A DNA stretch of 64,000 bases, taken from Onchidella celtica. Its lineage: Eukaryota; Mollusca; Gastropoda; Systellommatophora; Onchidiidae. The notes below the pieces were generated by a model that saw only the letters and a list, made by a program, of their open reading frames with translations, made no database searches and was not told where the DNA came from. Location: NCBI GenBank assembly GCA_963931925.1, contig OZ007571.1, forward strand, positions 59,088,125 through 59,152,124, read 5' to 3'. Positions 1 through 64,000 of the stretch are shown here, piece by piece. Position numbers and translations under genes: made by a program. Within the stretch, counting starts at the first letter, position 1. Each line of letters starts with the position of its first letter.

Positions 1-41
1 TATATTGTCTGTCTGTCTGTCTGTATGTCTGTCTGTCTGTA

Positions 42-76
<35 letters not shown>

Positions 77-80
77 ACAA
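1..80. repeat. (TGTC)n microsatellite
   Basis: The window opens with about 80 bases of TGTC/GTCT tetranucleotide repeat with occasional TGTA variants. It lies upstream of the first phosphatase exon seen. Related degenerate pyrimidine-rich repeats continue to about 190. Confidence 0.9.
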
Positions 81-261
81 CTATCTTTTCCTCTGTCATC
101 TGTCTAACTATATACCTGGTATCAATCTATCCACCTGTCTGAGTCTCCCAGTTGTCCTGTTTGTATTTATCTATCTTTCTGTCTTTTACTTTATCCGTGG
201 CAATTGAGAGCACTTACTCACATTAAGGGGGAGGGGGCGCACACACACATATACACACTCA

Positions 262-320
262 TCCATTCCTCCATCCATCCATCCACTGCTTTGTCCATCC
301 ATCCATCCATCCATCCATCT
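262..320. repeat. (CATC)n microsatellite next to RPTP exon 1
   Basis: Two blocks of CATC/CCAT tetranucleotides end about 45 bases before the exon at 365. They may contribute pyrimidines to the 3' splice site region but are otherwise ordinary simple sequence. Confidence 0.85.
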
Positions 321-364
321 AATCATATCATCACATTTATTTCATACCAACATGTTGTTTCCAG

Positions 365-452
365 AAAGTGCCCACGTCCTGCAATGCCCCTATGTCGATT
401 GGAATAAGTACAGAAAACAAACACAAGAACCGTTATAAGAACATTTCTGCTT
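365..452 (+). CDS. RPTP exon 1 of window: start of D1
   Basis: The acceptor is tgtttccag and the donor is gtgagt. The exon encodes 29 residues ending STENKHKNRYKNISA plus one base that completes the tyrosine of YDHSRV in the next exon. KNRYKNI is the first conserved motif of classical PTP domains. The segment before it (KVPTSCNAPM) resembles the N-terminal edge of D1 in PTPRA-like enzymes. Confidence 0.9.
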
Positions 453-3400
453 GTGAGTATTCACAGTCCAAATAGTTTTTGGATTTAGACGAGTTTTCAA
501 TTATTCCTTGTCCACCCACCCAACTCTGTAGTATTTGGCATCTGTTGTTTGAATCGCCAGTCCACCTATTTGTGTGCGACTGGTTGATTGGCGCTTCTAG
601 TACGGTCACCTATCGATCCACTGCATTCTGTCTAAATATTGCCTTGCTTTTTCCTGGTAGAATATGACCATTATTTGCCGACGTACTTTCTGCAAATTCA
701 AAGTCAAACTCACCTATTCATGAATAGATCCATCCATTCAGTTATTCATTTATTCTTCTATCCATCATTCTACCCACTCATTGGAACATCTTTGTATAAT
801 ATAAATGGCATGTGAATAGGTATATTTATATTCAACCTATTCACATGCCATTTATACAAAGTTTTGTTTGTACATGTATAAAGTTTGTACATGTATAATA
901 GTTTGTACATGTATAATAGTTTGTACATGTATAATAGTTTGTACATGTATAATAGTTTGTACATGTATAATAGTTTGTACATGTATAATAGTTTGTACAT
1001 GTATAATAGTTTGTACATGTATAATAGTTTGTACATGTATAATAGTTTGTACATGTATAATAGTTTGTACATGTATAAAGTTTGTACATGTATAATAGTT
1101 TGTACATGTATAATAGTTTGTACATGTATAATAGTTTGTACATGTATAATAGTTTGTACATGTATAATAGTTTGTAAAATAATCCTTCCCATCTATTTCG
1201 TGTCAGCCCACTTATCTGTTGTTCATCCACTCACTGTTTCACCCTCTAATCCTTATTTTACCTATCATTAGTCTCTGCAACCAACAATCTGTTGACTTGT
1301 CCCCCATCAGTTGCTTGATTTTTTTAACTACTGTTCTTCATGCGTCCATGTCTTTAGAATAGTATGCTCTCATTCATCAAAATATACATTCATTTTTTTT
1401 TTATAATTCATACTCCCACGTCTACACGTACATCTAAACCTTTTCCTAGTATTTCCATGTCTTTCTTCATTATTCACTCTCATTTTCCATCTGCTTATCC
1501 ATCCGGCTGTGTGTTTGTCTCTTCTTCCATTCAACCATTGACCCAGCAACACACTCACCTTGCCATCCATATAACTATCTCCAGATGATCATTCTCGAGT
1601 CCAGCTGGTGGCTGATGTTACAAAGAAACATGGAGATTACATCAATGCATCATATGTTCAGGTATGTATTTCAAGTAAAGAAATTTAAAATGTATAAAGG
1701 CATTTTGTAAGTAGATTATATGATATAACGTATTGAAAGTAATAGATGTGATACTAAGAATGAGATTGAAACCTCAATTTTCTCAGTAAGAAAATTTGTC
1801 AACATTCAAAATCTTCAGTCAAAATTTAACATCAAAATTTAGTTTCCTGCAAACCAATTTTTCCTCCTCCACCTCATTAATCGATTCCCTCAAAGACATG
1901 ATCAATTCCCAATTGAGTCACTGTAAGCAAATCTGTGTCATTTATCATTTTTCTTATAATCCCACATTGGCATGTTTAACTACCTCCCAAGTAAAGCTGG
2001 GTACCCAGCTAGTTTATATTGAACATGTTTAAATATCACCAGGAAATTATGGAAAGCACATTGCTCTTAGAAATGTCAAGTTGGTGCCTATGTATTACTT
2101 AAGCCACCCATCTTTCTGTACATGCATGTTTTGGGCTACTTTTTAACAGATTTGTAGCATTCTTCACAGTCCATCTTCAGTATCATGCCGTGTGCCAAAT
2201 GACTTTTCATTATTCAGACCAGCTAAGATCGAATATTGTCACTGTATTTTGATTTTTACAATCGCCTGTGACTGTGACTCTCCATAGCATTGTGGAAAAA
2301 TAAAAAAACACTTACTTGTCATTTTGACCTATTCTTCTTGTAATCTCTATCATGCATGGGAAAAGAAAACAAAAAAGAAGTTTCATAACTTTGGTCACAG
2401 AAAGATAACTCTGTTTATATATAGAAATATGAATGGGTTATGGACTCCAACAGCATGGTGTAACAGTGGGAGAAATTGTAAACACTGGAGCAATTTTTAC
2501 TGCTATGTCTAGGCGTGCATTAAATATATTGACATTACCAGGAAGGGAAAGGAAATATAACCGAAAAATGAGAAAAGCTTTTTGACTAAATGTTAGCAGA
2601 CGATGGTGAGAGGAACAAACAAATGACTCTGCTAACAAGAGGGGTCGTAAACGTATTATGCGTTTATTGCAGAGCACAATAAACTACACCAAGAGGGAAA
2701 TAAGATAAAAAAAGGGAAGAGAAAATTATGAAAACCAAGAAAACAAACACAACCAAGAAAACCAACACAGCGGCTCAGGCCAATATATGAAATGGAACTT
2801 TAACTAATAACTTTCAATATTGTCTGTGCCCCTCGCCGTCAGATATGAAAATGACTAAGTGGTCAGACTGGACAAGCTTAAATTTGCGCCAGTGGTCAGC
2901 TGACCCGCGGAGGGAGTGCACCGCCCAAACAAAGAAGGTACCACTGCCAGCGTGGGCATAGTCCACGCGCAGCGTCTCTGTTTGGGACTAACAAAGGGGT
3001 AGTACTAAGCCCAGGTGTAGACTAACCTAACAAAGAAATTTAGATGCAATTTACATACCACGTTGCCAATACAATTAGGTCAGCACATGAGAGAAATAAA
3101 ATGGGGTGGACAATACTGTTGAAATATAGGACTACGGCTACATAAACTTTTGCTGTGGCTTACAAAATAAAGCTACAATTTAATATTATTTCTTTAATTT
3201 ATTCCAGGGTTACAAAGCTGATGAACAATTCATAGCATCTCAAGGTAAGAGTGATGGGAGATATTTTGTATCAAATTGTCCAAAATCTCAATTGCAAACC
3301 TTCAATTTATGACAAAATAGACAATCCATCAAGGGCAGCAGTTTCTCTTTCAATATTGAGTAAATTCAAACTGTTTCCTGCATTTCTGGTGAAGTGTACA

Positions 3401-6400
3401 TTGCAGGTGAAAATAATTCTGTACCATTCAATATTCAGATTAATCAAAGTCATCTTGTATGAACTGAAAAAAGAGCAATATTATTACTTCACCACAGAAA
3501 AAGACAGTTAATGACAGTGAATCAAATGTCCTGTCTCTTAATATAAATTTGGTTTCTTCATCCTTCCATAATACAAGCACAAATATTTTGGCCTAGATCC
3601 AGCAGATTTGACAAAGTAATTTCCTATAGGATGAGAAAAATCAGCACAGAAATGGTCCAGTGTCTGTTTGTCAGTAGCATGCATGTTCATTCTGTTAGCA
3701 AGTGCACCCGATTTGATTTAGAGCTACCAAGTCAAACGTATTATATACAGAAACAAATGCATATTACACTGAAGTGTAAGGGATTTGCAACGAAACTGCT
3801 ATTGCCAAGCTTTCAACTCCGTACAACTTCAAATTTTTGTGTATTTTGCCCAAGAATCATTACTATCTTCTGCCAGTACATTCTGATAAGGCAACCTAAT
3901 ATAATATTGAGTTGTTGCAGATAGCACAATAACAGAAAGTTAATGTAGAAATGTTTTGCAGGTTTTGAAAATCATTAAAACTTTACCAGAGAACTGAAAA
4001 AAATAAAAGGTATATTAAAGCAGACCTAGAGATGGAAGAAAAAAGAATTACAACTTGACCAATCATTGCCCGATCCATTAACCAGGTTCCATTAAGATAG
4101 AGTTGGTATTAGATTAGAGGATTTAATAACAATTCCACAGATACACTGTAACTAGACATGAAAATGTAATGCTCTGCTCTAATGGATTGTTGGATGAGTG
4201 GATGGATTGATGCATATAGGGATCTAAGGGTGGATAGATGGATGAATGACTGCACAGATGCATGTCTTAAAATTGCTTATTTTGTAACATGGCTTCTTTA
4301 TCAGGTCCCAATAAGGTTATTCTGGAAGACTTTGTCCGCATGCTTTGGGAACATAAAATTGACAAAGTAGTCATGCTCACAAATCTGATAGAAGAAGGGA
4401 AGGTAAGTTCTATTTGTCATTGTTTTCTGTTGGCATCTGTTTGATTCATTTGAAAGAGATATAGAGCTTTGGTCAGATACTAATGCAAGTGCTGGTGGCA
4501 TCAAGTTTTTGAGATAAAGAAGCATCCTAGAACTTAATGCTTTGAGTTTTTAAACTGTTTTTACAGTATTTGTGGAGCAGTGAAACATTGCATGATGGTC
4601 TTTATCTCACTTAGCTTGAATGAACCAGATTTCAAGAAAAGTACATTGAAATACTCTCATCTCCACTGCCTTCAATATGAAATTACTTTTGGATGATGGC
4701 AAAGGTTCATTCTGCCAATATGTTCCTGCTGTCTCTTTTCCAATTTTCATTTACTTTCTATGGGGTTATTTATCTCTCTCTTGAATTCCCATAAATCAGT
4801 CCATCTCTGCCATCTATTTCTTTTACATGTGGATACATTCATCTCACTCTCTGACTTCCCATAAATCAGTCCATCTGTGCCATCTATTTCTTTTATGTGG
4901 ATACATTCATCTCACTCTCTGACTTCCCATAAATCAGTCCATCTGTGCCATCTATTTCTTTTATGTGGATACATTCATCTCACTCTTTGACTTCCCATAA
5001 ATCAGTCCATCTGTGCCATCTATTTCCTTTCTATGGATGCATTCATCTCTCTCTCTTTGGTTATCCATAAACATGTTCATATCTATTACCTGTCTGTCTA
5101 CCTAATCCTTGATTCTTTTGTCCATCTATCAAGTCAGTCGGTCCTTGCATCCTTCCATCAATACCCCTACCCATCTATGCAACCTGCCAGCCATCTGACC
5201 ATATTTCTTTAGTAGAGGTATTTTCAGAGATCCAGATATCTGTCCATCCGTCTATCTGTTTACCTATTTGTTCATCTGTAATATTCCCATTTATGGAACA
5301 GAGCAAATGTGAAAGATACTGGCCTGAGGAGGATGAGGCAGAGTTTGGGGAGATAAGGATACGTTTAGCCACGACCCAAGTCTTTGCTGACTATACAATC
5401 CGGAGGCTGCAGTTGATGAAAGTAAGCAGATAGGAGGATATCACCACAAAATCACATCATTCATACAGTTTCAAGATTATAGACATTTTAGATGTCAGTG
5501 ACTATTGACCAGATTGCAGTTACAGGTTTACAATACAGTGAGGTTTTGTTTTTTCCTTGCTTTATCATTATTTTGTCAGGTTACAAAATCATCAAATAGT
5601 TCATGATTATTATTACTTTAATTACATTGGATAATAATAGCACTGTTTGTGTCGGTTTCATTGATTTCAGAAATTGATTTCATTACATAATGGGAATGTA
5701 GGCATGTGCTATCTAAATCATCAGTGTATGATATTTCTTTCAGTATTACCATAACAGCCCACAAAAACAAAAAAAAAGACATATGTGTGACAAATGCAGC
5801 TGAATATCTTATCGTCGCCCGCATGATAAAACCTCACAAAGTTGATTTTTGGCGAAAATCGTTTTTTTTGCAAAAATCTATTGTTTAGACCCTTTTCCAT
5901 CCCCTCACAAAATATTAGAACCAAATTCCATTCCTAAGTGTGAAAATTTTAACAAAACAGTTTCGGCCGCAAACCTCCTTATCCGTCACGGCCAAAGAAT
6001 GCGTACGATCAAACCTCACTAACTCTTTAGCAGGTTTTATCATGCGGGTCAAGCATTTGGCCCGCCTACCTGTCCGCATGATAAAAACTCCTAAATCCCT
6101 AGCGCCGCCCCCGAGGACAGCCTGACAAAAGACTGTTGGTGCTCGTCAATCAATCAGTAGCCATTTGTGCACAATAGCCTACTAATCCTTTGGTCATTGT
6201 CACCGGCGTATGTTTGCAGCTGTTTAACAGCACCACCCCCCACCTCCCCTCTTCCCTCCCACTTCTTCTATTCGACTGTTCCCGCTCCCTCGCAAACAAA
6301 TTTCTTTTTGCACGGTTTAATTAAATACTCACATATTAAATTATTTCAAAAGGATTAATGACATGTGCTGGTTTATTTTGCTGTATATCACAGATATTCT

Positions 6401-8953
6401 TCTTATTCTCATTATTTTTATTATTTTAAATCTTGAGAGTAATTTCTTTTGCCGACAAATCGTATGCAGTTGGTGGGATGGCAACTAGACATTCTATTGT
6501 TAGACAACAAGCGTGCACTTCTTCCCTTATGTCTGTCTCGGGGTCCAGATGGACTTCAAAGAAGTAGACAATTATCATATTTTAATCCCCTTACACAATG
6601 TCGCGTCAAGCCACTTTGAAGTTCGCCGACGGTGGCAAATGCAGATGGGCCAGCATTTAACCTTCTTCCATTTCACATGACAACTCCTGTGGATGTGACA
6701 TGCCGGCTTCATTTCAAAGGAGGCCATTCATACTCGTAAGGGGTTTACTCCTGCCCCCCCCCCCACTCCCCAAACCAATGTACATTCTTAATTCCATTGG
6801 CTTCAACCCCCTCTCCTTCCTTGTAAGAGCGTACGGCCACTTAAATACTAACTGTCCATGATCGACCCTTGATATTTTAAACTTTCCAATGGCATTTTGT
6901 TTGGACAATTTGGCTGTTTCACTTCAATCATCGCCGGACTTTGATTTTTCCATAATCGTACAACCTATTTTGTTGAAAGAAATGTAAACAAAACCAAAAT
7001 CAAATAATTTGTCATCGTCAAACAAAAACTCTTGAGAATGCTGTCACTGGAACGTGCCACTGCTGAAGCACCAGCGGAACTATGCCGGTTAAAAGACGGA
7101 AACGCTCCACCTCTACCAAAATTAAAGAGACGGAGATCAGTTAGTGTCACAGAAATGAAAGCCAGCCATAGCTTATAGAAACCATCTTGTTCACCTTCAA
7201 AGACACAACAAGCAGGATACATCTTGAGAGAAACTGAGGCTACAGTTTCTCAACCAAATTAATGATCTACCATTGCCACACCAAAACTCCGAGAACGCTG
7301 TGGTAGAGACAAGTCCAAAGGGAAATGCCAGCGCTGGACCATCAGTCCTATGTAAGGAGTCTGAAATGATTCCACTGTCAATGGCCTGTCAACAGTGGTG
7401 GAGAATTAACTGAAATAATTATCCTTCCACTCAAGTGTCTTTGAAGTAGGCTTTATGTGCTCTGAGGTTATACAAATGTTGCAAAGCGATGAGGCTTATC
7501 AAAAGAATGTGAATGCACTGCAAGATGTCCATGACAACCAGCAAGAAATAAGTATAACTGTCTGTACAGGCCGAGGGGAAGGAGAGTTTATGCTCTGGCA
7601 CTGAACCAGTGTGGGAAAGGCAAACTGGTCAAGAGAAGGACATAATCAGCCCATGAGATGTAGTGTGTGAAACAAATGATGAACAAATCGGTGTGGAATC
7701 CTTCTAACTCAAGGTTAAGAGGTCATTCCAGTGAAGCAAAAGATTACCTCCAACCAAGCAAAGTGATTGTCATGGCGTGAAACTGACAAAGAGTATACTG
7801 GAAGGAAGGTTACCAAAGAATCAAAGACTTACAGGCTGCAGGCAGTTCCAGAGCGATGCCCCAAGGAGAGATATAAGTATACATACTCAAACTCTTGACA
7901 GGAATTCACTGATGAAGATCCGCAGCAGCTCATCGATTGCTTCTGGGAACTGTCATGGAAAACTAAAACAATGGCCGCCACGTCTTCTTGCAGTTCTGAA
8001 ACACCTGACTGGAAGAGGAGGACTCTGTTGTATCATCTGAATTTGAAAGGCATAAAAGCAGATGATGCACAGACTTCTAAAGCCAAGGAAAAACTACTTG
8101 CTGAGCATGAGGAAGTTGTGGTGACAACGATGGATTTGCAGGCAAAGCGCCTCGCTCCAGGTCTAAATGCATTGGCCTCATGTTACAAAAACAAACTTGT
8201 ATGTCCATAACTTTAAAATCTACGATCTGGCCAATAAAGACGATGTGGAATGCTTCTTGTGGCATGAGGTGGAAGGAGAGCTAATGCCCAGTGAATTCGC
8301 ATCTTATGTGTCTGATAACTTGGGGCTACAAAGGTACAAACAGTACATCGACGGCTGCACTTTCGAGAGTAACAACCTTACTCTGGCCAAGGCTCTTCTC
8401 TACTTTTCAAGACTAAGAGCTACAGTAATGGAGCAGAAGTATCTAGAGAAGGGTCACACTATAGCAGGATGTGACTGTGCTTTCAGCGGTACATTTCCAC
8501 TGCACGGGTTAACATCAATTGTCCAGCATACAACATCAGACAGATTGAGACAGCCAGTGTCTGAAACATCTTACAAGAGACACTATCTTGAGCCTCCTTC
8601 AGAAACTTCGAGCAAGCTGCTCAGCTGAGGAGCATCCGACCTGGAGAGAAAGCCGGAGACCCTCAGGTTGTGGACCCCCGTGTCATGCAGCAGCATCCCG
8701 ATGGGATAGTGAACTATAAACAGGTGCATGAGTTTGCAGATCTTCCACGAGGACGAGGAGAGTCCAGACTCACCATCAGTGAGCCAGTTAAACTCCACAT
8801 CAGAAGGAGGAAGATTGCTGAGAAGTATAATCATCTGCAGGTCTTAGGAGTTGTCATCCCCAAAGATATCACAGCAACTCTTTCCCTCATTAACTTCTTT
8901 TTCTCCTCGAGATCTTGGCTGTTAAGACGAGAACTTGAAGTTATTTCTAAGAC

Positions 8954-8986
<33 letters not shown>

Positions 8987-11900
8987 GTGTAAAGACGGCG
9001 AGAACGAAGAGAGGGGAGTGGATGAAGAGAATGTGAGAGCAAAAAAAAACGAAAGAGAGAGAAAGAGAGAAAATTAAGGAGGAAATCGCTCTGGTGAGAA
9101 AGAGAGATGGGTGAAGAGAGAGAAAGCGAAGGGGAGGGGTGTGTGTCACAGGATGAGAGGGCCACGGTTCAAAGAAGGGCAGGACAGGGAGATGAGACCA
9201 TCATAAGAGGAAGAATCTCAAAAAGGGGGGGGGGGGGGGCGGAAGGAAGGAGGACAAAAAAGGGAAAGCATGGAGAGATGGATGAAGGGAGAGGAGGAAA
9301 GAATGAGCCAGAAAGGCTGAAAGAGCAAGTCTGCACGTTTTGTTTTTTTTTACGTTTATTTTTAATTGATAAACCGTAGTTTTAATTCCCACAATAATTG
9401 CTCATGTATGTTTTTTAAATCTTTTCACGTGTCCATATTCCAAGTCTTTAACGTCTTCTAGTTTACTTCACTGCGGTTACCCGCCTTCCACTTTCTCCAA
9501 AATAATATTTCTTGACTTGTCCTAAAATCACTTTATATCCCTCATGCCCCTAGCTATACAACTTCATCCATGTCTGGTACACACCTGATTTGCCTTCGAA
9601 AACTAGTCTTCACAAAGGCAAAACGAAGATTCACCTGGATAAAGAGGTTTGCTGGCTAGTGAGAGAGGAGAAATGCGCACAATAAAACCACCTTAAGGAT
9701 AAGGAGGTTTTATCGTGCGGATTTCGGGTCAGCAAACCTGCTAAACACCTAAAACATAATTGTAATCAAAATCATCAGGGTGAGACATCAGGCAGTGTAT
9801 TTGTAAGAGCAAAGGTATAAATTTTCAACAACCTGTGACCTGTGGTTTGGAAATAAATCAGTTTTTTCCTTCTCCTGTAAAATTTCCCAAACCGGCTTTG
9901 TGAGGTTTTATCATGCGGACGACGTTATGTTATTTTGCTTTTGTGGCTCTTCAAATTTTTTAAAGTTTTTTTATATGTATATATATATATAGGACAGGAG
10001 GATAAATGTTTGGAATCATAAGTATCCCAACTTTACCCCTCATGGAAACAAATGAACTAAGTTTTTGCAAGATAACTTTGCTCCTTGTTAAATCCATGTA
10101 TCCACATATCGGCCTATATGACATGGTCTTCTAAATCATTTGTTTTAACTAAAAATAGTTTCATTTAAATTGCAATAACAGGTAAGGAAATAGCCTCACA
10201 AGTTTATATTAAAATCAATAACAGGTGAGCTGCATGAGGGAAAGAAGTTTTACTGCGCACATGAGAATTGTGTGCTTCAAAGTCAGTTCTTGCATTTCTG
10301 TTCATCTTATGCGAAACGGTTATTTCAGAATAACATTCCCAATATCTTTTGCTGAAATTCTATTCTTCTTCTAATTTACAAACAAGCCACTAAGTGTTAT
10401 CTAACTTTAGCATTCATTTCTTCCCAATCCATTATGTAGATGTTTTCAGTATCATCATCGAGATCTGCCAGTACTAATGTTATGAAAAATTAGACTTCTG
10501 AGTCCAATTATGTTTTTAATTAAAACTTCTTGTTGTTCCAGGTTGGCCGCCCAACACACAGTCTGACACATTTTCATTTCACGTCTTGGCCAGACAAAGG
10601 TGTCCCCACTACTCCTTGGTCACTGGTAGATTTTGAGCAAAGAGTTGCGTCATATCCAACCACCAAACCTATTGTAGTCCACTGCAGGTGAGAGTTACTT
10701 TCTTCAGTTTACATGAAACAGCAGCATTCCTGACAGTCTTTTCAATTAAATCCAGCAACAGCAATTATTTTAGAGAATGTCCTTACTTTTACCAATTCTT
10801 TTGACAATGAAGGGACAGTGGTGAATCACGACAAAAGAAATATGCCTTGACATAAATTTGAACTGCAGGAACAAGAAGCCGTCCATTTACTTCATTTCAG
10901 AATGTACAAATGTTCAACCACAAGTTCTAATTGACTGAGAGATCCAAATAATTTGTTTGTTTTGATGTACCTTCTATCAAACTATTTTCAGTTACCCTTT
11001 AACATAAATTTGGTGCATACATTGTAAGGGTAAGTAATGAATGATGATTTCATCTCTTTACTGAAAATATGGGTATATTCTGAACATTTAGAATTCATCA
11101 AGAACAGTATTTATTTCATACCTGTACAGGTGAATTGTCCAGATCAGAGCATCTATCAACAAATAAAATTTGAACTACATTTGTGAAACACAAACTCTCA
11201 AATACTCAGAAATAATTGCCTTTTCTAAATATGTTGAAGTAGGCAAGACTGAGTTGAAATGGTCAAATGAATGCAAAGTAAGGAAAATTTATTTTCTGGC
11301 AGAATATAATGTTAAAATGAGGCAAAAACAGAGAGAGAACTTGTATATATTGCAAGCCCCACATTAGAAACAAACAAGAAGAAAATTATGCACTTTTTAT
11401 ATTTACAACTACGGTTGCTTTCAGACCTTAAGTCCTTCTTCAGGTATGTTAGCTGGTAAAACAATTTATGAAAGTGAATCACCTCAGAATGGCTACTTGG
11501 CTGTTGCTAGTGCCAATGCCCTGCTGCATTCACAGAGATTTTCTGTTTTTTTTTAATGATTTTGATAATATAGACATTTACTACACTGAACAGTAGGAGA
11601 GTAATGAGTTTCCAGCCTTTACCATTGACTGTGTCACTACATTTGAAACTCAGTAATTCAGCACGAACTATTAGCCATAGATAGTCATTATAAACCTGCT
11701 TCAACTGAGAATTCAGGATCTTTTTCTGTCCAGTAAAATTGCACAGGACCCACTTAAGTCATTGGAGACATACAGCAACAATATAGCAGTTAAAACATAA
11801 TCAGAAAATAATGAAAAGACAAATGATATTCAGTAGAGACGTTCAGAAAACACAAGAATGATTTGCAAAGCTGTGATATAAGAAACTCCTCAGGTAGAGC

Positions 11901-14900
11901 AGGACAGACGACGATCTTCAGATGAAGATTAGATTTCATTAGATGTTTCAGCCTTTAACTTCCTGACATCTTGTAGAACCCCGGCCACACCAAGGTCATG
12001 GCTTTCAGCGTTCAGCACCCACTTTTTTTTCATTGCCAGATATTTCTTGGGTTTGAACCGGTACCACTTTTTTGGTGCAGGTGCCTTATCCATTTTGCCA
12101 TTACTGCCACTATAAGTAACCTTGCTGGAGTACTGAGCATTAAGGTCATTTGGGTTTTGATAAATTGCATTGATTGTGAATGGCGCACAAACGAGAAATG
12201 ATGGATTGTACAGTCATAGTTGTGTTTGTTTTTTTTTAGAACTGCCATTTTATTTCTTTGTTATTTCATTATTTATATTGTAGTGCTGGTGTGGGCCGCA
12301 CAGGTACTTTCATCGCCTTGCGTAACGTGATGAGAGAGGCAGAGGCGACGGGCCACATGGATTTTTATACAACATTATGGAAGCTCAGACAAGATAGAGT
12401 CTATATGATTCAAACTGTTGTAAGTATCATGACTGAAATATCTAGCCATAATAAACTATTGTTTTGTTTCACTGTTTGTCATTTGTTTTATATGAGATTG
12501 AGATTTTTATTAAAAGCTTCAGCAATGTGTGCAGTGTTTTGGACATTTTTTTTTTCAAATTAAGCAATGAATATTCATTTATGTAAAACAAATTTTTGAA
12601 AACAAAATAAAGCATAAAGTTATTAAATTACTGACTGGTGAGACCCTTTCTTGCGCTCTTCACTGCTCTCATACCCTATGCGACCTATTCAGCCAGTCTG
12701 TTTTGGCATTTTGGAAAGAACAAGACACCGCAGTGAATAATGCTATGTGGTACAGTAGTCTCCGTCTAAGAACTCGCCGCCTTAGAACCCGATCCGCCTT
12801 AGAACCCGCTGTTGCCGCGAAACCGAATTTTTTCACTGTAATTTACATGCGTAAGAACCCGCTCTGAGACGAAAAATCCGCCTAAGAACCCGGCATTTGA
12901 CCGAGAGACGAGCACACTTTTACGTAAAATGTCCATATCATTAAACGCAAATTCTCTTTCAAGTAGACGGGATAGAACAAAGCCATACAGTACAGTGAAA
13001 ACGAGCAGGTGGAGGGAAGGTAGGGGGAGGCGAATCGTACAAAGGGTGGAGCCCAGTTACGTCTTTCATGTGCAAGCAGGCCACCCCTAGACTAAATTAG
13101 CATAGTCATCACCTAACATCTATTGTTGTCTAACTCGAGGGGCAGAATTTTATACGTAATTGACCACGTGCTTGGTTTGCAAGGCATATGTACTTAGGGC
13201 TGATTGTGGTTAATACATATTAGGGTATCACTGGGCCTTCACAACTTGATTGTTCAGTCTGAATCATTCCATTCATTACACAATCATCACTGTAAGAAAA
13301 GAGCATTCTGCTAGCCATAAGTCGTAACTTTGACCATTCGCCAAAAAAAAAAAAAATTTTTTTTAAAATTAATGTTCAACGCTTAATTTTCATTATGAGG
13401 TCACGACCCAGGTCCGAGCAATCAAGGGGGATAAGCCATGGACACGGGTAGTCAAATATGGGTGGCATCCTTTGGTATCCGCCTAAGTGCCCGGTCCGCC
13501 TAAGAACCCGCTTTTTCTGTCTCCCGTTGACCGGGTTCTTAGGCGGAGACTACTGTATATACAGTGCACTCTCCCGATTACGACATCTCCGAATAACGAC
13601 ATTCTCCCGATAACGACATTGACCCCCGGTCCCGATTTTTTTACTATATGTTATTAGTAATAAAACTCTCTAAATAGCGACATACTTTTTAGACCACTCT
13701 CCGGATAACGACATTGAGTTAGCAATAATCGGCTGTGACTTTGCTAGATACAAAAATAAAAATAGCTAAAATATTGTTTCCGGTCAGTTTCATTTCATTC
13801 TCTGAGCCAATAAAAACACTTCTTTTCCGACCAATGAAATGTCCTACTAGAGGCACCTCATAGCCAATGAGATCGCTTTGTTATCGGCCAATGAGATCGC
13901 TTTGTTATCGGCCAATGAAAACACACCTGTGTCTATTGTCGTCGGAACAAAAAGGGTGACGCGCATTAAATGAGTCAGTCATCACATCGCTGACCGCTGA
14001 ATCGATTGTATTCACCCATGTGTTCAGTTGTATTATTAAATACAGCTGCACTCATGCCGGTCCCAAGCCCGGATAAACAACAGAGGGAAAATGACACACA
14101 AAAAACAACAACAAAAAAAACAAAACAACACACACACACACTTCGTGTATTTTACATGTTTGGAAAGTCCGATCACTGATCACCCACTATGGTTGGTACG
14201 TTACATTCTAAGGGTCTAACCACACCCCTTTTTCCGCCATCTTGAAAATCTCCGAATAACGACATGTTCCCGATAACGACATGCACCTCTGGTCCCGAGC
14301 CATGTCGTTATCGGGAGAGTGCACTGTACTTTTTTTGTCAATATTTTGTTAAAGATTAGCATTGGATGCCTTTTCTGCATAGTTTTCCTCTAATTACAAG
14401 TTGTCCATGTTTAGAAAAGTCACAATGAGCCAAATGTAGCTGAAATGAACGAAGTTTAAGGGCAAATTTTGCATATGTATCTGTCTAGTGCCTTGTGTTT
14501 TAATTCCATATCTTACTGAGAATGAAATATTCAAATCATGGCTTTATTTACGTGAAAGAACAAAAACTTTGAAAGGATATTTTTAGGCAAAAACATGGCA
14601 GTATGGGTTTTTGGTATTTACCAAATTTTTGATACTGAAAATACATTTTGTATTCCCAAAATATATTAACCTCCAAGGATTAGCTATCTCCATTTTGTGT
14701 ATTTTGGCATATGTTATGTCAGCTTATTGTGATAAAAATTGATGATGGTCTGGCACAATTCCTTGGCCCCAGAAATTTCCCAATTTTGCATTTTTTGGGT
14801 GGTGGAAACACAGTGAGATCTTGTTCCACATCATTTTTTATTTCTGACCACACCGTAGAAATACAAAAAAATACATTATGATCAAACATCAGCATCACGT

Positions 14901-17900
14901 TAAGTTGAACAATGTAATGTCAACAAAGGCACATTTTGTGTGTCATTCCAGGCAAAAGAAAAGATAAAAACAAAACCCCTTTAGGAGACTGGGAATGGAT
15001 GAAAATTTTGCACAAATTCTTAGGATTTTTTGGTTACAATATCATATCTTTACAGGAACAGTATATGTTTTTGCACGAGGCAGCCCAAGTGGCCATGGTG
15101 TGTATTGGTACAACTGTCACCTCAGTAAATATTTTGGACAGAATTGATTTGCTAGAGAGAGTCTCTGGTTCAGGACAGACCAACATGGAGAAAGAGTTTA
15201 AGGTATCAGAACTTAATTAGGACTAATTCACTTTACTCTTTTTTGTAACACTATTGACTGTCTATTATGCTGTTCCTGATTATGATGGTGACAGAGATGG
15301 AGATCTTGAGCTAAAATCCTGTCATCAATTTATTAGCAAGGATGACACTCTTATCAAAATACATGTACAAATGTGAATGATGGCAGTCATAACCGTATAA
15401 GTGAAAATGACAGCCATAATGATGGTGATTGTGATAACATTGTTGATTATGGGTGTGGTTTGATTGTTATGGTGAGTGAAGCAATAGTTGTGATTGTGAT
15501 AATGTGGATAATGATGATGTGACACAGGTTGTTGTTGTTATTACAAGTTACTTCACAGTGTTCTCAGCAAAACAGTACATTACTGTTCTGAAATAAGAGT
15601 ATAAATGTGTTAAATATTTTATTGTAATTTCTTCTGACCATGTTTCAGGCTGTCTGTCATGTGTGTGCCGACAAACAGGGAGTGACAGGTGAGGAAGATG
15701 AAGGAGATGGTGTCAACAACACCTACATGAACAGTCGCTCTGCCTCCAACAAGCTCAAGAATAGATTCAGTAATATTTTACCCAGTGAGTAAGGTTGTTT
15801 TATATATAAAATGTAATTGTTAGTTTTAGTCCCACATGACATCATTATCATTCATCTCTAAGTTCATGCTTAACAAATTCCATTTCTCATTTTTATGTTT
15901 TTCATGTTGGGGGAGTGTGTTTGCATGTGTATGTGTGTTTCCTGTTTACATTGTGCATTTGTTTTTGATTGGGAAGGCGGGAGAGCATCATGCAATTCTT
16001 ATTCTTAATATTTAAGCAGAATAGCTGCACTACACCAAGAGGTACTAAATACGATAGATGGGAAAGCTGGGGTTTCTGCGTTCATAAGTTTCGCCACCTA
16101 GCCGTGAATGCATGACATATGTCAGCAGTGGCTTATATTGCAAAGCCGAAGAGAGAAAACACTGAGTTTTGTTCATGTTCAGCCATCACCCTGGACCTCG
16201 ATGGAAGTCGCTTACTTTGTAATTTTAACTTAATTCGCTGGTGGAAACCTCTGGGTTTTTTTTTTCTTTTTTTGCAGTAGCAATCAGACGAAATTGTATG
16301 TAAACTTACCATCATATTGAAAAATAGATCTAGTAAGTATATTTTCATATAAGACAGGACAGAGGTGGATGAAAAATCTCATTCTCTCTTTCTCTTTCCC
16401 TTACCTACTGATTTTATTGTGCTTTGTTTCATGGAGATACTCATTGTAAATTAGATATTGCATATTATTTTAATAACCCAGCATTGAAATTGCCTCTGGA
16501 GGCGAAACAGATCGGTTTTGTGCCTTATTTTCTATGCAAAATACAGTTAATGATGTGCTGTTTAGGGTGCTGAGAGTGGGCAGGGTCTCTGACGACCCGT
16601 GAAAGTGTGAAAATATTCAAAAAAATATGTTTTCTAAAAAATCAATACTTTCATTAAACTAAATGTCAAGGGCATAATGTGGGACTTTAAATAAGTAATT
16701 TTAAGTAATATTCAAGCCAGTTTTGGAAGCTGTATGTACTGCAGTTACAGAGAAAACATGTTAATTTTTCTTTCAGGTCCTCAAATATATACATAAGTAA
16801 CAAAAACATAACAGTTAAACATTAAATTTACGTTAACATTCACACAAAAAAAAAGCAGCTAAAAATTGAAAGAGATTCTAAATCTGGACGCATGTCAATA
16901 ATGGGTAATCTTCTTCTCCTTCCATTTTGTTGCTTAGCTCATGGCAACTACAAACTGTGAGTCAGCTTAGGTAAAATATTTCTTAAAAAATCAGTGCTAT
17001 TGTTAAGCTAAATTTCAAAGGCATCATTGTTAACTTCAAGTAATTTGAAATGTTAATGCCAATTTTGAAAGCTGTAAATGCTGCAGTTACTGAAAAAAAC
17101 ATGTCAGTCGTGTTCAAATCTTCAAATTATGTATAGAGAGAGATAGATACCAATTTTTTTTTTGTGGGGGGGGGGGGAGGGGGTGGGGGGGTGTTCCTTA
17201 TTACTAGTAACCATTTTGCATCCCAACATAATTATCAAACTTCAAAAAATTGATTGAATTGACTTATATTCAGATTTAATACTACTCAGAAAGAGGGGAT
17301 CTTTGGCACTTAGGTCTGTGAGTGTTGATTCTGAAATTAGACTATTTATGTACTATTTGTGTTTCAGAGTGTAAAAAAAATCTAGAAGAAAAGTATTGGC
17401 ATAGAATTCTTAGTTACTTTAGAAATGCACACATTTATTTTCCACAGAGGAGTTCTACAGGCCATATTTGTCATGTGAGACAAGAGACTTAAGTGATTAC
17501 ATCAATGCTGTCCTGCTACCGGTACAGTTTAACCATTCTGATGATTAATTTCACTTTCCACACCTCTCTCTCTCTCTCTCTCTCTCCCATCCTCCCTCAC
17601 TTCCGCTCTCTTCCTTGCTCTTGCTCTTGCTCTCACTCTTTACACAGAGACCATTAATGCTAATAGTGATTTGACTTAAGTGTTGGATGAACTACGAGTG
17701 GCTAGTGTGGTTACTGCGTGGGTTCAATAGTAACTCCCTTAAGGATACACAGGATTAACAAACACAGGGTTCTGCTGACAATCTTATTTATTCAAAAAGC
17801 CTAACAAAGGTATCACTACCAAAAAGGCATAGGAAAAACCCTACCAAGAAAAAGAAGCCCAACCAGCCATAAGCTGGAACAAGAGAAAAAGACAAAAATA

Positions 17901-20900
17901 TGATTAGGATATAATGACAACAGTAATCATGCAATCAATGGTGGACATACATAGTAATAGTATTAAGTATTAAATCAAACAACAACAACATAATATAGAA
18001 TTTAAGCAATAACCAACTGGATGCATGGAATAAAATAGCGCTAAGGTTAATGAATAACAACTACAAGTGGCTATATCATATACACAAGGAGTTTCCTAGT
18101 ACACTGGCAACATAAACTAATGTACTAATCAAAGTATGAAGGACATAACAAATGAAGGGGCAAGAACACAATAGTTTCGCTCCCCTGAGCCGGTGTACAG
18201 CACATCCAGAGTGGCCAATCCATTTAATAACGCAGTGGCCAACATGGCCCACTGACCGTCCATAACACAGACGCTGCATCCCAATGCAGGCCATCCTCAT
18301 AGGCCCACTCCCATTATTAGTACTAACCCGCCCCAGGGCTATTGTATTGGTTACTTCCCTTCCCAATCGATACTGAAGGGTCATGCCCTTTGACCTTAGC
18401 CGCGGAGCTATGCCGCCAGGCTAACATGCGTATGACACACCACTAGATACATAAAGTAGTGTGTACATTCGAAACTATGTCCTTCACACAACCTACGAAT
18501 TCAATGAAACACAGCACGTCTGTAATATCTATTATCTATAATAGGTAGATCTATAGGCGGGACTCATTGCAACATGTGCAAACTCACTGAAACATTGTTC
18601 ATCCACCGCCGCACATAGAGCAATCCTGGGGCTCACCCATGTGAGGCCCAACTAATATTATACATCTCCAATACATGTAATTAATTACACATCTTAAACA
18701 CTAAACACGCAATCACAATCACACTGCTCTCATTGTGGTACTGGCAAGGTACACAAATACCCGTAATACAATCAAGTGTATAGTGCCGCTCGCTGTAACA
18801 TAAGCCATCCACATTAACATGTCAGGAAATCCTCACTGCCTACCACAACAAGGCAATGCTACACATACACTATATATATATATATATGCACACAAGCGAA
18901 TCGTGATAGCTTGGTTAGCGAGCCATCATTATCATCTAGCACCGCAAACGTTAACTTTGACAATAAAGTCACAATATCAAGACACTGCACTGCACCGCGC
19001 ATCTTACACGTCTAATGACAATGGCAATTACCGTTGAGCCTGACTCATAATAGTCTCTGTAGATCAGCATTCTCTACGCGGCATCCCCGAAAGGGGGGGG
19101 GGGGGGGTGCGCAAATTAAAGTCACTTCTAATATAATAGTCTCCAACTTACCCAAAGTCTCTCTGCTACTGGCGCAACTGGACTAGGCCATGTTTTGGGC
19201 GAGGCGCGCCACGGCAGGCCGCCGCCGATCTATTGTACTGCAAGGTCCACTTGTGCTTCCTATCGTTGCGGCGTCTTTGATGGAGTCTACTGACCACTCG
19301 AACTGGCATCATCTTTATGAGCCAGCGCGGACGTCCGAGAGGGCTATTACGTAGTCCAGTGTTGGACAAGTGAAAGGCTCGGACATTGAGTCCAGCCGAA
19401 CAACATAACTGGTTAGGGTCCTAACACAATCGAATTTACAGTACGGTTAAAAGGGTGCACACAAAAGTCAATTAGGTATCCCAGTAAACTGCAGAAATTA
19501 CTCTATGGTCCCCTCCAGCTATAATTGAATAAATTTGACCCAGGTTGGATTTATCGGGGATAACATGCGTCTAACTCGTGGTTTACTTTAAATCCGAGAT
19601 CCTCTTATTAATTATTTCAATAGGACATGTGCATCAAAGTACAACGAAATTAGTACCATTATAAAGTAGAAACTTGCTGCTAAAATTCTAACTGACTACT
19701 TATACCAGAAACCCGGTAATAGTTTTAATATAAATTTTCAAAGCTTCAGGACTAACAACATTGGACAAATTTGTGCGGGATACTTTCGTCCATTAATACG
19801 ACGTATCTCCATTGATAACAAACGGTATCATGAGTACCTATATTGTACCGATAGGGTATTGCCTACTCTCAACAATGAATTCGGGTTCCCGTCTTTCTGT
19901 CGGTGGATAACAACGAATGAGCGAGTTGTAAGAAACTTAAAGCCATGATATAAGAGCTGGAAGCCCGGTGGTCAAAATTTCCAATTGACCAATCAAAATG
20001 CTCGCTTTCCACCGTGATGTGAATAACGGGTCCCGCGCTACTATTACAAGGGAAATAATCCAATTAATGGTACTCGGCCAAGTGTCCATAAACTACTATG
20101 AGTGGCCGTCCCTTACATCACGCACTAGCGTTACCATGAAAGCACATATTAAAAATAGAAAATCGTTCATACTCTCACATAAGGGCGCAGTAACATTTTA
20201 TTCTGCCAGCTAGCAATACATATATAAACTTATTTTCCTTGCTACAAATTCTTCTGATTTAAGAGTTTGAGTCAATATTTAAAATTGGAATTTATAAAAG
20301 TTATTGAAGGAGAGGAGTGGTTTCTTTTTTAGAAATTGTTTTATGTTTTAAAATTCACTGTGCCAATAAATTGCTTACATTAGTCACTATTTAGCTGCAA
20401 AGGTTGCCTGAGAGGTATACCATTTAATAGAAAAAATGCTGGGCTGTTTTACTGCTCTTACTTTATAGCTCATATTTTTATATGCTTTGACCTTATACTT
20501 TATTGACAATGCACCATCTTTACATGAATCTAAACCATAAATCATGGAATTCTGCAGAGTTTCATCAAACAGAATCAACAAATCCTGACTCAGTTACCAC
20601 TTCCTACAACAGTCCTTGACTTCTGGCGACTGGTCACTCAATACAAAGTTTCACTGATTGTGGCTTTTGAGGCTGATGCAACAGATGATGTGGTAAGAGT
20701 CATCCTTTCACAACCAATGGTGGTATTCCAACATGAATTTGACCTCATTTCTCTGCTCCTATTCTTTTTCATCAGTCTACTATATCCTCCACAAACCTCT
20801 GTGTTTGAGTGGTGTCCTTTCTCTTGCTATAACTCTGTGGTGCCTAGACACAAAATGTGAGATATGCAAAATTGATTTAAAATAATCAGGTAAGTGCAAA

Positions 20901-23900
20901 AATGTAAAAATATGTATCAAAAACAAGAAAAAAATTCTTTGATAATCCAGAAAGTGTTATGAAAATAAAAATTGGGCACCAAGTGACATTTTTTCAAATT
21001 ACCAAACATTGGATAGTGCAGGCTAAAATGGACACCATCTCAATTTATCTTATGAAGCAAGCAATCTGAAACAAAAAGTTTTAATATTAATTTCATGCTT
21101 CCTCTACATTTGCAGCACCAATGTGCAGTAATGTATACAATATTACATCTGGCTATGAATTTTTTTTTTTAAATCAGACAATTGGCCACTACCTACCACA
21201 GGAAAATGAACCTATGCAAGTTGGATCATTTGATATAGAGACTCAGCCTGTCACACGAGACACTTTATGGGAGAAGCAGAATCTTTGTGTCACCATCCAC
21301 AAAAAGAAGAAGACAAGATTGTCAACTTCTTCATCAGTAGGTTGATTTTTTTTTTATTAATTTCTTTCAGGAAAGGAGTCATCAATATGTGCTTAGGATT
21401 ATATGGCCCCAACCATAGGAACTGTGATAAGCTACTGTAGCCATATACAGTGGTACTCTTCATGCTTTCTTTGACTTTGGGAATGTGAGAGGATGAACGA
21501 TTTTCTATTTTTAATATGTGCTTTCATGGTAACTCTAGTGCGTGAGTGAGGGACGGCCACTCATAGTAGTTTATGGACACTTGGCCGAGTACCATTAATT
21601 GGATTATTTCCCTTGTAATAGTAGCGCGGGACCCGTTATTCACATCACGGTGAAAAGCGCGCATTTTGATTGGTCAGTTGGAAATGTTGACCACCGGGCT
21701 TCCAACTCTTATCATGGCTTTAAGTTTCTTACAACTCGCTCATTCGTTGTTATCCACTGACAGAAAGACGGGAACCCGAATTCATTTTTGAGAGTAGACA
21801 ATACCCTATCGGTACAATATAGGTTTTTATGATAACGTTTGTTATCAACGGAGATACGTCATATTAATGGACTGAAATATCCCACACAAATCTGGCAAAT
21901 GTTGTTAGTCCTGACACTTTGAAAATTTATATTAAAACTATTACCGGGTTTCTGGTATAAGTAGTCAGTTAGAATTTTAGCAGCAAGTTTCTACTTTATA
22001 ATGGTACCAATTTTGTTGTACTTTGATGCACATATCCTATTGAAATAATTAATAAGAGGATCTCGGATTTAAAGCAAACTATGAGTTAGACGCATGTTAT
22101 CCCCGATAATTCCAACCTGGGTCAAATTTATTCAATTATTGCTGGAGGGGACGTTAGAGTAATTTCTGCAGTTTACTGGGATACCTAATTGACTTTTGTG
22201 TGCACCCTTTTAACCGTACTGTAAATTCGATTGTGTTAGGGCCCTAACCGGTTACGTTGTTCGGCTGGACTCAATGTCCGAGCCTTTCACTTGTCCAACA
22301 CTGGACTACGTAATAGCCCTCTCGGACGTCCGCGCTGGCTCATAAAGATGATGCCAGTTCGAGTGGTCAGTAGACTCCATCAAAGACGCCGCAACAATAG
22401 GAAGCACAAGTGGACCTTGCAGTACAATAGACCGGCGGCGGCCTGCCGTGGCGCGCCTCGCCCAAAACATGGCCTAGTCCAGTTGCGCCAGTAGCAGAGA
22501 GACTTTGGCTTATGGCTGGTTGGGCTTCTTTTTTTGCTTGGTAGGGTTCTCCTATGCCTTTTTTGTTTGGTAGTGATACCTTTGTTAGGCTTTTTGAATA
22601 AATAAGACTGCCAGCAGAACCCTGTGTTTGTTAATCCTGTGTATCCTTAAGGGAGTTACTATTGAACCCACGCAGTAACCACATTAGCCACTCGTAGTTC
22701 ATCCAACAGGTAGATTTTTGTTTTCATTGAATATGACCATATTAATTATTATAACGATTAGACTATTACACCATGTTTTCCTCCATGCTTGTCAACAGTT
22801 TCCTTTAAATCACAACTGTTTTATGTCTCTAGTTGTATGACTGACCTATGAACACTTTCCGTGCCATGTCTGTGAGGAAATTTTCCAATAATCCTATTCC
22901 TGCTGAAGAAAGTCTAGTAGGTTGCCATCAATACAGTTGTGCAGATTTCAATACCATTACACTTTTAGCCTCAGCAGTAACTTATTGTTCACATCGCTAG
23001 ATCCAAGCATTCCAAGGATTGAATCTCCATTTTGGTACACTCCAGCTAACAATTCTCACTGTGTTTTTAAGTCATTCATTCATCAACAACCTTGAAGGGG
23101 CCCAAACTTTGTGTCTGATGTAGCCTGATGATGGTGTAAAGAGACACAAAATCTTAACCAAGAAAAAAAAAGAAAAATTACAAATTTTATATTCAGTGAC
23201 CATTGATTGACATGATACAGTCCAATCCACTTATCTCGACATGACTTTTCTCGACATTCTGGGTAACTCGACACAATTTTTAAGTTCCATCCTGTTCCTT
23301 CTTTAATGCTACTAAATATTTCCCCGTAACTTGACATGTTATTCCATTCTTTCCTCTTATATCGACACATTTCTCTCCGACCTCGGCAAAACAAGTGCAC
23401 TAGATCTACAACTGTGCTACCAAAAATGCCCACGCAACTCCTGGCATATAAGGTCTCTATTTCTTTTTGCGGTGTTGGCGGGGAGGGGTAGGAGAGGGGT
23501 GTGTGGACACAGAGGATGACCCTCGGCTTCAGTAATGCAAGTGTGGAGTGCCATGCATACGCGTACGGCAGTAAAAGTAGGCCTACAGAGTACTACTACA
23601 GACTGAGTAATTTTTTTTCCCCCACAAAACATTCGAGCGCCGTTGATATTAGGCCTTGACCTAGATCTCTTGGTTAAGTGCCGTACTGTGTGTGTATCAG
23701 TATCATTACTTCTTCTGAAGAAACAGTCAGGTCGAGGTTAAAAAGAAAAAAGTAAAGCACTGCCAATATGATTGCTACGGCATTTCGCCGATGTCGGCAA
23801 ATCTTTTCCACGCAACTGCTCCCGCTCAACAATGATATTGGAGGAATGGGTGACAGTATGCCGATAATTAAAAGAAAAGGGGACATAATTGCGTTATTTA

Positions 23901-26900
23901 TTGGACACTTCCAATTATGGTGATGTTTGACCCCCCCTTTTTTTCTTCTCTTCCACCACTAATCTGCTATTTCGACTTTCTCTTTACTCGACACAAGTCA
24001 GACGGTCCCACTGATGTCAAGATATTAGGATTGCACTGTAATTTATTGATTTTGTTTCTCATAGCACTCAGAGGAGCATCATCTCACACATTTGAAATGC
24101 CCAGTAACTGGCCTCAATCGGCAACAGCTATTAAAGTTTGTCAGTCAAGTCAGATCATGCCGCCAGAAGGAAGGGAAAATATTGTACATGTGCAGGTAAG
24201 AGACTGACATGAAAGGTTTTAATTTAAAAGTAACTGGGGCACAGAAAAGCTGTGGGATGGCAGTAGGAAGTGGTAAAATGTTTAAATGTGGTAAAAACAA
24301 ACTCAAGTAAGAGAAGAAGTTACATTTTGAAAGACTTATGTTAGCATCAAAAAAGGAAAAACTTGTACAGTTTATGCTAAAAAGTTAATTCTAACTGAAA
24401 ATGAAATAAAGATATTATACAATGTATTACCTCTCTTGCCCTAGAGCCTTTGTCAGGTGAGTAGTGTAAGACTTGAAAAACTTCAAAAAAATTGTAAAGA
24501 ATTTGACCAAAAAAAAAACTGCTCAGCTCTTCTTTGCAGCATCATTCCACATAAGATGAGAAGCACAGGGGCAACGAGACAAATTTTGTTCAGCATGTTT
24601 ATTTTTTTTTTTTTGTTACACAAAGATTGTTGACCAAAAGACTTTTGCGATTGTCAACTATGGATTTGAGGAGAAAATGTGTCACTAATAACATACAGTG
24701 GAACTTGGTTATCATGAGATGCAATGTTCTAGCAAAAATGCCTCACTTTTCCAGGAAAGAGCAAGACAAAAGATGCAGAAAAAAACATTCCTCCATATTT
24801 TTATGGTCGCCTCCCTTGTTAACATGTGCTGTACATCAATATAATATATTAACAAACTGACGGCAGATCTCGGCATTCGTGTTGTTTGTGATTACGTTAC
24901 TAATTTTATTTATTATTTATTTTCGCTCACGGTAGTTATGTTTCGATCAATACTAGTAAGTACGAGACGAGATTAGAATCAGATGTTAGAAACAGGAATA
25001 TGTTGCCAGTGGTTTCCCCTGTTGTATCATTCAATGAATGTGAACAGAGATAGCGTTACACAGAGTGTAAGTGGCCACTAAGCCTAGTGTAGACATAGAA
25101 CATTCGGTAGGTGGGAGAGATTAGTTGCGACCAATGACGTGCTACATGTATGTAATAATTATCGCACATCACAAGTAGTGACCAGGCAGTGCATATGTCT
25201 GGCAAAGCTACATGGTTGTAACCTGCATGGCCTGCCCCATCTGCCTCACTGAATGATGAGTCGTCACTTTGAACTGACTGTGTCTAGTATTAGGTACCCC
25301 AAACTGATTTTGGAAAGTGGCTATATCAATAAGTTTTGTCTTCCAATGGATAGATCTCAGTATTCTAAGAATTTTGATACCAAATTTGTCTATGTATCTC
25401 CATATTTAAGAAAGTTGTGTCATTTTGAATTTTTTACAATTTGTGGTACTTGTGTCATCAGCCGCGAAGCCAACTTTGACCTCCAATAAAATGACAGTTT
25501 ATTGAGCCACAGCATTAAAAATTCTCAGTATCCAAGTCAAGAGAGTGTACACTACGCTTAATTTTTTTCGAGGGGTACAAACAAAATAGAAGCATCTCAT
25601 TTTACATTTTTTAGTTAGCAAATGTCATCCGACGTCATTTTTTTGTGAACTCTTACAGGGGAGACAAAAATTATGTTTTTGTTGTTTTTTTAATTGACTA
25701 GCAGAGGTCCCCGGCCCTGCCCGGGATAAATCGGTTTGAATATTGGTTTCAGTTCTGGGTGGTTATCATGGACCTGCTTCATCTGGCCTGTTCCTATTTG
25801 TTTATTTTATTTTTGTTTGTTTGTTTTTAAATAAGTCTTACTGCTCTGCCTTTGTGAGTTGACAACCCTGCGCATCCCGCACAACTGCATGATTTGCGCA
25901 CGGGTTAGTGTGTTTGATAGTGAACACATCGCAGGTAATGATAACGAAACCTTAAAATGGCGAACCATGACTCGAAATAGATCTGAATGATGGCGAAACA
26001 ATAAATTTCCAATAAAAAAAACTACAGCGATTTGAGACTTGTATGCCTACCGATAGTACGTTTTTTAGGGGGCATGCTGCATCAGTGCATGCTAGATCTA
26101 GCTCTCACAGACACTACTGTGATTATGAATCGAATTCCGGGGCCGGAAGTGGAAAAGCGATTAACAAAGAAAGAGGTCATAGGTTAACGAACGTACAATT
26201 CGGATCAAACGCTCTCGCAAATTTACTGTTCCATTCTTATCGCATTATTGGAATAACTCACGAATCCCATAAGCTTTATTATGCCTATGTACATAGGAAA
26301 ACTGGTCAGTATCGTACAATTGTGTGTGCCAAATTTCAGTTCAATACGTCCAGTAGTTTTTGAGTCCATAGGGAACAAAGGGGTTTTCTTACATTTTTTT
26401 TGTATAGAATAGGAGGTCAGCCGTGTCATCATTGACTTAGCACTGAGTGTCGGATAAAGGTGACGAAATCAAGCATTGGGTGGGTCTCCAAAAACCGTCG
26501 GCGCTTCGATACCAAACATGCCCCATGTCTCATTTTGGCATCCGCTTGTAATACAAAGGCTGAGGTTTATTTGCGTATTATTTTGCTCCTGATCAATAAA
26601 AGTTTCCGCTAGTTTCTCGGTCTACAAACTTTTCAACAAATGATTTTCAAAACAATTTCAACTTAAATCACGAGGAAAAATACATTGAAATAAACCTCAT
26701 TTATCTGGCTTTCTGTGTGAGTTATTTTCAAACATGTGCGCTATATCATATTGACCTGCCACGACCCTTTGTTATGAGAGGGTCAATTTGGTATGCGCAG
26801 TTCAGAGCGAAAACTGCAAGGCTATGTCCTGTTCAAGCTATAAAAACACACAGCTAAACACATTAAACAATGCAAAAGGAAGTATATTTTGTCAGAGGAA

Positions 26901-29900
26901 GGATTGAACTTTATTTTAATGTAGGATACATGGCGTTTCACATAAATACACAGCAATAATAGCCTTGTAATGTTGGCCTAAAATTATGCCAGAACGGGAT
27001 TTCGTCCCTTTAGGGGTCCAGTTTGGGGTACCTACTAGTTAGGCACCATCACCTGTTCGATATAATGATTAAGATGGGATTCCCGAAACACCTTGTGACC
27101 CTCATCGCTGCACTATACCACAAACAAAAGGCAACGATTAGATGGAACAATGAGAACTGTCCATATTTCAACATCGAGAAAGGAGTCAGACAGGGTTGCA
27201 TACTTTCACCTCATCTTTTCAATATTTATACTGAGCAGATCATGAGAAATGCAGACATAGAAGATATGGGAATAAAGATCGGAGGCCGAAACATCACAAA
27301 CCTTCGCTACGCTGATGACACAGCTCTTATGTCAGATAACATCACCAGCATGAAAAGAGTGTTGCACAGAGTGGATGAAGCGGGCAAGACAGCAGGCCTA
27401 CACCTAAATGCTAAGAAAACGAAAGTCATGCATACTGGAACAGGGCACCATGAACACCAGGAGATACTAGTAAACAAAACAGCACTAGAAAAAGTGACTG
27501 ATTTCAAATACCTAGGATCACATAAATCGCAAGATGGAAGCTGCTCAAAGGACATAAAAACAAGGATAGGAATGGCAAAACACAAAATGGTTCAACTAAA
27601 CAACATTTGGAAGGATAGAGGCACACCAACGGACCTCAAAGTGAACATACTTAAGTGCTTGATCTGGCCAGTCCTACTATATGGTTGTGAAGCCTGGACA
27701 CTCAAAAAGGTAGACATAACAAGATTGGAGGCAGCTGAAATGTGGCTTTACAGAAGGCTACTCAGAATAAGTTGGACAGAAAGGAGAACAAATACAAGCA
27801 TCTTAGAACAGCTTGGCACCACCAGAAGAATAACACCTGAAATAAATAAAAGAAGACTTGCATACATCGGCCACGCGGCCTGAAACAAAAGCACGGCCCT
27901 TATGATATCAATCCTTCAAGGAAAGACAGAAACAAAGAGAAAACAAGGAAGACCACCCATTACATATCACGATAACATCAAGAAAGTCAGCCAGCTGGAA
28001 ATAAGTGAACTAACTAGGAAAGCTAAGGACAGGATTGGGTGGAGGAGATTTTGTCGTGACATCCACTGTAGCAGCTAACATCGATGACGATGAAGGTGAC
28101 AGGTGACTAGTATGCTGTCAAAGCACGTGGTCAGTAGGGAGAGAAAGCATACTAGGCCTAAGTGAGAGATGGCTAGTTGGGGCCACAACGTGCTAGGCGA
28201 GTGTGATGGGCTATAATAACAAACAAAGAACAATATGTTTATAAATATTATCTCTGACTCCCTATATGTTGTATTGCGGCTGCCTCCACAATTTGCTATA
28301 GCACTCAAAATTACACATTGTAATTCTCTCGCTATAACAGATCTTTTGATCGATTGCCATTATTCAGGTATTTTATTATATAGCTCATATAGCAGAAAAA
28401 ACAGCGATTTAAAAACTTCTGTGTCGGGGAGGTCTCGTCATAAGCAAAGTCGTTAAACATGATGTTCCACTGTACTAAATTTCCGTGAACATTACAGACC
28501 AAGCTACATCCTGGCTAAAAGACAAGGCTAGTTCTTAATTAAATCAAACATTTGAAATTAAACATAAAATTGTTCATATTTAACAATATTTTCTAAATCT
28601 GTGTAATATCAGTCTTTGCAACTAACTTAAATACACACTCGCCACAATTGGCAGCTGCTCTCTTGAAATAAATTTTTTAATAATGTATTGTTTTGTTCAA
28701 ACAGAACTTGGGATAATGTTCCTTACTGGATACAGAAATCAAAATTTTCAGTTATGAAATCACATTGTCAAGAAGGATATATACAAACTGAAAGGTCCAA
28801 GTGAATCGTTATATTAGTTTATCCATCATCAGTATTTAATTCAGCCACCAGTTTGTTTGTTTGTCTGTCATCAAAGTAGGAACAGATATCACATCAATTT
28901 TTTTTTTTTTCTCTTCTTGATCTTGCCATAATTTTTGTTGCTTATCAATTTAATTTTTATTAATTTTCATTAAAGAAAAAATGCAGTTATAATTTGATAT
29001 TTTTGATTTTCATGTTTGTCATTTCCACAGGAATGGAGCTGACTACAGTGGTCTGGTGTGTGTGTTAAACTTGCTGCTGGACAGAATAGACAATGATCAC
29101 TGTCTTACTGTTCCCCTTGTTGTTGGTGCTATCAAAACTATTAGACCTCAAGTCATTCCAACCTTGGTAAAACTTTCTTTTTCATGTGATTCGATGTCTT
29201 GTTTATTTCAGTGTATGAGATCACGTTGAGCCTGAGGTGCTTCAGTTGGTTTTGGCCCTGAATAGGCTCAGCAGTGATTGCAGTTTGTAGGCTCAGTTTA
29301 AGTATTAACTTATTCACTCCACCAAGCTAGTACATCGGCTAGCAGTTTTTCCTGTATAGACGCACAGCCAGTACATCGGCTGTTTAGAAACAGGAAGTAC
29401 TATTGTTAGAAACATTATACAGCATTATACGCCTTTGGCGTCCGATTTGACTTATTTTTCTGTCATTCACAACCCCACCTTTCCCCATTTTTTTTCTAAA
29501 ATGGTAGCATAAAGAAGTTAATGAAAATCAAAACAAAGACTGTATCAGAGCTGGTATTTTTTACACACTTGTAATCATTAACCCACACTCTGCGCGCTAC
29601 ACGTAAAGCCCGCTGTCCGTTCAGTGACCTTACTCACAGAGAATCTTAGCTGGGTTGCACTGACCCTTGCCAATGTGCGATGACCACACTACCACTGTCC
29701 ATGTGGTTTTATTTGTATTTGATCAGTATGAAAACATTCGCTGCTATGCCTTAACATGCTTGATAATGAAGTAACCAGCAAAATCTTTGTCTGTAAGCTC
29801 TAATCAATGATCTGTCTTATGATACCAAACTTACAGCTGTAGGCCTACTTTTCATGAGAACGAAGCATGCTAACTAGCCACGCCCCCCCAGGCCCTAAAC

Positions 29901-30729
29901 AAATGGTTTCGTCCAGATTGACACGTACTAATGAACCAATGTGGGCATTTGAGGCAGAGGTCATTTCAGAGCTTGTTTCTGATTGATTGTTAGATACAGA
30001 CAACTCTAGCTGATGGTCAGCTTGTGAGAAAATGAGATAATATTGCAAATTTGTTGAGCAACAGTTCGCTTGTCGATGTTACACCTTTTGATAGTGTGGG
30101 GAGAGCCTTTGAAAGCTTAGTCTTTATGGGTCCAACTAGTGGTTCACTGGTGAACTTTTCTTTGCACAATGCCTTTGATTTAGAAGAGATACAGTGAGCA
30201 ATAAGATGATAGTTACGTCCCAAAGAGGACAGTGACCAGATGCATAAAAATACGGCTTACGTGCGGCGCCGTCAGCTTGGTCTTGCCATATTGATACACG
30301 CATGCAGAGTGAACGCCTGGAAAGTCAATGTCGTATTATGAGGCCTCTCAGAGCATGAGGATTAAGCATGTAACATGGAAAGATTATATCCTTCTCTGAA
30401 ATTGTACGTATATATTAGAATTAAAGAATGGATGAAATGAGAGTGTCTCAGTCGCAAGCAGATTTGGTCTTAAGCATGTTTTTTTCATTTCCTTTATTTG
30501 TCCCATTTTTGGCAGTTCAACTTGAAGAGCTAGATTTAGACAATAACTGTTTGTCTTTATTTGTTACCAGGAACAATACAGGAGCCTTTACGAAGTACTC
30601 AGAAAGTACCATGAAAGCAACAATGTGTACTGTAATTTCAAAGATGGCACTCCCAGTTCAAAACCTGGACGTGGAGATCAGATGTCAGGTGACAGTGAAG
30701 AGGATGCTAATGTGTATGCAAACTCTTGA
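365..30729 (+). CDS. Receptor-type protein tyrosine phosphatase, cytoplasmic part (gene model of 15 exons, 5' incomplete)
   Basis: The product removes phosphate from phosphotyrosine at the inner face of the plasma membrane. The exons are 365-452, 1585-1661, 3208-3244, 4305-4402, 5302-5421, 10542-10687, 12284-12419, 15056-15202, 15649-15784, 17448-17521, 20558-20692, 21178-21336, 24065-24195, 29031-29166 and 30571-30729. Every junction is GT-AG and every phase agrees. D1 shows KNRYKNI, YDHSRV, DYINASY, SWPDKG, VHCSAGVGRTG and QTVEQY, so it should be active. D2 shows KNRF, DYINAVLLP and LDFWRLV but lacks WPD, and its P-loop reads CRNGADY, so it should be inactive. The tail aligns with the PTPRA/PTPRE C-terminus recalled from the family. 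Ectodomain and transmembrane exons must lie before position 1. Class R4 affinity is an inference from the tail; a lineage-specific receptor phosphatase is also possible. Confidence 0.93.
790..861. repeat. Perfect inverted repeat (hairpin) beside the minisatellite
   Basis: The left arm is 790-820 and the right arm is 836-861. The core AAATGGCATGTGAATAGG is repeated exactly in inverted orientation around a 15-base AT-rich loop. The outer bases CTTTGTATAA also pair, after a 4-base bulge in the left arm. The hairpin ends directly before the 18-bp tandem repeat. Confidence 0.9.
866..1176. repeat. 18-bp minisatellite, about 17 copies
   Basis: The unit is GTTTGTACATGTATAATA, almost invariant across the array, with two variant units reading TATAAAG. 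Each unit contains the palindrome TACATGTA. The long open frames across it (YMYKLL or CTCIIV repeats) are artefacts of a unit length divisible by three. The array lies in the intron between phosphatase exons 1 and 2. Confidence 0.95.
1585..1661 (+). CDS. RPTP exon 2: YDHSRV and DYINASY motifs of D1
   Basis: The acceptor is atctccag and the donor is gtatgt. The exon enters in phase 1, completing the tyrosine of YDHSRV, and ends in phase 0. It reads DHSRVQLVADVTKKHGDYIN then ASYVQ. DYINASY is the second universal PTP motif. The order and spacing from exon 1 fit a classical phosphatase domain. Confidence 0.92.
3208..3244 (+). CDS. RPTP exon 3: microexon with FIASQG
   Basis: This 37-nt exon encodes GYKADEQFIASQ plus the first base of the following glycine. 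It supplies the conserved GY..xFIASQGP segment of D1. The acceptor is tattccag and the donor is gtaaga. Phases are 0 in and 1 out, matching both neighbours. Confidence 0.9.
4305..4402 (+). CDS. RPTP exon 4: GP..xILEDFVRMLWE segment of D1
   Basis: The exon completes SQGP and continues NKVILEDFVRMLWEHKIDKV and VMLTNLIEEGK. This matches the conserved DFWxMxWE...IVMLTxLxExGK region of PTP domains. The acceptor is tttatcag and the donor is gtaagt. It ends in phase 0. Confidence 0.92.
4765..5060. repeat. 68- to 70-bp tandem repeat, about 4 copies
   Basis: The block CCCATAAATCAGTCCATCTG recurs with ATAAATCAGT starting at 4791, 4861, 4929 and 4997. The intervals are 70, 68 and 68 bases. A fifth, decayed copy follows. 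It is intronic and ends about 240 bases before the exon at 5302. Confidence 0.9.
5302..5421 (+). CDS. RPTP exon 5: KCERYWP motif of D1
   Basis: The exon encodes 40 codons, beginning SKCERYWPEEDEAEFGEIRI. KCxxYWP is the conserved PTP motif that follows the LTN.xExGK helix. The donor is gtaagc. The following 5.1-kb intron contains the inverted-repeat element at 5813-9924. Confidence 0.92.
7860..8890 (+). pseudogene. Frameshifted DUF7869-like transposon protein
   Basis: Three frame segments follow one another. About 7971-8195 gives VVTTMDLQAKRLAPGLNALA and CYKNKL. About 8195-8480 gives YVHNFKIYDL, ECFLWHE, IDGCTFESNNLTLAKALLYF and EQKYLEKGHT. About 8600-8880 gives RSIRPGEKAGDPQ, HPDGIVNYKQ and IAEKYNHLQVLGVVIPKD. 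This order matches proteins annotated as DUF7869 in arthropods, cnidarians and molluscs (from memory). Frameshifts near 8,195 and 8,480-8,600 mean it cannot make a full protein. The family's biochemical activity is unknown to me. Confidence 0.7.
8967..9310. repeat. GA-rich low-complexity tract inside the element
   Basis: (GA)n at 8967-8985 opens a purine-rich stretch reaching about 9,310, with a poly-G run near 9227-9238. Open frames here are rich in arginine, glutamate and serine only because of composition. Confidence 0.85.
9925..10541. other. Intron remainder before RPTP exon 6
   Basis: About 600 bases of AT-rich sequence with a short (AT)n run near 9975-9991. I see no gene or recognisable repeat. 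Confidence 0.6.
10542..10687 (+). CDS. RPTP exon 6: WPD loop and catalytic cysteine of D1
   Basis: The exon encodes VGRPTHSLTHFHFTSWPDKG, then VPTTPWSLVDFEQRVASYPT and TKPIVVHC plus two bases of serine. The WPD aspartate is the general acid. The nucleophilic cysteine codon is 10683-10685. The exon ends in phase 2 and splits the P-loop serine codon with the next exon. Confidence 0.95.
10688..12283. other. Intron between RPTP exons 6 and 7
   Basis: No gene is visible. It contains a possible minus-strand tRNA-derived SINE near 12,045-12,115 but otherwise plain AT-rich sequence. Confidence 0.6.
12045..12115 (-). repeat. Possible tRNA-derived SINE head
   Basis: On the minus strand an A-box-like TGGCAAAATGG (12100-12090) is followed about 30 bases later by GGTTCAAACCC (12059-12049), a good match to the tRNA B box. 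The intervening sequence does not fold into a cloverleaf with an anticodon, so this is not a working tRNA gene. A SINE or old pseudo-tRNA is the likely explanation. Confidence 0.4.
12284..12419 (+). CDS. RPTP exon 7: rest of the D1 P-loop (AGVGRTG)
   Basis: The exon completes HCSAGVGRTG, with the phosphate-binding arginine at 12297-12299, and continues TFIALRNVMREAEATG through DRVYMIQTV. Together with exon 6 it gives an intact CX5R signature, so D1 is predicted to be catalytically active. The conserved glutamine of the Q-loop (QTVEQ) spans the next junction. The donor is gtaagt. Confidence 0.95.
12753..13555. mobile_element. Pogo-like MITE, family A
   Basis: The left end reads CAGTAGTCTCCGTCTAAGAA and the right end is its near-perfect inverted complement. 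TA flanks both sides (12751-12752 and 13556-13557). The motif CCGCCTAAGAACCCG recurs several times inside. The 803-bp element has no coding capacity I can see. CAGT ends with TA duplication fit the Tc1/mariner-pogo group. Confidence 0.8.
13562..14326. mobile_element. Pogo-like MITE, family B, copy 1
   Basis: The ends read CAGTGCACTCTCCCGATTAC and its inverted counterpart, flanked by TA (13560-13561 and 14327-14328). The element starts four bases after the TA flank of family A. CCAAT-box-like motifs precede an ATG frame starting MPVPSPDKQQREND, possibly the remnant of a transposase start. It is nearly identical to 39636-40418. Confidence 0.85.
14329..15055. other. Intron remainder before RPTP exon 8
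   Basis: AT-rich sequence without a recognisable gene or repeat. Confidence 0.6.
15056..15202 (+). CDS. RPTP exon 8: end of D1 and start of linker
   Basis: The exon begins EQYMFLHEAAQVAMVCIGTT, which completes the QTxEQYxFLHEA motif closing D1, and continues with a 29-residue linker ending NMEKEFK. Family members normally have a short acidic linker here. It is in phase 0 at both ends (49 codons). The acceptor is ctttacag and the donor is gtatca. Confidence 0.92.
15649..15784 (+). CDS. RPTP exon 9: D1-D2 linker and start of D2
   Basis: The exon encodes AVCHVCADKQGVTGEEDEGD, then a short NNTYMNSRSAS stretch, then NKLKNRFSNILP. KNRFSNILP is the D2 counterpart of KNRYKNI. The acceptor is gtttcag, the donor is gtgagt, and the exon ends in phase 1. 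Confidence 0.9.
16607..17137. repeat. Diverged direct duplication in an intron
   Basis: The segments 16607-16795 and 16970-17137 are related. Shared landmarks are TAAACTAAAT/TAAGCTAAAT, TTTTGGAAGCTGTA/TTTTGAAAGCTGTA and CTGCAGTTACAGA/CTGCAGTTACTGA. They are diverged and separated by about 175 bases. Class is unknown. Confidence 0.7.
17448..17521 (+). CDS. RPTP exon 10: D2 DYINAVLLP motif
   Basis: The exon completes a lysine and reads EFYRPYLSCETRDLSDYINA then VLLP. DYINAVLLP is the D2 version of DYINASY. The usual YD..RV motif is not recognisable here (FYRPYL instead), already a departure from an active domain. The donor gtacag is followed by a repeat-rich intron of 3 kb. Confidence 0.9.
17681..20179 (-). 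mobile_element. LTR-like repeat, intron-containing copy (copy 1)
   Basis: Read on the minus strand the repeat begins TGTGAGAG and ends CATCCAACA, so it has TG...CA ends. TAAG flanks both sides (17677-17680 and 20180-20183), a likely 4-bp target duplication. An AATAAA lies about 110 bases before its 3' end. It contains a 1,278-bp block (19151-17874) bounded by GTAAGT and TTCCAG that is precisely absent from copy 2. A solo LTR whose R region carries an intron is the best fit. No gag or pol is present. Confidence 0.65.
17874..19151 (-). other. Candidate intron within the LTR-like repeat
   Basis: On the minus strand this block starts GTAAGTTGG and ends TTGTTCCAG. The flanking sequence ACTTTGG|CTTATGG in this copy is contiguous in copy 2 at 22498-22511. 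No target duplication surrounds the block, which argues against a transposon insertion. Inside are (TA)n near 18,873 and a poly-G/C run near 19,095 but no recognisable protein. Confidence 0.7.
20558..20692 (+). CDS. RPTP exon 11: D2 TQLPLPTTVLDFWRLV segment
   Basis: This 45-codon exon reads SFIKQNQQILTQLPLPTTVL, then DFWRLVTQYKVSLIVAFEAD. It matches the ITQxPLxxTxxDFWRLVxxY segment typical of D2 domains. It is phase 0 at both ends, so skipping it would preserve the frame. It lies between the inverted repeat copies at 17681-20179 and 21484-22708. Confidence 0.9.
21178..21336 (+). CDS. RPTP exon 12: D2 central strand segment
   Basis: This 53-codon exon reads TIGHYLPQENEPMQVGSFDI and continues to HKKKKTRLSTSSS. 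The YLP occupies the place of the KCxxYWP motif, which has lost its key residues. It is phase 0 at both ends. A run of T followed by aaatcag forms the acceptor; the donor is gtaggt. Confidence 0.85.
21484..22708 (+). mobile_element. LTR-like repeat, intron-less copy (copy 2)
   Basis: Starting TGTGAGAGGATGAACG and ending CATCCAACA, this 1,225-bp copy aligns end to end with copy 1 in inverted orientation, roughly 95% identical by eye, minus the 1,278-bp candidate intron. AATAAA lies at 22597-22602. The flanks GGAA and GGTA do not form a perfect duplication. A 67-codon arginine-rich frame (22291-22494) is kept in both copies with two residue changes; its function is unknown and it may be chance. 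Confidence 0.65.
22709..23217. other. Intron sequence between repeats
   Basis: About 500 bases with no recognisable gene; A-rich near 23,160-23,180. Confidence 0.6.
23218..24038. mobile_element. Pogo-like MITE, family C, copy 1 (uninterrupted)
   Basis: The left end reads CAGTCCAATCCACTTATCTC and the right end is an imperfect inverted version ending TAGGATTGCACTG. TA flanks both sides (23216-23217 and 24039-24040). The 821-bp copy is related in inverted orientation to 51632-53063. Its right flank lies 24 bases before RPTP exon 13. Confidence 0.8.
24065..24195 (+). CDS. RPTP exon 13: D2 degenerate WPD region and P-loop cysteine
   Basis: In the frame set by exon 12 the exon reads HSEEHHLTHLKCPVTGLNRQ, QLLKFVSQVRSCRQKEGKIL, YMC plus two bases of arginine. 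The WPD motif is replaced by PVTGL and the histidine before the cysteine by methionine; the cysteine (24191-24193) remains. An overlapping frame looks superficially PTP-like (SNWPQ and IVHV) but cannot be joined in phase. The exon starts only 24 bases after the TA flank of a MITE. Confidence 0.88.
24196..24693. other. Intron sequence before family E element
   Basis: AT-rich sequence with a poly-T run near 24,602-24,614. No gene or classified repeat. Confidence 0.6.
25291..27034. mobile_element. Inverted-repeat element, family F, copy 1
   Basis: The ends read TAGGTACCCCAAACTG and CAGTTTGGGGTACCTA, a perfect 16-bp inverted repeat. The flanking bases are CTAGTAT on the left and CTAGTTA on the right. 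Interior segments at 25,300-25,690 and 26,410-27,000 match the copy at 37014-38454. A further insertion sits at about 25,700-26,405. No transposase is visible. Confidence 0.75.
25700..26405. repeat. Unclassified insertion inside family F copy 1
   Basis: This block is absent from the homologous element at 37,014. It begins near CTAGCAGAGGTCCCCGGCCC and ends near TTTTGAGTCCATAGGGAACA followed by a T-rich tract. Such ends recall common invertebrate repeats, but I cannot name the class. No coding sequence is evident. Confidence 0.6.
27035..28106 (+). mobile_element. 5'-truncated non-LTR retrotransposon (LINE), reverse transcriptase part
   Basis: An open frame to 27,883 encodes reverse transcriptase from just before RHHHLFDIMIKMGFP, with RQGCILSP, the catalytic LRYADDTALM, and the C-terminal LLYGCEAWTL and YIGHAA. 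An in-frame TGA (27881-27883) interrupts it; coding continues NKSTALMISILQGK to about 28,078. The 3' end is a GATGAC-type tail. CTAGT lies on both sides (27035 and 28107). It is a dead fragment missing its endonuclease. Confidence 0.85.
28475..29030. other. Intron remainder before RPTP exon 14
   Basis: AT-rich, with short GTTT/GTCT and poly-T runs. No gene or classified repeat. Confidence 0.6.
29031..29166 (+). CDS. RPTP exon 14: D2 pseudo-P-loop and Q-loop region
   Basis: The exon completes an arginine and reads NGADYSGLVCVLNLLLDRID through AIKTIRPQVIPTL. The D2 signature is therefore CRNGADYSG, with tyrosine (29044-29046) in place of the essential arginine. RPQVIPTLEQY across the next junction matches the RPQMVQTLEQY motif common in D2 domains. 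Length (136 nt) and phases equal those of D1 exon 7. Confidence 0.92.
29305..29521. mobile_element. Possible TTAA-flanked MITE
   Basis: TTAA at 29305-29308 and 29518-29521 bound a 217-bp stretch. The inner ends AACTTATTCACTCCACCA and its imperfect inverted counterpart agree at about 13 of 18 positions. The left end also resembles the CTCATTCACTACC ends of the elements at 52,294 and 58,916. An internal motif AGTACATCGGCT is repeated. Confidence 0.45.
29522..30570. other. Intron remainder before the terminal RPTP exon
   Basis: Two adjacent minus-strand open frames (30223-30017 and 30048-29845) could be remnants of one decayed coding sequence, but I do not recognise the protein. Otherwise non-coding. 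Confidence 0.45.
30571..30729 (+). CDS. RPTP terminal exon with two YxN tail motifs and stop
   Basis: The exon encodes 52 residues, starting EQYRSLYEVLRKYHESNNVY, CNFK, and ends with NVYANS and TGA (30727-30729). VYCNFK aligns without gaps with the DYANFK tail of PTPRA/PTPRE as I recall it, where the tyrosine binds GRB2 when phosphorylated. Here 28 more residues follow, carrying a second YAN motif. The acceptor is tgttaccag. Confidence 0.92.
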   Translation, partial: EQYRSLYEVLRKYHESNNVYCNFKDGTPSSKPGRGDQMSGDSEEDANVYANS

Positions 30730-30755
30730 AGTCTTCGAAGAAGACATACCACTTA

Positions 30756-30761
30756 AATAAA
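30756..30761 (+). promoter_or_regulatory. Candidate polyadenylation signal of the RPTP gene
   Basis: AATAAA lies 27 bases after the stop codon. Use of this site would give an unusually short 3' UTR. A second AATAAA lies near 32,217, so a longer 3' UTR is possible. Confidence 0.5.
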
Positions 30762-32409
30762 AAGGACCATTGCCTGTTTTAGAATGTCATTTCTCAACTA
30801 GCCAACTTATTATGGGCAGTCTTGCACCACAGAAACATATAAGCTTTGTAACTTTACTTTGTTTTGGGTTGTTTTTTTTTAATGTTTTTTGTTGTTTGAT
30901 TTTGAACTGAAATTGTTACTGATTCAAATTTCAGTAGGAATTTTGAATGTAAGTTGATGGTGGGCTTAAGTATTTTGACCATCCTCACATCATTGACAGT
31001 ATTTTTATTTTGAACATGGTGGTTTAGATGTTAAAGCTTGCCTGTCTGAAACCTTACTAATCAGTTAGAAAATGGCTGAAGAGGCAGGATAAAAACCTGA
31101 AAAATGTGATTCAAACGTGCATCTTCTACATCCTTAGCTGGCTGAGTATGTATATCCGCAGAATCCAGAAAAGGGAGCTTAGATTTGTTTGTAAGTGAGT
31201 ATTTTCATTACACCACAGAATAGAGACCCTATCATAATAATCACTAAAAGTGCAGAATTGAACTGTTGAAAGCCAGTGCAGTGGCCTAGAGGCTAAGATT
31301 GTGGAACTGGGCACAAGAAGAGGCAAGTTCTAATCACATTGAAGTTGGAGTCCAAATTAACCAATTTATGGTCGTATTTGTTAAGCGCCCCCTCAATGGT
31401 GAGCTGGCAGGAGCCCAAGCATTGTCACTTTTATTACCACTCTGTGCTGAAAAGGTACATAGAACCCCCACCAAAACAAAGTATCAATATTTTGAAGGAA
31501 AAGAAAAAAACATTTTTAGCAAATTGCCTCCTTGTAAAGAGATCTAAGTGTGTTTTTGTATTTTTTGTTTTTGTTTTTCTTTCAGATAAATCATTTCATT
31601 TGAATGTCTGCTTGTGTGAATGCAGTTGGCAATGAATGTCTGAGATGATCTAGTTCTAGTCATTTCAAAATAATATGTTCACATTTTTTATATGTTTAAG
31701 ATGGCCTTTTCCCCTTGTCATTTTAAAGAATGACCCTTACTCATCTTCTGTATAGTTTGTAATTTGTGTTCCCTTGATTGAGAGAGGCCAAGGCAATAAT
31801 TAAGTGGCAAGTTAATTTTGCCCAGATGTGCAAGATGTTCTTTATTCAGTTTCCACATCAGGCAGAGGTCAGAGTAATTTCCCATGGTGTTTTAAAGGCA
31901 CTCCCTCTTCAGTAGCCTGACAGTCATAGGGACCCAAGCCTAGTCTCTGATGTAACCTTATTGTGTAGAAAATAGAAAGATTTATTCCATCTAGCTGTCA
32001 TGTAAACTGTAGTAATATTTTCTTTTCTTTTTCTTATGCCTGATAATGGTCAAATGTTGAGCCTTTGCTTTGTACAGAGAGCAAGTCATAATATATATAA
32101 CAATGGATGTCCAATATGTCTTGCATATTCTTGTATGTGATGATATGTTTTTACAAAAAGTTTAGAAAGATTGCGGCTGTTTAATTATGTCCGTTTTCAA
32201 GGGATTAATTAGAAGGAAATAAATGAGATGGACAGTGCGTATACATCGATTGTTTTGGGCATAAACCACTGAAGTCTTCTAGAGGAACTTATCAGGAGGA
32301 TGAGGAAACTGATTAAGTGCAGAAAGAGTGAAATGAGATTTTTTTTTTCAATTCTATTGTTTCTGTGGGAAGAAAGTTTTACATGTGATTTTAGTTTGGT
32401 GTAGAATGC
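30762..32409. other. 3' flank of the RPTP gene (3' UTR or intergenic)
   Basis: No coding sequence is supported. A possible SINE head lies at 31,277-31,345. AATAAA occurs near 32,217. Confidence 0.55.
31277..31345 (+). repeat. Possible tRNA-derived SINE head
   Basis: TGGCCTAGAGG (31282-31292) fits an A box, and AGTTCTAATC (31326-31335) is a decayed B box at normal spacing. No cloverleaf with an anticodon can be drawn. It resembles the tRNA-like heads of molluscan SINEs. Confidence 0.4.
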
Positions 32410-32422
32410 AGTTGTTTTCTAT

Positions 32423-35400
32423 CATCATCATTGCCTTTCTCACCCTGGATCAGGGTATAGGCCACCAACAAACACTTTCCATCCCTCTCTATCATGGGCC
32501 AGTCTCTTTACATTATTCCAAGTCTTTCCGCTTCGTTGCACATCATTTTCTCTGGCTCTTCTCCACGTTCCGCGCGGCCTTCTTCTTGATCTCTTGCCCT
32601 GGGGATTCCAATCCAATACCTTCTTCGCGATGCTGTTTCCTGGCCTCCTGAGAGTGTGGCCGATCCATCTCCATCGCCTCCTACCAATTTCCTCTCTGAC
32701 TGGGCTCTGTCTTGTTCTTTTCCAAACAATTTCATTGCTGACCTTGTCTGTCCATCTGATCTTAAGTAGCTTCCTCAAACATCTGTTGATGAAAACTTGG
32801 ATTCTCTTTATGCAGGCCTGGGACGCATTCCAAGTCTCACATCCATACAACAGGACTGACTTCACGTTCGAGTTGAATATCCTCAGCTTTGTTTTTAGAG
32901 ATATATCCTTGGTTCTCCAAATCTTGCTTAAGGATGTGAAAGCTGCCTGTGCCTTTCCAATTCGTGCTTTGACTTCTGCCTCTGTTCCTCCCTTATTGTC
33001 AATGATACTACCAAGATAGCAGAAGGACTCTACATCTTCCAGTGGTTGATCTCCTACTTTGACTTGTTCGCTTGGGGGTGCAACAATTTTTAGGACCTTC
33101 GACTTCGCAGGATGTATCCTCAATCCAATAGATTCTGAAATTTTGTTTAGAGCTGTAGTCTTTGCTTGCATCTGGTCGTGTGTGTGCGACAATAGTGCCA
33201 AGTCATCTGCAAAATCTAGATCGTCCAGCTGTGTCCATGGGGTCCATTGTATGCCATTTCTTCCTCCATTGGTGGTTTCTTTCATAAGCCAATCAATCAC
33301 CAGAATAAACAGAAATGGGGACAGCAAACAACCCTGCCTAACACCAGTCTTGATATCAAAGCTGTCAGTAAGCTCACCATCGTGTACGACTCTGCAACTT
33401 GTCCCCTCGTACATGCTCTTGATAAGATTCACCATCTTCTCTGGGATTCCATAATGTCTCAATATTCTCCACAGCGTTTCTCTATCGATGCTATCAAAGG
33501 CCTTCTCGTAGTCAAGGAAGTTCACTATCAGTTGGGAGTTCCATTCTAGCGACTGCTCTACTATAATTCTCAGCGTGGCGATCTGGTCGGTGGTTGATCG
33601 ATTACTCCTGAAACCAGCTTGCTCCTCACGAAGTTTTTGGTCTGTTGCATCCTGTATTCGCTTGAGAATAATCCGATTGAAAACCTTTCCTGGGATGGAG
33701 AGAAGTGTGATTCCTCTGTAGTTACTACAATTGCTGAGGTCCCCTTTTTTTGGAAGCTTCACGAGGTGTCCCTCCTTCCAGTCCTTTGGAAACTTGCCTC
33801 CGATCCAAATCCTCGAGAATAGTGAGTGCAGACCCTCTGCAGCCCCAGCAGCATCTGCCTTCAGCGCCTCTGGTGGGATCTGGTCTGGTCCAGCTGCCTT
33901 GCCTTGATTTAACTGCTTTATGGCATCATTAATCTCTGCTTTAGTCGGAGGGTCGCAACTGATCGGTAAATCATTTCTTGCGGGTAGAATGTCGGGTGGG
34001 TTGCTTGGTGGAGGTCTGTTCAAGAGGCTACTAAAATGTTCTATCCATCTTTTTGCCTGAGCTTCCTTTCCAAAAATAGCCTTCCTGTTGTAATCCTTGA
34101 CAGGAACTTCCGGTTTTCCATATTTTCCAGCAAGAGTCTTTGTAGTCTGGTAGAGGATCCTCGTGTGTCCTCCTGTTGCTGCCTTCTCTGCTAACATTCC
34201 TATGAACTCCTCTTTGTCTTTTTTAATTGATTTTTTGACCTCTTTAGCTGATGCTCGGTACTCTTCCTGGTTACCAACTCTTGAGCTTCTTGTACGACTT
34301 GCATTTACCTGTTCTTTTAGGTCTCTTCTTATCCTTATCAAGTCCAGTGATTTTTGACTGATCCATTCCTTGTGTTCCACTTTCTTTTCCCCAAGAACAT
34401 CCTGACATGTCGATGTAAATACTCCTTTTACCTTAGCCCAGTGAGTCTCCAAATCTACTGTCTCTTCGAGGTCAACAAGGGGTTTGAATCTATTCCTCAG
34501 TGTCAGCTGAAACTCTTCCTTCTTGTCTCCATCCAGAAGGCTCACTTGAAACTTTCTCCTCTTTGTTCCTGCTCTGGTACCTTGTTTCTTGAGGCGGAGT
34601 TTGAGTCTTGCCAGCAGCATGTGATGGTCAGATCCAACATCAGCTCCTCTCTGTACTATGACATCCTCCAGTGAGCGTCTGAATCGTCGGGTGATGCAAA
34701 AGTGGTCAATCTGGTTTTCAGTTACTCCATCCGGTGAAATCCAAGTGGCCTTATGGATCCTCTTGTGTGGGAATACTGAACCTCCAATCACATAGCTGTT
34801 AAATGCGCAGAAACTTGCAAACCGCTCTCCATTCTCATTCATTTGTCCCAAACCATTGCGCCCCATAATGTCTTCATACCCTGTATTGTCCTGTCCTATC
34901 TTGGCATTGGCGTCTCCCATTATAATGTTCACATCTTTTCTTGGCAATGTGTCAACTATTTCCTGAAGCTGGTTGTAGAAATCGTCCTTGTCCTCATCGG
35001 TTGCTTCATTTGTTGGGGCGTATATCTGCACAATGTTCATGTTGATGTTCTTGTTCTTTGTAGTAAATGATGCCAATATAATTCTCCTTCCATAGGGTTC
35101 CCATCCCCTCAGTGACCTCTGGGCGTGCTTGCTCAAGATGATCGCTACCCCTTCTGTATGCTTTTTGTCCTCCCTTCCAGAATACAAAATCTTTTCCCCA
35201 GAATTAAGTTGTTTCAGTCCGGACTGTATCCAGCGGGTCTCGCTAACTCCAAGTATGTGCAGTCTGTATCGCCTCATCTCCGTTGTAACCTGGGCACTCT
35301 TTCCTGCTTCATACATGGAGCGGACATTCCACGACGCAATCCGGAGTGACTTGTTTGATGAAGGAGCAGTCGGGCCAGTGGAGTCCTTTCGGCTTTGTCC

Positions 35401-35513
35401 ATTGTCCTTCATTGAATCTACAGGTGCAGATGCTCCCCCTTCTCCCAAGATAAAAGACTGATTTAAAGTATTTGCTTGTGTTTCTGTAACTGGTTTATTT
35501 TTACAGGGTGGGT
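32423..35513 (-). mobile_element. RTE-like LINE insertion with 13-bp target duplications
   Basis: AGTTGTTTTCTAT occurs on both sides (32410-32422 and 35514-35526) as a perfect 13-bp duplication. The minus-strand 3' end is a very short UTR followed by an ATGATGATG-type tail, typical of RTE elements. The single long open frame is unbroken, so this is a young, apparently near-full-length copy. Confidence 0.9.
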
Positions 35514-35559
35514 AGTTGTTTTCTATACTGACCACAAAAATAAAATTGCGAAATTTCAC
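32440..35559 (-). CDS. LINE polyprotein: APE endonuclease and reverse transcriptase
   Basis: The protein nicks target DNA and copies its own RNA into it. An AP-type endonuclease comes first (RIASWNVRSM, ILGVSETRW, VQIYAPTNEA, IMGDANAK, GADVGSDHHMLLARLKLRLK). Reverse transcriptase follows (NYRGITLLSIPGKVF, FLDYEKAFDSIDRE, TGVRQGCLLSP, catalytic LDFADDLALLSH, then LLYGCETWNAS and RRWRWIGHTLRR). The first 16 or so codons of the 1,039-codon frame lie in host DNA beyond the target duplication. The element's own start is probably the methionine of MKDNGQSRKD. The single-ORF layout suggests RTE. Confidence 0.92.
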   Translation of the reverse strand: MKFRNFIFVVSIENNYPPCKNKPVTETQANTLNQSFILGEGGASAPVDSMKDNGQSRKDSTGPTAPSSNKSLRIASWNVRSMYEAGKSAQVTTEMRRYRLHILGVSETRWIQSGLKQLNSGEKILYSGREDKKHTEGVAIILSKHAQRSLRGWEPYGRRIILASFTTKNKNINMNIVQIYAPTNEATDEDKDDFYNQLQEIVDTLPRKDVNIIMGDANAKIGQDNTGYEDIMGRNGLGQMNENGERFASFCAFNSYVIGGSVFPHKRIHKATWISPDGVTENQIDHFCITRRFRRSLEDVIVQRGADVGSDHHMLLARLKLRLKKQGTRAGTKRRKFQVSLLDGDKKEEFQLTLRNRFKPLVDLEETVDLETHWAKVKGVFTSTCQDVLGEKKVEHKEWISQKSLDLIRIRRDLKEQVNASRTRSSRVGNQEEYRASAKEVKKSIKKDKEEFIGMLAEKAATGGHTRILYQTTKTLAGKYGKPEVPVKDYNRKAIFGKEAQAKRWIEHFSSLLNRPPPSNPPDILPARNDLPISCDPPTKAEINDAIKQLNQGKAAGPDQIPPEALKADAAGAAEGLHSLFSRIWIGGKFPKDWKEGHLVKLPKKGDLSNCSNYRGITLLSIPGKVFNRIILKRIQDATDQKLREEQAGFRSNRSTTDQIATLRIIVEQSLEWNSQLIVNFLDYEKAFDSIDRETLWRILRHYGIPEKMVNLIKSMYEGTSCRVVHDGELTDSFDIKTGVRQGCLLSPFLFILVIDWLMKETTNGGRNGIQWTPWTQLDDLDFADDLALLSHTHDQMQAKTTALNKISESIGLRIHPAKSKVLKIVAPPSEQVKVGDQPLEDVESFCYLGSIIDNKGGTEAEVKARIGKAQAAFTSLSKIWRTKDISLKTKLRIFNSNVKSVLLYGCETWNASQACIKRIQVFINRCLRKLLKIRWTDKVSNEIVWKRTRQSPVREEIGRRRWRWIGHTLRRPGNSIAKKVLDWNPQGKRSRRRPRGTWRRARENDVQRSGKTWNNVKRLAHDREGWKVFVGGLYPDPG

Positions 35560-37013
35560 AGCTATGCTGTTTGTGCTTGGTTATTGATATAAACATGCAC
35601 ATCATGTATAGTATCTTTACATTATTTGATGCTTTCATAGGAATAGTCCCTCATTTTTTTAGTTTTCACTGTATCATAGGAATAAGCCCTCCTTGAGAAA
35701 TGAACTAAGCAGAGTAAATTTTTTGCATTTTTTTTTTTTGTTGTGTTTTGTATACTTCTTTTATCCCATTTTTGGAAATTTACCTTAGTGTCATTGCAGC
35801 CCAGTTACAACTGGAGCAGTCATGTTGTCTCCACAGCATAGCTGGACCTTCATGGATTGATATCAGTAATCACCCATTGACAATGCATTTTACACAAAAT
35901 CATCTTGCATCTGTATCAGAATAACTAAATACATGTATAGTTATCATTTGTTTGATAATATCTTTCATGTCACATGTATGTTTTTAATGTGGTTAAAAAA
36001 GCAAAATCTGGATGTTGACCACTTTCTCTTGTAAGTCACAGGGTCAAGCTATACTTGCATTTATTGGTATCATGTCTATATATAGTAACTGAAGTGTACT
36101 ACTCATCTGTTGTTGTTTTTTTTATGTACATGTATATAAAATATTTATTTATACACCTAAACAGAGTGCCAGACATGGGGTGTGCCTGCACAAAAAAAGT
36201 ACAGAGGCTGCAGAGAAGGGCAGTGCGAAGGTTGAATTTGTAGATTGAGCTGGCCAACATCGGCAAAAGTATCTTTCGGTCTTTGAACCAGTTGCATGTA
36301 ATTGGTTTGCCTATCTATTTCATCCCATTCTTTGCAACTACATGTGCTGCCTGCCTTTGGAGAGAGCTGCAGCTGTGTGTGCAGGGGGCCTTTTGCTTCA
36401 CGAACTCACAATATGGCTCATTGATCATTATGCTGTAATTCAGTCTGTGTCAATTGTAAATGGAAACAAGGATAATAATTTACACTTGTAACTCATTTTA
36501 ATTTCTCCTTTCATATTCCAATTGATACTTTGTGGTGTCTGTCAGACCCACCTCTCAAATAGAGAAAAACTACCATACACTACCAATTGATGAAATACAA
36601 AAACCACAGAAAAACTGGGGTCGCAGTATTTTCTGTGGTATTTTCTGTCTTCCCTTCTTCTTTGCATTTTATTGTATCATTTGGGTATTATTGCTTATGT
36701 GAGGCTTTGTTACATACAACTTTTTCTTTTTGCCAATTTTTTACCCTACACTACCAATTCTTGCCTCATTTTATTGGTAAACTGCTGTATCAGGGCTGAC
36801 AGGCCTCACATGTGCATAATAGGAATAAACCAAAGTCATGGTCTTTTATGAAGAAATGGCAGTTACATCACAACAATTTAGGAGAATAGTCCAAATGTCA
36901 GCAAAAACATGCACTTTTCTGCAAAGATATGGCAAAAAACAAGGTGTTCTAGATTTGACAGGTGCAGGGATTTGAAAAGGCCATCATGTTTTCACAATTC
37001 TAATGTTTGTAAG
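35527..37013. other. Intergenic sequence
   Basis: No gene. A short stretch at about 36,165-36,243 translates as MGCACTKKVQRLQRRAVRRL and could be the end of a LINE reverse transcriptase, but it is too short to be sure. Confidence 0.5.
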
Positions 37014-38454
37014 TAGTCCAAACTGATTTTTACTTTCTACCATATCTCACCAGTTATTGTCAAATCTGATGGAGTTTGTTTTTCCAAGAATTTTGATACC
37101 AAATTTATCATTCTGGCTTAAAGGCTTTGAAAGTTATTGGCATTTTCAAAAGTGAAAAAAACACCTCGAATTTGCTACCTTAATTTGCAAATTGCACGAT
37201 AGTTCAGCTTTGACTGCTCAAAATGACGGTTTATAGAGTCGCAGCATTAAAAATTCTCAGTTTCCAAGGCAAGAGGGTGAACATACGCTCATTTTTTTTC
37301 AAGGGGTACAAATATAATACTATCATCTCATTTTACTTTTTTTAGTTATCACACTTCATCCGACATCACTTTTTTGTGGACTCTTACAACAAGGGAGACA
37401 AAAAATAATAATTTTTTTTTAATTGAAAAGGAGGTCAACCATGTCACCATTAACTTAACACTGTCAGTGTCAAACAAAGGTGACGAAATCAAGCATTGGG
37501 TGGGTCTAGTATAAAAACAGTCAGCCAGAATCTGATCTTGGTATACCCTAAGTTATAATACAAAGGCTGAGGTTCATTTGCATTAATTTTGATCCTGATC
37601 TATTAAAGTTTCTGCCATTTTCTCCATCAACAAACTTTTCAACAAATAATTTTTAAAGGAATTTCAACTCAAAACACAATGAATAATACATTGAATTAAA
37701 CCTCATTTATCTGGCTTTCTGGGTGAGTTATTTTCAAACACATGTGCTACGTTGGCGCAACGCTCTGCCATCCTTGAGTCCAAAGATGATGTCATCAATG
37801 TGGTTTGGTAAAATTGAAAAAGAAGAACAAATATATATAGATCAAATTCATATTTTTATTATAATACTGTACCTGCCAATAAAATAACTAATTAATTAAT
37901 CAACCAATACCGATATATAGATCAAATTCATATTTTTATTATAATACTGTACCTGCCAATAAATAACTAATTAATCAACTAATACCTTGAATGACTACTA
38001 TTACTACTCAATATAGATAGTGGAAAGATCTTGTCAGTTTGCTAACAGGCAACTTCTCTGTATGCTCTTTGTGAATTGAGATGGTATTAAATGGTTGAAT
38101 CAGCCTGTCAGGGACACCTTGTAAAGTGCTTATAGCATTAGTGGATATTAAGCGCTATATAGAAGCTCTTATTGATTTAATTTTATTTATAATCTGTTAG
38201 TTTGAATTAAAATAAATAGCAAACAGCACAATACAGGTATTTTTAGTCATTATTTGTGAAGTTTTGATTACGTCATCAAACCGGGGGGGGGGAATAGCCA
38301 TTTGATGACATGTGATGATAAAGGGGGGGGGGGGGGGGGTCAAAATTAGTCCATTTTTGATGACATAATATGTGAACGGTCCCTAAGCCTTGTAATGTTG
38401 GCCTAAAATTATGCCAAAACAGGATTTCACCCCTTTAGCGGGCCATTTTGGACT
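37014..38454. mobile_element. Inverted-repeat element, family F, copy 2
   Basis: The left end reads TAGTCCAAACTGATTTT and the right end is its partial inverse ending TTTTGGACTA. The interior matches copy 1 through long stretches, for example ATTTTGATACCAAATTT and GGTGACGAAATCAAGCATTG. Poly-G runs occur at 38,283-38,290 and 38,324-38,338. No coding sequence is seen. Confidence 0.7.
37842..37982. repeat. Tandem duplication of about 75 bp within family F copy 2
   Basis: The segment containing GATCAAATTCATATTTTTAT and ATACTGTACCTGCCAATAAA occurs twice in a row with few differences. It is probably a replication slippage product. Confidence 0.85.
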
Positions 38455-39633
38455 ACATGTACCTAATGTTTGGATGAACGTTTGCCAGTTGTGTCATGAA
38501 GTCGGTCACCAGTAAAAATGTACATGTATAAAGTTTGAAGGTTTTTGTATTTCACATTAACTGAGGAGAAGGGTAAGCTGTTCTGCAATTGCATCAAGTT
38601 CTGTTTTATTAATATATATGGAATAGATATGGCAAAGGATGACCAAGTGATAGGTAATGATACTTCATGCTTTTCTGCATACTTAACTGAACAGTTTTCA
38701 CCATCCAGTATACAGGCTAGTGATGAACTTTGTATTGTATTAACTTTAACGGCACTTAGGCACGATAATGGCCACTTTGCACCTCTCATGGTTGTTTCAT
38801 TCTCTCTCTTTGGGCTAGCTTTCTTTTAGCCCTCAGTTGCCTGTAGGTAAGATCAGATAAAAGTGAAGTTAAAGATCAAACTGGAAAAGACCCGTGCTGA
38901 AAAGTATGTCTACGAATTTTGTAAATATGATAAAAGTCCGTTAAATCAACTTGTAGAGTTCGAGCTCTTTCAGAAATGACAAGATGCACTGCGGGTCCAA
39001 GCTAGAAAATAATTCTTTCATGGAACCACAGGCATAATGTCTTGGATATGCACGAAGTCTACACATTCAGTTAAAATGTGTTTTATAGAATAGTTGGCAA
39101 ATGTAGTGATGAACTACATGTCACTATGGTTGCTTCTTGATAGCTTGATTATCTTTGCCAGGGCGCTATACTTCTTGAAAGATGGCTGCCTGTAAGTGAC
39201 AGCTTATGACAGAAATAAAACTTTGGCCTCTGGAAGAACTGAGATTAGGATCATTGTTTGAAATGAAGTTTCATGCCATGATAATTGTTTCGTGTTTTTG
39301 TCACAAGTACAGCTAAATGTTGGCCTATAGATTAAGCCAGTCAACAGCTTTCTTGAGTCAGGACAGCTCAGTGCAAAACAGTTGCTGACATTTTTCTCAT
39401 TGTACTTTGCTACAGATCAAAGACAGCTTTAGGCGTCAACAGCACCCTTGGTCTATTGCGTTTAAAATTAATGTACACCAGTCGAGCCCTCATGCAAGCT
39501 GCGTTGGGTGTCAGATCCAGTTGGCAGTGACAAATTGGATAGTTTTGTTGAACAGTGTTGCTGTGTGTTTTTTCTTCTGTCTGTTTATGTGAGTGAGTGA
39601 TTGAGCAAGCGAAAGAGCGAGAGAGAGATCATT
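38455..39633. other. Intergenic sequence
   Basis: Overlapping open frames of about 100 codons on both strands at 38,463-38,829 show no recognisable family. A GA-rich run directly precedes the next MITE. Confidence 0.5.
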
Positions 39634-39635
39634 TA

Positions 39636-40418
39636 CAGTGCACTCTCCCGATTACGACATCTCCGAATAACGACATTCTCCCGATAACGACATTGACCCC
39701 CGGTCCCGATTTTTTTACTATATGTTATTAGTAATAAAACTCTCTAAATAGCGACATACTTTTTAGACCACTCTCCGGATAACGACATTGAGTTAGCAAT
39801 AATCGGCTGTGACTTTGCTAGATACAAAAATAAAAATAGCTAAAATATTGTTTCCGGTCAGTTTCATTTCATTCTCTGAGCCAATAAAAACACTTCTTTT
39901 CCGACCAATGAAATGTCCTACCAGAGGCACCTCATAGCCAATGAGATCGCTTTGTTATCGGCCAATGAGATCGCTTTGTTATCGGCCAATGAAAACACAC
40001 CTGTGTCTATTGTCGTCGGAACAAAAAGGGTGACGCGCATTAAATGAGTCAGTCATCACATCGCTGACCGCTGAATCGATTGTATTCACCCATGTGTTCA
40101 GTTGTATTATTAAATACAGCTGCACTCATGCCGGTCCCAAGCCCGGATAAACAACAGAGGGAAAATGACACACAAAAAAACAACAACAAAAAAAACAAAC
40201 AAACAAAAAAAACAAAACAACACACACACACACTTCGTGTATTTTACATGTTTGGAAAGTCCGATCACTGATCACCCACTATGGTTGGTACGTTACATTC
40301 TAAGGGTCTAACCACACCCCTTTTTCCGCCATCTTGAAAATCTCCGAATAACGACATGTTCCCGATAACGACATGCACCTCTGGTCCCGAGCCATGTCGT
40401 TATCGGGAGAGTGCACTG
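39636..40418. mobile_element. Pogo-like MITE, family B, copy 2
   Basis: This copy has the same orientation as 13562-14326 and nearly the same sequence. TA flanks both ends (39634-39635 and 40419-40420). The main difference is 18 extra bases in the A/CA-rich tract near 40,175-40,232. Near identity suggests recent movement. Confidence 0.88.
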
Positions 40419-40420
40419 TA

Positions 40421-41583
40421 TCAGATTTCAAAGAAAATCCTCCAAGTCTTTGACAGTGGAGCAGTGTTAATACATAATGTATGATATTATGACAGACAGA
40501 TCATAATCATAAAGTTAAATGTATACATGTATAAGGTTTGTTGACCTTCAGAGGATTGCCATAATATTTTGCTAGGCAGGCTTGTGTATTCTAGATATGC
40601 TTGATTTGAATCATGCTGAGGATTTATAAGATAAATTTGCTTGTATGAACATAAAGACATAACCTATGTACTTCTTAAGGCATTACGAAAGTATTGAAAG
40701 CAAGCATAATTTCTGTATGAATAATTTTCTTTTCTGCTTCCATTACGTTGATGGTCCTACAAGCACAGTCCACGTTTCTTGTATGTTCAATAAAGCATTT
40801 TTCTCCCTATCTCATTTCATTATTTTTGTTGTTACTACAGGTACAATAAGGCTGTGAAATATTTTTTAAGCTTTTTAAAACATCCCAGTTTCAAAAAGGA
40901 TCTTTCAGTGTTTTCTTGTGTCATTTTTTGCTTTTTTAATCAGGATTTCATGGTTTGCAAGAGGAGGAACAAAAAAAAAAAAGAAAAAAGACCAATTTTA
41001 GTCCCTTTGGAATATGTTACGCCCTGAATTCCGAAAGAATTATAGTAAACATATAAGATGGCGAGTGTTTAGAGAGTAACCAGTGGGCTCTTTAATTATG
41101 ATACAACAACAGGAACTTTTTTCCTATTTGTGCTTCCTGTTTACAGTATAAAACAGGCCAAAGTGAAAATGCCTGGGACAACCGTTAGGTCCTTGTTGTG
41201 CAAACAATCAAAATGGAGTTGTCAGATGGGACTCCTCGAGGCCAAATTTCAGAAAAGTGGCTTCTCAGGCAAATCAGTTGCCTCCAAAACTTCAGTCGGA
41301 TTCCAATTGCTATTAATTTCTCCCGTCACCCTTTTGGGGCCTCTTTTGTCTCCTTCAGTAAAAAAAAAAACTAGCTAAGACAGTGCCTTTACAATCAGTT
41401 TTTCTAGGTTAATCAAAATTTGTCATTTTTCTTAACAGCTATTTGATTTACCACTAATAGCTAGGCTAGACCTAGTAGACTGTAATACCAGTGTCAGCCA
41501 GTTGCTAAGTGTTTTCAACAAGCACAGCCGAAATTCAATAATAGTTTCTCATGTACTAACTCGCATGCGCTGGTACTATGGTA
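40421..41583. other. Intergenic sequence
   Basis: No gene is supported. Poly-A near 40,972-40,983; otherwise AT-rich. Confidence 0.55.
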
Positions 41584-42110
41584 TAAGATACCGGATGTGA
41601 TAAGATGGGAAAGCTGTGGCATTTCGCCAAGACTGGACTATTGCAATTCTATTCTTGCAGATCTGACAGCTGATAAGATCAATGCCATCCAGGTAATCCA
41701 GAACACCACAGCTAAAGTAATACTCAAGCAGAGTAGGCGCAAATATGTCACCCCTATATTGAAAGAGCTGCATTATGCAAAGAATTGAGTATAAAACTGC
41801 TGTCATATGTTACAAATGTTTAAACCAGAGTGCGCCCAGCTATAAAAATTTAACAAATTGTTTACAGCTCTACTGCCCACCAAGAGCCTTACGATCGTCT
41901 AATGATAAAACAATTTTGTGTGTTCCAGCTAAAAACTATAAATCATTTGGTGAACGTTCATTTACACATTTCGGCCCAGTTGTATGGAACAAACTTCCAA
42001 AAGCTGTTCGCGAATCATCTAATTTGGAGATTTTTAAACATAAACTAAAACATCATCTATTCTCACAATGTTTTCCAATAGGTGGTAGAAAAAGAGAGAG
42101 TTCATCATGA
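41584..42110 (+). pseudogene. CR1/L2-like LINE fragment, C-terminal end of reverse transcriptase
   Basis: The frames read SPRLDYCNSILADL, IQVIQNTTAKVIL, YVTPILKELHY, then after a one-base shift near 41,780 YKTAVICYKCLNQSAPSY, PRALRSSND and FGPVVWNKLPKAVRESSN, ending FKHKLKHHLFSQCF. This is the signature end of CR1/L2-type LINE ORF2 (SRLDYCNSLL...WNSLP...FK..LK..LF). It is 5'-truncated and frameshifted. A GA-rich tail follows to about 42,180. Confidence 0.88.
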
Positions 42111-42638
42111 ATGACAGAGTCGGGGAGAGAGTGAGAAAGAGAGAGAAAGGGGGAGAGAGTGAGAGAAGAAGAGAGGGTCATGTAAGGCCCATTGAGCATT
42201 GTTAATGGGAATGCGCCATACAAATGTTTTTTAGTGTGTGGAGTACTGTCCTGTAAGAACAAGGCCAACATAAATCGTTTCCTGTTTAAAGTGAACATGC
42301 ACTTAATGAGGCATAAGACGAATTTAGACAATAGATCTGCAGAATACTGTGTATGTTCATATTACAGACTGAACTAAACAGACAAGACACTTCTTTTTTT
42401 TTTTTTTTGTGGTATGAAATTAACACAGTCTCAATCACATACACATGTACTTAACAATGCCATTCCTTCAAGAATATGTTTGACATACTTTTACAAAGAA
42501 AAATGTTTTATTTTCGCAGGATGAAGACAGACGTGACCAAAAAAAAAAAATATCTTTTACCTTGTTATTCTTCTCTCTGATAAGACATCATCCTTTCACA
42601 TAAACAAACAATCACAAACTAATTTCCTGAACCATGTC

Positions 42639-43086
42639 CAGGGCTGCCAGGTTGGGAAAAATTACTCAAGGGACACATGCACGGGAGAGCTGGAAAAGAT
42701 TTATTTTTTTCCTCATCATGATATATGCTCAAATAAAATGCATGGTAAATAAGGACTTACCCAGAATTTGATTAAAAGTTGTTGTAGTGGAACAGAGTCC
42801 ATGTCCCCTTTGTGTCATGCTGTACATTGCATATTATTATTTGTCCACTCTATTATACACTACAAACAATTTTCACAAAAATTCTAAAGACTGAATGTTT
42901 AAATGTCCTATCATAGACAATTTAATAAACTGTGCTGTGATGTGTCTGCTTACCAAGGCTATGACAAGGCAGACTTACGAACTTTCAACGGTGTAAATGT
43001 TTAGCGGAGCCACCATAAAATTTTTTCACATGATTTGGAATTTGTGCGGGACATGCGTGTGCAATGCGGGACACTTGGCAGCCCTG
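42639..43086. mobile_element. hAT-like MITE
   Basis: The ends read CAGGGCTGCCAGG and TGGCAGCCCTG in inverted orientation, typical of hAT elements. The 8-bp flanks are only partly alike, so the target duplication has decayed. The 448-bp interior has no coding sequence. Confidence 0.55.
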
Positions 43087-44637
43087 CATGCCGTTTGTTC
43101 TCTCTGCTAACAATCATCAACACACCAACACCCACCCCCCACCCACCCAGTACAATAATTCTGTTCCTACAGAGTCTCAAGGCATGTGCACCTGTGAAGG
43201 GCCCAACTGTCTCCTGAGGGGGTGTCTGCAGAAGGCTGTCACATCAAATATATGCAAATGCAACATTCTATTGGGTCATAAAGCCTTACACAGAACCACA
43301 CTCCACAGTAACCTTCTCTATAACCTTCTCTGAAAAGCTGAAAAGAAGGCACAAGTTTTGGTATTGTATCTGAACTACTTATATTTATACTACATGTACA
43401 TATTGTTCCTTTACAACATCATAAGCCATACACATACACACACACACACACAAACGTGCGAAAAGCATACAAATGTATATGTAACAAAGGAAACAAAATG
43501 TTCAACATTTCCGCACCCCATTTTCAGTACAAAAATGAATCAAAGACCTTCTCATCCCTACAAAGCATGAAGTTCGGTAGGTTGTTTGTGTCACTGTGCA
43601 CAGATATCAGTGAGTGATGCTTGGGTTGACTGTGAGTGGACGGAATGGGTGGTTTGGTGGGAAACCCTTCAAGATAGCCAGACAAGGGATATTACATTTA
43701 ATAAGTTTTTAAGCTCAATGTATGCAAGACCTAAAGGATGGAAAACCACATAAGGTAGTATCGTCTGAAGGAGTCAGAAATCACATAGTTGAAATGAATG
43801 GTTTGTATTAGGTTCTCTTTCATCTTTAAAAATCAGTCTCTTCACTTGCCCCTCTTTCCTGGTACGGTATACAAGTTCCCCTCATTCTCGATAACCATAC
43901 AGAGTCTCAGAAATAAAGACCTGTTCATTGGCGAAAATAAAAATTGCTTAGATATAAAACTTACTCATCATATAAGGAGAATTATGACACGACTTTCAGT
44001 TTCAGGAAGATCCAGTCTATGAAAAGAAACTTCCAATTCATGAAAAGGGAAAAAACAGAACAAAACAAAAAAGCAAGACTGATCAATAACTCACAGCAAT
44101 GCAATACTCAGTCGTTCTACTTGCAAACACAATAGTAATACAAAGTTATTCACATGCAAACTGGCAGTTATAGCCAGGAAATAATGTCATTTGTATAATA
44201 AGCTTATTTATCTATTTAGTAATATACATTTTTAACAGTGTCATCTTTACAGCAATGATTGCACAGGTAATAATATTTCAAGGATAATAGGTAAAATGGA
44301 ACAATGCTTCCGAATGAGAGCGCATGCACGTCTACATGATACGTGGCAACAATTCCATCCGTTTGTTGGCTTTTGAGTTTTCTCAAAATAAAATACGAAA
44401 TTTTTAAAAGACTATCCGGGAATTCAGCAAATGACATTTTGGTACAGACTAGACTGAAACATTCATTCCCAGTACTTTGCTTCACCAAGAAAGACTTTGC
44501 ACCTTTCCAAAACAAAGAAAATCAATATTTCTTTCCCCTTTGGCATCAACTCTTTCCTTATTCCTCCATCTACTGTGACCCAGCTGCTCAAAGCAGCAGT
44601 CAAAAATATGGCTCAAGCAACTGTTATGACTGTGATA
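43087..44637. other. Intergenic sequence
   Basis: Contains a (CA)n run at about 43,431-43,452. Open frames of about 100 codons on both strands at 44,216-44,654 are not recognisable. Confidence 0.5.
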
Positions 44638-45425
44638 CAGTAGACAACGGTTAAACCGAAATCGGCAGGACCACAGGTTTGTTTTCGGTTTAGCGATAGG
44701 AGGCTTGAAAAATGCCAGTTTCAAGAGAGGCAGCCCAAATCACTATCATAGAGGACAAATAATGTAAGACTCAACAGACTCAACACGCCCTCGCTTGCTC
44801 TGTGTTTTTGACTGAGAATGAGGGTCGATGATTGCCCAGGCCTAGGCAGACTCAAAGCATGGATATGCGGGTGAATGTGGACTAACTTTCAGAACAGGGA
44901 GACATGCGTGTGGACGGACAGTATAGAACTGCCATCCCGCCGATCTCGTTACCTGTTACCGTACACGATGCCAGCGCCATAACTACTGTAGTGCTGTTTC
45001 TCTGATGTCATACATTTTACATGAAAGGTCAGTCGCGATGCACCAGACGTAACGTCTGCTGCCGTCTGTCTTCGGACCCGTGACTTTATGGGCCTCCCTC
45101 CCTCTCCCCCGATCCCTGTAATGCTGCCTCTTCAATGTAGGCTTAACTATCAGGCAGAATGAAGCATGCTTTGCTCTTATTTTTTTTTTTAGGGGGGAGG
45201 GGGTAGAGGGGTGATACAGTGACTTGACTCGATGTATGGCAAATCACAGTGGACTGGCCACTGAACCCAGCAATTAATTTTCTTTTCAGTTTAACCATAG
45301 GGTTATTTCGGCTTAGCGCTAGTTTGTTAACAAAGACAAAGAGGAAAAAAATCGGGGATTCTTATTTTCTTTCGGTTTAGCATTAGTTTTGGTTTAGCCA
45401 TTTTCGGTTTAACCGTTCTCCACTG
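44638..45425. mobile_element. Pogo-like MITE, family H
   Basis: The ends read CAGTAGACAACGGTTAAACC and the inverted GGTTTAACCGTTCTCCACTG, flanked by TA (44636-44637 and 45426-45427). GGTTTAGC motifs recur near both ends (for example around 44,690, 45,310 and 45,375). The element is 788 bp with no coding sequence. Confidence 0.8.
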
Positions 45426-45427
45426 TA

Positions 45428-47185
45428 ATATATTCTTTGTGTCCTACTGACATTTCCTTGCAAAAATTGCCATTATCACATCTATTTTCATTTTACCACC
45501 ATATGCTCATTCCACTCACAAAGGTTTATTTACATGCTTTTTACGTTTTTCCATTTAGATCACAGGAATTTCTTGAGATTGGATAAACTTTACATTATTT
45601 TGGCTCTAGCCACGCTAGCAATATTCTATGAATGAAGATTCTTTTTTGCCCACCTCGTCACCTCTTTACTGGAGAATAGGAGAGATTCCTCGTTGTCAAA
45701 ACTAGCAGTGTCTACAAGCATGCAATTAACTGATGGAAAATTATCAAGGTTATATGTTTAAACATCATTAATATTATACATGTACTTTAGACCACATGGT
45801 GCCCAAAAGTGCTGTTATTGTTAATCATCAGAAGCTAGCGATAAACACCTCTTGCAATAAAAAAAAACATCTCATGCCCTGAGTATGTGATAAAATGATA
45901 CTGATAGTATATCAAAAATCATCTCATAGACCTACATCTTTGCCTAATATCACAACAACTGTGAAGTTTGATTTTGCTTTTTTCTACACATCATCTGGAT
46001 AACGATGATATTGTGTCCTTCCTCTTTCCTGTTTTATTGATGAGAGACCTAAACATTTAAATATTCATGTGCATAGTAGTCTGCAACAGGGCTCTTGTAA
46101 GGTATCAAATTTGCAAAATTCAGTTTTACAAGGCCTCCAAGGAATTTCCAGAACCATCTGACACCCTACATTGGAACAGCAGTTTTGAGTTTCATGAGTA
46201 AATATTTTCAATGCAAAAGCAATCAGTATCAGATCCTCAATGATCATCAAAGCTCTCTCTAAATTTCATTTTTCTTTTTTCTACATTCTCTATACTTGCC
46301 AAAGCCAAGGGAGAAGGAGATCTGATATAGCAAAAACGAAGAAGTAAAGAACTAGGTCACGGTCGCTGAAAATTTCTGTGCATGTTGCATCCCTATAGGG
46401 CATATCGAGATCTAATATCAGGTAGTCTAGTGCCACAGGTGCTTACTGTTGGAAACAAGTAATGTGCAGGACAGATCTGGCTTCTAAGCATTCTGGTTAA
46501 GGTAAATGGGAAAATGATAGGGTGCTATTTTCACAGTAGTTTTCATAAGCAAGGCAGATGTTTTTTTGATTCACTTGAGGGGGAAGAGGACTTGATCTCT
46601 GGAAATGATGCTTTATATGCATCTTACCAGACTCTTAGACATGATAATGACCTTGCTATGAGTATACAGTATTCAAACTAGCATCACATTCTTACATTAA
46701 TATGATTTCATGATAAATCCTAATGTAAATCCATTATTTATTTATATAAAAGACACTGATTACATGTATAATCTTTGCATCATCCAAGCTAATATTTTTT
46801 TTATTATACATGCTAAGCTTAAAATGCATTGTAATTAGAATACATCACCCTATTTCACATAAAATACATGCAGAGCTTGTGCACAAAAATAATATGAAAA
46901 TCAAAGTGTTATCTCACTAGGAGTAGGGGCCGTAGAGAAAATAAAAATATAATAAAAAAAGACAAAAGTAAACAAAAGATACACAAGCAAATATTTCATC
47001 TTTCTTGTCAGGAGGACAAAATCTCAGTCCTGTCATAATCAATTCATGTGTAGCATTTCTGACACCCGCACCTGCAGCTCTACAGACTCACAAAAGAAGT
47101 TCTACAATTGAGTAATGAATAATAAAATAAAATGCAGTTTCTTCTAAATCCCGTAAGGTGGCTTGAAAAAGATATTCCTTTATTC
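45428..47185. other. Intergenic sequence
   Basis: AT-rich; no gene or classified repeat seen. Confidence 0.55.
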
Positions 47186-47193
47186 CTCTACAG

Positions 47194-47396
47194 CAGCGGT
47201 TCCCAATCTTTCCTATACTCCACACCCTTAGAAAAGTTCTGATATATTCTGATACCCTCTACATTTACAAACGTAATATCTGGTTTGAAGATGAAGAAAG
47301 CAATTTCAAATCCATGTACTCAATTTCCAAATCCAAGTTTTCGTACCCTCCGAAATATCGTCTCGCACCCCCGGTTGGGAATCCTGCTCTACAGCA
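47194..47396. mobile_element. hAT MITE with perfect 8-bp target duplication
   Basis: The ends read CAGCGGTTCCCAATC and GGTTGGGAATCCTG. CTCTACAG lies immediately outside both ends (47186-47193 and 47397-47404). The 203-bp length, CAG(N)GGTTCCCAA ends and 8-bp duplication are diagnostic of the hAT superfamily. Confidence 0.9.
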
Positions 47397-47578
47397 ATGG
47401 CAGTTTTGAGAAGTTGACCCACAGAACAAAAAAGTTATAACCACTATGTAAGACTATGATTAAAGCATATATATCTCAATATGGTCCACACAAGTTTTCT
47501 TAACTTTCTTATACAACTTCACTTTAGTGAAATGATTTTTACATGCCTAGATAAACCAATCTGCCTTAACAGAATATA

Positions 47579-48572
47579 CAGTGGATTATCATGTTTAACG
47601 ACACTGCTATTGCTAATAAAGAGACCTTTGCCAAAAGTGAGAACATTTTAAATCCCAGTTTTTTCTACTATATGAGCCATATAATAAAAATACTCGAATA
47701 ATGGCAATCGATAATCAAATCACCTGCTATAGCAAGAGAATTAATTTTGAGTGCATACGGCAAATAGTGGGGGCAGCCGCAGAACAACATGTTGAGAGTC
47801 AGTCCAGTCAGACAATAACAACATGCATCATTCTTTGTTTGTTACTACACGCCCGCCTTGCGAGTTGTGGCCACCTCTCACTTAGGCCTAGTTCGCTTTC
47901 TCTTCCTACTGACCACGTGCGGTGATAGCACACTACGCACAGTCAACTTAAAGTGATGACTCATCACTTACTGAGGCAAATGTGGAGCAGGCTATGAAGG
48001 CAACAACCATGTAGCTTTGTCTGGCACGTGCACTCTCTGGTCACTACCTGTGAACACTGTGATGTGCAGTAATTATTAAATGTAGCAAGGTCTTTGATTG
48101 CAATTGACAGCCACACAGCGTATGCTCTTGTCTACACCAGGCTTCCTGACCACATGCCAACACTCTCTGTGTCACAAACATGTGGCCAGTCTGTTCCCAT
48201 ACTTTGAATGATACAGCGCGGGAAACCACCGGAGACAAACATACTTGTCTACCTCTAACTTTTGCATCTAACTCTCTTGTTAACATAAATAGGCAAAAAA
48301 AAAAAAAAACAGTACCGATATGAAGGCTGAGATGTGCTGTCAGTTTGATATTATATGTACGTTGGTGTAGAGGACATGCCAACATGAGTGGTAACTATTA
48401 AAATATCCCTATATTTATCATGGTTACCTCCCTTGTTCGCATGTCATGCACATACTGGGGTATTTTAATCCCTTGCCTTGCCTTTTGTACTCTTTCCTGG
48501 AATAGCGAGACCTCGGGTATAACGAGACATTTTTGGTGGAACATGGCCTCTCATTATAACCAAGTTCCACTG
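47579..48572. mobile_element. Pogo-like MITE, family E, copy 2
   Basis: This uninterrupted 994-bp copy is inverted relative to 24696-28472. Its left end CAGTGGATTATCATGTTTAA matches the right end of copy 1, and its right end ending AACCAAGTTCCACTG matches the left end. TA precedes it, but AC follows, so the right flank has mutated. Confidence 0.78.
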
Positions 48573-48574
48573 AC

Positions 48575-50281
48575 ACAATGACACAGGTCAACATTCCTAC
48601 ATGGCCATCTCCATTCGCTATATCAATGGAGCAACAATTTGCTGAAATTGCCAAAATGAAAAATGTCCTCACTTTCAGTTGATAAGACTCATGCATGCCT
48701 CTTGCTTTCTATGGTGCATCTCTTTTACTGTGAGCAGAATCAAAATCGATTTTCTCGACCACTGTTTTTGGAGTAATTCAAATTTTGCCTATGGCATGCT
48801 CACATTTTTTACACTAAACCCTACTAAACTGATTTTTTATTTGTTAAACTGCAGTCTGATTTTGAGTTTGCTTCTTCGCTCTCTGTAAAACATAATAATT
48901 ATTATAAATTTTTATGGTCCAAAATGTGCAAAACACTTTCACACTGGTGTGTAATACAAGCCTATGCAAAATTTGAAACAAACTGAAAAGGCAGTTTCCA
49001 AGGAAATTGAGGCTGATTCCTCCAATAGTGAAAAAATGAGTGTTACTTTTATAAAGTACAGAAAAAAACTGTTAAAATGAGTGTTACTGTTACTGTTACA
49101 AAAATGATAATTATATGACAAATGGACAGCCAAACGTTTAGCAAACATGGAACAACAAAAAAAAAACACCTGTATTTCTAAGGATAAAAATGATAATAAA
49201 AAGCAAAGCAATTATTTTCATTTGTGCAAACAGGAATATATTAGGTGGGTGTTTGTGTGAAACATGTTCTCTTTGAATACGAGAAAGTACATTAGTACTG
49301 ATCAACAATGGCTAAGGAACTATCATACATAGATGACAGAAAGAATATCGACCACATGCAATTTCTTGATGTAAATCCGACTCCCGGAAATATCTAAGAC
49401 ATTGCTGGTGATGCAAGAATATTTGTACCAAAACAGCCACGTACCACAGAGACATGAACTGACAATCATATGAAAAATAAAGGTGAATTATCTTCCTCAG
49501 AACCCACTCTTTCCCAACTCCTTTCTTTACATTAAAAATTCACTCAAATTTATTATAAATATTTGTCTTACACCAATTCCCAAAATGCACCAGTCCCAAA
49601 TTTTGTCAGTAAAAACACACACACAAACATTTAATGTTTATTATTAGAGCTCACAACAATTGGGTACAATTTAAATCATTAAATAGGTTTCTAATAAAGG
49701 AGGAGATATAAAAACAAATGTGATCAGTGTGAATCTTAAATATTTCTTGGGGTATCAATTATCTACAAAAAAAAGTATACAGGACCCAGCTATAAAGATG
49801 GAAGCATGACCAACTAGGACTAACAGCCAGTAATATGGCATTATTTTCACTATTCTCCATTGCTTTCCATAACAATCAAATTTCTTGGACATACTTTTTG
49901 CTGATGTTTTCAAACATTCCCTCCTTCTTTCCTACAAGGAATCATTTACAAGTTACTCTTACTGATTTCAAGTGGGAATTACTAAGCTCTACCAAGGGAT
50001 TTTTGGCTGCAGGGTGCAACCACATGAATTTGGTAATTACAAATTCCACTGACCTGGAAACCACCCCAAAACTTACAGTAAAATCTAATAATATCAGGAC
50101 AGCCAGCTACACTGGGTCTGGCAGTACAGTGCTGAAATACATGTATTTACTGATCAACTGAGCAAAAGGCAGTCACATTGGTAACAGGATTAAAAAAGAT
50201 CACAGAACAATTCTTTCTTTTCTCTTGTCCTTTAGTATTCTACTCCCTACCACCCTAACTTGAGCTGCTCCATGCCTCTCA
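48575..50281. other. 3' flank of Hook (3' UTR or intergenic)
   Basis: No coding sequence is supported. It contains candidate minus-strand AATAAA signals and a short run of CA repeats near 49,615. Confidence 0.5.
49637..49642 (-). promoter_or_regulatory. HOOK: Candidate polyadenylation signal downstream of Hook
   Basis: AATAAA on the minus strand lies about 640 bases after the Hook stop codon. Another AATAAA lies somewhat further downstream near 49,550. Which is used cannot be told from the sequence. Confidence 0.3.
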
Positions 50282-50474
50282 CTATGCCTGCCTGACATTG
50301 TTTCCTCCATTAAAATGGTTTGGACTGATCTGAGGAAATTCAGGCTCTTCTTCAACAGGGGCAGGAGGCTGAGCAACTGGCCTGTTCACAATTGACACAG
50401 ATTCTGCCTTGACTCTCCTAAAAGAAAACCTACGTTTTGTGCTGGGAGTTGCCACAGGGCTCTCCTGACTCTCA
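50282..50474 (-). CDS. HOOK: Hook terminal exon: variable tail and stop
   Basis: The acceptor tttcatttcacag gives a T that completes serine in phase with the previous exon. The exon then reads ESQESPVATPSTKRRFSFRR, a VKAESVSIVNRPVAQPPAP stretch, and ends NGGNNVRQA and TAG. The tail is serine- and proline-rich with a basic KRRFSFRR patch; RRFS fits a basophilic kinase site. I do not recognise it from vertebrate Hooks. Assignment rests on strand, phase and splice site. Confidence 0.72.
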
Positions 50475-53400
50475 CTGTGAAATGAAAAACATCCAAGATA
50501 AGTTGACAAACCCCATGACTGTCATCATCTAACATTTGCCTTCATGACAGAACCTGCTGATCATTCATTATTCTCACTACTAATTAAGAATGATATGAAT
50601 GCCCGATATTTTGTTCTTTTCGTTTTTCCTCATAATTAACCATGGTAAGCCAATTTATTAATGTGATTATCCTAGTACATTCAAGTTATCTATATAAAAA
50701 AAACAGCAAGTTTGTTTTGTTTCGAATTTAAACTTCCGATTGCGTTTCAAAGTTTGAAGGCATGAGTTTCTGTGCCATCTGACTTATGCACGGGCCATGC
50801 AGGTGTTACTGTGCCAGTTGTGAGTTGTTTTCTACCTAAATCTACATAATCTGTGTGCCGATTGTGTGTGTTGTTTTATAACTTGATCTACATAATCTGT
50901 GCGTCCGTTCTGTGAACGGGTCCTTACACTAGTGAAGTCAAAATGTGGTTGAAAAAAAACATTGTGTGTACGCTAGTGACAAATAGCAAGAAAACTATTA
51001 ACAAAGTGAACTCTAAATTAAAGATCAGTTTGAAAAGGGGAAAAAAAAACAAGCTTTGTATAACTGGGCCCTCCTTCAGACTGAAAACAATGAAAACTGC
51101 GAAAATGATGACACAGTCTTACACTATGTTGTGTTTCAGACCTCAGCGTCTTTTTAATTTGCTCATTATCATTAAATAGTAGTTTATAGCAACTTGTTTG
51201 AACTGGAGTCTTTAGCACTGTGAACCAAAATTGCTATTTATGGGCGTCTCCTAAATACACGGACAGAACTCATGACGGGTTATCCATCACAATGCCTTTG
51301 TTAATATAACATCTACAGCTACTTAACCATTCATTTTGTACAAGGAAATTATCCAAGGATGTCTGTCCCAGAGCTCTGTGACAGAAATTCCTACTCCAAG
51401 GACAACTCTTTAACACAATCCAATGTTTAGTACACCACATTCTTTCCTTTATTAACCCTCCAAGATCCACGTTAGAAAATACACAAATTTTGTAACATGG
51501 GTGAAACCCAATTCACTGCAGCTGTTCACGTATATCCCACCTTTATGGCATTTGATGTGTTCAGGCACTGAGATAGGTCAGGAAAGTTTGTATCCCTGCA
51601 AGGCCTTACTCCATGTTAAATGTTAGACCTACAGTGGAATCCTAATATCTCGACATCAGTGGGACCGTCTGACTTGCGTCAAGCAAAGAGAAAGTCGAAA
51701 TAGCAGATCACACATCATCATTATGGGAGAAGTGTCCAATAAATAACGTAATTATGTCCCTTTTTCTCTTAATTTTCGGCATACTGTCATCCGTTCCTCC
51801 AGTATCAATGTTGTTTGGAGCAGATGCATGGCAAACATTTGCCGGTATCGGCGAAATGCTGTAGCTATTCATCAAATGCGCTGTGTTTACTATTTCTTTT
51901 TAACCTCGACCTGACTGTTTCTTCAAAAGAAGTGATGATACCGATACACACACAGTACGGCAGCTAACCAAGAGATCTAGGTCAAGGCCTAGTATCAACG
52001 GCACATGAATGTTTTGTGGAAAAAAAAATTACTCTGTAGTACTCTGTACCTCTACTGCCGTGCGCTTATTCATTTCAAGGGTCATCCTCTGTGTCCACTC
52101 ACCCCCTCTCCTACCCCTCCCCGCCAGCACAGAAAAAAGAAATAAAGAGGACTTATATTCGGGGAGTTGCGTGAGCATTTCGGTAGCACAGTAGTAGATC
52201 TAGCGCACTTGTGCTCTGGTCGGGGAGAAATGTGTCGATATAAAAGGAAAGAATGGAATAACACATCGAGTTACCGGGAAATATTTGGTAGTACTAACTC
52301 ATTCACTACCAGGGCATTTTCCATCTCTGTACCGGGCCAGATTTTGGACCTACTTTTTGGTACTAGACCTTTTTATAAAATCCTAATTAATGGCTACATC
52401 TGTTTAACCAACCAACACGTTATATGTCAAAAGAAAGGTAAAATGCTGAACTTTATAAATTTGTAGACTCTAGATCAAAACTTATTTTGAGACATGAAAA
52501 TTATTGTAAGGTTTAAACAAAATAAAATGAAAAAAAATATGATTATGACCAACACAATTTCAGCTTATGGTTCGTAGATCTCAGGAACAAAAACTCCAAT
52601 AGGCTTCAAACTCCAGAATCTTGTTTATAATCCATTTATATATAATCCATGTGAATTTCACAAACACTGTTAGAGAAATAAAAAAAGTTACAACAAAACA
52701 ACCAGCACCATTGTCACACACAAAAAATGGGGAAAAAATCCAAAACTTGGTCGATAATCTCTCTTCAAAGTAGCTCTAAAATGTCTTTACCTGGTTGAAT
52801 TTAGCAACAGGAAGTTCATAAACCATTCAAGAATGTTGGATTGGATTTGTATTTCTTAACTTTGAAAAACCGGTCTGGATTTGGATGTGAATTAGTAGAG
52901 CTGTGAAACACGGCACACGGGCCAGCCACGGCTGTCAGACTAGCCGTGAAACACGGCTCACGATAGTGAATGAGTTAAAGTAGGAACAGGTTGAGACTTA
53001 AAAATTGTGTCGAGTTACTCAGAATGTCGACAAAAGCCATGTCAAGATAAGTGGATTGGACTGTATTTATATGCCTGACATTGCAGGCTAAAAGGATCAA
53101 AGAAACTGAAGAGATGCAATCACTTGACAGTAAAATTTATGTAGAAAGCAGATTTCTTCACCAATAGACACTCATCACCTTATTAAAACAGCACACTAAC
53201 AATCTTCTCATTAATATAAGGCTACACCAAGAAGGTAACATATCACCATACATATTTATGAAAAGCAAAAGGTGGCTAAAGAAAGTTTTTAAAAAAAACA
53301 AAAATGACATGGCCGAAATTCGAAAATCAAAAGATGATGATAAAGTATTTGAACTGCATGCATTACCAAGGAAAATATCAATATAATCTGGGTTGTTGAT

Positions 53401-56400
53401 AAAGGCTTTATTTGCACAAAACAGGGGAGTCCTCAAAAATAAATATTCTGAGCTTTCAAGAAGATGTAACAATCTTAAATCTAACCATTTCTGAAGGCAT
53501 GGCGGCAGTGTTATTTCAGATAACAGATACTAAAAATTTACTTTCAAAATATCGCTTTGTTTATTACAAATAAAAAAAGTATCTTGCAATGGTAATTTCT
53601 GCAGAAATGGACATTTTCATTACTGTCAAAAGTTAACACTGCACTGTGACATATTTCAGGGCCAAACCTAGACAATTCTGTTGTAATAAATGAGAATTTT
53701 GCCTTTAATAACTACCAAACAGCAGCCATAAATAATTCCAAAGGGTGCCTAAAATTCTCAGCCATAATTTCAGATCATGGAAAATGTGACCCTTGGTAAA
53801 AATTATAAAGGTGGAAATAGTGTTAGTAGGAATGAAACTTGTGACAAATACATGAGTATAATTATCTGTCATCCTTGGTTAGTAAGACTAGAATCAAAAT
53901 TCATCACTAAATAAACAAAAACGCAAGTAGGAGCCAAGGCTTCATTTTGATAAGGAAGATCACAGTAGAACAATAAAAATTTAAGTGGTCCAGCTTGAGG
54001 ATTTATAGAGGGAAACTAAAATGAAAATGCCCCGTCAAAGTTCAGATTCCACACAAACCTGTCCCAGAGCCTTCAAAACAAAATAAGACATTCGCTTAAA
54101 AAAAAAAAAGGAAAAAAAAAGGAATTCGGGGGGGAAAAATCAAAAAGTGACTGGTCTCCCAAGCAGATGAAATTTTCTACTGATGATTAAATTTAAAAGA
54201 CTGTGCATCGATTCTACCTTGGATATTTCCGAAGTGTGGAAAAAACAAAAAGTTAGTACAGCTATTAGACATTCCACAGAGCCAAATTCATGGCATCAAT
54301 ATATCCAAATATGGATGCATAAAACTGAAAACAATCCCACCTGACCAGATTAAAATGTTTGGCAACAAAATCTGTCATAGATTATAAATTTTCTAAAGAA
54401 TGTGTTACGTTTATCAGCTTTCTTAAAATTTTGTTTGTCACACTATTCTTCCCCATAAAGCCCTGGTCTTACATTTACATATCACTGTTTGCACACTGCT
54501 AATAGAAGTTAGTGGCAATGAAGCTATTACCATTTGGTGCATTTTACAGAGGGGCGACTAAAAATAAAAGCTTGCTAATTATGTGACATATACATGAGAA
54601 ATGTTAACAACCGCACCATTTACAATCATAATAAATCAAAGCACATCTTTGTGAAATCACGGAAAGATCTCGCAAAGTTCACTATTTTCAGCTGAAAATT
54701 TGGATCAACACAGTTTTGTACATGTTTACAGAAGCAAGGAAAAATAGTAAAGAAAGCAAAAACAGGGCTTTCTTCCACATAGCAGAAAGAAATGAAATAT
54801 TATTACAACATTTTCTGCAGCTTTACAATTACAGGAACACACAGTATACATACCTTCCTTAGCCAACAGTTTGATCTCCATAATATAAACATTAAATGCA
54901 CCCAACTTTTCCTATTTCATTAACTTTCTAAGAAATTATGTTCACACTTTGGTACTCAATGCATGAGGTGAAATAATAATCATCACACAACTAAACCTCA
55001 TTTCAAAAGCCAGTTGTTACATAAGACTGCCTGGTGTAGGATACCTTGAGTCATTTGGTTGCCAGAGAAACCATCTCATTTATCTCTACTTCATGATCAT
55101 GATGATGATGATGCTCTTTACTTCTATATCGCATTTATTTCACTGAAAACAATGTGTGAGTATACATTACATGGACTTTCTTAAAAATTAAAAATGCTTT
55201 GCACTTTCTTCTGCAACACTCCTCCCAACTTAATGCACTCATTATCAATATACAATGCAAGACGCACTAATGATCATGAAAACATACAAACTTTTAGTGG
55301 CTGTGCTTGATGTGCAGCTAGCGTGAACTTGAACACAGCATAATATATATACTGTTGGATTGCTGTCTATTTCAGATAAATCTGCCAGATATTATATTAA
55401 AGTTATCCTGAGGTATGGTACTTTCAGACAGTGGAAGATCAGTGTAATATCAATCTAAGCTCATCCTTTTGATTGAAAACATGAAGTCTTTGGACAGAAG
55501 AAACTGGCTCAACTATTACTTTAAAAAAAAAAAAAAAAAGAAGTGTTCACCAAATGTTGGCTTAACTCATTCTAGTGCACTACAGCATTATTATTGTTCC
55601 TAACCCAGGTATTCACTACAGCAAAATCAATTCAATCTGCATTTTCATATTTCCCACCCCCAAGGTTTCTGGATTTTTTTCTCTGCTTCAAAATATTTTT
55701 AAAAATACCATGGCTGTAAATTAGAAGCAAAATACACTAGGTATCCACAAACTATTTTGGTTCTATAGATTCTTTCACCATATGCTTCTATTTACTTAAG
55801 AATATAATGTCCAAATGGCAAGAAATATTACTTTCCTTCTCACCTGATCAAGCAAAAATCCCTACATGTTTTGTTTTTTTTGGATACATCCTCAGTACCT
55901 AGAATTCTTTTTTCAAATATCAGAGATACAAAGATGCAATCGTGCGAAACTGTTCCCCTTGACCAATAACACCATTTCTGACCAATAACGGATGAAAACA
56001 AAAGTTGTTATATGTAAATCACTTAAATTTATTGTTCCTGTTAATTTTGATGGCCAATGGAGGCAAAGAACTTTCAACCTCAATCCTGTAAAAGTATAAA
56101 CCAAATGAAGGATGTATTGGTCAGGGATCATTAACCCTTTCCCATAAATGCCCCTGACAATGGTCAGCCCAGGAAACTGGGCTCCCCTGAGAGATCTTGG
56201 CAATTTACGAGTCAGTTTACAAAAACTGCCATAGTGATCTAGTTCACAGAGATAAAGAGGCAAAACCATACATTTCCTGAAAGGTAAATGAATGACCTTG
56301 CTTATGGAATAAAAATTTTGGTGAAAAATGCTATTATATGATGTTTTTTGGTGTCCTTCTTTTTTTCCATCTAAGATCCCCAGGATCAGTCCCTTCGTCC

Positions 56401-59400
56401 TCACTGCTGGCACTACTGCCACTCTCAACACTCCCGAGATCGTCAATAGCACTCTCACTATCACTGCCGGAGTCAACTGTTGCATTGTTTTCACCATCTT
56501 CATCAAATGAATCCCAAGACATGTCACTATCCGAGTCCTCTTCATTGTTGATTCTTCGTCTTGCCATTTTCTTGTCTCACTTCACACAAAAACCACGACT
56601 GTAAACATAAACTTCCTCCACTAGGCCTACTTCCGGCTTATTTTGAACAGGGTGTCACTCTTCTGTGGCTAGAAACACTTTCCATAGTTATTTTCGGGAG
56701 CAGCCATTGTTAAATACAGCTAAATCTAGACATACCCCCGGTCGCCGGTATACCGGCGATAAAAATTCACGGGGCACTTTTCCGGTCGCCGGTATACCGG
56801 CGATATTAATGGGAAAGGGTTAAAGAGAACTCAATAGGTATGTTTTGATGATGATGTAGTTACATATCCAACTTTCAACAAATCAAAGAGGAATGCCATG
56901 ATGCTATAAGAAAAGATGGGATGATCTTTGAACAAACAAAATTTGATATTTATGACAAAGTGCAATGGACTGTACACTTAATTGGCATTCTTTGTTGTAT
57001 GTACCGGTAAGTAGCAGGAATTCACTATACTGTGAGCATGACAGGAATCAACCATATCAAAACTGTGCTCTCAATGTAACAAATTTCAACTCCATTTGAT
57101 TTACTAACACAGTCCATTCTTAAAGATACTTTAAGCGTTGAACATATTATCCATATGCCAATGATAAAGATTTGACAGGATGTGAAGGCAAGGGGGAGAG
57201 AAATATAGAGGCCTGACGACTTTTACATTCAACAAGCTAATTTACTAATGTCTAAAATTTGAAAAGTAATCAACCCAATTAGATGGGGAAAGTTTACTTT
57301 CATTAATGATGGAAATTTGAGAAACATAGTTAGAGAAACAATGCAATCTCTAATTACGGACGTTAAATCACATTTGCCAGATCATATAATCCATTAATAT
57401 CTGACTTCCAATTACTTATTAATAACATGCAGATGGCCTTTTTGGTTGTTGTTTTTTTCTGCTGTAAATAACAATAAAATAAAACAGTTACAGAATGATG
57501 TAAGAGGAAACCAAGTGCACAAAATGATGTGCCTGCAATCCTTTAAAGGTTCTTGTGACAATTACACAATTTCCATAAAAGTAGACATGAGCTGTAAAAG
57601 TCCACACAAATTATATATTTCAAGTATATCCTCTAGAAAACCAGGGATTTGAAGCAAACATGAATATCAGGATCAATTTCCAAAAAGGATTCAAATAAAA
57701 AAAATAATAATATAATAGGAAATTTAAAAGTTTGATACATAATAAAAAAATTGCCAGATTTTATCATGACTACAGGTTCAAGCCAATTAAAAGCCAAAAC
57801 ACAAATATTTCAGTAAGCAGGTAACATTGGGTGATCCTGAAGCAGATGTTGGGAGCCACGGGATATCAAAGCAAGATTACATTTGAATTAAATCATTTCA
57901 CCTTGGGCTTGTATTACTGTGTAGAGAATTCATTGTATTTGCTCTTCGAGTGTGAACCTGACGTTGGCGTGCGAGAAAAGATTGACCCATTGAACTATTG
58001 GCCAGGCGTTCTTCTGCTGCCTGACGATGAAGCTGCATGCCCTGAAAATGAATAAATTGACATCATAAGGAAAAATATTAAAAATTTATATATTAACGAT
58101 ATGTCCAGAATGTCCACAAGAATATCAGCACAATACTGAAAGATAGCTTCCAATGTCCCTGTTTTGACAATGGTAACTAAAAACAACCCTAAGTAGATTA
58201 GAGTACAGAGGTGCAATGCAATAAATGTTACACATGAATTGAAGAGATTCAATAAATTCCTGTTAAGCAAGATGCTAAAAGTATAGAGCAACATGGCATT
58301 TCAAGAAAAACTTTGAAAGGCAATAGCCGTGATTCAAAATGACTTCTATTCCTAGACATGACTCAGCAGTCACAGGTAAGTATTTTCACTTCAGGGGATT
58401 CCGATGGAACAAGTTTATGTTAACAGATCAAACTTTGCAATACATTTGAAGTTTCAAAATTTATACCTGATGTCAGTGTAAATGCAATACATTTCTTTTT
58501 GTCCTGCCAACATTGCAGATGCCTTGGAAGAAGACTTGTCATGCTGGATTTCAAACATACTTTCACACTACTCAACATTCCTCAATTTTCATCTGATTTC
58601 ACTAACATTTGAAATATAATTTCATTTTGACAAGTTACTTGTAATTACAAGCCAAAATATTCAATGTTTTCCCTGAAATTTGCTTGACTTGCCTTAGCAG
58701 AAAAAAAAATTAGAAATAATGGAATGCTTATTTTTTTTCATGAAGCTGTTCATTTGTGATGCTCGAAAGAAAATCGCGCACAGTGTTTGTCTCCAGTTTT
58801 ATCACAAGTAGTATAATTTCAAAGTAGGCTTTGTCAAACAAACAGGACTGAACATGCAAATAATTAGAAAATCACAATGTCTGTGAAATTCTGTGTGAAA
58901 GTAATCCCATAAAATTTAACTCATTCACTACCGCGAGCCGTGTTTCACGGCTTGTCTGGCAGCCATGGCTGGCCCGTGCGCCGTGTTTCACGGCTCGACT
59001 AATACACATCCAAATCCAGACCGGTTTTTCAAAGTTAAGAAACACAAATCCAATCCAACATTCTGGAATGGTTTGTGAACTTCCTGTTGCTAAATTCAAC
59101 CGGGAAAAGACACATTAGAGCTACTTTGAAGAGAGATTATCGATCAAGTTTTGGATTTTTTTTCATTTTTTGTGTGTGTCAGAGGTGTTGGTTTTCTTGC
59201 TGTAACTTCTTTATTTCTCTAATAATGTTTGTGAAATTCACGTGGATTATATATGAATGGATTATAAACAATATTGTGGAGTTTGAAGCCCATTGGAGTT
59301 TTTGTTCCTAGATCTACGAACCGTAAGTTGAAATTGTGTTGCTCATAATCATAGTTTTTTTTTCTTCACACTGTTTTTGTTTAACCCTTACAATAATTTT

Positions 59401-61640
59401 TATCTCTCAAAATAAGTTTTGATCTACATATTTATAAAGTTCAGCATTTTACCTTTCTTTTGACATATAACATGTGTTGGTTGGTTAACATAGATGTAGC
59501 CAAAAATTAGAATTTTATAGAGAGGTCTAGCACCAAAAAGTAGGTCCAAAATCTGGCCCGGGCCAGATATGGAAAATGCCCTGGTAGTGAATGAGTTAAG
59601 GCTGCTGAGTTAATTTTTTTTTTTTCTAAATTTTTTATATGCTACGATAAATCAGGTTTCAAGCTAAAACCATTCAATAATTTATAAAGAGACAATTTAA
59701 ATAAATACTTCCACATGGCTGAATATCTTAGCCATCGCTATTTGTTTGCAGATACTTGTGTACCTTATGTACCTTTCACGAAAAAAAATCTGCCTCATCA
59801 CCTCCAGGTAAAGGGGAAAAAAGGCGTCTTCTTTCTGTAATCTTCCTCTGATTGTTTTTAACATATCCACTGAAACTTGTTTTTAATATACCCACTGAAA
59901 ATTACTTTCTACGCTCTTCCTCTAATAGTTTTCAATATAGCCATTGAAAACTATCTCCATTTCAAATACAATAGAATGAATACCAGAAATGGTGCTAATT
60001 GTTTCATTAACATCTCCGAAACTCTGAATCATATCATCAAACAATACTCCACTGCCATTTCGGGTATGTATAATTAAAAAATTTGGAGAATCAGGAGATT
60101 CTCTTACATCGAGTGAAATCAACCTACAGACACAAAGGGCTGTCCAGTGAAAAAAAACTTAAGCCTTACCAGATTATACCAAGCAGTCACAATCAATCTT
60201 TCTTCCTGGTCCCGAACCGCTTTCATTTTCTCCTGGTCTTTCTGTTGTTGTTGATAAAACAAATAAAATACATAATGTTTTGGAAACTTCACCTGTAGTA
60301 TGAGAACTGATGGAATAAAATTCTCTCCCTTCCCTTCAAATCTGTAGGGGGATGGGGGGGGGGGGGGGGTGTTCTTAGGTAGGGACAGTGACCACAATTC
60401 ACCATTTGTCTCTATTCAGCTATACTTACAAATGAATCTACCATAGCACTTCTTTCTTTTCCTTACTGAGCTCAGAGCCCCCCCCCCCCCAAAAAAACTC
60501 CATTAGTGTGAGTTACTAGCATAGCCCATCAGAATCCAGCAAAAAATACACTAGTGGCTAAAATTAGAACATAGCTATTTCCACATCATCCCATCTGTCT
60601 TCTACCATTCGTAGAACAGAATAGTACCTGGTTGAATTTAAAAAAAGAAAAAAAAACTACAGAACTGTCATAATAACACAGGCTTACTCACTTTCGATGT
60701 ACTGAAACTCATCTACATGTGTTGATTGTATGCGCAGTTCAAGACTCACCTCAAGAAAATTGATGTACGTGTCCTTTTCCTGAAGTTGGCTTTTCAAAGC
60801 AAACATTTCAGCTGATGAATCTGCTCCATGTCTTGGATCAAGACTCTTTATAACCTATCGGACACAGGAAACACCAAAGTGTGTCACGAAGAAATTATGA
60901 ACAGCATCATATAGAGTGTATCAAATGACTTCTTTGTGTCTCTCCGCCAAGGAATCTTTCGGATTTCCGATGAATCCACTTTTGCCCCCACATTATAAAA
61001 GAAACATGGGTGTTCTAATGTCCATTGATGTTTTGGGTCATTGACATTAGGACACATGCTTGGCTGTTTGATATATTGTTTTTCTAAACGTGTGGCTGAA
61101 ACCTTAAAATCTTATTAAATATTTTTACTACGGGTTTCCTCATTATGGCAATGTAAAATCACATACTCAAAATAACAAGCACATCCGTCCTCGATTTTGG
61201 CATCTTCTATTTTTTTCCCCATGAATATTTTTCATAACACCCTTAAATTTGAGCAGTGGTACCCCAAGAAAACCAAAAAAAAAAAAAAAAAGAGTATATA
61301 TGCAAAGAGAAGGGGGAAAATGTAACTCACGTTTTTGGCTTTTTCTAAGTATTTTCTGTATTTTTCCTCCATGACCCGAATCTCTTCATCTTTCTTGGCA
61401 AGTTGCTCAGTCAGCTCCATCACTTTGTCATTACCACCAGCCAGCCTACTACTAAGATCATCTATATGCTGTTGTTTCTGCTGGATCTGTAGGTCCTTCT
61501 CCTCCAGCTTCTGCTTCATTTCTGTGACTTGTGTCTTGAGGGTCTTGTACTCTGTGCTGCTGGCCGCCGAGGCTGACTGCTGATTTTCCCGTAAGTCTTC
61601 CATCTCAGCTTGAACCTCCATAAGGCGCTGGTTGAGAAGT
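50282..61640 (-). CDS. HOOK: Hook-family microtubule-tethering protein, C-terminal part (gene model of 5 exons, 5' incomplete)
   Basis: Hook proteins are dynein-dynactin adaptors; an N-terminal domain binds dynein, a long coiled coil spans the molecule, and the C-terminus binds FTS (AKTIP) and FHIP to capture cargo. Exons in transcription order are 61640-61331, 60854-60750, 60241-60170, 58041-57902 and 50474-50282. All junctions are GT-AG with matching phases. The sequence follows animal Hook proteins: LLNQRLMEVQ, MEEKYRKYLEKAK, VIKSLDP, LIVTAWYNLGMQLHRQAAEE and GQSFLARQRQ. The N-terminal exons lie beyond the window. The last exon is not recognisable from vertebrate Hook proteins but joins in phase. 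Confidence 0.92.
51632..53063. mobile_element. Pogo-like MITE, family C, copy 2, interrupted by a TTAA element
   Basis: The copy is inverted relative to 23218-24038. It begins CAGTGGAATCCTAATATCTC and ends GGATTGGACTG, with TA outside both ends (51630-51631 and 53064-53065). It is 1,432 bp because the element 52294-52978 sits inside. It lies in the last Hook intron. Confidence 0.82.
52294..52978. mobile_element. PiggyBac-like MITE, family D, copy 1 (nested)
   Basis: The ends are CTCATTCACTACC and, more loosely, TAGTGAATGAG. CTAA (52294-52297) and TTAA (52975-52978) flank it. The uninterrupted family C copy at 23,300 shows a single TTAA at the homologous position (minus-strand sequence TAGCATTAAAGAAGG), so the left flank is a mutated TTAA. 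It is inverted relative to 58916-59599. Confidence 0.8.
53066..56130. other. Last Hook intron, unclassified part
   Basis: No gene is supported. A minus-strand open frame at 53,472-53,158 is hydrophobic but unrecognised. A (GATGAT)n stretch near 55,100 followed by TATATCGCATTTATT could be the tail of an old LINE or SINE. Confidence 0.5.
56131..56823 (-). mobile_element. PiggyBac-derived non-autonomous element with a transposase N-terminus
   Basis: TTAA lies at both ends (56131-56134 and 56820-56823). Inside it are 15-bp inverted ends CCCTTTCCCATWAAT with one mismatch. CGCCGGTATACCGGCGAT is repeated twice near the right end. The minus-strand frame 56567-56334 begins MARRRINNEEDSDSDMSWDS, an acidic, serine-rich start like those of piggyBac transposases. 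TTAA targets and CCC ends are hallmarks of piggyBac. The catalytic domain is missing. Confidence 0.78.
56334..56567 (-). pseudogene. PiggyBac-like transposase N-terminal remnant
   Basis: These 77 codons begin MARRRINNEEDSDSD, continue through an acidic stretch rich in serine and aspartate, and end DLRWKKRRTPKNII at a stop. It has the low-complexity acidic N-terminus seen in piggyBac transposases but none of the DDD catalytic core. It could not catalyse transposition. Residual DNA binding is speculative. Confidence 0.55.
56824..57901. other. Last Hook intron, part next to the penultimate exon
   Basis: AT-rich sequence without a gene or classified repeat. Confidence 0.55.
57902..58041 (-). CDS. 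HOOK: Hook exon: C-terminal GMxLHxxAAEERL...GQSFLARQRQ segment
   Basis: The exon reads GMQLHRQAAEERLANSSMGQ, SFLARQRQVHTRRANTMNSL and HSNTSP plus two bases of serine. It corresponds to the conserved end of vertebrate Hook proteins. The donor AG|gtgaaa is weak, and without splicing the reading frame stops immediately at TGA (57900-57898). Two C-terminal isoforms are therefore possible. Confidence 0.9.
58042..58915. other. Hook intron sequence
   Basis: No gene or classified repeat between the Hook exon at 58,041 and the TTAA element. Confidence 0.55.
58916..59599. mobile_element. PiggyBac-like MITE, family D, copy 2
   Basis: Perfect TTAA flanks (58916-58919 and 59596-59599) and perfect inverted ends CTCATTCACTACC/GGTAGTGAATGAG bound 684 bp. 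Near the left end, GCCGTGTTTCACGGC occurs twice around a palindromic CAGCCATGGCTG. It lies in a Hook intron. Confidence 0.88.
59600..60169. other. Hook intron sequence
   Basis: AT-rich; the motif AATAYACCCACTGAAA-like occurs in several decayed copies at 59,860-59,960. No gene. Confidence 0.5.
60170..60241 (-). CDS. HOOK: Hook exon: AWYNL segment
   Basis: These 24 codons read KDQEKMKAVRDQEERLIVTA and WYNL. EEKYIVSAWYNM is the strongly conserved family segment at this position, near the FTS-binding C-terminus. The acceptor is caacaacag and the donor is gtaagg. It is phase 0 at both ends. Confidence 0.92.
60750..60854 (-). CDS. HOOK: Hook exon: VIKSLDP segment
   Basis: These 35 codons read VIKSLDPRHGADSSAEMFAL then KSQLQEKDTYINFLE. 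This matches the VIRTLDPKQ...EIQALKNQLQERD segment of Hook proteins. It is phase 0 at both ends. The acceptor is gtccgatag and the donor is gtgagt. Confidence 0.92.
60855..61330. other. Hook intron sequence
   Basis: AT-rich, with poly-A at 61,273-61,291. No gene. Confidence 0.55.
61331..61640 (-). CDS. HOOK: Hook exon: distal coiled coil
   Basis: The acceptor (minus strand) is cctttccag and the donor is gtgagt. One base completes a codon, then 103 codons read LLNQRLMEVQAEMEDLRENQ and end MEEKYRKYLEKAKN. The heptad-rich, charged sequence is coiled coil. It aligns with the NQRLLEVQ...MEERYKKYLEKAK stretch of vertebrate HOOK3 recalled from the family. Confidence 0.92.
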
Positions 61641-62035
61641 CTGGAAAGGTCACGAATGTTCAAGTTTTAGAAATAAAAATGTTGGGATAATGAAAGCAAA
61701 TAGCAGACATACTGTCACAATCTTAGAACTCTCCATTAATTCTTAAAATAAGATGTCTGCATATGTCAAAAGACTTCATGTAGAGACAGCTGTATTTACA
61801 ATTACATACAAGGTGGCTTTGCTGAATCAGGGTTTGTTTTATTTACAGAGATCACATTTTCCAATGGTGTTCCCAACACAATTTTACATGCCGTTTTGGA
61901 TGGGTTCCAAGCTAGGCGCCCTAACTAAAAGGCCAGGTAACCGTAGAACACACAGCATCAATTGGAGGCCCAGCGCTGTGATGGAATTTCAGGGGGAGTG
62001 CACCCTGTTTGTTATGTGCCCTTGGCATTGAATAA
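61641..62035. other. Hook intron between exon and LINE
   Basis: About 400 bases with no gene. The segment 61,890-62,030 is GC-richer and could be part of an older repeat. Confidence 0.5.
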
Positions 62036-62175
62036 TAATAATAGTTCGTCCATCAGGTATGATGATGACCTTAACAACACCAGAGGAATAAAGAACAGAA
62101 ATTGTTGAGAATTTCAACACATGGACAATAAAGAGAACTAAAGGACACAGAGGACAGAATGGAAAGACTGTTCTT

Positions 62176-62535
62176 TCATGACTTATGGCTTCTCATGTGA
62201 CTGATAAGTCCTATTTTTGCCCTGCAGACCCTTCCGCATAAATGACAAGAGTGCTCCGTTGGTTCAGTACCACTGGGCCTTTTCTTGCGCCGTTCTCTTT
62301 TTTTGATAGCCTGCTGGACTCTGACAGCTTCCCATGCTTTGCTGCCTCTGGTAAGGGCCGCCCTCCAATTTGCTCGATCAAGCGAGAGCTTTTCCCACTC
62401 ACTCACATCAATGGCAAAGGCCTTCAGTGATTGCTTGAGAGTGTCTTTGTAACGTCTCTTTGGGGCCCCAACATTCCTCGTTCCATTGGAGAGCTCAGAG
62501 AAGAAGATTTGCTTAGGGAGTCTGGAGTCGGGCAT
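62176..62535 (-). pseudogene. LINE C-terminal tail with a C2H2 zinc finger
   Basis: This is the continuation of the broken reverse transcriptase after the frameshift. It begins MPDSRLPKQIFFSELSNGTR, continues RYKDTLKQSLKAF, and ends with CHLCGRVCRAKIGLISHMRS followed by HKS. The spacing C-X2-C-X12-H-X3-H fits a C2H2 finger. In related LINEs this tail follows the reverse transcriptase and may bind nucleic acid. Confidence 0.82.
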
Positions 62536-62617
62536 TCTGACAACATGTCCTGCCCAACGTAGCTGAATTTTTTTTCAGGTGGCAGAAGATGCTCAATTCC
62601 TTGGCACGATTGAGGAC

Positions 62618-64000
62618 CTAAGTGTCTGGAATTTTATCCTGCCATTTGATCCTTAGGATCTTTCTAAGGCAGGCCAGATGAAAGTGATTTAGCTTTCTGG
62701 CATGCGATTGGTACACTGTCCAGGTTTCAGCCCCATAGAGTAGGGTGGGAAGGACCACAGCATTGTACACTTTCAGCTTAGTGTCTGTGCGAATGCCGGC
62801 AACATCCCACACTCTCTTTCGAAGCCTGCCAAATGCAGAGCTGGCTTTGCTGATTCTTGAGAGAATTTCAGTATCAACACGAGCCGCGGAAGACAGTGTA
62901 CTGCCAAGATAGGTGAAGTTCTCCGACACCTTCAGAAGACTGTCATGGACTTTGATATTTGGGGTCACAGGATACTTGTCGTCTGGAGTAGGCTGATGGA
63001 GCACTTCCGTCTTCTTTGTGCTTTTTGTGAGGCCAAAGTTGTCACAGGCACTAGAGAACTTATCAACACAGTTTTGCATGCTATCCTCATCGTGTGCCAG
63101 AAGTGCACAATCATCAGCAAATAGTAGGTCACAGACTTGAGTACTTTTGGTTTTGGTTTTTGCCTGAAGTCTCCTGAGGTTGAATAGACTGCCATCAGTT
63201 CGGTACTTGATGCTTACCCCTTGAGGAGGAGAGCTAAAGGCTTCTTGTAGCATTGCAGAGAACATGATGCTGAACAGAGTTGGGGCTAAGACACAACCCT
63301 GTTTTACCCCATTTGTGACAGCAAAGGGCTCTGAAACACTGCCGTTGCTTTTGACTGCAGCTTGCATGCCATCATGAAACTGGCGCACTATTGTGATGAA
63401 TTCGGGTGGACACCCAAACTTCGCCAAGATTTTCCAGAGGCCTTCACAACACACTGTGTCAAATGCTTTTGTGAGGTCAACAAATGTGATATACAGCGCT
63501 TTATTTTGTTCCATGCATTTTTCCTGAATCTGTCTGGCAGCAAAAATCATATCCGCCGTTCCCCTCTCTTTACGAAAGCCACATTGGCTCTCGGAAAGCA
63601 AGTCATTTGACGAGAGGTGATCAAGAAGGCGATTCAGAAGCATTCTTGCCAATATTTTGCCAGCAATTGAAAGTAGAGAGATTCCCCGATGGTTGTCACA
63701 GACTTGGCTGTCCCCTTTGTTTTTGTACAGATGGATGATTGAAGCATCTTTGAAGTCCTGTGGCAGCTTCCCTGCTTTCAACATATGATTGAACAACTCG
63801 GTCAACCTTTCAATAAGCTTTTCTCCGCCGAAGGCATACACCTCAGCAGGAATTGAATCCACGCCTGGTGATTTGTTAAAGGACATCTGATTTGTGGCAG
63901 TTCGGGTCTCATTTGCTGTGAATGGCTTGGCAAGAGCTGCATTAATAGGAGTCTGAGGGAGGCGGTCAATGGACTCAGTATTTATATTTGATGGCCGATT
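62618..64000 (-). pseudogene. LINE reverse transcriptase, broken
   Basis: The minus-strand frame reads SPGVDSIPAEVY, NHRGISLLSIAGKILARMLL, FRKERGTADMIFAARQ, FVDLTKAFDTV, TNGVKQGCVLAPTLFS, catalytic CDLLFADDCALLAH and LLYGAETWTV, ending KIPDT at a TAG. Coding resumes directly after that stop (VLNRAKE). A second break, a frameshift, lies in an A8 run near 62,567. Both breaks indicate a dead copy. Confidence 0.88.

Follow-up and report, generated by a model that had tools for sequence, protein, structure and literature searches.

The window analyzed here, a 64-kb stretch of DNA, contains two inverted copies of one LTR, one carrying and one precisely lacking a block with the ends of an intron. 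From the sequence evidence set out below, we regard it as very probable that a spliceosomal intron lies inside the LTR of this family and has been lost repeatedly via reverse transcription of spliced genomic RNA.

RESULTS

Two copies of one LTR family differ by a single exact block

The features of both copies are collected in Table 1. Alignment on the two sides of the block gave identities of 95.7% over 1,029 columns and 93.6% over 202 columns, and the identity of the copies without gaps was 96.2%, confirming that copies 1 and 2 are LTRs of a single family and about 96% alike. The exact difference between the inverted copies that the first-pass annotation had described was reproduced, with the whole block absent and the junction cleanly closed in copy 2, as were the TG...CA ends, the TAAG flanks, and the AATAAA of copy 1. 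The target duplication of copy 2 is imperfect. Copy 2 also contains a candidate core promoter, in which we take CATAAAG to be TATA-like and TCAGTA to be initiator-like; with this promoter, the intron would fall within R.

Table 1. Positions of the LTR features in the window
Feature	Position	Strand	Comment
Copy 1, solo LTR with intron (TGTGAGAG...CCAACA)	17681..20179	-	TAAG target duplication each side
Copy 1 "exon 1," LTR 5' of intron, 1,028 bp	19152..20179	-	U3, presumably also the first part of R
Copy 1 intron, 1,278 bp (GTAAGTTGG...TTGTTCCAG)	17874..19151	-	
Copy 1 "exon 2," LTR 3' of intron, 193 bp	17681..17873	-	Rest of R and U5
AATAAA in copy 1 "exon 2"	17787-17792	-	Read from sequence
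TAAG target duplication, left of copy 1	17677..17680	.	
TAAG target duplication, right of copy 1	20180..20183	.	
Copy 2, intronless LTR, 1,225 bp	21484..22708	+	Flanked by GGAA / GGTA
Closed junction ACTTTGG/CTTATGG in copy 2	22508..22509	+	0 bases gained or lost
Poly(A) signal AATAAA of copy 2	22597..22602	+	3' of junction
Candidate core promoter of copy 2	22341..22372	+	Motif match; CATAAAG at 22341, TCAGTA at 22367

The block has the hallmarks of a spliceosomal intron

The block has GT-AG ends, with the donor TTTGG/GTAAGT, a branch-like CCTAATC (CTAAT being the branch-like site), a strong pyrimidine tract, and the acceptor TTTTTCTCTTGTTCCAG/CTTATGG. All four hallmarks of a spliceosomal intron (GT donor, branch point, pyrimidine tract, and AG acceptor) are therefore present, and they are kept across copies, the terminal GTAAGT and CCAG of the block being invariant in 34/34 aligned intron-bearing copies. 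Within the 64-kb window, GTAAGT has a frequency of 2.3e-4 per base and CAG preceded by at least 16/20 pyrimidines a frequency of 2.0e-4 per base, from which a match of both ends by chance, with the branch point ignored, comes to about 9e-8.

We considered whether the block might instead be a mobile element, introner-like or another transposon, that inserted into the LTR of one lineage, the intronless copies being the original form. The presence and absence of the block across the two sets of copies is the pattern that an insertion would leave, an introner could well have GT-AG ends, and diversity is slightly higher among the intronless copies (0.0321 versus 0.0276 among the intron-bearing copies, both sets being best matches). 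However, the boundary of the block can be shifted by no more than one base, so that no target duplication surrounds it beyond that one common base, and 7/30 letters at its ends match as inverted repeats. A Helitron, a terminal-inverted-repeat element, and a target-duplicating insertion were each rejected, no footprint of any of them being present at the block edges. An insertion may explain how the intron originated but not its repeated exact absence, and the intronless copies do not form one clade, a single change being rejected in either direction. We therefore consider this explanation highly improbable.

Both junction forms are abundant in the genome

Pattern counts in the 1.14-Gb host genome yielded 1,677 intron-bearing and 995 closed junctions, while the reversed-pattern controls for both counts gave 0; the patterns allowed no gaps, so inexact removals would escape these counts. 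The outcome that the first-pass annotation had named as refuting, a block missing from most copies with copy 1 as its sole carrier and a duplication flanking it, was thus absent. Among 40 intronless copies read, 39 had the exact junction, free of extra bases, and the remaining copy was short by one base, although these were the best matches to copy 2 and, being chosen by similarity, could miss inexact removals. The exactness of the junctions would fit removal of the block through RNA.

Perfect 4-bp target duplications, each copy having its own, were found at 33/35 full-length intron-bearing copies and 30/40 intronless copies, indicating that the intronless copies are insertions rather than in-place deletions. 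Solo LTRs made up the majority of the copies read. Loci L025 and L026 are a duplicated locus, and L021 and L022 probably are as well.

Full-length elements occur in both intron states

A genome pattern count found 562 LTR-PBS junctions, and full-length elements with a PBS, a PPT, and two internal sizes were present in both intron states. When an intron-bearing and an intronless element were compared, their internal regions were 95.9% identical, with the PBS TGGTGTCAAGAAGTGGGA, whose primer tRNA is presumably leucine-like, and the PPT AGCAGGGGAGAA. The element bounded by L047 and L045 has AAAG, its target duplication, at both outer sides. As in an LTR retrotransposon, an internal region is enclosed by direct repeats that have TG...CA ends, and there are a 4-bp duplication, a primer-binding site (PBS) following the 5' LTR, and a polypurine tract (PPT) preceding the 3' LTR.

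Among the first 100 exact matches listed for each state, 17 intron-bearing LTR pairs were spaced at 3.52 to 3.68 kb (mean, 3,601) and 21 intronless pairs at 2.23 to 2.41 kb (mean, 2,315), a difference in mean spacing of 1,286 bp. A long class showed a similar step among the matches listed, with intron-bearing pairs at 8.01 to 8.04 kb (5 pairs), 7.51, and 7.81 kb and 4 intronless pairs at 6.64 to 6.71 kb; these spacings came from 57/100 listed intron-bearing and 53/100 listed intronless places picked by eye for a near neighbor. Other spacings among the first 100 matches were 3,827, 5,117 (twice), 6,144, and 7,975 for intron-bearing LTRs and 1,986, 3,255, and 8,792 for intronless LTRs. Paired LTRs at element spacing were concordant in state (18 and 5 pairs, with 0/23 mixed among the matches listed).

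Most of the listed pairs leave room for about 1.07 kb inside, and the spacing of the rarer class suggests room for about 5.5 kb. No open stretch exceeding 126 codons was found in the two ~1.07-kb internal regions read, the longest being 126 codons in L084, and no integrase or reverse transcriptase gene was seen. Full elements bounded by a pair of such repeats, which the first-pass annotation had proposed to look for, were thus present in both intron states, with the amendment that their interiors are mostly of this short kind. The LTR starts with TGTGA, which fits the TGTNR termini of Ty3/Gypsy (PMC2836005). Taken by themselves, the termini may point to Ty3/Gypsy; membership would also take a pol with reverse transcriptase, RNase H, and integrase in that order, and the family is not filed as Gypsy.

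A further reading was that the 2.5-kb unit is a Ginger-like DNA transposon with TGT...ACA ends and a 4-bp duplication. It was raised by the first 28 intron-bearing copies, nearly all of them single units; the best matches in general are for the most part lone units bearing 4-bp duplications, and GGATGAAC is common to both ends as a short inverted repeat. It is refuted, however, by the 562 copies that run on into a PBS and by the pairing of units as direct repeats around a PPT-bearing internal region, and exact intron loss has no route in a DNA transposon. Ginger1 elements have TIRs of 40 to 270 bp and CCGG/CCGT targets (PMC2836005), both missing here. We consider this reading scarcely credible.

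Intronless copies are scattered and recombination is strong

In the exon-1 tree, intronless copies were scattered among intron-bearing ones, and a single clade of intronless copies was rejected (delta lnL, 214.7; p-AU, 6.8e-64). The tree counts left out the shortened copies L069 to L073, L026 because it duplicates L025, and the copies of the window itself where they recurred by locus name; the linkage tests additionally left out L045 and L022. On the midpoint tree, a loss-only count gave 27 changes and a gain-only count 24, so the direction is not given by the tree.

Recombination between copies is strong. Linkage falls to near background beyond about 120 bp, and for 34 copies the exon-1 and intron trees conflict (Mantel, 0.25, versus 0.75 to 0.93 in 40 simulations). 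State changes on the tree therefore overcount losses, and an exact count is prevented. Nor could haplotypes serve to count losses, as a junction haplotype of 100+60 bases was common to no pair of an intron-bearing and an intronless copy, and one of 40+40 bases to 5 such pairs. For one junction variant, GACGTTGG, only 4 intron-bearing copies were found.

These data bear on the main alternative, in which one ancient loss (or gain) split the family into two subfamilies, after which the state was shuffled across LTR backgrounds by recombination in the course of reverse transcription. The decay of linkage within about 120 bp and the conflicting histories of exon 1 and intron show that reshuffling is real, and the state would be reshuffled whenever the first strand was transferred from one packaged RNA to another. 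Subtypes A and C, however, both occur in both states, so under one loss a crossover within 12 bases would be needed. In 7 subtype-C copies, 33 to 35 of the last 100 bases differ from subtype A, the nearest difference lying 13 bases from the junction. Subtype C holds both states (945 and 448); in the A/B context there were 597 intron-bearing junctions, the 40 intronless LTRs read were type A, and one variant gave 60 and 87. The donor-pattern count of 874 was unusable as a subtype count, the pattern lying two mismatches from subtype C.

The linkage minimum of the intronless copies also falls at the junction, which argues against the one-loss alternative. Among 39 intronless copies, cross-junction linkage within 120 bp had a mean r2 of 0.021 (15 pairs), below all 606 background positions; at a minor-allele count of at least 3, 16/636 background positions had linkage as low as the junction, neighboring positions being nonindependent. 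In 28 further intronless copies, obtained by an exact 25-base match, linkage was dominated by subtype structure, and these were therefore not leaned on. On balance, we view one ancient change followed by shuffling as unlikely but a serious contender.

DISCUSSION

The exact absence of the block in separately inserted copies, the full-length elements and matched LTR pairs in both states, and the scatter of intronless copies are direct observations, and the first-pass reading of an LTR with an intron in its transcribed region is upheld by the abundance of both junction forms, the LTR pairs in both states, and the lack of a duplication at the block edges. We suggest that a spliceosomal intron, complete and about 1.28 kb long, sits in the LTR 5' of the poly(A) signal, so that genomic RNA would carry it at the 3' end; a transcription start near 22369, as numbered in copy 2, would place it at the 5' end as well. 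The host spliceosome would excise the intron from part of the genomic RNAs, and the spliced RNA would still be a good template because the intron lies in the LTR, outside any coding or packaging region. Its reverse transcription would yield two identical intronless LTRs, and integrase would insert this DNA, duplicating 4 bp of the target; intron-bearing copies would arise from unspliced RNA by the identical route. Splicing itself, the start site, and the superfamily are predictions, and many of the intronless copies are probably separate losses. With the two forms both in circulation and recombining, the family is a lasting one of two forms rather than the product of one loss.

In HTLV-1 and foamy viruses, a splice donor lies in R, inside the LTR as here, with acceptors downstream in the genome, whereas in the present family the acceptor is also within the one LTR. 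In Drosophila Penelope, one intron is said to be inside the terminal repeat. Penelope-like elements retain introns in their copies (PMC3846280, PMC12910113) and in this resemble the present family, but they combine pseudo-LTRs, an endonuclease route, and intron retention, in contrast to the true LTRs, PBS, PPT, and frequent loss found here. The plant LTR retrotransposons Ogre and BARE1 also have introns (PMC12786077, PMC3735527) and spliced and unspliced forms of an RNA with a spliceosomal intron, as we predict here; their introns, however, lie between or within coding regions rather than in the LTR. In BARE1 and EVADE, splicing yields subgenomic RNAs, whereas here 995 closed junctions stand in the genome. 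The closest parallel to the loss is the Ty element given an intron marker in 1985, whose new copies were without the intron, showing an RNA intermediate (PMC12786077); that intron was engineered, whereas the present one is natural, has a like outcome on the scale of a population, and persists in the majority of counted copies. No natural intron within an LTR was described in the passages seen of the open-access literature searched, where phrase matches led, among others, to a bacterial LtrB intron gene, a lentiviral vector called LTR1, and the review PMC12786077.

The element would be an LTR retrotransposon whose spliced RNA replicates. Retroelements are expected to exclude spliced RNA from replication, since genes or packaging signals are usually lost with the spliced-out part. 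When an intron lies wholly inside the LTR, the element escapes this cost, since both LTRs are rebuilt by reverse transcription. The family thus holds a natural record of the rate at which spliced genomic RNA is copied (995/2,672 counted junctions) and opens splicing efficiency, strand transfer, and recombination to testing. For annotation, a length-based classification of LTRs would divide this one family into two, and GT-AG-ended alignment gaps in other LTRs may be introns. We also put forward, tentatively and as somewhat less than probable, that hundreds of the ~1,000 intronless copies each go back to a natural splice-out of their own, both RNAs being routinely packaged, copied, and recombined, and that the LTR behaves as a two-state allele in which selection or incomplete splicing keeps the intron in the majority. 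If so, the family would be a natural retrotransposition reporter at population scale.

Intron-bearing and intronless copies of one LTR

The two copies in the window are oppositely oriented copies of the same repeat, with common sense-strand termini (TGTGAGAG at the start and CCAACA at the end). The surplus of copy 1 over copy 2 is placed between ACTTTGG and CTTATGG, starts with GTAAGT, ends with TTTTTGTCTTTTTCTCTTGTTCCAG and carries CCTAATC ahead of the pyrimidine tract; its edge position is ambiguous by 1 base only. Because receptor tyrosine phosphatase exons lie between them (residues 2-41 matched, E 4.7e-6, with an approximate query), both copies appear from the sequence to be within introns of one host gene. 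This single gene would seemingly hold an LTR in each orientation, of which the sense one brings a poly(A) signal. The window also contains an animal-type HOOK exon.

Features of the window
Feature	Positions	Strand	Description
Copy 1	17681-20179	minus	with the 1,278-bp block; TAAG on either flank
Copy 2	21484-22708	plus	without the block; flanks GGAA and GGTA
Receptor tyrosine phosphatase exons	about 20556-21345		
LINE-like open frame	32440-35580	minus	1,046 residues; endonuclease and reverse transcriptase domains
Another repeat, direct copy	13557-14328		internal tandem units; 97.5% like the other copy
Another repeat, direct copy	39631-40420		internal tandem units

The 1.14-Gb assembly containing the window was searched with both copies. 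Of the best 40 of 3,189 candidate places scored with copy 1, 35 spanned the query (whole or minus 1-2 end bases); the best 40 of 3,431 places for copy 2 gave 41 rows, the top 40 being intronless and full length within four bases. The first-pass annotation, which took the block for an exactly removed intron, had proposed sorting genomic copies by its presence, and this sorting upheld it. Genome-wide, 25-base patterns (≤2 mismatches, no gaps, so that more diverged copies are missed) gave 1,677 matches to the intron acceptor plus exon (854+823) and 995 to the closed junction (475+520), an intronless share of 995/2,672 counted junctions, or about 37%; reversed control patterns had 0 matches in the genome at the same settings. 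Both forms are thus common.

The joined ends had 0 extra bases in 39 of the 40 intronless copies and one base missing in the other, these 40 being the best matches to copy 2, a choice that favours the exact form. The intron measured 1,250-1,310 bp in 34 intron-bearing copies, all with a GTAAGT start and a CCAG end. A perfect 4-bp target duplication of its own was found for 33/35 full-length intron-bearing and 30/40 intronless copies. Among the 10 intronless copies lacking a perfect one, 3 are preceded by a polypurine tract, 2 continue into a primer site, 3 show a single mismatch and 2 are ambiguous. Two copies with common flanks, L025 and L026, represent one duplicated locus, as probably do L021 and L022. 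Deletion in place as the source of intronless copies was ruled out by the exact junctions and separate target duplications.

Element anatomy and paired LTRs

The repeat units are LTRs. The repeat end followed by five free bases and TGGTGTCAAGAAGTGGGA occurs at 562 places genome-wide (287+275; ≤3 mismatches; control 0), and AGCAGGGGAGAA precedes intronless copies L033, L045 and L057 and intron-bearing L028. Among the first 100 exact matches listed for each state, same-strand neighbours form 17 intron-bearing pairs 3.52-3.68 kb apart (mean 3,601) and 21 intronless pairs 2.23-2.41 kb apart (mean 2,315), and the intron accounts for the 1,286 bp between the two means. Further spacings among the matches listed were 3,827, 5,117 (twice), 6,144 and 7,975 for intron-bearing and 1,986, 3,255 and 8,792 for intronless copies. 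In a hand-picked part of the lists for subtype C (A, B and C being versions of the end of exon 1, the LTR part upstream of the intron), spacings were 3,607 and 2,317, with 26 pairs each, tandem arrays included; in a long class, 7 intron-bearing pairs were spaced 7.51-8.04 kb and 4 intronless pairs 6.64-6.71 kb apart, which implies an internal region of about 5.5 kb. Short-class internal regions, one per state, were 95.9% identical over 1,121 bp, and neither had an open stretch above 126 codons.

The intronless element L047/L045 is young, since its LTRs differ at 3/1,221 sites and AAAG stands on each outer side; its internal region is interrupted by other sequence. Tandem LTR-internal-LTR arrays were seen in both states (G000:C5:73851228-73860560, C9:19751124-19769161 and C3:19232707-19243721) repeating at almost regular intervals (2,326 bp, about 3,600 and 3,663), a pattern expected from unequal exchange or from multi-LTR copies. 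At L063 (G000:C1:107402895-107404325) an inverted 3' piece of an LTR, 89% alike, comes immediately after an intronless LTR.

Reverse transcription predicts matched LTR states, because a single template yields both LTRs. Over the first 68.82 Mb of contig C1 (the range common to both exact-match lists, of 100 and 27), neighbours at LTR spacing comprised 18 intron-bearing, 5 intronless and 0 mixed pairs, against about 8 mixed pairs expected by simple proportion under independent states. Four mixed neighbour rows were at other distances (868, 1,960 on opposite strands, 4,186 and 6,493 bp).

Probable repeated loss of the intron, and recombination

Copy 2 was nested among intron-bearing copies in the first tree, in a clade with L021, L022, L025 and L026 (support 0.999). 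The exon 1 tree of 40 intronless and 34 intron-bearing copies required 17 state changes, 5 of which were left when only nodes of support ≥95 were kept, and constraining the intronless copies to one clade cost 214.7 log units (p-AU 6.8e-64). Recombination is expected between co-packaged retroviral RNAs. Exon 1 and the intron give conflicting histories for those 34 intron-bearing copies (Mantel 0.25 versus 0.75-0.93 in 40 one-tree simulations) and linkage is close to background past about 120 bp, so recombination transfers intron state between LTR backgrounds. Intron segment about 513-768 has two clearly distinct alleles dispersed over the 34 aligned copies, with a mean distance of 0.08 versus 0.01-0.04 in the rest of the intron, a mosaic that points to recombination. 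As seven subtype C copies (L085, L087, L097, L103, L104, L109 and L112) show, very different versions of the last 100 bases before the junction are joined to one and the same exon 2, as though an exchange of the promoter/R part had taken place.

With this caveat, there was probably more than one loss event. Of the last 100 bases before the junction, 33-35 distinguish subtype A from subtype C, the closest of them lying 13 bases from the junction. All 40 intronless LTRs from the copy 2 search were subtype A; among 28 further intronless copies, chosen by exact 25-base match, 7 were C and 9 were B. Subtype C is present in both states (945 and 448), and the A/B context has 597 intron-bearing matches. 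Repeated loss is favoured because such strongly different subtypes as A and C each exist in both states, and also because linkage across the junction is minimal in intronless copies: in 39 of them it was below that at each of 606 exon 1 positions (with a looser cut, 16/636 positions were equally low), as though a distance of 1.28 kb had separated the two sides until recently. Counted against repeated loss were the slightly higher diversity of intronless copies and a midpoint tree without direction (27 losses or 24 gains). Sites adjoining the junction were almost uninformative on intron state (r2 at most 0.11).

Known systems and proposed replication route

A phrase search of the open-access literature, partly judged by title, found no description of an intron within an LTR. 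According to PMC3735527 and PMC12786077, the introns found in the plant LTR retrotransposons Ogre, BARE1 and EVADE are used for subgenomic RNAs; the authors of the BARE work hold that such elements need to avoid copying spliced RNA, and report that amplification of spliced-RNA copies from barley DNA was unsuccessful. Penelope-like elements keep introns through another route (PMC3846280), and the nearest engineered parallel is an intron-marked Ty element, described in PMC12786077.

In the LTR described here, AATAAA lies downstream of the intron, which is therefore within the genomic RNA, at least at its 3' end. Candidate core promoter motifs are CATAAAG, which is TATA-like, and TCAGTA, which resembles an initiator; they have a spacing typical of core promoters and would start the RNA about 140 bases before the donor, so that the intron would fall within R at the 5' as well as the 3' end. 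Variability over the final 260 bases of exon 1 is about half that of the rest of the exon (0.016-0.018 vs 0.024-0.038, by segment). Splicing within the 5' R would yield intronless strong-stop DNA that could still pair with the 3' R, and splicing within the 3' LTR could lead to the same outcome; in both cases the two new LTRs would lack the intron. Judging from this anatomy and standard retroviral reverse transcription, the most likely route is replication with both spliced and unspliced RNA, the unspliced RNA being what would keep the intron in copies of the family.
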